From positions 1-26,991 of IMG/VR virus record IMGVR_UViG_3300000928_000032: a stretch of 26,991 nucleotides of DNA; one strand, 5' to 3'. The position numbers and the translations under genes were made by a program. This DNA is from a virus. Each line of letters begins with the position of its first letter. The stretch's first letter is position 1. Positions 1 to 26,991 of the stretch are shown piece after piece. The notes under the pieces are model-generated. The model had not been told where the DNA came from. It worked only from the letters and a program-made list of their open reading frames with translations, and searched no databases.

Positions 1-803
1 GTATCAACAGTACCGATGTGGAACTTCTGGTCTACAGTAGAGAAGTAGTCGCTTGTTTCGTTCCAAATGAACGATACATTGGAATCTGTTCCACGCTCAA
101 CTTCAAAGCCTGCATCTTGAGTAGCGGCTCCTGTCTCATCAGAGTTTAACTTGATGATTGAATCACCGATGTTAACCTCGTTAGAGTTTACGCTAGTGGT
201 AGTACCATTAACGGTAAGGTTACCAGAGATAACAACCTCAGCGCCACCGAAGGTGATGGTCTCGTTGCTGCTAACGTCTACCGTGCGAGTGATGTTTGGT
301 TGCTCAAGCTGATTAGCGCCCCACATCAACAGTTTATACTGAGTGAGGTTGCCAGCATTCTTCAACTGTACATCATTGGCATTTACCGTGATACCCGTAC
401 CTTCCCCAACAGTAAACGTGCGAGAGGTAGTGATATCACCACCACCAGTCAAACCAGCCCCTGCCGTAAGGTCAATACTATCGTGCGCCACGTTGCGTGT
501 ATGAAGCGTATCAAGAGCAACGTCATCGTTGTTTACGACAATACCAGTACCAGCACCAACAGCAAGGGTTACTGAGCCACCAGCGCCACCGCCAGTAAGA
601 CCACCTCCAGCAACAACCTCTTGAATGTCACCCTTGGTATCAATCCAAGCGCTTCCATTGTAGAAGTACATTGTGTTGTCAGTCGTATTGTAGTAAATCT
701 GACCAGCAACAGGAGACGATGGAGCGCCCGCCAAGTTGTGTACCCTGGCATTCTGGAGTTCCAGTTTGCCAAGGTTAATAGAAGATAGATAATTAATAGC
801 CAT
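1..803 (-). CDS. Tail-fibre-like structural protein, N-terminal part (runs off the left edge)
   Basis: The minus strand reads open from ATG at 803-801 to the window edge, giving about 267 residues without a stop. Residues 35-55 contain QIYYNTTDNTMYFYNGSAW, a motif common in phage fibre and tail proteins. Two imperfect repeats of about 31 residues follow, at residues 65-95 and 114-145, each with GLTGGG near its start, GTGI in the middle and an N-x-(D/N)-DV end. After these comes a beta-rich stretch with NGTTTSVNSNEV. Glycine/threonine-rich beta repeats of this kind are typical of trimeric fibres that touch the host surface. It is the last gene of the leftward late block here, after two small virion proteins, which fits a tail or adsorption role. 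The C-terminal receptor-binding part is not in the window, so the exact role is inferred. Confidence 0.8.
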   Translation of the reverse strand, partial: MAINYLSSINLGKLELQNARVHNLAGAPSSPVAGQIYYNTTDNTMYFYNGSAWIDTKGDIQEVVAGGGLTGGGAGGSVTLAVGAGTGIVVNNDDVALDTLHTRNVAHDSIDLTAGAGLTGGGDITTSRTFTVGEGTGITVNANDVQLKNAGNLTQYKLLMWGANQLEQPNITRTVDVSSNETITFGGAEVVISGNLTVNGTTTSVNSNEVNIGDSIIKLNSDETGAATQDAGFEVERGTDSNVSFIWNETSDYFSTVDQKFHIGTVD

Positions 804-809
804 ATCTCG

Positions 810-1136
810 TTAGTTAAAGTATGCTTTGCCACTAAAGGCTCCGACAAAGGTTAATCGCACAGCGTTTGATGATAAATATTCAACCTCTCCAATTACTACC
901 GTGTCTGCCGAATCAACAACAGTTACCGATGGTTTTTTTGAAAGATTGTGAGTTACTTCCCAAACTGATTCAGGAGTAGATTGAGTATATACAAAATGAG
1001 AGTCTCCTTTCCCGGAAACAATACCAGCAACAGAGACAGAAGATGTTGGTTGAGATACAACAGAAAGACCTCCTGTTACTTGATTATTAACATCAAGGTT
1101 TACTTGTCCGCCATTAACAATGGAAATATTCGTCAT
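810..1136 (-). CDS. Small phage structural protein with tail-type C-terminal domain
   Basis: This 108-residue protein has a low-complexity, Gly/Val/Ser-rich N-terminal half and a C-terminal half (about residues 60-108) of the form W-x-V-x-HNLSKKPSVTVVD ... F-x-G-x-A-Y-x-N. That pattern is widespread at the C termini of phage tail and baseplate-associated proteins and is probably a small beta-sandwich. The start codon overlaps the 3' end of the preceding gene (1133-1492) by 4 bases, and the stop lies 6 bases before the fibre-like gene start, so the three genes look co-translated. There is no signal peptide or membrane segment. A virion role is inferred from the motif and neighbours; the exact position in the particle is unknown. 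Confidence 0.75.
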   Translation of the reverse strand: MTNISIVNGGQVNLDVNNQVTGGLSVVSQPTSSVSVAGIVSGKGDSHFVYTQSTPESVWEVTHNLSKKPSVTVVDSADTVVIGEVEYLSSNAVRLTFVGAFSGKAYFN

Positions 1137-1492
1137 GTTGCTACGTCCTCGTTAATTTTGAATATTCCATAAACCCAAGTCCGCACAACATTTCCAACCT
1201 TGCTCTGGAGGTCATATACATACACACCGGCTGGTTTTGTTTCCATTACATCATACTGACAAGTAATTGTAACAACATTTGCAGGGTCTACATCAAAAGA
1301 AAAATCACTTGTAGCAATAATATCTGCTGCGGATGTGTCAGTCTCTTTTACCGCCATACGAAATGCATGGCTGTCTACAGGCATATCGTCCCCATTGGTA
1401 TCTGTAAATGTCAAGGAAATGGTAAACGTATCTCCCTTACGGCAGATTAGGTCTACTCTTTTTGCGATATCTAAGTTTACGCTCTGTGACAT
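1133..1492 (-). CDS. Small virion protein, baseplate/tail beta-domain like
   Basis: This is a 119-residue protein. Its core RKGDTFTISLTFTDTNGDDM followed by an FRMAVKE segment resembles the Ig-like or BppU-type N-terminal domain of phage baseplate and tail proteins, where an R-G-D-T-F opening is usual. Beta strands predominate and no membrane segment is seen. ATG at 1492-1490 sits directly after a minus-strand TATCTTTG motif (1497-1504), so its message could be nearly leaderless. It lies between portal and fibre genes. The assignment as a structural protein is well supported by place and pattern; the precise function is inferred. Confidence 0.7.
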   Translation of the reverse strand: MSQSVNLDIAKRVDLICRKGDTFTISLTFTDTNGDDMPVDSHAFRMAVKETDTSAADIIATSDFSFDVDPANVVTITCQYDVMETKPAGVYVYDLQSKVGNVVRTWVYGIFKINEDVAT

Positions 1493-1496
1493 ATTA

Positions 1497-1504
1497 CAAA
1501 GATA
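1497..1504 (-). promoter_or_regulatory. Candidate Bacteroidota -7 box (TATCTTTG) before the 1492 gene
   Basis: Read on the minus strand, TATCTTTG matches TAnnTTTG. The nearest upstream TTG leaves a spacer of about 16, shorter than the usual 19-21, so only the -7 element is good. Transcription would begin at or within a few bases of the ATG. Confidence 0.35.
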
Positions 1505-1509
1505 CTAAC

Positions 1510-3945
1510 TTACTGATTACCAATAATTTGACTCAAGATGTCAGCCTGAGTATCTTCCAACTCTCCTCGCTGACCTTGGCGTTGACTAATCAATTTAGAT
1601 TGCTCAACCGCTTGCTTCTTAACACGCTCATCTTTAGACTCTTCACGTTTCTGCTCCAAATTGGCACGGAAGGCCATGTCTTCCTGACGAGCGCCCTGCA
1701 TGGCTTCGGCCTCAACCTTAGCTAGTTCCATCTTGAGTTGGTATTCAATCTGCAACAACCGCTCCTTGGCTTGCATCTCCGCTTGAATCTTTTGAAGTTC
1801 AACCTGACCTTTGATTTCAGTCTCCTGCATCTTACCCTGAGATGCCGCCTGAGCCGTCTGCTGGTTCATTTGCGATTGCATCTGTGAGTTCTGCATGGCA
1901 ATCTCCTGCTGCTGCTTGATGCGCTTCTTACGTCTAACTACAAGCAACTGCTCCGCTTGGTCCACATCCTTCAGTCTTCTAATGGCGATAGCATCTTCGA
2001 GGTCAATCTCCTTCTGGGCGAGTGCCTGCTGGATGTTTTGCTCTAAGTACGCTTTATCCATGTCGGACATCTCGGCTACTACACGGACACCGAAATTATA
2101 CATAGGAAGGTCTCTAAATGAAGAGAGAACGTCCATATTTGATTTACCGATAGCATTCTCATACGTCTTGTATATTACAGACTCTACGGGTAGGATTTGC
2201 AGACACTTAACGATGTCTTCGCATACCTTTCTGTACAGAATCATTGCTGAGTGAGTGATGTCATACGTAGCGTTGTTGGACGCTTCGATAGCTTGTTGGC
2301 GTACACCTACAAGTGCATCGCCCTTAGGGGTGGAACCGTCAACCACTTCGTTGAGACCTGTAGCGTCTCTAATCATTCTGAGGTAGTGGTTATATAGGTT
2401 CACCAATTCATTGATGTTCCGAATCTGGTTTGAAATCTCTCTAACGGGAGGGTTCTGGAATCCACCTTCTGGGTTTTTTGAGCGGTAGTAGAATACACCC
2501 GTCTGTTCGTAGATATCTTGAATCTCGAGGGGCTGAAGTTCTCCTCCCTTACCCAACTGAACGTTCTCGAGGCCCTCGATGTCAATCATCAGTCCGTCAG
2601 GCTTCGCCTTGGCAATGGCCTGCTGAATCTTGAGGTGAGTAATCTGGAGTTGGTCAGCAAATCCTGTAACGCCAGAAACCAATGACTTAGGAATCATCCC
2701 TCTCATATTTACCGAAGCAACGGAGTATGATAGCCTAGCACGGGTAATGTCGTGAACGTTTTTAGGGATGTTCTTCTTGAGGCCGTAGTCGAAGATGATG
2801 TCCGTTCCTATAATGTACTTACCTCCGTACAGAGTAGCGTAAGACATACGATATGGTTTGCGGTCATACACGCTGTCACGTGAGGGAACGTACTCGTTGC
2901 CCTTGTAGTAGAATCCTACGTTACCGAAGCGAGACTCTTTAGACTCATAGTAAATGTCATCTACGGAGATGAACTCAAAGTCGAGGATTTCCACGACAAA
3001 CTCATCGTAGCCGAAAGACGTCTTGGTGGTCGATGAATCGTACTGGTTCTGATACATCTTGGCCGGGTCGTTGGTGTACTTGTTCTGCACACTCTTAGCC
3101 AGTTTTTCATACTGCTCCTCCGTGAGGTCGTCTCCAGCGATGCGCTTGAGTTCCTGAATGGTCATCTTACGGATGTGTCCTGCGTACGTCAAGTCATTCA
3201 TCCCGGGGTCTTCCGTGGCTGAGTGAATGAAATAGGCTGGGTCTACGTAGTTTGTGCTGATACCATAATTGGGGTCATTCTCACGCTTAGTCACCGCCAT
3301 ACCGCAGGTAACTAAGTCATTGACGCAGCGTCTATAGACACTGTGATTGAAGTCATTCCAATCCAGAGTAAGGCTCGTGGCAATCTGTGCCGCAATCTCT
3401 GATGTAATCTTTGTATTGGCCTCCAAGAAGATTTCAGCCTCTTCGGGGCTGTCTGGGATTGTTTCAACGTCAGTACCCACATCAAGGCCGGCAGCCGCTG
3501 CCGTTCTAAGCAACTCCTTGTTCTTTACGTTGAACTTCACCTCCGCCTTCTTGCGTTCCTTCTCTGTGATAGATAGGGGGTCCGTAGCCTCTACGTTCGG
3601 ATAAGGATTCCTAGATAGAATCTTATTTACGACAATGCGCACGAACTTGGGGAGGATGGGTACGGGAGACCAGTCAATGTTCAAGAGTGAGCCGTCTCCA
3701 TTGTTTGGGTCGAGGGAGTTTAGAATCTGCTTATAGATTGACGTATCCTGTGTACCGTTGGCATAGTTTCGTGACTTCTCAAACTCCTTCATTCTCTTCT
3801 TAAAGAGACTTCCGTTGTCTTCAGTGCCGCCCCACTGTTTTTCAATGGCACGAGCGTATCTTAGTCCATACTTCTTCTCGCCTTTCGCTTGAGCAGGAAC
3901 TAAAGGGTCGGGGAAATTCCCGTATCTGTTATCTTTACTAGCCAT
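1510..3945 (-). CDS. Portal protein
   Basis: This 811-residue protein would form the dodecameric ring at the capsid vertex through which DNA enters and leaves. The N-terminal third has features seen in long podovirus portals (KFVRIVVNKILSRNPYPNVEATDPLS, split here as KFVRIVVNKILS and RNPYPN). A mid-region rich in aromatic beta segments follows, then a helical wing region with NLYNHYLRMIRDATGLNEV and a GDALVGVRQQ segment, a signature of phage portals. Residues from about 670 onward are a long Gln/Lys/Glu-rich coiled coil (repeated Q-x-x-x-Q and K-x-x-x-E heptads), unusual for shorter portals and typical of the 700-900 residue forms. It lies immediately downstream of the large terminase in the same direction. 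Start ATG at 3945; a TATATTTG box lies about 35 bases upstream. Confidence 0.88.
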   Translation of the reverse strand: MASKDNRYGNFPDPLVPAQAKGEKKYGLRYARAIEKQWGGTEDNGSLFKKRMKEFEKSRNYANGTQDTSIYKQILNSLDPNNGDGSLLNIDWSPVPILPKFVRIVVNKILSRNPYPNVEATDPLSITEKERKKAEVKFNVKNKELLRTAAAAGLDVGTDVETIPDSPEEAEIFLEANTKITSEIAAQIATSLTLDWNDFNHSVYRRCVNDLVTCGMAVTKRENDPNYGISTNYVDPAYFIHSATEDPGMNDLTYAGHIRKMTIQELKRIAGDDLTEEQYEKLAKSVQNKYTNDPAKMYQNQYDSSTTKTSFGYDEFVVEILDFEFISVDDIYYESKESRFGNVGFYYKGNEYVPSRDSVYDRKPYRMSYATLYGGKYIIGTDIIFDYGLKKNIPKNVHDITRARLSYSVASVNMRGMIPKSLVSGVTGFADQLQITHLKIQQAIAKAKPDGLMIDIEGLENVQLGKGGELQPLEIQDIYEQTGVFYYRSKNPEGGFQNPPVREISNQIRNINELVNLYNHYLRMIRDATGLNEVVDGSTPKGDALVGVRQQAIEASNNATYDITHSAMILYRKVCEDIVKCLQILPVESVIYKTYENAIGKSNMDVLSSFRDLPMYNFGVRVVAEMSDMDKAYLEQNIQQALAQKEIDLEDAIAIRRLKDVDQAEQLLVVRRKKRIKQQQEIAMQNSQMQSQMNQQTAQAASQGKMQETEIKGQVELQKIQAEMQAKERLLQIEYQLKMELAKVEAEAMQGARQEDMAFRANLEQKREESKDERVKKQAVEQSKLISQRQGQRGELEDTQADILSQIIGNQ

Positions 3946-3979
3946 ATTTGGATGGATTGCTTTTGACCCAGTTTATGTG

Positions 3980-3987
3980 CAAATATA
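3980..3987 (-). promoter_or_regulatory. Candidate promoter -7 box upstream of portal gene
   Basis: The minus strand reads TATATTTGCA, identical in core to the motif at 10204-10211 and 7542-7549. A TTG lies 17 bases upstream of the box, slightly short for a Bacteroidota promoter. The leader to the portal ATG would be about 30 bases. It sits in the 62-base gap between terminase and portal. Confidence 0.45.
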
Positions 3988-4007
3988 CCTATTTTATTGG
4001 CAGTCAA

Positions 4008-6131
4008 TTAGTTGCGCACTTTGTACCTACGGAAGAAGACTTTGTCGGACATATCAGCCTTCTGGGTCTCCTTCTTTACCCGCTGGGCCGCCAGTAGCGC
4101 TAGACCCGAAGATATGGTTAAGTCAAACTTGGTTCTGTTATCGATACGGTACCCAATCCAGTCCTCTAGTGTGCGGTCGAAATACATCTTGCCGTACTCT
4201 CCGGTGTTGTGATTGCTGCCTACGTGCTCGTGGATGAATGCCTCAATCGCTTGAGCGTGAGCCTGTATAACGTCCTGTGAGTTCGATGGGATACCTTTTG
4301 TCTTAACGTTCGCTGCCGCTCCGGGAGCCTTTAGGTGTTCGGGCCTATCCATAATGTATCCGTCATAACCACGGCTCTCGAAGTATCTAACGATACCGTA
4401 CTTATTGTTCTCTATAAGGAGTGGATAACCATAGAATACCGCAGCCATGAGTACGTCCTCATAGAATATTCTAGCGAGCGGTGGACGCTCTGCGTATTCA
4501 GCCACGAACATATTCGATGGGAAGTTCATGTTGAACTTGTTGAATATATGGCAGGCACCCTTGGAGCCTCTTCCGTCCATGGTGTTGTCAAGGTCATATG
4601 AGTCAACTCCACCGCAGCCTATATTGTCGTTCGATGGATACGTCTTACCGTAGTCCACTCTTTTTTTGTTTCTGAACTCCTCGGGGGGTAGCCACGATAT
4701 CCTCCAGCGGCCGTTCTCGTCAGGGTTCCATATGACCTTTGTGTCCGGCGCTCCGTTCGCCCACATGAAGTTTCCACGGATAACTGGGTTTGGATACAAC
4801 TCCCTGTTGTATTGCAACTGCTCGTAGATGAGGCCCACATTAAAGTGAGAACTCTTGGTCGAGTCACGGAACGCTTCGTCCTCCGACCATGGGAACTGAC
4901 GAATGACCTCGTTTAGTTCATAAGGGTCAGAGCCTAGCGCTCTTCGTTCATTACTTAGATACGTTCTGGCACCGATGGTAGTTATGTCACCGTCCATGGT
5001 GAGCGTAGGCTTTGCGGGGTCTTCCACTATGGGGTTGCCGTAGACATCAAAGAAACCCTCAAGGGCCTCGTATGCGGGGATGAATATTCTATATAGACCG
5101 CTCTTTGTCCTGCCGTTCTCGTTTCTCTTGGTTGGGTCTGAATCAAAGTAGAGTTTGCGGTAGTTTGCACCGCCCTTATCCAGTGGGTTTACCGTGGAGC
5201 CTATCAGCGCCTTTCCGATAACCTTCTTACCAACGATAAGACACGTCCTATGGATACGCCATACCTCAGTGATATCCAGAGGATTCTCCCATTTACCGGC
5301 CTCATCCAAGTACAGGATGTGCAGTTTTTCACCGTCATACGCATTGCTTACAGTGTTTTTCCAGTTAATTATAGTGTCCAGTGCCTCACCTACATTGGAG
5401 GTCTTGTTTTTCTTAGTGATTCGCTTCGCTGGCTCCCTGAAGGCCAGTTCCATACGGGGGTTGGTCGTACCGTCCTGAATGGGTTTGAAAAAGAACGGAT
5501 AGGAGCGGAACATCGGAAGCACCTTCTTCATGAAGATGTTCTCCTGTGCATCCTTACCGGTCTTGGACATCATACCCAAAATCTTATTGGATACCTGCGT
5601 ACCTTCATCGGTTAGGATTGCTCCACTGATGTTCGTGTACCCTGAACGTCTACACTTGGTGTACACCTGCCCTAAACATCTTGGGTCCGCCTCACAGGCT
5701 GCGAAGTGTAGAAAAAGTCTCCTTTGGAACTCAAGATACGAGGCGTAACCGATATCCATTCGGCTCCATTGAAGGAGCATATAGTGTCTTCCCGTTATGT
5801 ATGTCGGTGCTCCGTTGTTGTAGAACCACACGCCCTCACGTCTGCGCTTGAACTCTCGCTCAATATAGGTCGTGTACCGTGACCGGAACTCCTTGGGCTG
5901 CTCCGACCACTCGTCCATGGAGCGGATGCGGGCTAAGTCTCCGGGCATCTCCTGTCTTCTCCAGTGTTGTTTTTCTTTGGGTAGGTCGTTAAATAGAATC
6001 TCTGAATCCTCAGGAACCTTAGGTAATTGGATAAGAATGTCAGCCAATAGCATGACTTCTCCCTCCGTATCGTCAACGCATATGTTTACTACGAAGTCAT
6101 CGTACCCCTTGATTTCCTTTAATCCAGCCAT
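4008..6131 (-). CDS. terL: Terminase large subunit (packaging ATPase-nuclease)
   Basis: This 707-residue motor packages DNA into the prohead and cuts it. The N-terminal ATPase half contains the conserved segment GAPTYITGRHYMLLQW, a Walker A region that reads KCRRSGYTN instead of the standard GK(T/S) loop, Walker B HILYLDEAG with the catalytic D-E pair, and a coupling motif IGSTVNPLD. The C-terminal RNase H-like nuclease shows GGVDSYDLDN, an E-x-x segment near YPLLIENNKYG, and GYRIDNRTKFDLTISSG, giving the three acidic metal positions. The segments GYASYLEFQRRLF and YTKCRRSGY recall terminases of crAss-like and Cellulophaga podoviruses. The start overlaps the stop of the upstream 97-residue gene (TAATG). 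The deviant Walker A is a family trait as far as I recall, not necessarily a defect. Confidence 0.92.
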   Translation of the reverse strand: MAGLKEIKGYDDFVVNICVDDTEGEVMLLADILIQLPKVPEDSEILFNDLPKEKQHWRRQEMPGDLARIRSMDEWSEQPKEFRSRYTTYIEREFKRRREGVWFYNNGAPTYITGRHYMLLQWSRMDIGYASYLEFQRRLFLHFAACEADPRCLGQVYTKCRRSGYTNISGAILTDEGTQVSNKILGMMSKTGKDAQENIFMKKVLPMFRSYPFFFKPIQDGTTNPRMELAFREPAKRITKKNKTSNVGEALDTIINWKNTVSNAYDGEKLHILYLDEAGKWENPLDITEVWRIHRTCLIVGKKVIGKALIGSTVNPLDKGGANYRKLYFDSDPTKRNENGRTKSGLYRIFIPAYEALEGFFDVYGNPIVEDPAKPTLTMDGDITTIGARTYLSNERRALGSDPYELNEVIRQFPWSEDEAFRDSTKSSHFNVGLIYEQLQYNRELYPNPVIRGNFMWANGAPDTKVIWNPDENGRWRISWLPPEEFRNKKRVDYGKTYPSNDNIGCGGVDSYDLDNTMDGRGSKGACHIFNKFNMNFPSNMFVAEYAERPPLARIFYEDVLMAAVFYGYPLLIENNKYGIVRYFESRGYDGYIMDRPEHLKAPGAAANVKTKGIPSNSQDVIQAHAQAIEAFIHEHVGSNHNTGEYGKMYFDRTLEDWIGYRIDNRTKFDLTISSGLALLAAQRVKKETQKADMSDKVFFRRYKVRN

Positions 6132-6424
6132 TACTTAGCGAATTTCTCTGCGAATCCTCCCGAGAAGTCACTGACCTGCTCCATGCAGCCACTGTCTCGT
6201 AGTGACCTAATCATCTCCTCGAGCCGTTGCCTTTCCTGCAACAGTTCACGAGCGTCTACTGCGGTCTGTTTGATGGACTGTAGTTCGGCCTTACGTGCGG
6301 AACCTGTGATATCCGGGTCAACGGGCTTCTTAATCTCCTCAATCATGTTGTTGATGGCGACCTCCATGGAGTTCATCAGCCGCTGGGCCGCATCGAGTGT
6401 AGTGAAACTAGGCTTTCTTGACAT
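6131..6424 (-). CDS. Small helical protein upstream of terL; possible small terminase
   Basis: This 97-residue, strongly helical protein is Glu/Arg/Gln-rich in the middle (LLQERQRLEEMIRSLRDSG), which looks like a coiled coil. The stop overlaps the terL start (TAATG) and the start overlaps the 3' end of the GroES-like gene by 17 bases, so it is translationally coupled to terL. A small oligomeric DNA-recognition subunit (TerS) usually sits just upstream of terL and has a helical oligomerisation core, so TerS is a reasonable guess. I see no clear helix-turn-helix, so a head or scaffold role is equally possible. Confidence 0.6.
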   Translation of the reverse strand: MSRKPSFTTLDAAQRLMNSMEVAINNMIEEIKKPVDPDITGSARKAELQSIKQTAVDARELLQERQRLEEMIRSLRDSGCMEQVSDFSGGFAEKFAK

Positions 6425-6977
6425 ACATCAGGTCACTTATACGCATTCTCCATACCTTCTTGCCGTCAACGTCCATGGCGTAGTCGCTCTCCTTAGAGAA
6501 TCCAACCTCGTCCCCAGCCTTTATGCCCAGTTCTGCGGTGGCCACGCTGTCGTATAGCAGAACACCCGTAGTAGGTGCCGCCTTGTCCATTGATATCACA
6601 AGACCTGAGGTTGAAACCTGTTCGTCCGTGTCGTATGCCTCAAGGAAAACCCACTCGTCCAACATATGCACTCCTATCTTGTTCTGATAGGCGTAGGCGT
6701 GTGAGTTATATCCTCCATTGGGGTCGTATAGGACCCTATAGATATCATCTCCCATCTTGTACTTGGATTCCAGCACCACGTGATGATGGAAATAAAGCGT
6801 GTCACCGGGATTTGCTCCCGTGTCGTACTTCTGTGGTACGGATACAATCTCCGCACTACAATAGCGGTTATTAAACTCATCGAACTTACTGTCTAGATAC
6901 AGTTCAGTCCCTCCTACCGTAATCGTGTCCTTGAACTTCTTAGGTAGGTATACTAAGAAATCATACAGCGGTTTCAT
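6408..6977 (-). CDS. Tandem GroES-like (Cpn10-fold) protein, predicted phage co-chaperonin
   Basis: This 189-residue protein seems to hold two copies of a GroES-like fold. The first copy (about residues 1-95) has LYDFLVYLPKKFKDTITVGG, then a long loop, AEIVSVPQ and the GDTLYFHHH strand. The second (about residues 105-186) has DEWVFLEAYDTDEQVSTSGLV, TTGVLLYDS, a KAGDEVGFSKES strand, and the ending DGKKVWRMRISDLMYV, which matches the GroES C-terminal pattern G-x-x-V-x-F-x-K ... V-D-G-x-x-x-x-x-R-x-x-D-I-x-x-V closely. T4 gp31 and related proteins are phage co-chaperonins that fit the host GroEL so that the major capsid protein can fold. No GroEL is encoded here, so a host partner is implied. 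It is part of the late operon next to terL. The fold call comes from pattern reading and should be treated as likely, not proven. Confidence 0.62.
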   Translation of the reverse strand: MKPLYDFLVYLPKKFKDTITVGGTELYLDSKFDEFNNRYCSAEIVSVPQKYDTGANPGDTLYFHHHVVLESKYKMGDDIYRVLYDPNGGYNSHAYAYQNKIGVHMLDEWVFLEAYDTDEQVSTSGLVISMDKAAPTTGVLLYDSVATAELGIKAGDEVGFSKESDYAMDVDGKKVWRMRISDLMYVKKA

Positions 6978-7204
6978 CAGAATCTACAATCGTGCTCGAT
7001 AATGACTGGCATATTCTCAATGCGCTTCCACTTCATGGTCCCTTCCTCGCTCTCGATGAAGATGTCATACGACTTGGTCCCGTTCTTGATATAGTCTCTC
7101 TCGTCTAGTTCGATGGCTACCACCGTCCCTTCACCGGCCCTCATGCCGATGAAATACGCTAGGGCATCCTTTGGGTTGATGCCGATAATAATCTTTCGTA
7201 TCAT
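6977..7204 (-). CDS. Hypothetical 75-residue protein
   Basis: This small protein opens with a hydrophobic strand (RKIIIGINPKDALAYFIGM), then GEGTVVAIELDERDYI and a charged beta segment ending at PVIIEHDCRF. The mixture of short strands suggests a compact alpha/beta or beta domain. The start is the last ATG before the 7211 gene stop, and its own stop abuts the GroES-like start, so it belongs to the same late operon. I do not recognise the family. It is soluble, with no signal peptide. Confidence 0.6.
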   Translation of the reverse strand: MIRKIIIGINPKDALAYFIGMRAGEGTVVAIELDERDYIKNGTKSYDIFIESEEGTMKWKRIENMPVIIEHDCRF

Positions 7205-7210
7205 TTTAAT

Positions 7211-7519
7211 TTAGTTTATATCACCGCCCATCCTCTTGAGCCAGTAATCAATTTTGCTTGGGTCATCTTTATCCTGCTGACGGTATCCCTCCGTTAAGAA
7301 AGACAGAATCTCGTCTAGGTCGTCTTCAGAATCTACGTTAATATGATAGGCTAGGTCCAGAGACGCATCGTCTGTTTCTGTGTCCTTAAACCACCCCACC
7401 GCTGAAAGCGAGAAGCAGTCATCCGTTAGCCCGTATTTAATGATGAGGTTATTTATGTCCTGTACTATATCGTAATACTCTCTATAAAACTCATCCAACT
7501 TATCTTTGTCTAAGCCCAT
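7211..7519 (-). CDS. Hypothetical acidic 102-residue protein
   Basis: From ATG at 7519-7517 the protein starts MGLDKDKLDEFYREYYDIV and is strongly acidic, with paired Asp-Glu runs (SEDDLDEILSFL) near residues 70-80. The reading frame extends upstream only to a TTG at 7555, but that upstream stretch contains a TATATTTG promoter box, so the downstream ATG is preferred. The acidic, helical composition with WFKDTETDDAS is not a family I know. It is the first gene of the operon that leads through the GroES-like gene to terL, and it is divergent from the plus-strand winged-helix gene. Confidence 0.6.
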   Translation of the reverse strand: MGLDKDKLDEFYREYYDIVQDINNLIIKYGLTDDCFSLSAVGWFKDTETDDASLDLAYHINVDSEDDLDEILSFLTEGYRQQDKDDPSKIDYWLKRMGGDIN

Positions 7520-7541
7520 TTCTATACAATTACATTCAACG

Positions 7542-7549
7542 CAAATATA
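7542..7549 (-). promoter_or_regulatory. Candidate late promoter -7 box (TATATTTGCG)
   Basis: The minus strand reads TATATTTGCG. No good TTG lies 19-21 bases upstream. It falls in the short gap between divergent starts at 7519 (minus) and 7556 (plus), so a regulator bound here could affect both genes. Confidence 0.4.
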
Positions 7550-7555
7550 ATCCAA

Positions 7556-8008
7556 ATGGCAAAGCGCTCTGGAGCGAACGGGCGGATGGACAGGGAGTTC
7601 TCTCTGCTCCCCGCTAGAAACGTTAACCGCAACTACCTCAAGTACTTACGTCACGTGACTAAGGACGCTCGTCAGAATTACGAACTGACACCTTTGATGC
7701 TACACTCTTTGTTTTTCATGTACGACCTTGAGTTCTTCACTGAGGAGTACCTGAGGGACAACTTCTCGATGATGAGTCGCATTAAGAACTACGAGATAGT
7801 TCTCTCTCCGCTGATTAAGTTGGGACACGTTGGAATATACTTCAACAAGAACTCCGCAACTAGTGAGACACGTCAGATGCTCAAACTGGATGGGGGTGTC
7901 GGGTATAAGGCTAGATACGCACTGACACAGCAGGGTCGCCTGCTAATTCAGCGGTTATATAGAAAACTGGAGGGTGACGAGGCTATTTACCTTGATGCTG
8001 ACGCTTGA
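7556..8008 (+). CDS. Predicted winged-helix DNA-binding protein
   Basis: This 150-residue protein has the layout of a winged helix-turn-helix. Helices appear around ELTPLMLHSLFFMYDLEFFTEE, a recognition-helix-like segment SMMSRIKNYEIVLSPLIKLGHVG, a wing strand ending in GYKARYALTQQG, and a final helix LLIQRLYRKLEG. The pattern L-T-x-x-G near the end is usual in MarR/PadR-like winged-helix families. The first 25 residues are basic. It is the only plus-strand gene in the leftward late block and starts 37 bases from the divergent 7519 gene, an arrangement typical of a regulator. The last 26 bases overlap the 3' end of the opposing 7983 gene. What it controls is not visible; late transcription is a guess. 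Confidence 0.65.
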   Translation: MAKRSGANGRMDREFSLLPARNVNRNYLKYLRHVTKDARQNYELTPLMLHSLFFMYDLEFFTEEYLRDNFSMMSRIKNYEIVLSPLIKLGHVGIYFNKNSATSETRQMLKLDGGVGYKARYALTQQGRLLIQRLYRKLEGDEAIYLDADA

Positions 8009-8150
8009 CCTTGAACGGCATCTCTAGGCTCGCCCCCTTGTGTGGGACAAAATCGCCTGAGTGTGGCATCAAATAATATCTACCGCCCTCTGACATCCAA
8101 TGATATCCTGATGGAGCCTCCACCATTACTTTGCTTTTACTTGCCTTCAT
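7983..8150 (-). CDS. Small conserved-looking phage protein (GYHWM...HKGASL motif)
   Basis: ATG at 8150-8148 to TAG at 7985-7983 gives 55 residues: basic ends around a core EAPSGYHWMSEGGRYYLM then HSGDFVPHKGASLEM. Short proteins with this GYHWM-x(n)-YYLM-x(n)-PHKGAS layout recur in marine phages and large viruses as far as I recall, with no assigned function. The start lies within the last 14 bases of the 8137 gene and the 3' end overlaps the plus-strand winged-helix gene tail to tail. The recognisable core makes a chance frame unlikely. Confidence 0.65.
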   Translation of the reverse strand: MKASKSKVMVEAPSGYHWMSEGGRYYLMPHSGDFVPHKGASLEMPFKVKRQHQGK

Positions 8151-8256
8151 TGTTTAATCTCTCTATGATGTTGAGGTTATTCTGCTGAATAGCCGCCCAC
8201 TTGACTCCGTTACGGAAGTTGGGCCTCTTGTTGAGTCGCTTGTGGGATTGTGCCAT
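8137..8256 (-). CDS. Hypothetical basic 39-residue protein
   Basis: ATG at 8256-8254 to TAA at 8139-8137. The product starts MAQSHKRLNKRPNFRNG and is basic, followed by a helix VKWAAIQQNNLNIIERLNNEG. It overlaps the upstream 8210 gene by 47 bases and the downstream 8150 start by 14, a dense packing in keeping with its neighbours but also a reason for doubt. Function unknown. Confidence 0.45.
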   Translation of the reverse strand: MAQSHKRLNKRPNFRNGVKWAAIQQNNLNIIERLNNEGK

Positions 8257-8428
8257 CTTTTAGGTTGTTAATGTATCTAACTAGGTCCTTAATGGAGTAA
8301 TAGAACACCACGTTGGTCACATCCCCATTGAAGTACTCATTGGAGTGCTCACGCTTGAATGCCGCCCACATCTCCGTGTATGGATTGTAGTGAAACAGAT
8401 AATCTTGAAAGTGCTCTGGTCGCTTCAT
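8210..8428 (-). CDS. Hypothetical 72-residue protein
   Basis: The protein is aromatic-rich (HFQDYLFHYNPYTEMWAAFK) and ends in a Gln/Pro tail. ATG at 8428-8426 overlaps the stop of the preceding gene. The mid-section VVFYYSIKDLVRYINNL looks like a helix following a strand. No family recognised; it belongs to the small-gene run between the endolysin candidate and the winged-helix gene. Confidence 0.55.
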   Translation of the reverse strand: MKRPEHFQDYLFHYNPYTEMWAAFKREHSNEYFNGDVTNVVFYYSIKDLVRYINNLKDGTIPQATQQEAQLP

Positions 8429-8655
8429 TATTTCTTAGACCTATTTCTTCTTTGCAGTATCATACGAGCCTCATCGTGGTCGTAGTCCTTACCGTCCCCG
8501 TTGCCGTACGTACCGGCCTGACGGTTCTTCTTATTTAGGAACGCACGATACTTCTTCCGCTCCTCCGTGGAGTGGTACTTCGTATCATACGCCTTCTTCT
8601 TCTCCTTCGCCTCAGGGTTGGAGTCGTAGTACTGCTTGCTTCTACTTGCTCTCAT
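8428..8655 (-). CDS. Small basic phage protein with NGDGKD motif
   Basis: This 75-residue, highly basic protein starts MRASRSKQYYDSNPEAKEKK, continues with a lysine-rich helix, then RAFLNKKNRQAGTYGNGDGKDYDHDEAR. The combination of ELNK/FLNKxNRxAGTYGNGDG-x-D-x-x-H is common among short proteins of marine and Bacteroidota phages; some annotators call them HNH-like, but I see only one His and no complete HNH motif. A nucleic-acid or virion role fits the charge. The start overlaps the preceding gene by 14 bases. Confidence 0.6.
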   Translation of the reverse strand: MRASRSKQYYDSNPEAKEKKKAYDTKYHSTEERKKYRAFLNKKNRQAGTYGNGDGKDYDHDEARMILQRRNRSKK

Positions 8656-8869
8656 CGTTTTCGTATTGCAGATAGTCAGCCACTGACGTCAGATAATCAT
8701 CCGCCAATGTAATCTTGCTGGCGACCCATGCGTCAACATCTACGGTCATATGTTTTTGGATACGCTTTAGTTTATCCATCATAGCGGTGACCTGAGTCAT
8801 AGCCATCTCCATAGTCTCCGGGTTGTACATCTCAACCTTTCCACCGTGTTTATACTTACGTGCTTTCAT
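8642..8869 (-). CDS. Hypothetical 75-residue protein
   Basis: The basic N terminus (MKARKYKHGGKVEMYNPETM) is followed by a long amphipathic helix (MAMTQVTAMMDKLKRIQKHM) and an acidic tail. The opening MKARK is shared with the adjacent upstream gene (8866-9249), which suggests related N termini or shared translation signals. Small glycine/basic leaders followed by a helix occur in phage minor virion proteins, but no family is recognised. Confidence 0.55.
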   Translation of the reverse strand: MKARKYKHGGKVEMYNPETMEMAMTQVTAMMDKLKRIQKHMTVDVDAWVASKITLADDYLTSVADYLQYENDESK

Positions 8870-9249
8870 CGTGTCATTCTTTTTGCTTTCTCTAAATCAG
8901 ATACGGACTGTCTGTCTGAGATTCCGGGACGTACCTCACGCTCAATCTCCGTATAAGTCCTAACACCCTTTGAGTCGTTAAAGTTAGCCGTGGTTGTGGA
9001 GGGTCTTGATGGACCCACCTTAACGGGCGATGTAGGCTTACGCTTTCTTGCATAAGCGGTGGAAGCTTTTTCGTTCTCATTCTTTACCTCACGAACAGAA
9101 CTTCCTGCTTCGTCCTCACCTCTGCTAACGCTCCTATATGAAGATGACCCATCACTGCTGACGGTTCTAGTTGACTCTGACTTAACGGACATCGGTAGGG
9201 TTCTTTCTCCTTTAACGGTTCCGGTAGTTTTTCTTTTACGTGCCTTCAT
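8866..9249 (-). CDS. Hypothetical low-complexity basic 127-residue protein
   Basis: This is a Ser/Arg/Lys/Glu-rich protein that opens MKARKRKTTGTVKGERTLPM, has a Ser-rich stretch (SSDGSSSYRSVSRGEDEAGS) and ends with EREVRPGISDRQSVSDLEKA. It appears largely disordered. The start overlaps the preceding gene by 4 bases and the stop overlaps the next start by 4. It probably belongs to the late virion or DNA-binding set, by charge and position only. Confidence 0.55.
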   Translation of the reverse strand: MKARKRKTTGTVKGERTLPMSVKSESTRTVSSDGSSSYRSVSRGEDEAGSSVREVKNENEKASTAYARKRKPTSPVKVGPSRPSTTTANFNDSKGVRTYTEIEREVRPGISDRQSVSDLEKAKRMTR

Positions 9250-9626
9250 TTTCTATACTTAGCCGTCTTCTTGGCTATCTTATTTGGTTGTGATACAAAC
9301 TGTTTGCCTTCCTTGGTCCCCTCTCTCTTGGCTCTCGTTGTCGCAGCGTACTCCGCAGACGTGAGAGACTTAATGGCCTTCTTGGGTAGGTAACGCTCCC
9401 CGGTCTCCCCTGACGGCTTACCGCTCTTGGTACCCCAGTCCTGCTTCGTCCACTTGGAGAGTGAGTTACCGCCACCCTTTGAGCCTGAATATCCTCCCCC
9501 CGCCTTCTTGTAGATGGAGACAGCCAACTGCATGGCACGGGCTGAGTGCTTACCACCCATCCTCGCCTTCGCTTGGCTCTTCGCTCTCTCCCACAGACCG
9601 GGGTTGGTCTTCTTGGCTACCTTCAT
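9246..9626 (-). CDS. DUF5872-like small basic protein
   Basis: This is a 126-residue protein. Its N-terminal part GKHSARAMQLAVSIYKKAGGGY and its C-terminal part LSKWTKQDWGTKSGKPSG ... GERYLPKKAIKSLTSAEYAAT ... KIAKKTAKYRK match the sequence pattern I associate with DUF5872, found in marine phages and giant viruses. Its function is unknown; the density of Lys/Arg and Gly suggests nucleic-acid contact or packing with the genome. It overlaps neighbours at both ends by 4 bases (ATGA). Family recall is fairly firm, function is not. Confidence 0.7.
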   Translation of the reverse strand: MKVAKKTNPGLWERAKSQAKARMGGKHSARAMQLAVSIYKKAGGGYSGSKGGGNSLSKWTKQDWGTKSGKPSGETGERYLPKKAIKSLTSAEYAATTRAKREGTKEGKQFVSQPNKIAKKTAKYRK

Positions 9627-9748
9627 TTTTTCTTTTTCTTCTTCTTTATATATCTAGAGACATCGAACTTAACGAGTTTCTCCCTGTTGTCAGGACGAAC
9701 CTCCGCCCTCAGCCCCTTGGGGTCCACTGGTCTACGTACCGCAATCAC
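9623..9748 (-). CDS. Possible 41-residue basic peptide with GTG start and poly-Lys end
   Basis: The gap between the peptidase and the DUF5872-like gene is filled by one open frame. GTG at 9748-9746 overlaps the peptidase stop (GTGA), and the TGA stop at 9625-9623 overlaps the next ATG (ATGA). The product begins VIAVRRPVDPKGLRAEVRPD and ends in seven lysines. The double overlap is what one expects of a real gene in this operon, but the GTG start and short length leave doubt. Confidence 0.5.
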   Translation of the reverse strand: MIAVRRPVDPKGLRAEVRPDNREKLVKFDVSRYIKKKKKKK

Positions 9749-10200
9749 TTGTATAACATATAACGAGTCCTACCGTCCTTCTTATAGGCACGAAGAATCT
9801 CACCACGGTTGCCCTTGGCTGAGTAACTCACATGAACCCATTCTGGATTCTCCTGCGTACCGAACTCCCAAATCATCTGGTCGAACACTAGGTTCTCCTT
9901 GATGTAGTTGAATAACTTGGCGTTGCCCGTCTTCCCGGACATCTGGATGTCAACCGCCTCACCCTTACAGTGCTGGGACGTGACTGACCCCCCGATGGCC
10001 TTGTTAAGAGCGGGGACCCTAAGACCGCTGCTCACCTTGATGGGTTTATCGATTCCATCTCTGAGCGGTTGGAGTATCTTCTCTACCAATAACTGCAACG
10101 CAGCCAACTGCTTGGCATCAGGCTCATTGGAGATTCCCTTTGACTTGGCCGTGTTTGAAGCGGTTAACTCATTGAGAGTAAAGTTCTTACTTAGTTCCAT
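9745..10200 (-). CDS. M15-family zinc peptidase, endolysin candidate
   Basis: From ATG at 10200-10198 this gives 151 residues. The M15_3-type motif S-x-H-x-x-G-x-A-x-D is present as SQHCKGEAVD (His77, Asp84), with a second zinc His in PEWVHVSY (His123), and the SSGLRVPALNKAIGG segment is typical of D-Ala-D-Ala carboxypeptidase-like and L-Ala-D-Glu endopeptidase-like phage lysins. These enzymes cut peptidoglycan stem peptides, so lysis is the likely role, though a virion-associated tail enzyme is possible. There is no signal peptide, so release would need a holin, which I do not see here. It is the first gene of the leftward block. An in-frame ATG 24 bases upstream (10224) overlaps the promoter box and is not preferred. 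Confidence 0.85.
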   Translation of the reverse strand: MELSKNFTLNELTASNTAKSKGISNEPDAKQLAALQLLVEKILQPLRDGIDKPIKVSSGLRVPALNKAIGGSVTSQHCKGEAVDIQMSGKTGNAKLFNYIKENLVFDQMIWEFGTQENPEWVHVSYSAKGNRGEILRAYKKDGRTRYMLYK

Positions 10201-10203
10201 AAT

Positions 10204-10211
10204 GCAAATAT
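10204..10211 (-). promoter_or_regulatory. Candidate leftward late promoter -7 box (TATATTTGCA)
   Basis: The minus strand reads TATATTTG immediately before the peptidase ATG at 10200, so transcription would give an almost leaderless message. The -33 TTG is not well placed. It is divergent from the rightward promoter at 10241-10271, about 30 bases away, so this short stretch probably holds the bidirectional control point of the genome arms. Confidence 0.5.
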
Positions 10212-10240
10212 ACCGATTATTCAAAACCGTGTTTTGGCAC

Positions 10241-10271
10241 TTGACTTTCTCATTTTTTTTCCGTAACTTCG
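10241..10271 (+). promoter_or_regulatory. Rightward promoter into the central non-coding region
   Basis: TTG at 10241-10243 is separated by 20 bases from TAACTTCG at 10264-10271, close to the Bacteroidota pattern. The box region is strikingly like the promoter at 16705-16735: TTGACTTT-x-TCATTTTT and CC-x-TAACTT are shared. Transcription would start near 10275 and enter 1.7 kb without a protein gene. Confidence 0.65.
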
Positions 10272-10406
10272 CTTCACTGTGTATGAGCAGCCATCCTACG
10301 GCACACGTTTCACGTTAACCGAATAACAGCAGTAGTGCGTGGGCTTCCAAGCCCCAAGCACAACGTAGACACGAGAGCGATAGCGGTGACATCCACAGCG
10401 AAATAC

Positions 10407-10444
10407 AAGGGGGAGCATTGTGTCCAGTCGCAGCGCTTCCCCTT
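10407..10444 (+). other. Ten-base-pair hairpin in the leader RNA
   Basis: AAGGGGGAGC (10407-10416) pairs with GCTTCCCCTT (10435-10444) over ten positions with one G-U pair and an 18-base loop. The GGGGAG of the left arm (10410-10415) could alternatively pair with CTCCCC at 10477-10482, which is followed by GTTTTTT. Confidence 0.5.
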
Positions 10445-10582
10445 CTTCTGTCATTGCCCCTGTTGTCAACCGCATACTCCCCGTTTTTTGGGGTTAGAAA
10501 TATGTACCGTGGGGATAATTATACTAAGACGACGTCCGGCTCCCCAAACCGAAACGGAATCCTGACCCCAACCCCCTTGTTT

Positions 10583-11122
10583 TCAGATAGTTAGCATCAA
10601 ACTTTTCAGCGTTTTGGGTTGGTTAGGCTACCTTAAACGTATTCATACCGATATCAGGTGGTTTTTAGTGGGGGAAAGTGGTAGATGTCAGGCCATCAAT
10701 CCTCCCCTAAATTTCCTATACCATCTTATCAAACTTTTCTAGTTACAATTCGCATATCAGATTAGCATAGTATTCCCTTGGTTTCTATGGGCTTTAAATC
10801 GCATCTAATCGCTTCAAATAATAACATCGGTATTCGGTATCGTTTCCCTCCTTTTACTGCGTTAATCTTAAACATATGTATTCGCACTAATTCCTTTAAA
10901 TACTGACATGAGTGCATCATTTAACTTATTGGTCTTCAGTTAGTTACGTCAGAATTAGTCGCATACCATTTCTTTAATCGGTTGATTTTCAGTCAGTTAA
11001 CTCAAAACACCCCTTGAAAACTTATGGTACATCCTACCTTAACTCAACTATTTATCCTCTTTTTTAGTCACATCACCACTTTTTTTAGTCAATGTTAACT
11101 CGCTGACTATCAGGCAGTTACG
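10583..11122 (+). repeat. Iteron-like repeats, TCAGnnAGTTA(n)C/G
   Basis: Four direct copies share TCAGnnAGTTA: 10583-10595 (nn=AT), 10936-10948 (TT), 10989-11001 (TC) and 11110-11122 (GC). The last three lie within 190 bases. TTAACTC also occurs three times between 10997 and 11102. Directly repeated short words in a T-rich stretch without genes are typical of binding sites at a replication origin. The boundaries are by eye, and no DnaA-box consensus was found. Confidence 0.5.
11059..11091 (+). repeat. Direct repeat C-T6/7-AGTCA
   Basis: CTTTTTTAGTCA (11059-11070) and CTTTTTTTAGTCA (11079-11091) are near-identical tandem copies with an 8-base spacer, inside the iteron-like region. They could be a protein site or part of a DNA-unwinding stretch. 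Confidence 0.5.
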
Positions 11123-11159
11123 CTTGATTTCCCTATATATACCTATTAGGGGGGAGGGA

Positions 11160-11891
11160 TTTCTTTGGTGGGGCACTTGTCAGATTCGCCAAGTGTTCGT
11201 ATACTTGTGCTGTTCAACGGAACAACGTTCATTTCTTTATCAGGTGAAAATCGAAACCCGGATGCGGATGCTGAGGGCAAGTAGATGAGTAGGTGGAAAA
11301 AGTCCCAAACGAGGATACATTAGATTGGCTGTAGGAACAACTCCTCCCAAATAATCTAAACCCCTCTTGTGAACCCCATACGATTCTAGCAGAGCGCCAC
11401 GGCAACCTGCTAGTCGGGCGGTGGGGAGCGGAGTAGCAGAGCAGGTAGATTAGAGTAGGCGATGTAAGCGAAAATGAGCGTAGAGCGCAGTACACAGCAG
11501 GTCAATGAAAAGTAGGGAGGGCGGTTAACGAAGATACGAGCAAAGCCTAGTAGGCCGGCCGTAAGAAATCAAAGTTCAACGTAGTAAAGCGAGAGCGGCC
11601 GTGGCCGCCATCGTTACTTGTGAAGACAGCGACCAATGAACGCCGGCAGAACACCTGCGCAAATATCTCAATAATGTAAACTTGAAAACGGCATCAATCT
11701 CAACACGTTCGGTTGCAATCGGGCAATCGATAAAAGGTTGGCGCTGTTAGACCCAAACCCACAGCATATGCGGTATCGGGACGCTAGGCGTCCGCATCGC
11801 CAAAAGGGAGCAGGTCGTTAGTTTACTCTTTTCTTTTCTGCGGTTCGGCAACGTCCAATCGGGGGCTAGTGGTTCGACTCCACTGCGCAGA
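11160..11891 (+). ncRNA. Candidate large structured non-coding RNA
   Basis: About 730 bases, purine-rich on the plus strand and apparently richer in G+C than the preceding part, contain a series of strong inverted repeats. CACTTG/CAAGTG lies at about 11174-11195 and TGTTC-AACG-GAACA at about 11211-11224. CTAGCAG/CTGCTAG (7 bp, about 11387-11413) is enclosed by CCCCA/TGGGG. GCGGC-CGTG-GCCGC lies near 11594, and GGACGC-TAG-GCGTCC near 11779 is enclosed by ATGC/GCAT. GTAG recurs many times. GCAGGT recurs at about 11438, 11496 and 11809, with complementary ACCTGC at about 11404 and 11651, allowing long-range pairing. The 3' end is a tRNA-like T-arm plus acceptor. Large ornate phage RNAs such as GOLLD and ROOL have similar size, intergenic setting and proximity to tRNA-like elements, but I cannot match either consensus from memory. 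Confidence 0.45.
11837..11891 (+). ncRNA. tRNA-like T-arm and acceptor end (not a complete tRNA)
   Basis: AGTGG-TTCGACT-CCACT (11868-11884) is a perfect 5-bp T-stem with a canonical 7-base loop beginning TTC. It is followed directly by GCGCAGA, which pairs over six positions with TCTGCG at 11837-11842. Only 24 bases lie between the acceptor 5' strand and the T-arm, too few for D- and anticodon arms. It resembles the tRNA-like end of a larger RNA, a degenerate tRNA, or a copied tRNA 3' end as found in attachment sites. Confidence 0.4.
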
Positions 11892-11958
11892 CCTAATCCA
11901 ACCAAAACAAAAACAACTAACTCAAGAGTGCAAGAGCATAACACGGCACATAACGACC

Positions 11959-12204
11959 ATGGAAATTGGAATCAGCGAACTCAGCAATGCTATCAGCAAA
12001 GCAAATTGTTCTTCGGATGTTCTCGATGCACAATGTATCGTTTCACAAATCGAATTCCTTAAGTATATACTTGAGGATGTAAAAGATGAGCGCAATGAGC
12101 ATGTGAGCATCGACAATCGTTACTCGTATCCGGGACATTCAAAAGCAATCGATGGATTGTTGAATATTCTCTCTTTGATGGAATCTAAATTGGCATCCAA
12201 ATGA
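11959..12204 (+). CDS. Hypothetical 81-residue helical protein
   Basis: From ATG at 11959 the product begins MEIGISELSNAISKANCSSD and is mostly helical with alternating charges; VSQIEFLKYILEDVKDERNEHV looks amphipathic. The frame is open further upstream to a GTG at 11869, but that would run through the tRNA-like element, so the internal ATG is chosen. The stop overlaps the next start (ATGA). It is the first gene after the central non-coding region, hence probably among the earliest expressed. No family recognised. Confidence 0.6.
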   Translation: MEIGISELSNAISKANCSSDVLDAQCIVSQIEFLKYILEDVKDERNEHVSIDNRYSYPGHSKAIDGLLNILSLMESKLASK

Positions 12205-12356
12205 GCATGAGATTCTTTCGCAAGTTCAAGAAGGTAGATGTAGTCACCTACCAATCTATCCGTGCTATGTACGGAGATGAGCAAGTCATCTTCACATTCC
12301 GTGTGGTAAACGGACAGCGCCAAGGCGTGGCGCAAATGTCGTTCGTGCGACAATAA
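12201..12356 (+). CDS. Hypothetical basic 51-residue protein
   Basis: ATG at 12201 overlaps the previous stop (ATGA); TAA at 12354-12356. The product begins MSMRFFRKFKKVDVVTYQSI and ends GVAQMSFVRQ. The basic start and a beta-like middle (QVIFTFRVVNGQRQG) suggest a compact fold. The overlapped start and balanced composition make it a probable gene. Function unknown; small basic early proteins often act on host targets. Confidence 0.6.
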   Translation: MSMRFFRKFKKVDVVTYQSIRAMYGDEQVIFTFRVVNGQRQGVAQMSFVRQ

Positions 12357-12370
12357 ATAGAACATTAAGC

Positions 12371-12403
12371 ACGAAGCGTGGGGCTACGGCCCCGGTTGTC
12401 TTA
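12371..12403 (+). other. Intergenic hairpin with TACG loop
   Basis: GGGGC (12380-12384), TACG loop, GCCCC (12389-12393). It is preceded by CACGAAG and followed by GGTTGTCTTAC. The core GGGGCTACGGCCCC recurs exactly at 22931-22944 with a similar flank. There is no U-tract, so it is not a standard terminator. It may stabilise a message end or act as a weak attenuator before the amidoligase gene. Confidence 0.55.
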
Positions 12404-12420
12404 CCTAAAACCCCTTTGTT

Positions 12421-13806
12421 ATGTCAGTTATTAACATTCTTACCGGCCGTCAAATCATGGAAAGCCGTGCGCAATTCAATCGTCAGTTCGGCTTTTGGTT
12501 CGCACGTTCGGCCAATGCTATCGGATATAACTACGCTGATGAGGCAGGTGAAATTCGCAGCACTTCAATCCCTACAGCCATTGCAGAGCAGTACGAGATT
12601 AACATCCAAGAAAGCGTACACAGCAGTATGCTGTTAGAGATTGAGGGTTTCAAGTTAAACCGAATGCACGTACGTACCGAAAGTGAGCCACGCTTCCCGG
12701 AGAAAGCCCACGTGCTAGTTCAACTTCCTAACGGAAGCGTTGACATACAAGAACTCCCCGTGTACTTGAGTCGTTGGGCATCAAACGGCTATCGTTTCAT
12801 CAATGAGGATGGCGGAGTAAGTTTGCTTAACTCATGCCGTTCGCTCATCGCTCAAGTGATTGCAAACATTCCGCAGTTAGTTATAGATGGCACGTACATC
12901 TATGAGAACATGGAAGCACGTAGAACACATGGCCCTACACCACAACTTAGTGGTTATCACGGCCCGAACCGAAGCACGGAATTATTACGTGACTCTAGCG
13001 TTGATTGGTTCGTAGGCATCGAGGTCGAGAAAGAAGACATGGGTGTCCGCAATCATTGTGCATACGCTAATTGTGACCTTGGTAACGGATGGATTGCCGA
13101 GCGTGATGGCTCACTTGATAATACCGGTTTCGAGGTAGTCAGCCCGGTGATGAATCTAATGGACACGGCATCCTTGTTCGCTGAGTATGACCGACTCGAT
13201 TGGGTCATGAATGCGGGATATTCTCGCCGTTGTGGCGGTCACATCACCATCTCTCGCAAGGGAATGTCAACCGATGAATTGGTTGCTAAACTCATGCCAT
13301 TCGTACCCATGTTGTTTTCCTTGTACGAGGGCCGATTGTCTAACGGATACAGCGGTGTCCAATCCAAGCGTGACATCGAGCACGGCTCACGTCGTGCTAT
13401 TCATCGCAAGAGAGGAGGCGCTGTAGAGATTCGCATCTTCTCTGCTGTTCCCTCCTTGGATGGCATCAAGTTCCGCACAAAATTAGTTCAGTGGATTGCA
13501 CGTGCTATTGACAGCGGAAAGTTCACTACCTACTCTGATGTTGCAGAGGCTATGTTCAGCGACAAGAAATTATTCAAATTGCTCAAGAGCCAATACGACA
13601 ACACGAAACTGCGCCGCAAGCAGGCCTTGGTCTACTTGTTCGCAGGTTGCCTAGAGGACGTGAGCGCACGTAACTTCCTCAAGCAGGATGACCACGACCG
13701 AATGATTGAGCGCATCAAGAATGCGTACAACTCGATGAGCGTTTACGTTCGCCGGGAGGTACACGGAAAGTTCGGTGGTGCAACGATTGACAAGTCACTC
13801 GTTTAA
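12421..13806 (+). CDS. Amidoligase-family enzyme (COOH-NH2 ligase, glutamine-synthetase-like fold)
   Basis: This 461-residue protein carries the Amidoligase_2 pattern in its middle. The first strand WFVGIEVEKEDMG holds acidic metal ligands (Glu in GIEVE), then come WIAERDGSLDNTGFEVVSPV, RRCGGHITISRKG and RGGAVEIRIFSAVPSLDG. These correspond to the ATP/Mg-binding acidic and His residues of the glutamate-cysteine-ligase-like fold, which forms amide bonds between a carboxylate and an amine using ATP. The first 190 residues are not recognised and may hold a substrate-binding domain. As far as I recall, families of this ligase are found in gene neighbourhoods with class II glutamine amidotransferases and AIG2/GGCT-type cyclotransferases; both kinds of gene are present here (14623 and 19304). 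The target, such as a peptide, cell-wall unit or nucleotide, cannot be told. Confidence 0.75.
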   Translation: MSVINILTGRQIMESRAQFNRQFGFWFARSANAIGYNYADEAGEIRSTSIPTAIAEQYEINIQESVHSSMLLEIEGFKLNRMHVRTESEPRFPEKAHVLVQLPNGSVDIQELPVYLSRWASNGYRFINEDGGVSLLNSCRSLIAQVIANIPQLVIDGTYIYENMEARRTHGPTPQLSGYHGPNRSTELLRDSSVDWFVGIEVEKEDMGVRNHCAYANCDLGNGWIAERDGSLDNTGFEVVSPVMNLMDTASLFAEYDRLDWVMNAGYSRRCGGHITISRKGMSTDELVAKLMPFVPMLFSLYEGRLSNGYSGVQSKRDIEHGSRRAIHRKRGGAVEIRIFSAVPSLDGIKFRTKLVQWIARAIDSGKFTTYSDVAEAMFSDKKLFKLLKSQYDNTKLRRKQALVYLFAGCLEDVSARNFLKQDDHDRMIERIKNAYNSMSVYVRREVHGKFGGATIDKSLV

Positions 13807-13839
13807 GACCTACGTCCGTACACGTATTGGTTGGACAAA

Positions 13840-13933
13840 GGTGGTGTGGTACGGCACATCACCAACTCGTTTGGGCGAGTATAAATAGACATTAGGCCTA
13901 AAGCGGTGGGCGCTCACTATCACGAGCGCTCAC
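13840..13933 (+). other. Three consecutive hairpins between the amidoligase and the next gene
   Basis: GGTGGTGTG (13840-13848) pairs with CACATCACC (13855-13863). ACTCG (13865-13869) pairs with CGAGT (13876-13880). GTGGGCGCTC (13906-13915) pairs with GAGCGCTCAC (13924-13933), ten pairs with an ACTATCAC loop. The rest of this 155-base gap holds no start codon or gene. The GGGCGnTCACTATCACG word of the third hairpin recurs at 15421-15437. Confidence 0.6.
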
Positions 13934-13961
13934 GTTGTATTAACCACTTTATTTTATTATC

Positions 13962-14165
13962 ATGACTCACTACGCATGGACTTATTTTGTTGGTAGTTTA
14001 ACTGACGCACGAAAAATCGTAAACGAATGGAACGAAATAACGAACACCAAATGTTTTCAAATCGTCAACAGCGTCAAAGGAACGCATTTACTTGAAGGGT
14101 GCATCGATAAGAATACACTGAAAGAAACCAACATTGAAAATGAATTTGTAATTGCAGAACTATGA
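13962..14165 (+). CDS. Hypothetical 67-residue protein
   Basis: The protein starts MTHYAWTYFVGSLTDARKIV, has a helix-strand alternation and ends NIENEFVIAEL. It has two cysteines. The start is 38 bases after the conserved ACTATCACG element, and the stop overlaps the next ATG (ATGA). The N-terminal aromatic strand followed by a helix suggests a small alpha/beta domain. No family recognised. Confidence 0.6.
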   Translation: MTHYAWTYFVGSLTDARKIVNEWNEITNTKCFQIVNSVKGTHLLEGCIDKNTLKETNIENEFVIAEL

Positions 14166-14332
14166 AAAGCAAAGACGTATCTAAACTTATGCTGAAAATC
14201 AGCATGACCATTTTTACTATCGGAATGTTCGGTTTGTTTTTTTGTGAAGAAAGCGAACTAATCGGTACGTTTATTTTGGGCGGAGCGTTTTCTAGCGCAC
14301 TTGCTCTACTTGGTATCATCACTAACAAATAG
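14162..14332 (+). CDS. Small membrane protein, 56 residues, two predicted transmembrane segments
   Basis: ATG at 14162 overlaps the previous stop; TAG at 14330-14332. After a basic head (MKSKDVSKLMLK) come hydrophobic stretches ISMTIFTIGMFGLFF and LIGTFILGGAFSSALALLGII, separated by CEESE. With positive charges on the N-terminal side, both ends would lie in the cytoplasm. Small early membrane proteins in phages often exclude superinfecting phages or inhibit host functions, which is only an inference here. Codon use resembles its neighbours. Confidence 0.65.
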   Translation: MKSKDVSKLMLKISMTIFTIGMFGLFFCEESELIGTFILGGAFSSALALLGIITNK

Positions 14333-14337
14333 AAATT

Positions 14338-14601
14338 ATGTACAATCAAAATCAACTCGAGGCAATGTCCCTCCAAGACCTACGAAATCTAAACAAGACA
14401 ATCGTAGAAATCATCAAAGCCAAGCGCAACTTGAGTGCGGCAGTCAAAAAGCAACGACTCATTATCGGTGACATCGTCACCTTGACTAGCCCCAAGTATG
14501 CAGGGCGTGAATTCAAAATCGTCCAAGTAAATCGAACCAAGGCAGTCATTACTGATGGCCGTGGCCGGTACACTTGCCCCATCGACCTTATTAAAGTATA
14601 A
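14338..14601 (+). CDS. Small KOW/SH3-like domain protein, 87 residues
   Basis: Residues 1-40 are helical and charged (SLQDLRNLNKTIVEIIKAKR). Residues 42-87 form a small beta-barrel-like unit: IGDIVTLTSPKYAGREFKIV, then VNRTKAVITDGRGRYTCPIDLIKV. The pattern G-D-x-V-x-x-x-x-x-K-x-x-G-x-x-x-x-I-x-x-V is the KOW motif of RNA- and ribosome-binding proteins (NusG, L24, L26). A role on nucleic acid is likely; antitermination or DNA binding cannot be distinguished. Start ATG at 14338 follows the membrane-protein stop by 5 bases. Confidence 0.65.
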   Translation: MYNQNQLEAMSLQDLRNLNKTIVEIIKAKRNLSAAVKKQRLIIGDIVTLTSPKYAGREFKIVQVNRTKAVITDGRGRYTCPIDLIKV

Positions 14602-14622
14602 CCCCTTAATTCATTATTGATT

Positions 14623-15384
14623 ATGTGTATTGCAATTCTCAACCAACCCGGTTCATTCATCCCCAAGCATCAACTCAAGAATGCATGGGACAATAACAAC
14701 CACGGCGCAGGTATCGCCTACGTTGACAAAGGCGCTGTGCGCTCCTACCACGAACCCGACTCATTCGACTCTTTCTATGAGGAGTACGAATACATCCGCA
14801 CGTTATCCGACCTGCCCATCATGTTGCACTTCCGTATCGCAACGCACGGCAAGGGCAGTGATATGTTACACCCCCACGATGTCGTACCCGGACGTGTATC
14901 TCTTGTACACAATGGCGTTATCAGCGGACTAGGTGATGACAAAATCAGCGACACACGTGAGTACGCACAAATGCTAGGCAACTTCTTCCCGGACAGCGTA
15001 TCGTTTCTCGAGCATCCGGGCATCTATGCGTTTGCTGTTCATGCGCTAGGCAACTCCAACAAAGTCATCTTGCTAGATTGGCGTGGTGACTACGAAATCC
15101 TCAACGACCACTTGGGTCACTACGATGCCGATGGTAATTGGTTCAGCAACAACTCCTACAAGCAACTCAATGGTTACGTGTGGGCAGGCAACAAGAAAGT
15201 ATGGCGCAGTGGTACGTGGAAAGCGCAGACAAAATCTACTACCGCTCCTATCACCAAGACCCAAAAATCACTTTGGGAGGAGGAGATTGAGGCAGACGAA
15301 GCGGCACTTGCCGCATGGGAGAAGGACTCCGAATTTGAAATCAAGAACGATATCTCATCTTGGGATGACGATGGAATTCTCTAA
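14623..15384 (+). CDS. Class II glutamine amidotransferase (Ntn-type, Cys2 nucleophile)
   Basis: From ATG at 14623 the protein is MCIAILN..., 253 residues. Cys2 becomes the N-terminal nucleophile after Met removal, so this ATG is required; an upstream in-frame TTG at 14617 would block activity. Class II signatures follow: HGAGIAYVDKG, HFRIATHGKG, LVHNGVISGLGD and SDTREYA. These enzymes hydrolyse glutamine to give ammonia for a partner synthase, or act as Ntn hydrolases on amide bonds. The C-terminal 70 residues (lysine/threonine then acidic) are not part of the domain. No synthase domain is fused, so a separate partner is needed; the amidoligase upstream is the obvious candidate. A strong terminator follows directly. 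Confidence 0.85.
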   Translation: MCIAILNQPGSFIPKHQLKNAWDNNNHGAGIAYVDKGAVRSYHEPDSFDSFYEEYEYIRTLSDLPIMLHFRIATHGKGSDMLHPHDVVPGRVSLVHNGVISGLGDDKISDTREYAQMLGNFFPDSVSFLEHPGIYAFAVHALGNSNKVILLDWRGDYEILNDHLGHYDADGNWFSNNSYKQLNGYVWAGNKKVWRSGTWKAQTKSTTAPITKTQKSLWEEEIEADEAALAAWEKDSEFEIKNDISSWDDDGIL

Positions 15385-15385
15385 C

Positions 15386-15414
15386 AGCGGTGGGCTTCGG
15401 CCCTCCGCTTTTTT
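15386..15414 (+). terminator. Rho-independent terminator after the glutamine amidotransferase
   Basis: AGCGG pairs with CCGCT and GGGC with GCCC around a TTCG tetraloop, with one T-T mismatch, followed by TTTTTT (15409-15414). It closes the 11959-15384 gene group. Confidence 0.85.
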
Positions 15415-15420
15415 GTGTCC

Positions 15421-15440
15421 GGGCGTTCACTATCACGCTC
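15421..15440 (+). promoter_or_regulatory. Repeat of the GGGCGnTCACTATCACG element upstream of the 15478 gene
   Basis: 15421-15437 matches 13908-13924 at 16 of 17 positions. Both copies end 38-41 bases before an ATG. Here the element forms only a weak stem (GGGCG/CGCTC). It may be an operator or a leader RNA site. Confidence 0.5.
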
Positions 15441-15477
15441 AAAGTATGCCGAGCAAATTTATTCTAATTCAAAAATC

Positions 15478-15663
15478 ATGAAGAAAATCTTAATTAACAG
15501 CAAAGCCATTTATACGGCCAACAATGGTTACACAAGTAAAGTAACCGCCAACTACATAACCGCAGATAAGCGGTGTTTAGGGAAACATAAGGTTTCCATT
15601 CGGTTCCCTTACGCAAAGGGAAATACGTACGTACCTATCGCTAACATTTCATTCATCGACTAA
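15478..15663 (+). CDS. Hypothetical basic 61-residue protein
   Basis: From ATG at 15478 the product begins MKKILINSKAIYTANNGYTS, then YITADKRCLGKHKVSIRFPY. It is basic and beta-rich with no membrane segment. The frame is open further upstream but would then include the repeat element, so this ATG (41 bases after the element) is chosen. It starts a new run of small overlapping genes ending at 16708. No family recognised. Confidence 0.6.
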   Translation: MKKILINSKAIYTANNGYTSKVTANYITADKRCLGKHKVSIRFPYAKGNTYVPIANISFID

Positions 15664-15665
15664 CT

Positions 15666-16025
15666 ATGAGTTACATCAGTCAATCCGGCGCTGACTTCTT
15701 AGAGATGTCAAACGCCAAGCGTTTAGATGAGAACAAACGCAAATTAGAATCAATGATTAAACTTCGTCAAAGCACGACAAAGTTTGCCTACACGTTCGAC
15801 AAGGAAATCGAACATCTCAAGAGCGTAATCTCAAGAGCGGAGGCGTGGATTGCTAAAAACGGAGAGCCACCGAAGCGGTCATATGACATCTTCAAAGTTA
15901 TCCGATGCCATGGCGAGGAGAGAAATGATGAAACTCGTCACTTCTTAGATGAATCCCAAGCGAGAGCATGGGGTCAATGTGCCGAGCATTACTATATCTT
16001 TAAGAATCAAGAACTAATCGATTAA
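15666..16025 (+). CDS. Hypothetical 119-residue protein
   Basis: The N-terminal half is a long charged helix (NAKRLDENKRKLESMIKLRQ and FDKEIEHLKSVISRAEAWIA), probably a helical hairpin or coiled coil. The C-terminal half has YDIFKVIRCHGEERNDETRH and an aromatic end. The start lies two bases after the preceding stop. Function unknown. Confidence 0.6.
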   Translation: MSYISQSGADFLEMSNAKRLDENKRKLESMIKLRQSTTKFAYTFDKEIEHLKSVISRAEAWIAKNGEPPKRSYDIFKVIRCHGEERNDETRHFLDESQARAWGQCAEHYYIFKNQELID

Positions 16026-16028
16026 GTT

Positions 16029-16199
16029 ATGCTAACGGACTACGAAAAGTATCTCATCAAGAGATACACGAACCTAAAAAGGAACAGCGACAAGCAAGGC
16101 GCCTTTGAATTAAAGATGCTATGCAAAGACCAAGGTATGCGTGACGTAGTCAAGCAAATGAATCAAATAGATGACCAAACTTTAAATTACGAATTATGA
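16029..16199 (+). CDS. Hypothetical helical 56-residue protein
   Basis: ATG at 16029 to TGA at 16197-16199; the stop overlaps the next ATG. The product begins MLTDYEKYLIKRYTNLKRNS and continues as charged helices to NQIDDQTLNYEL. The overlap pattern matches its neighbours, supporting a real gene. Function unknown. Confidence 0.6.
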   Translation: MLTDYEKYLIKRYTNLKRNSDKQGAFELKMLCKDQGMRDVVKQMNQIDDQTLNYEL

Positions 16200-16450
16200 A
16201 AATTGAAAATGCCCCAACCATCCAAGTAACCAAAGTAAAAGCATTCGATGGTAAACCTGACTTCTACCTGATGCACTACAAGGGAATGTTTGTAGCAACG
16301 GACGACAGAGATAAAGCAATTACGTTCTGTGCTAACGCAAAGCGGTGGTCAGAGAATCCAATCAATGTATTCATCACGGGTGACACCGACTTCATTAACG
16401 ATATAAACTTTGAACTTGACTATGAGGAAGAAAGCATCTTATTTATTTGA
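16196..16450 (+). CDS. Hypothetical 84-residue protein
   Basis: The protein has strands IQVTKVKAFDGKPDFYLMHY and MFVATDDRDKAITF, then an acidic end (FELDYEEESILFI). The middle pattern of a strand, a short turn and an alpha helix resembles small alpha/beta domains. Its last 29 bases overlap the start of the next gene (16422) in another frame. No family recognised. Confidence 0.6.
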   Translation: MKIENAPTIQVTKVKAFDGKPDFYLMHYKGMFVATDDRDKAITFCANAKRWSENPINVFITGDTDFINDINFELDYEEESILFI

Positions 16451-16580
16451 CCAAGTATCGGTCGGCCTATTTATCCTTTGCGTTTTGGCGGGGATATTCG
16501 AACGCAGCGGTTTATCGCTGCTTTTTTTATTGTCCGGGCTAGTGTTAGCCAAGTATTCACACAAAATAAATCAGTTATGA
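16422..16580 (+). CDS. Small membrane protein, 52 residues
   Basis: ATG at 16422 to TGA at 16578-16580. The basic head MRKKASYLFDQ precedes a hydrophobic span VSVGLFILCVLAGIF; after ERS comes a second, LSLLFLLSGLVLA, then KYSHKINQL. Two transmembrane segments with both ends inside are predicted. It overlaps the 16196 gene by 29 bases and the next gene by ATGA, so it is translated within the operon. Like the 14162 product, it could affect the host envelope or exclude other phages; no sequence family is recognised. Confidence 0.65.
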   Translation: MRKKASYLFDQVSVGLFILCVLAGIFERSGLSLLFLLSGLVLAKYSHKINQL

Positions 16581-16708
16581 TTACGAACTTTTCTCCAACG
16601 GGTTCACAGGCCCAAGACGTAATGCAGTTCCAGTATGTACGCATTCGTGCGCTAGAGAATCGGATTGCCGAACTAGAAAAATTACTGCAAGGCAAGAAAA
16701 AAACTTGA
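16577..16708 (+). CDS. Hypothetical 43-residue coiled-coil peptide
   Basis: ATG at 16577 overlaps the preceding stop (ATGA); TGA at 16706-16708. After MITNFSPTGSQAQDV the rest is one helix with heptad spacing (YVRIRALENRIAELEKLLQG) ending in KKKT, likely a dimerising coiled coil. The stop codon lies inside the -33 element of the 16705 promoter. Confidence 0.6.
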   Translation: MITNFSPTGSQAQDVMQFQYVRIRALENRIAELEKLLQGKKKT

Positions 16709-16735
16709 CTTTGTCATTTTTCAGTCCTAACTTTG
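16705..16735 (+). promoter_or_regulatory. Strong Bacteroidota-type promoter, TTG-N20-TAACTTTG
   Basis: TTG at 16705-16707, 20-base spacer, TAACTTTG at 16728-16735: a full match to the Bacteroidota consensus. It shares most of the -33 region and the TAACTT core with 10241-10271. Transcription should start near 16740 and run into a hairpin-rich leader before the recombination genes. Confidence 0.8.
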
Positions 16736-16779
16736 AAACACGTTTAGCGGTTAGTATTCACGCTAATCAATTTAAAGAA

Positions 16780-16831
16780 GGCCAAGGGGGGTGCCCAAGC
16801 CCCCCCCCAAGGCCGCTCTAGAGTTAGGAGC
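16780..16831 (+). other. G6/C9 hairpin pair in the leader of the recombination operon
   Basis: GGGGGG (16786-16791) can pair with six of the nine Cs at 16800-16808, flanked by GGCC on both sides (16780-16783 with 16811-16814). A second small stem, GCTC (16815-16818) with GAGC (16828-16831), follows. There is no U-tract, so this is not a classical terminator; it could slow transcription between the two promoters or be a protein site. Confidence 0.5.
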
Positions 16832-16858
16832 CAATTCGCCATAATTATGCACTAAAAT

Positions 16859-16889
16859 TTGCATTAGTGCTAACTTTTTCCTACATTTA
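16859..16889 (+). promoter_or_regulatory. Second promoter, TTG-N20-TACATTTA
   Basis: TTG at 16859-16861 and TACATTTA at 16882-16889 with exactly 20 bases between, in the gap before the 16907 ATG. The leader would be about 12-15 bases. Together with the 16705 promoter it forms a tandem pair. Confidence 0.65.
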
Positions 16890-16906
16890 CTTTAAATTCA
16901 ATTCAA

Positions 16907-17449
16907 ATGTCACACAATTTCAAGACAACCAACATCAAGGGTAAGCAGTACGTTGAGGTCAATCAGCGGTTACTCTACTTCCGCCAGAACGAAAAGTATT
17001 CTGGTTGGTCAATCGAAAACGAAATCGTTTCAATGAGCAATGACTCAGTTGTTATGCGCTGTATCGTGCGTAACGCAGAAGGAGTTGCTATTGCAACCGC
17101 TCACGCACAGGAGGACCGCACTTCATCTATGATTAACAAGACATCATACGTTGAGAACTGCGAAACTTCAGCAGTAGGTCGGGCACTCGCATTCGTGGAC
17201 GCTATCGGTGTAGAAACTAGCATCGCATCCGCAGAGGAGGTAGGTATGGCTATCGCTAAACAAAACACAGCGCCTACTACTTCTACCGATACTCCCGAAA
17301 TCAAGGGCGATGACGTATTCCAAAAAGCCATTGAGCATCTCAAGGCCACGGATAAGGAATCACGCACCGCTACGTACGAAAGCATCATCGCAAAGTACGG
17401 AGGTGTATTTTCAACGGGTCAGAAGACCGCTTTGAAGAAATTCATCTAA
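16907..17449 (+). CDS. Predicted single-strand annealing/recombination protein (ERF/Rad52-like group)
   Basis: This 180-residue protein starts with GKQYVEVNQRLLYFRQN, continues EIVSMSNDSVVMRCIV, then SMINKTSYVENCETSAVGRALAF. The Y-V/I-E-N-C-E-T-S-A-x-G-R-A-L segment is a hallmark of a widespread phage family usually linked to recombination, with an N-terminal DNA-binding beta region and a basic helical end (KKFI). The C-terminal 60 residues are likely a flexible linker plus helix. The stop overlaps the start of the exonuclease gene (TAATG), and annealing protein and exonuclease pairs such as RecT/RecE or Beta/Exo act together on double-strand ends. The family name is inferred. Confidence 0.65.
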   Translation: MSHNFKTTNIKGKQYVEVNQRLLYFRQNEKYSGWSIENEIVSMSNDSVVMRCIVRNAEGVAIATAHAQEDRTSSMINKTSYVENCETSAVGRALAFVDAIGVETSIASAEEVGMAIAKQNTAPTTSTDTPEIKGDDVFQKAIEHLKATDKESRTATYESIIAKYGGVFSTGQKTALKKFI

Positions 17450-18240
17450 TGAGTACAATCAAATTATTAGATGGAACCGATTGGGCCGTAGAGGAGTTAC
17501 TTCAACATATGCTTGATGATGACTTCTACTACGGCTATCTCGGTCAAGCAGCATTATCATCTTCCTCATGTAAGTTGATTAACCAATCGCCAAAGAGTTA
17601 CAATGCTATAGTTAAGTACGCTAAGGCATCTGAGGAAACTGCGGCGCTTACTACGGGTAAGTTGATACACACCATGGTTCTTGAGCCGCATGAGTTTGAT
17701 AACCGCTTTACTGTTGTGGATACTTCAAGCAAGTCAACCAAGATTTGGAAAGAGGCAGTCTCCAACAAGGGCAAGGGAGTATCAGCACTCACTACCAAGG
17801 AGTATGATGACTCCATGAAGGTTGTCGATGCACTACTTCGCAATGAGATAGTCAAGCGCCATTTGAAGCACAGCAAGTTTGAGGTTCCTGCAATCGGCAA
17901 CGTTCTAGGACTTCCTTTCAGAGCCAAGGCAGACATCTTACGTGAGGATGCAATCATTGACCTTAAGACAACATCAGAGATAAATGGCTTTAGATACAGC
18001 GCACTTAAGTATGGTTATCCCGCTCAAGTATTTATCTATTGTCAGTTGTTTAATATCCCGTTTGAATCGTTCATATTTATTGCGGTCGACAAGGGGAGTA
18101 AAGATATAGGCATCTTCACGGTGTCTGAACAATTTTACGAGGAAGGCAGACAGTTGGTCTCAAAAGCAGTTAAGACCTACATTGACTTCTTCATAAACGG
18201 TGAGGACTTAGATAACTACGTTCTTACCGGGGAACTTTAA
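17449..18240 (+). CDS. RecE/lambda-Exo-like PD-(D/E)XK exonuclease
   Basis: This 263-residue protein has the PD-(D/E)XK recombination nuclease layout. An N-terminal LSSSSCKLINQSPKSYNAIV helix precedes the GKLIHTMVLEPHEFDNRF segment. The active-site run is FRAKADILREDAIIDLKTT, with Asp in KAD and the D-x-K pair in DLKTT, then YPAQVFIYCQL (the Q-x-x-x-Y helix). It would degrade one strand from double-strand ends to give a tail for the annealing protein encoded just upstream. The overlapping start/stop shows co-translation. It is smaller than RecE and resembles DUF3799-type domains. Active-site residues appear intact. Confidence 0.85.
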   Translation: MSTIKLLDGTDWAVEELLQHMLDDDFYYGYLGQAALSSSSCKLINQSPKSYNAIVKYAKASEETAALTTGKLIHTMVLEPHEFDNRFTVVDTSSKSTKIWKEAVSNKGKGVSALTTKEYDDSMKVVDALLRNEIVKRHLKHSKFEVPAIGNVLGLPFRAKADILREDAIIDLKTTSEINGFRYSALKYGYPAQVFIYCQLFNIPFESFIFIAVDKGSKDIGIFTVSEQFYEEGRQLVSKAVKTYIDFFINGEDLDNYVLTGEL

Positions 18241-18268
18241 TTTTCGTTTCATTTCTAAACTCCATATC

Positions 18269-18541
18269 ATGGAAAAACCCAAGCCCAATTTCATTGGAAG
18301 CGTATTCTACAATGAGTACGAGGGGAACTTCAGCGGTTACACGCTGTATCTCTCCAAAGCAGAGGTCGAAGATGCGTTTGCAAAGTTTGCGAATGCGGAA
18401 GGCCGTATCCGTTTGAACATTCGTCCCGGACGTGACCCGCAGAAACCATATGCGGTAATTTCCGAGAACAAGTCCAAGCCGTATACGGGCGAACAACGTA
18501 CCGCTAATAACAGACAAGAATTGAATGACATTCCTTTCTGA
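18269..18541 (+). CDS. Small SSB-like protein, 90 residues, with DIPF tail
   Basis: The protein has a beta-rich body (SVFYNEYEGNFSGYTLYLSK and RIRLNIRPGRDPQKPYAVIS) and then a loose polar linker that ends ELNDIPF. An acidic tip with D-(D/I)-P-F at the very C terminus is the hallmark of bacterial single-stranded DNA-binding proteins, used to recruit partner enzymes. It follows the recombination nuclease, which also fits an SSB role. It is shorter than usual OB-fold SSBs, so the fold itself is uncertain. Its stop overlaps the next start (TGATG). Confidence 0.55.
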   Translation: MEKPKPNFIGSVFYNEYEGNFSGYTLYLSKAEVEDAFAKFANAEGRIRLNIRPGRDPQKPYAVISENKSKPYTGEQRTANNRQELNDIPF

Positions 18542-18936
18542 TGTTTGAAATAATGCCGAATCTTTTGGCATTGGAATGGGGGGCCGAACTCAAACGAGTG
18601 AAGCCCCCTATTTTTTTTGTCGAACAGAGGGGAAACAATTTCAGCGTCCAGTTGGTATTCGCAAGAGCCATCGGAGACGCAATTCAATTCGTAGACAGCA
18701 TCTTAGATGCTGATTGGACGTGCGTCATTCTTCCCGAGAAGAAAGGCAACAACGTAGTGATGTGTAAGACTTCGCAAATTCGTGAAATAACACTTGGTAA
18801 ATCTGCCAACATTCACGAACTTGCAGCGATAATCAAGTGGAAAATCGAAATGTCCTTTGAGAATGAAAACACCGATTTATTATATGCAAGTGGAGGTAGC
18901 GTTCAAGAAGGGCAGGGTCATCCACAAGAAAACTGA
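18541..18936 (+). CDS. Hypothetical 131-residue protein
   Basis: The protein starts MFEIMPNLLALEWGAELKRV, then PIFFVEQRGNNFSVQLVFAR and a helix EIKW-like region (IHELAAIIKWKIEMSFENEN). The mixed pattern suggests a compact alpha/beta domain. Its 3' end overlaps the next gene (18863) by 74 bases, so the C-terminal 25 residues share sequence with another frame and are probably a flexible tail. No family recognised. Confidence 0.6.
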   Translation: MFEIMPNLLALEWGAELKRVKPPIFFVEQRGNNFSVQLVFARAIGDAIQFVDSILDADWTCVILPEKKGNNVVMCKTSQIREITLGKSANIHELAAIIKWKIEMSFENENTDLLYASGGSVQEGQGHPQEN

Positions 18937-19108
18937 ATGGGTTGTCACAACGTTCGATAATCCCTTTGACATAATGAGCAAGGACAGCAAGACAATGGTC
19001 AGCCTAGTCGAGCGGTGCTATGGGAAGATGTTCAAGGGAGAAAAGAAAATAATGATAACCAAAATCATAAATAAAAAAATAGTAGGCCATGCACAAGAGA
19101 GTGAGTGA
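18863..19108 (+). CDS. Hypothetical 81-residue protein
   Basis: From ATG at 18863 it begins MKTPIYYMQVEVAFKKGRVI and includes KKTEWVVTTFDNPFDIMSKD. A TTG two codons upstream (18857) is a weaker start. The strand-rich beginning and basic end (KKIMITKIINKKIVGH) may point to nucleic-acid binding. It overlaps the preceding gene by 74 bases and the HTH gene by 20. Function unknown. Confidence 0.5.
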   Translation: MKTPIYYMQVEVAFKKGRVIHKKTEWVVTTFDNPFDIMSKDSKTMVSLVERCYGKMFKGEKKIMITKIINKKIVGHAQESE

Positions 19109-19307
19109 CTCAGAGACTGCGGTGAATATGCTCCGCATACTTGTAGACGATTACGGTATGACACAAACGTCTATATCAAAGCACATGATGTTTAGCAGAA
19201 ACGCAATTAGAAATGTGATGATTGGCAAATCCAATCCATCTCAGCGGTTCATTGATAAACTAAATACGCTGCTCGTAAAGATTGAATCTGAAATTGCATT
19301 GCGATGA
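19089..19307 (+). CDS. Small helix-turn-helix protein (XRE/Cro-like)
   Basis: This is a 72-residue all-helical protein. GMTQTSISKHMMFSRNAIRN is a helix-turn-helix: the T-x-x-x-I-S-x-x-M helix, a turn, then S-R-N-A-I-R-N as recognition helix, followed by IGKSNPSQRFIDKLNTLL as in Cro/C1-type repressors. Such small proteins repress or activate phage promoters. No operator is obvious nearby; the promoters at 10241 and 16705 are possible targets. The start overlaps the preceding gene and the stop overlaps the next start by 4 bases. Confidence 0.7.
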   Translation: MHKRVSDSETAVNMLRILVDDYGMTQTSISKHMMFSRNAIRNVMIGKSNPSQRFIDKLNTLLVKIESEIALR

Positions 19308-19654
19308 ATAGGATTGCTGTTTACGGAACGCTAAAGAAAGGGAGAGGTAACTCCTTTTTTCTGAGAGATGCAAAACACATAGGGGACGGCAAGACCGAGG
19401 GCAAGTATCGCCTTTGCGTCACGTCATTGCCGTACTTACTTGACGAAGAAAGTTCATCTGGATTCAATGTAAAAGTTGAGGTGTATGACATAAACGAGGA
19501 GACGTTTAAAGCGGTTGATATGCTTGAAGGTCATCCTAGGTTCTATCGGAGACGCAAAACAAAAATTATCCTAAACAACGGGAACGAAACGGAAGCGTGG
19601 GTGTACTTCGTTGGGGAGGGATACGATAATTGTATTTACCATGAAGAGTACTGA
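19304..19654 (+). CDS. Gamma-glutamylcyclotransferase (AIG2/GGCT-like)
   Basis: This 116-residue protein opens with MNRIAVYGTLKKGRGNS, the YGTL nucleotide-free loop typical of the GGCT fold, and contains DMLEGHPRFYRRRKTKIIL, where the Glu is the catalytic acid. GGCT-like enzymes cyclise a gamma-glutamyl group to 5-oxoproline and release the amine. In amidoligase gene sets they are thought to undo or trim gamma-glutamyl linkages. It overlaps the HTH gene (ATGA) and the next gene by 14 bases. With the amidoligase and class II amidotransferase it may form one pathway, though it lies several kilobases downstream. Confidence 0.8.
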   Translation: MNRIAVYGTLKKGRGNSFFLRDAKHIGDGKTEGKYRLCVTSLPYLLDEESSSGFNVKVEVYDINEETFKAVDMLEGHPRFYRRRKTKIILNNGNETEAWVYFVGEGYDNCIYHEEY

Positions 19655-20036
19655 AGAAAAGATAGTTGAGGCGCTACAATCGGTAAGCGACCTTTTAGTA
19701 TCAAAGAACCGCTCGTACGGAGACAGCGCACTAGCACCTGCTAACATATTCGCTAGAGGTAGTGCGGTTGAGAACCTATGTAGCAGGATTGATGACAAGT
19801 TGATGCGCATCAAGAATCGAGGCATCAACGAGAAGACACTAGACACAATCGATGACTTGATTGGATACCTAACCCTATTAAAAATTGCAATTAACGATGA
19901 GCATCAATCCACTCGACAAGAAGATATCACTGTTCAAGACAGTGCAGACAGTGAAGGAACCGTATCACATAACTATTGGTTCAGCACTCCAACGTATTCA
20001 GAGTGGCAAGGTAGAGTCGTTAGTAGAGAAAGTTAG
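19641..20036 (+). CDS. Nmad1/DUF1599-like nucleotide-modification-associated protein
   Basis: From ATG at 19641 it gives 131 residues. Residues 1-85 match the Nmad1-like pattern: KNRSYGDSALAPANIF, VENLCSRIDDKLMRIKNRG, then TLDTIDDLIGYLTLLKIAI, an all-helical fold related to MazG-type nucleotide enzymes and found in phages with modified bases. Whether it hydrolyses a nucleotide is unknown. The remaining 45 residues overlap the primase-helicase gene by 140 bases in another frame and look unstructured, so the functional domain ends near residue 86. A TTG at 19611 is open upstream but less likely. Confidence 0.7.
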   Translation: MKSTEEKIVEALQSVSDLLVSKNRSYGDSALAPANIFARGSAVENLCSRIDDKLMRIKNRGINEKTLDTIDDLIGYLTLLKIAINDEHQSTRQEDITVQDSADSEGTVSHNYWFSTPTYSEWQGRVVSRES

Positions 20037-21723
20037 AGAGGGAGACAAGGCCGCCAAGCGTGAGTTACCAATCGCTTGTTGGTCGGGAACATTCTCAGAG
20101 CGCAAGGATGAGGCACTGATAGAACACAGCGGTTTCATTATCTTGGACTTTGATGATGTCAACGTAGACCAAGTTAAACCTGCTATAGCATTCGATGATT
20201 ACACTTTTGCTTGTTGGGTTAGTCCTTCGGGTAATGGCATCAAGGCGCTCATCCCGATAACAAATCCGGAGAGACACCGAGACCACTTCCGTGCAATCGA
20301 GAAATACTATCAAAAGCAGTACGGACTAGAGGTTGACCCGAGCGGTATCAATGTAAGCCGGGCTTGTTTTGAATCATACGACCCCAACCTAGCCGTCAAT
20401 GAAGAGGCTAAAAAGTTTGGGGGCATGATATCCGAGCGGGCTGAATCGCAAGAGGCGATGATGCCAACGGAGATAGTCACCGACTATGAGCAACTGAACA
20501 TCTCATGTAAGATGATTCGGAGGGCCGCTGATGGAGAAAAACACAGCGTACTCTATCGTGCATCTCGTTTATGCGGTGGCTACATAGCCGCAGGCAAACT
20601 CGAGGAGGAAGAGGTGGTTCGTGTACTATTCAGAGAAATACAGAAGCGAGACATCGATAGCGAAGAAAACGCTATAACAACCATTCGTGATGGAATTGAG
20701 GATGGCAAGAAGATGCCCGTCAAGGAGGTCATGGATGAGCGTGAGAAGATTCAACGTGAGATGAAGATTCTCGATGGCGATATGTCGTTTATATCTAGTG
20801 ATGATAGTGATTACAAGTGGATTGATGACTTTGCTGGTGGGCGCATTGAATTAGGGTTGCCAATCGGTATACCTAAAGTAGATGAGCATTGGAGGCTCAA
20901 AAAGAACTTCACCATCATCAATGGTCACTCAAACATCGGTAAGACAACTTTTGCTTTGTACTTACAGGTGGCGGCATCTATGTTACATGGTTGGAAATGG
21001 ATGGTATACTCATCAGAAAACTCAACCGCATCCATCAAGATGAGACTCATGGAGTTTGCTATGGATATGCCAATACGCAACATGATGAACCATCAACGTA
21101 AGATGGCTTACGATTGGGTAAGTAAGCACTTCACAATCATATCGAACGACAAGGTGTATTCGTTTTACGACCTGCTAATCTTTGCCGAGAAACTAATACG
21201 AAATCAAGATTTAGATGGAATCTTTATAGACCCATATAATGGATTACGTATCGACATGGGTCAAGGCAAGAACCTTAGTACTCACGAGTATCACTACGAG
21301 GCGGTATCTGAAATGCTGACCTTTGCTAACTCAAAAGGCGTAGCCCTATGGCTAAACACTCACGCAGTTACGGAGGCTCAACGTATCAAAGGCCCGGATG
21401 GATTGCCTATTGCTCCGTACGCAGAATCCACTGAAGGTGGAGGTAAGATGGTCAACCGGGCGGATGATTTCTTGACCTTTCATAGAAAAATCCAGCACCC
21501 GGAGCCGGGTATGCGCAGAGTTATTGAGATGCACGTTCGTAAGATTAGAATGACTGAAACAGGAGGCTCACCCACTAGTATTGATGAACCTATCTTGTTT
21601 GAAATGAATAATTTACGAACATCGTTTAGATATGTTTTAGGAGGTATGATTTTCCAACCGCTGTCTACGATGCAGGAGCAGATATCGTTCTCTCCAAATG
21701 GAGATATCAACAACGCATTCTAA
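19897..21723 (+). CDS. Primase-helicase: BT4734/VirE-N-like N terminus fused to DnaB-type helicase
   Basis: The protein has 608 residues from ATG at 19897. The first about 180 match the BT4734/VirE-N pattern typical of Bacteroidota (KISLFKTVQTVKEPYHITIG, LPIACWSGTFSERK, FIILDFDDVNVDQV), a primase-polymerase-related domain. Residues about 330-580 form a RecA-type helicase: GHSNIGKTT is the Walker A loop near residue 345, LDGIFIDPYNG the Walker B, and EGGGKMVNRADDFLTFHRK the arginine-finger/sensor region. It should unwind the phage fork and perhaps prime it. The start overlaps the Nmad1-like gene by 140 bases. A TTG at 19885 is possible but not needed. A classic DnaG-type Toprim domain is not visible. 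Confidence 0.8.
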   Translation: MSINPLDKKISLFKTVQTVKEPYHITIGSALQRIQSGKVESLVEKVREGDKAAKRELPIACWSGTFSERKDEALIEHSGFIILDFDDVNVDQVKPAIAFDDYTFACWVSPSGNGIKALIPITNPERHRDHFRAIEKYYQKQYGLEVDPSGINVSRACFESYDPNLAVNEEAKKFGGMISERAESQEAMMPTEIVTDYEQLNISCKMIRRAADGEKHSVLYRASRLCGGYIAAGKLEEEEVVRVLFREIQKRDIDSEENAITTIRDGIEDGKKMPVKEVMDEREKIQREMKILDGDMSFISSDDSDYKWIDDFAGGRIELGLPIGIPKVDEHWRLKKNFTIINGHSNIGKTTFALYLQVAASMLHGWKWMVYSSENSTASIKMRLMEFAMDMPIRNMMNHQRKMAYDWVSKHFTIISNDKVYSFYDLLIFAEKLIRNQDLDGIFIDPYNGLRIDMGQGKNLSTHEYHYEAVSEMLTFANSKGVALWLNTHAVTEAQRIKGPDGLPIAPYAESTEGGGKMVNRADDFLTFHRKIQHPEPGMRRVIEMHVRKIRMTETGGSPTSIDEPILFEMNNLRTSFRYVLGGMIFQPLSTMQEQISFSPNGDINNAF

Positions 21724-21765
21724 AAAAAGTTCATCTGGTGTCCGTCAATAACTTTATATTTGGCT

Positions 21766-22209
21766 ATGGGGCGAAAGAAGACCGGGGCAATTAAATCCAA
21801 GAAGAAGGTCTATGATGGAAAGACTTTTCAGTCAAACCTTGAGTGGTACTGCTATAAGGAGCTGAAAAATGCCGGGCTTAAGTTCGGTTACGAGTCTGAA
21901 GTCATAGAACTTCTTCCCGGGTTTCGTTACGAAGGAACTTATCTTAAATCCACGGGCACAAAGAGGGACTTGATGGACAAGACTGGCAAGAAGGAATTGC
22001 CCATCACGTACAAGCCGGACTTTGTTTCATATGAACACGAGTTCTTTATTGAGACAAAAGGCTACATTCCATCACAGCACACGTTTACGGTGCGATGGAA
22101 ATTATTCTTAAAGTGGCTTGTTGATAATGAGATGGGTCATTACAGCGTATTTCTCCCTAAGAATCAAAAACAAGTAGACGAGGTTATTAAAATCATAAAG
22201 GGGAAATGA
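21766..22209 (+). CDS. PD-(D/E)XK nuclease, DUF1064-like
   Basis: This 147-residue protein begins MGRKKTGAIKSKKKVYDGKT (ATG at 21766; a TTG at 21760 is an alternative), followed by FQSNLEWYCYKELKNAGLKF with the conserved Glu, and YKPDFVSYEHEFFIETKGY, which supplies Asp plus the E-x-K pair of a nuclease core. DUF1064-type proteins are common in phage replication regions and are probably structure-specific (Holliday-junction-like) endonucleases. A TATATTTG box at 21755-21762 lies just before the start, so it may have its own near-leaderless promoter. Confidence 0.75.
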   Translation: MGRKKTGAIKSKKKVYDGKTFQSNLEWYCYKELKNAGLKFGYESEVIELLPGFRYEGTYLKSTGTKRDLMDKTGKKELPITYKPDFVSYEHEFFIETKGYIPSQHTFTVRWKLFLKWLVDNEMGHYSVFLPKNQKQVDEVIKIIKGK

Positions 22210-22415
22210 CAAAGGAGCAATTATCAGAATCGTACTGCAAGGCTACCTTGATGATACACAAGGAGACTACAGAATTATACGAGGCCCTTCACACTAACGG
22301 AGGTGAGCCTATTGACAGAGAAGACTACGTTAGACATCTGTGTTCGCAGTATTTATTGAAGGTTCGTTCTGAGCTTGATATGATTAAAAGCGCACGTAGA
22401 GAAACAGAAGATTGA
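22206..22415 (+). CDS. Hypothetical helical 69-residue protein
   Basis: This is an all-helical protein with HKETTELYEALHTNGG and a long C-terminal helix (LLKVRSELDMIKSARRETED). The start overlaps the preceding stop by 4 bases and the stop overlaps the following start. Its placement between two nuclease genes suggests a role in DNA metabolism, but there is no motif to say so. Confidence 0.6.
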   Translation: MTKEQLSESYCKATLMIHKETTELYEALHTNGGEPIDREDYVRHLCSQYLLKVRSELDMIKSARRETED

Positions 22416-22897
22416 TGAATCATTCTGGGAAAATAGGAGAAGAAATGTGGGCTAACTATTTATTAGATAGAGGCTATGACATAACTCCTGCCCCGGAAAA
22501 AAGATTCTACGATTGGGATATAAAAGCAGACAAGGAGGGCAGGACCGTAACCTTTGAAGTCAAGTACGATGAGAAGGCGTACTGGTGGGCTAAGAGAAGG
22601 AAGACACCAAACCAACCAAACTTGTATATAGAATTTAGAAACACATCTAAATCTGAAGACAGCGGTATACTTGCGTCTAAGGCTGATTATTATATCTACA
22701 TAATGAAAGAAGATAGCGACACGGCGTATGTCTTCAAGAGAAAAGAACTAGCAGAACTTTGCCAATGTTCTAACTTTCGTGTCGTTGGAAACGCTGCTAC
22801 GGGAGACGATAATGCAGAAGGATGGATACCTAAACTCAGCGAAGTTATATCAGACAAAAATGTTTTTGTGATGGCAATTTCGTTAAGCGAAAGATAA
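22415..22897 (+). CDS. PD-(D/E)XK family nuclease-like protein, 160 residues
   Basis: The core is FYDWDIKADKEGRTVTFEVKYD: Asp in WDIKA, then the F-E-V-K pair, with K after the Glu, which makes a restriction-like nuclease site. EEMWANYLLDRGYDITPAPE precedes it as the first helix. The last 60 residues are not conserved as far as I can see. ATG at 22415 overlaps the previous stop (TGATG); a TTG one codon earlier is possible. Substrate unknown: it may resolve replication intermediates or degrade host DNA. A terminator follows. Confidence 0.7.
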   Translation: MNHSGKIGEEMWANYLLDRGYDITPAPEKRFYDWDIKADKEGRTVTFEVKYDEKAYWWAKRRKTPNQPNLYIEFRNTSKSEDSGILASKADYYIYIMKEDSDTAYVFKRKELAELCQCSNFRVVGNAATGDDNAEGWIPKLSEVISDKNVFVMAISLSER

Positions 22898-22930
22898 TTT
22901 CATTCCATATATTCGCATTCCAATCACGAA

Positions 22931-22952
22931 GGGGCTACGGCCCCTTTGTTTG
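22931..22952 (+). terminator. Rho-independent terminator before the RNR genes
   Basis: GGGGC-TACG-GCCCC (22931-22944) is followed by TTTGTTTGTC. The same 14-base hairpin is found at 12380-12393, with a related CACGAAG upstream flank. It ends the replication operon and separates it from nrdB. Confidence 0.75.
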
Positions 22953-22977
22953 TCTAATTAAAAACCACACAAGAGGT

Positions 22978-23967
22978 ATGTTATTCGAGGATAGAATCCC
23001 ATTTAAGCCGTTTGAGTATCCGATTTATTACACGGAAGGATGGCTGAAGCAAGCCCAAGCGTTTTGGCTTCACACAGAAATCTCAATGCAAAATGACGTT
23101 AAGGACTTTAGGGAGAACTTATCCGAGAAAGAGAAACATATCGTTGGAAACATCCTTCTGGGATTCGCACAAACTGAATGTGCGGTATCTGACTATTGGA
23201 CGCAGTACGTAACCAAGTGGTTCCCCAAGCATGAGATTAAGCAGATGGCTATGATGTTCGGCTCACAGGAAACAATCCATGCAACCGCTTATTCCTATCT
23301 GAATGAGACGTTGGGCCTTGATGACTTTGAAGGATTCCTTCACGAGCCTGCCATTGCACAGCGGTTCGAGAGTTTAAGCAATACGAAGGCTGACTATAAT
23401 CCTAGCGACTTACTGAAGGATAATAATGCACGGGCTGACGTTGCACGTTCAATCGCAATCTTCAGTGCCTTTGCTGAGGGTGTAGCACTCTATTCGTCTT
23501 TCGCTGTCTTGTATTCATTCCAAATGCGCAATCTTCTAAAGGGAATCGGTCAGCAGATGAAATGGTCAGTGCGTGACGAATCACTTCACTCCAAGATGGG
23601 CTGTCAATTATTCAGACATATGTGCGAGGAGTATCCCGAGCTAAAACAAGCGGTTCAGTTAGAAGTGGAAGAAGCTGCTCGCATCATGGTTGAGATGGAA
23701 ATGCAATTCATTGACAAGATATTCGAGAAAGGAGACCTTGAGAACATGAAGGCAGAAGACCTAAAGCATTTTATTAAAAAAAGATGCAATGAAAAGTTGC
23801 TTGAGTTGGGATATACAGGTATCTTTGAGTATGATACAAATAGAGCGGCTGAACTGGACTGGTTCTACCACCTTACTGGCGGGCACACTCATACTGATTT
23901 CTTTGCCATTCGTCCTACTGACTATTCAAAGGCGAATGAGGGGGAAGATTTCGAAGACATCTGGTAA
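22978..23967 (+). CDS. nrdB: Ribonucleotide reductase class I small subunit (NrdB/NrdF-like)
   Basis: This 329-residue ferritin-like radical protein has these metal ligands by position: Glu67 (QTECAVSDYW), Glu98 and His101 (SQETIHATAYSY), Glu167 (FAEGVALYSSF), and Glu201 and His204 (RDESLHSK). The radical tyrosine would be Tyr105, seven residues after Glu98, and is present. The C-terminal tail with TDYSKANEG carries the tyrosine for radical transfer to the large subunit. The first ligand is Glu rather than the Asp of E. coli NrdB, as in some other subclasses. It provides the tyrosyl or metal cofactor for making deoxynucleotides for phage DNA. The start has AGAGGT just upstream. Confidence 0.92.
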   Translation: MLFEDRIPFKPFEYPIYYTEGWLKQAQAFWLHTEISMQNDVKDFRENLSEKEKHIVGNILLGFAQTECAVSDYWTQYVTKWFPKHEIKQMAMMFGSQETIHATAYSYLNETLGLDDFEGFLHEPAIAQRFESLSNTKADYNPSDLLKDNNARADVARSIAIFSAFAEGVALYSSFAVLYSFQMRNLLKGIGQQMKWSVRDESLHSKMGCQLFRHMCEEYPELKQAVQLEVEEAARIMVEMEMQFIDKIFEKGDLENMKAEDLKHFIKKRCNEKLLELGYTGIFEYDTNRAAELDWFYHLTGGHTHTDFFAIRPTDYSKANEGEDFEDIW

Positions 23968-23998
23968 TAATCAATTCATAAATAGAAAAGGACTACCC

Positions 23999-24298
23999 AT
24001 GAATAATGTTTACAGACTCGTTAAGATTTGCGCTGAGGAGTTCAACACGGACCCAATGAAAATGCAAGGGAAGACAAGAAGACAAAACGTTGTATTCGCA
24101 AGGCACACAGCCATGAGCATCATGCGCAATGACCTTAATCTTTCTTACTACGAGATTGGATTCATGTTTAATCGTAATCACTCAACCGTAATTCATGCGG
24201 TTAAAAGTGTTAACACGATGAGGGAAATAAATAAGGGATTCATTAGACGCTTTGATGCGGTGTACGACAAGTACCTTGACGATAAATACGAATTGTAA
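23999..24298 (+). CDS. Stand-alone DnaA domain IV-like DNA-binding protein
   Basis: This 99-residue protein carries RQNVVFARHTAMSIMRNDLN, then LSYYEIGFMFNRNHSTVIHAV. This is the DnaA domain IV signature (A-R-x-x-A-M and N-H-S-T-V-x-H-A), the part that recognises origin boxes. Domains I-III, including the ATPase, are absent, so it cannot act as an initiator by itself; it may bind an origin or compete with the host DnaA. It is placed between nrdB and nrdA and overlaps nrdA by one base (TAATG). Start ATG at 23999; the frame is open further upstream into nrdB without a better start. Confidence 0.8.
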   Translation: MNNVYRLVKICAEEFNTDPMKMQGKTRRQNVVFARHTAMSIMRNDLNLSYYEIGFMFNRNHSTVIHAVKSVNTMREINKGFIRRFDAVYDKYLDDKYEL

Positions 24299-26070
24299 TG
24301 GCTAAGAATTTTGGAGAAGAGTTTGGCTGGGAAATCGGTCAAGACTTTCCTGCGTGGGGAAACACCGAGGAATACGTAAAGACAATCACCAAGGGATATC
24401 TATATAACGGAGAGACGCCTAGAGACGCCTATATGCGAGTCTCCAGTGCGGTAGCTAAAAGATTAAACAAAAATGAATTGGCGGATAAGTTCTTTCAGCT
24501 TATCTGGGACAACTGGCTTTGTTTAGCGACACCCGTTCTCTCTAATACCGGAACAGACAGAGGTTTACCAATCTCTTGCTTCGGTATCGATGTAGGCGAT
24601 AGCATCCCAGAAATCGGAGGGAAGAACCTTGAGATGATGCTACTGGCAAAGCATGGCGGTGGTGTTGGTATCGGCGTCAATATGATTCGACCAGCAGGTT
24701 CTCCTATCGCTAACGGAAACGGCACTACAGATGGGGTCGTTCCTTTCTGTAAGATATTTGACAGCACAATCCTAGCCACATCACAGGGCAACGTTCGTAG
24801 AGGTGCGGCATCCGTAAACCTGAATATCGAACACGAAGACTTTTATGATTGGATTGAGATTCGTGAGCCAAAGGGTGATGTCAACCGCCAATGCTTGAAC
24901 TTGCACCAATGTGTTGTCGTATCCGATAAGTTTATGCGTAGACTTGAGGAGGGAGATGATGACGCTCGTAGACGTTGGTCTAAAGTATTGCAGAAAAGAA
25001 AAGCAACGGGTGAGCCTTACGTTATGTACAGAGGTAACGTAAACAAGCAGAATCCTGATATGTACAAGCACAACGGATTGAAGGTCTTTATGACCAACAT
25101 CTGTTCTGAGATTACACTACACACAGACGAGTCCCACTCTTTCGTCTGCTGTCTTTCGTCAATGAACTTGGCGAAATTTGATGAGTGGAAAGACACCGAT
25201 TCAGTCTACTACTCTACCATGTTTTTAGATGGGGTTCTTGAGGAGTTTATCCAAAAGGCCAAGAACATGAGGGGTTTTGAAAACTCCGTGCGTAGCGCAG
25301 AAAAGGGAAGAGCGTTGGGATTGGGAGTCCTCGGATGGCACACGTACCTTCAGCAGAAGGGCTTGCCCTTTGAGGGTCTCCCCGCCCAATTCGCCACACG
25401 TAAAATCTTCTCGCACATCAAGATGGAGTCCGAGAGGGCTAGTCGTGATATGGCTCGCACCTACGGAGAACCGCTATGGTGCCGAGGTTTCGGAATGAGA
25501 AACACACACCTGAGAGCAATCGCACCAACCGTTTCAAATTCAAAGTTGAGCGGTAACGTATCAGCAGGAATTGAGCCATGGGCGGCAAATGTATTCACTG
25601 AGCAATCAGCCAAGGGAACATTCATTAGAAAGAATCCAGAGCTTGAGCGTGTATTAAAGAGAATCGGAATCAATAACAAGGAGACTTGGGACAAGATTCT
25701 TGCTGACGGAGGTTCAGTTCAAGAACTACACGAACTTGATGGATGGGGATACGTCAACGGGAAGCTGACTAATATTGGTGATATTACAGAAGAATACGAC
25801 ACAGTAAAGGATGTATTCAAGACGTTCAAGGAGATAAATCAACTTGAGTTAGTCAAGCAGGCCTCAATACGTCAGGCTTACGTGGACCAATCTGTATCGT
25901 TGAACTTAGCGTTCCCGTCAGAAGCCTCACCTAAATGGATTAACCAAGTCCACATGGAGGCGTGGAAGGGAGGCATTAAGACGCTGTATTACATGAGAAC
26001 AGAATCAGTTCTTCGTGGAGATATTGCGGCAAGAGCCATGAATCCCGATTGTTTGAGTTGTGATGGATAA
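24298..26070 (+). CDS. nrdA: Ribonucleotide reductase class I large subunit (NrdA/NrdE-like)
   Basis: This 590-residue catalytic subunit reduces ribonucleoside diphosphates. Visible motifs are PVLSNTGTDRGLPISCFGID (first active-site Cys), NICSEITLHTDESHSFVCCLSSMNL (thiyl-radical Cys and second active-site Cys), GLGVLGWHTYLQQKG and SAGIEPWAANVFTEQSAKG. The C terminus MNPDCLSCDG has the CxxC pair that re-reduces the active site. At 590 residues it is shorter than chromosomal NrdA (about 760) and lacks the N-terminal ATP-cone, so it probably lacks activity control by dATP, as in many phages. It overlaps the DnaA-like gene by one base. Confidence 0.93.
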   Translation: MAKNFGEEFGWEIGQDFPAWGNTEEYVKTITKGYLYNGETPRDAYMRVSSAVAKRLNKNELADKFFQLIWDNWLCLATPVLSNTGTDRGLPISCFGIDVGDSIPEIGGKNLEMMLLAKHGGGVGIGVNMIRPAGSPIANGNGTTDGVVPFCKIFDSTILATSQGNVRRGAASVNLNIEHEDFYDWIEIREPKGDVNRQCLNLHQCVVVSDKFMRRLEEGDDDARRRWSKVLQKRKATGEPYVMYRGNVNKQNPDMYKHNGLKVFMTNICSEITLHTDESHSFVCCLSSMNLAKFDEWKDTDSVYYSTMFLDGVLEEFIQKAKNMRGFENSVRSAEKGRALGLGVLGWHTYLQQKGLPFEGLPAQFATRKIFSHIKMESERASRDMARTYGEPLWCRGFGMRNTHLRAIAPTVSNSKLSGNVSAGIEPWAANVFTEQSAKGTFIRKNPELERVLKRIGINNKETWDKILADGGSVQELHELDGWGYVNGKLTNIGDITEEYDTVKDVFKTFKEINQLELVKQASIRQAYVDQSVSLNLAFPSEASPKWINQVHMEAWKGGIKTLYYMRTESVLRGDIAARAMNPDCLSCDG

Positions 26071-26075
26071 ATGAC

Positions 26076-26148
26076 GCCCCCGTAGCACAATGGATAGCGC
26101 AACGCACTTCTAATGCGTAGGTTGCTGGTTCGAGTCCAGCCGGGGGTA
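26076..26148 (+). tRNA. tRNA-Arg (anticodon TCT)
   Basis: Acceptor GCCCCCG pairs with CGGGGGT (one G-U at the end). The D-arm is GCAC/GCGC with one A-C mismatch. The anticodon stem is ACGCA/TGCGT with loop CTTCTAA and anticodon TCT at 26109-26111. The T-arm is GCTGG-TTCGAGT-CCAGC. CCA is not encoded. It reads AGA, and perhaps AGG, codons, which the early genes use often. Confidence 0.9.
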
Positions 26149-26162
26149 CTAAACTAAATGTT

Positions 26163-26315
26163 ATGTCCGGAAAAGATTATAAGTTCCTCTACTGGGACGA
26201 CTTTGAAGATAGCGAAGATGAAGCCGAAAAGCGTATGCAAATCATTATGCGTAACGGCAACTCAGGCGAACATTACGACATATATGATGATGGGGAAGAG
26301 CAGGATGTTGAGTAA
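26163..26315 (+). CDS. Hypothetical acidic 50-residue protein
   Basis: ATG at 26163 to TAA at 26313-26315. The product begins MSGKDYKFLYWDDFEDSEDE and ends DIYDDGEEQDVE; it is very acidic, like DNA-mimic or inhibitor proteins in phages, although that is only a composition-based guess. Its stop directly abuts the stop of the opposing lipoprotein gene (26316). It follows the tRNA by 14 bases. Confidence 0.6.
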   Translation: MSGKDYKFLYWDDFEDSEDEAEKRMQIIMRNGNSGEHYDIYDDGEEQDVE

Positions 26316-26465
26316 CTACTCGAAGATAATGTGCTGATGAATACTCCCTAAGTTCTTGCAGTCCATGTCGTTACAAGTGTTGCTTACTGGAGCGTAAGCC
26401 GTGCTCGCTTCATAAGCACCGCATGATGATAGTGTGAAAAGCGCAATGATTGCTAAGTACTTCAT
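26316..26465 (-). CDS. Small lipoprotein, 49 residues, minus strand
   Basis: From ATG at 26465-26463 to TAG at 26318-26316 the minus strand encodes MKYLAIIALFTLSSCGAYEA... A short basic start, a hydrophobic helix and the lipobox L-S-S-C at residues 12-15 mark a signal-peptidase-II lipoprotein. The mature part (35 residues) has two further cysteines (CNDMDC), which could form a disulfide, and ends HQHIIFE. It has its own promoter (26491-26520) and is the only minus-strand gene of the right arm, converging with the acidic 26163 gene. Small phage lipoproteins such as T5 Llp block receptor proteins after infection; superinfection exclusion or lysogenic conversion is a sensible hypothesis, not shown. 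Confidence 0.7.
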   Translation of the reverse strand: MKYLAIIALFTLSSCGAYEASTAYAPVSNTCNDMDCKNLGSIHQHIIFE

Positions 26466-26490
26466 ACTCTGAATGTTAAGTTAGTGTTAA

Positions 26491-26520
26491 CAAATTTAGT
26501 GAAAATAAAATGGATACCAA
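26491..26520 (-). promoter_or_regulatory. Promoter of the lipoprotein gene, TTG-N19-TAAATTTG
   Basis: On the minus strand TTG (26520-26518) and TAAATTTG (26498-26491) are separated by 19 bases, matching the Bacteroidota consensus. The start would lie near 26487 with a leader of about 22 bases. The -33 element lies within the first codons of the divergent 26510 gene, so the two genes may interfere. Confidence 0.7.
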
Positions 26521-26719
26521 AATCTGCAACACGTGTCACCAGAGCAAAACGCTAGATTCATTTAGCCCGCAGAAGAAGAACGGAGTGTTCGCCTACTATA
26601 AGGGCAGATGTAAAGAGTGCTACGTTGATTACCGTAGAAAGCGCAAAGCACTAGGCTCTAGCGATGGAATCAGAAAGTCAACAGTTAACCAATACTGGAA
26701 GCACATATCTTGGCTATGA
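26510..26719 (+). CDS. Small zinc-finger-like protein, 69 residues (HNH-associated type)
   Basis: Residues 6-37 form a CxxC ... CxxC pair (CNTCHQSK and CKECYVDY) enclosing a helix/strand section with KTLDSFSPQKKNG, followed by a basic stretch YRRKRKALG. This zinc-ribbon-like start is found at the N terminus of many phage HNH endonucleases. Here the catalytic HNH part is missing, so it is either a free-standing DNA-binding protein or a truncated relic. Start ATG 26510. Confidence 0.6.
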   Translation: MDTKICNTCHQSKTLDSFSPQKKNGVFAYYKGRCKECYVDYRRKRKALGSSDGIRKSTVNQYWKHISWL

Positions 26720-26729
26720 GTAGGTTGTT

Positions 26730-26769
26730 GGGAGGCGGTGGATTTAATGGATGATAGAAGCCGTCTCCC
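26730..26769 (+). other. Hairpin after the zinc-finger gene
   Basis: GGGAGGCGG (26730-26738) pairs with CCGTCTCCC (26761-26769), nine positions with one G-U pair and a 22-base loop. There is no T-run after it, so it may be an RNA-end stabiliser. The remaining sequence to 26841 also has a 7-bp TTACCCT/AGGGTAA stem near 26800-26826 and no convincing gene. Confidence 0.5.
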
Positions 26770-26841
26770 CCACTCAGTCAAATGTCAAGCGTAACGATTA
26801 CCCTTGATTCACGAACGAGGGTAAATTAACACCAAAGAGAT

Positions 26842-26958
26842 ATGACTAAACATATAAAATGCAGCAATTCGGATAGATTCCGAGTAAATGCATATATCTT
26901 TGACAAGATGTGTAGTAAAACGCACTTTAAGAGTGCAAAGTTTAAAATTGAGCAATGA
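26842..26958 (+). CDS. Hypothetical basic 38-residue peptide
   Basis: ATG at 26842 to TGA at 26956-26958. The product begins MTKHIKCSNSDRFRVNAYIF and is basic throughout with two Cys. Its stop overlaps a further ATG (ATGA) that starts a frame leaving the window, the same arrangement as the rest of the arm. Probably real, function unknown. Confidence 0.5.
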   Translation: MTKHIKCSNSDRFRVNAYIFDKMCSKTHFKSAKFKIEQ

Positions 26959-26991
26959 TTTATACTATTAGTGCAACTTATGGCACATTAT
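26955..26991 (+). CDS. Start of a further gene, cut by the window edge
   Basis: ATG at 26955 overlaps the previous TGA (ATGA). Twelve codons are visible (MIYTISATYGTL). The overlap matches the other operon junctions here. Too short to identify. Confidence 0.4.
   Translation, partial: MIYTISATYGTL

Follow-up and report, generated by a model that had tools for sequence, protein, structure and literature searches.

The centre of the analysed phage DNA almost certainly encodes a real structured non-coding RNA, at 11214-11891 of the plus strand. Our best reading of this transcript is a new phage long non-coding RNA (hereafter long RNA) that shares its transcript with an amidoligase operon and is set free by the tRNA-processing enzymes of the host, where transcription, co-transcription and cleavage are inferred. 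The window, i.e., the whole stretch of 26,991 nt that was analysed, comes from an IMG/VR virus contig of 27.4 kb, and its features are listed in Table 1. A preliminary description of this DNA had suggested a large structured RNA, perhaps of a new family. This suggestion is now backed: homologues exist, they show covariation and a conserved promoter, and no reading frame is conserved among them. Hence the test for a structured non-coding RNA, i.e., covariation beyond chance together with no coding conservation, is met. The preliminary description did not include the most interesting part: a mascRNA-like tail that recurs at the gene boundaries of relatives, at places where the window has Pistol ribozymes. 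Few large structured RNAs are known from phages, and they are poorly understood. If our reading is true, a phage RNA built like MALAT1 represents a convergent case and shows how phages cut long transcripts without nucleases of their own.

Table 1. Features of the long RNA and of the adjoining operon (window coordinates).
Feature	Position	Strand	Remarks
Bacteroidota-type promoter	11177-11207	+	TTG-N20-TAnnYTTG; predicted RNA start about 11214
Long structured non-coding RNA	11214-11891	+	~680 nt with the tail counted in; 5' end inferred from promoter
Domain 1, long branched arm	11302-11522	+	~220 nt; closing helix 11302-11305/11519-11522
Helix CCCCA/TGGGG	11374-11378/11422-11426	+	encloses CTAGCAG 11386-11392 / CTGCTAG 11407-11413
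Apical loop GCCACGGC, tip of domain 1	11396-11403	+	proposed pairing with 11598-11605
Hairpin loop GCCGUGGC	11598-11605	+	partner of 11396-11403; proposed kissing interaction
Hairpin H1, domain 2	11710-11729	+	CGGUUGC/GCAAUCG
Hairpin H2, domain 2	11770-11800	+	outer GCGGU/AUCGC; inner GGACGC/GCGUCC (11779-11784/11788-11793)
tRNA-like tail	11837-11891	+	acceptor 11837-11842/11886-11891; GG 11847-11848; short hairpin 11853-11856/11863-11866; T-arm 11868-11884
81-aa reading frame	11959-12204	+	between tail and Pistol 1; no convincing family match
Pistol ribozyme 1	12337-12400	+	20 nt 5' of the 461-aa gene; Rfam RF02679, 51.6 bits (cut-off 34.5)
461-aa amidoligase-like protein gene	12421-13806	+	conserved in the phage group
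Pistol ribozyme 2	13865-13939	+	59 nt 3' of the 461-aa gene; Rfam RF02679, 68.1 bits

The gene-free centre of 1.7 kb in which the RNA had been located is confirmed, as 10225-11900 holds no plausible plus-strand gene. Minus-strand genes, of the portal, terminase and endolysin families, prevail to its left, and plus-strand genes lie to its right. The region is purine-rich as described (purine fraction 0.56 over 11160-11891 and 0.62 in 11250-11620), and GTAG is indeed in excess, with 10 occurrences in 11160-11891 against a shuffle mean of 3.6 (10 or more in 0.1% of the shuffles). The start of the RNA, however, had been placed at 11160 and is probably located near 11214 instead, 3' of the promoter. 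This promoter motif is found at the same aligned position in 10 out of 11 homologues; the chance expectation is about 2.4 matches per 27 kb window, counting both strands. A conserved reading frame was not observed: each frame of each homologue contains stops, and no frame is common to the homologues. Coding conservation in one frame, which would have refuted a structured RNA, is thus not found. Many gaps of the homologue alignment are not multiples of three.

Using blastn and two DNA patterns, we identified homologues in some ten separate phage contigs (representatives: L004, L040/L005, L099, L087/L095, L092, L006, L007, L097, L083 and L085/L094), plus one distant pair, L137/L138. Over the conserved part, these representatives are about 71-75% identical to the window (94% for L004). 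Synteny of the long RNA is kept among the homologues, and no similar DNA was found in named phages. For the distant pair, local alignments of L138 against four relatives beat all 200 shuffles each (z 6.1-9.6); against the window itself, L138 gives no alignment signal (z 1.2). L137/L138 and the RNA homologues have tandem UAUGCGG hairpins and the tail in common, and a search for more distant homologues via these hairpins only returned L137/L138 again. A covariance model of domain 1, applied to 77 loci, recovered close relatives only; a match of this model in L168 (E 0.006), which spans 98 nt, was judged as chance. Three matches of an RNA pattern search in bacterial and archaeal genomes were likewise taken as chance, since they occur in unrelated taxa; the domain-1 model search did not report them.

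The folding energy of the single sequence shows no excess over shuffles (z = -0.10). Stems alone therefore prove nothing, and the claim of a conserved structure is carried by comparisons between phages. Covariation was assessed in an alignment of window 11299-11610 with ten relatives, from which the consensus structure was derived as well. The consensus of domain 1 comprises 68 pairs, with 94.3% of the cells paired and changes on both sides in 29 of the pairs, whereas controls with slid partners reach 29-42% of cells paired and 2-9 pairs changed on both sides. None of 500 shuffles attains the observed covariation score, fraction of cells paired, or number of pairs or cells with two-sided changes; the count of further pair types is unremarkable (127 out of 500 shuffles). 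Because the consensus structure came from the same alignment, a cross-check with independent structures was run. The structure derived from nine relatives alone yields 75% pairing in the window and L004, compared to 33-49% with slid partners, and 17-18 pairs are kept there via double changes. Conversely, the structure of the window alone yields 57-64% pairing in the relatives, compared to 29-45%. In a tree-based test, the CCCCA/TGGGG helix shows 4 compensatory events versus a maximum of 2 in 60 simulated alignments; none of the other helices individually exceeds the simulated null. The homologue sample contains only two deep lineages and one distant pair, and thus many double changes reflect few events. 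G-U pairs make up about 7% of the paired cells, including invariant ones, and as they form only on the plus strand, this is the strand that folds. The stems named in the preliminary description, CTAGCAG/CTGCTAG inside CCCCA/TGGGG and GGACGC/GCGTCC, are present.

The two loops GCCACGGC and GCCGUGGC remain complementary in every homologue (7 pairs by the alignment test). Both loop sides change in L092, from A-U to G-C, which is a single event. The resolved parts of domain 2 are the hairpins H1 and H2, and the remainder is unresolved. H1 reads GCGGUGC/GCGCCGC or GCAUCGC in relatives, with 7 out of 7 pairs kept; the inner stem of H2 is replaced by AAACGC/GCGUUU in L004 and by UGUUGC/GCAACA in L040, again with all pairs kept. 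Comparison with relatives leads to a different outer helix of H2 than the ATGC/GCAT that had been suggested, namely GCGGU/AUCGC.

The 3' end of the RNA had been described as a tRNA-like T-arm plus acceptor. Both are present, but they are not all there is: the tail forms a small but complete tRNA-like structure, consisting of an acceptor of 6-7 bp (6 bp, not 7, in the window), a D-loop-like linker carrying GG, a short hairpin that replaces the anticodon arm, and a canonical T-arm. Homologous tails pair throughout, and GG occurs near the linker start in every compiled tail. The acceptor strands co-vary between lineages (TTCTGCG/CGCAGAA, ACTGCCG/CGGCAGT), and the short hairpin co-varies as well (UGCAC/GUGCA, UGCGC/GCGCA, UGCC/GGCA). 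Membership among tRNAs, i.e., an anticodon arm and recognition by a tRNA finder, is not met by the tail. ARAGORN does not call it a tRNA and finds only a tRNA-Arg at 26076 in the window; as in this tRNA of the phage, CCA is not encoded in the tail.

In all homologues, the long RNA ends in the tail. Among related loci totalling 1.75 Mb, a scan gave 17 distinct hits, one of them inside a tRNA-Leu, and hence 16 tails; shuffles gave 0. The tails outside the RNA homologues were found by pairing, such that their pair counts are partly built in. Most RNA homologues whose contig continues have the next gene 34-68 nt behind the tail (216 nt in L099), and across all phages with tails this distance is 5-68 nt in most cases (216 nt in L099, 262 nt in L076). 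A 60-aa ORF cut-off underlies the distances for L099 and L076. Some tails adjoin an RNA or a gene unrelated to that of the window: the tail is located 3' of small reading frames in L050 and L076, and L140 and L141 have one tail 5' and another 3' of the amidoligase-like gene, where no sequence homology between the upstream RNA and the window RNA was detected. The flanks of the amidoligase-like gene are thus occupied by tails in L140/L141 versus Pistol ribozymes in the window. Tails thus recur at gene boundaries and stand where the window has Pistols, as a movable boundary element would. Other T-loop matches in the same phages are tRNAs or have no evident tail, with one unclear case in the L076 record. 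The upstream RNA-like region of L140 and L141 (3390-4264 in both, 72% mutually identical) occupies the same place as the long RNA and likewise has a tail of this kind at its end.

Within the window, both Pistol ribozymes flank a single amidoligase-like gene, and L004 has Pistol 1. Outside the window and L004, no Pistol ribozyme was found among the loci scanned, nor were ribozymes found next to more distant amidoligase-like genes. The amidoligase-like protein of the relative L087 has only a weak PF12224 match (E 0.034, below cut-off). We further observed tRNA-like elements without a callable anticodon arm in more distant phages that have an amidoligase-like gene (L164 3352-3399, L165 2221-2282, L172 139-199).

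The features of mascRNA-menRNA, i.e., acceptor, T-arm, D-loop GG and a compact substitute for the anticodon arm, are met by the tail. mascRNA is the 3' tail of MALAT1, from which RNase P and RNase Z release it; its tRNA-like fold is maintained by the two guanines of the D-loop (PMC11693755). Like the phage RNA, MALAT1 and MEN beta with their mascRNA and menRNA are long non-coding RNAs ending in a small tRNA-like structure, and the likeness includes a 7-bp acceptor, the T-arm, two D-loop guanines and a compact hairpin for the anticodon arm. The Rfam family mascRNA-menRNA (RF01684) is the best match of the tails in L087, L099, L092 and L040 (30.9 bits, E 3e-4 to 8e-4). Other tails score 19.6-24.6 bits, and the window's own tail has no RF01684 match. 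The gathering cut-off of 42.5 bits is not reached by any tail. Matches below the cut-off also occur in 14 out of 14 control genomes, presumably in tRNAs; the match of the tails therefore indicates compact tRNA-likeness, not descent. MALAT1 and MEN beta are vertebrate RNAs, and no sequence homology between them and the phage RNA is claimed. In contrast to MALAT1 and MEN beta, no triple-helix element was seen upstream of the phage tail, and cleavage in the phage is inferred. According to a 2025 paper, no lncRNAs other than MALAT1 and NEAT1 are matured by tRNA-processing machinery (PMC12941219). The chances are about even that the phage transcript is the first phage, perhaps the first non-animal, lncRNA whose 3' end is made by this machinery via a mascRNA-like tail, and that such tails are interchangeable with Pistols as punctuation around the amidoligase-like gene. 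A phage RNA with a mascRNA-like tail was not found in the open-access literature; an earlier description is not excluded, as subscription papers are mostly uncovered.

No known Rfam family matches the gene-free centre. The preliminary description had named GOLLD, ROOL and tmRNA as families to compare. Neither the window nor the relative L087 gives a GOLLD or ROOL covariance-model hit up to E = 10, and neither ARAGORN nor Rfam finds a tmRNA over cut-off, so that all three are excluded at the level of sequence and structure. The long RNA resembles GOLLD and ROOL in being large, ornate, intergenic, phage-borne and tRNA-linked, but its tRNA-like part is its own 3' end, and it precedes an amidoligase-like gene. 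With tmRNA it shares a tRNA-like domain without a D-stem joined to a longer RNA, but it has no tag frame and its tail closes locally on itself. Theta ribozymes adjoin phage tRNAs (PMC10879173). As in mitochondrial tRNA punctuation and theta ribozymes, tRNA-type or ribozyme elements are found at transcript boundaries; here, however, the tail is no decoding tRNA, and the boundaries enclose a long non-coding RNA and an amidoligase-like mRNA.

As a whole, the observations are best explained by the following scheme, which we consider fairly probable. Its own Bacteroidota-type promoter would make the long RNA (about 620 nt plus the ~55-nt tail) at the start of a transcript that runs on into the amidoligase operon. 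The tail is predicted to fold with its acceptor stem stacked on the T-arm and with a D-loop-like GG. RNase P reads the stack of acceptor and T-stem and needs a T-loop or a similar loop; the D-loop appears dispensable (PMC4919913). Host RNase P would cut 5' of the tail, fixing the 3' end of the long RNA, and host RNase Z (or exonucleases) would cut 3' of it, freeing the downstream mRNA. The tail may thus serve as punctuation, as mascRNA does for MALAT1, with Pistol ribozymes at the next boundaries in the window lineage. The released RNA would present a long arm whose tip pairs with the second hairpin, and would probably be structural or regulatory early in infection, which is a working guess. 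No transcript or cleavage data are behind this mechanism. It builds on the observed homology, structure, promoter motif, tail and placement, from which timing and final function are inferred as well. We lean towards processing of the tail by tRNA enzymes, although the cleavage itself is inferred without cleavage data.

The region could instead be a long cis-regulatory 5' leader of the amidoligase operon, riboswitch-like or translational, with the tail as an uncut structural element or an uncharged tRNA mimic. In favour of a leader, the region directly precedes the operon and shares its strand, the next ATG follows 34-68 nt behind the tail in most RNA homologues, and no promoter motif was matched between the window tail and the gene. 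However, the tail recurs 5' and 3' of genes without this long RNA (L050, L076, L140, L141), and Pistol ribozymes occupy matching places in the window. Cutting therefore fits better than leader control, and we regard a leader as improbable, though not to be dismissed. Size, phage setting, elaborate structure and the possible loop-loop contact would suit a self-assembling cage RNA in which the tRNA-like part is incidental, given that GOLLD and ROOL are cage-forming phage RNAs near tRNAs (PMC12286853). The missing covariance-model match and the constant position of the tail at the exact 3' end render this unlikely; as it concerns the later function, a cage would be compatible with release of the long RNA by tRNA-processing enzymes.

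A part in the replication origin, as a primer or an origin RNA comparable to RNA II of plasmid ColE1, is suggested by the GC-skew minimum at 10751-11250 and by TTGATTTTCAGTCAGTTA-like repeats just upstream. The skew change also tracks the divergent gene orientation, though, the tail would have no clear role, and coding genes hold the same place in L050 and L076, which leaves an origin RNA very unlikely. Finally, phages carry tRNA fragments at attachment sites and the T-arm of the tail is canonical, such that a decayed tRNA gene or a host-tRNA-derived attachment site (attP) beside an ordinary spacer might be considered. This reading is already disfavoured and scarcely tenable: the acceptor has both of its strands, which co-vary between lineages, a co-varying hairpin replaces the anticodon arm while GG and T-loop persist, and the rest of the RNA is structurally constrained.

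Further elements were observed around the long RNA. Iteron-like repeats (TTGATTTTCAGTCAGTTA and variants) at window 10929-11125 coincide with the GC-skew minimum and represent a candidate replication origin. A separate element at window 10496-10630, UGGGGA-UUAUA ... CCGAAACGGAAUC ... CCCAACCCCC, is conserved throughout the phage group and also occurs in loci without the long RNA (L032, L043, L050, L071, L076). The octamer CACTATCA recurs 3' of the amidoligase-like stop codon in most relatives, often right behind a hairpin with a T run; its window copy (about 13910) falls within Pistol 2. The tRNA-Arg (UCU) of the window extends over 26076-26149, and a tRNA-Arg (UCU) is also found in the records of L040, L093, L099 and L092.
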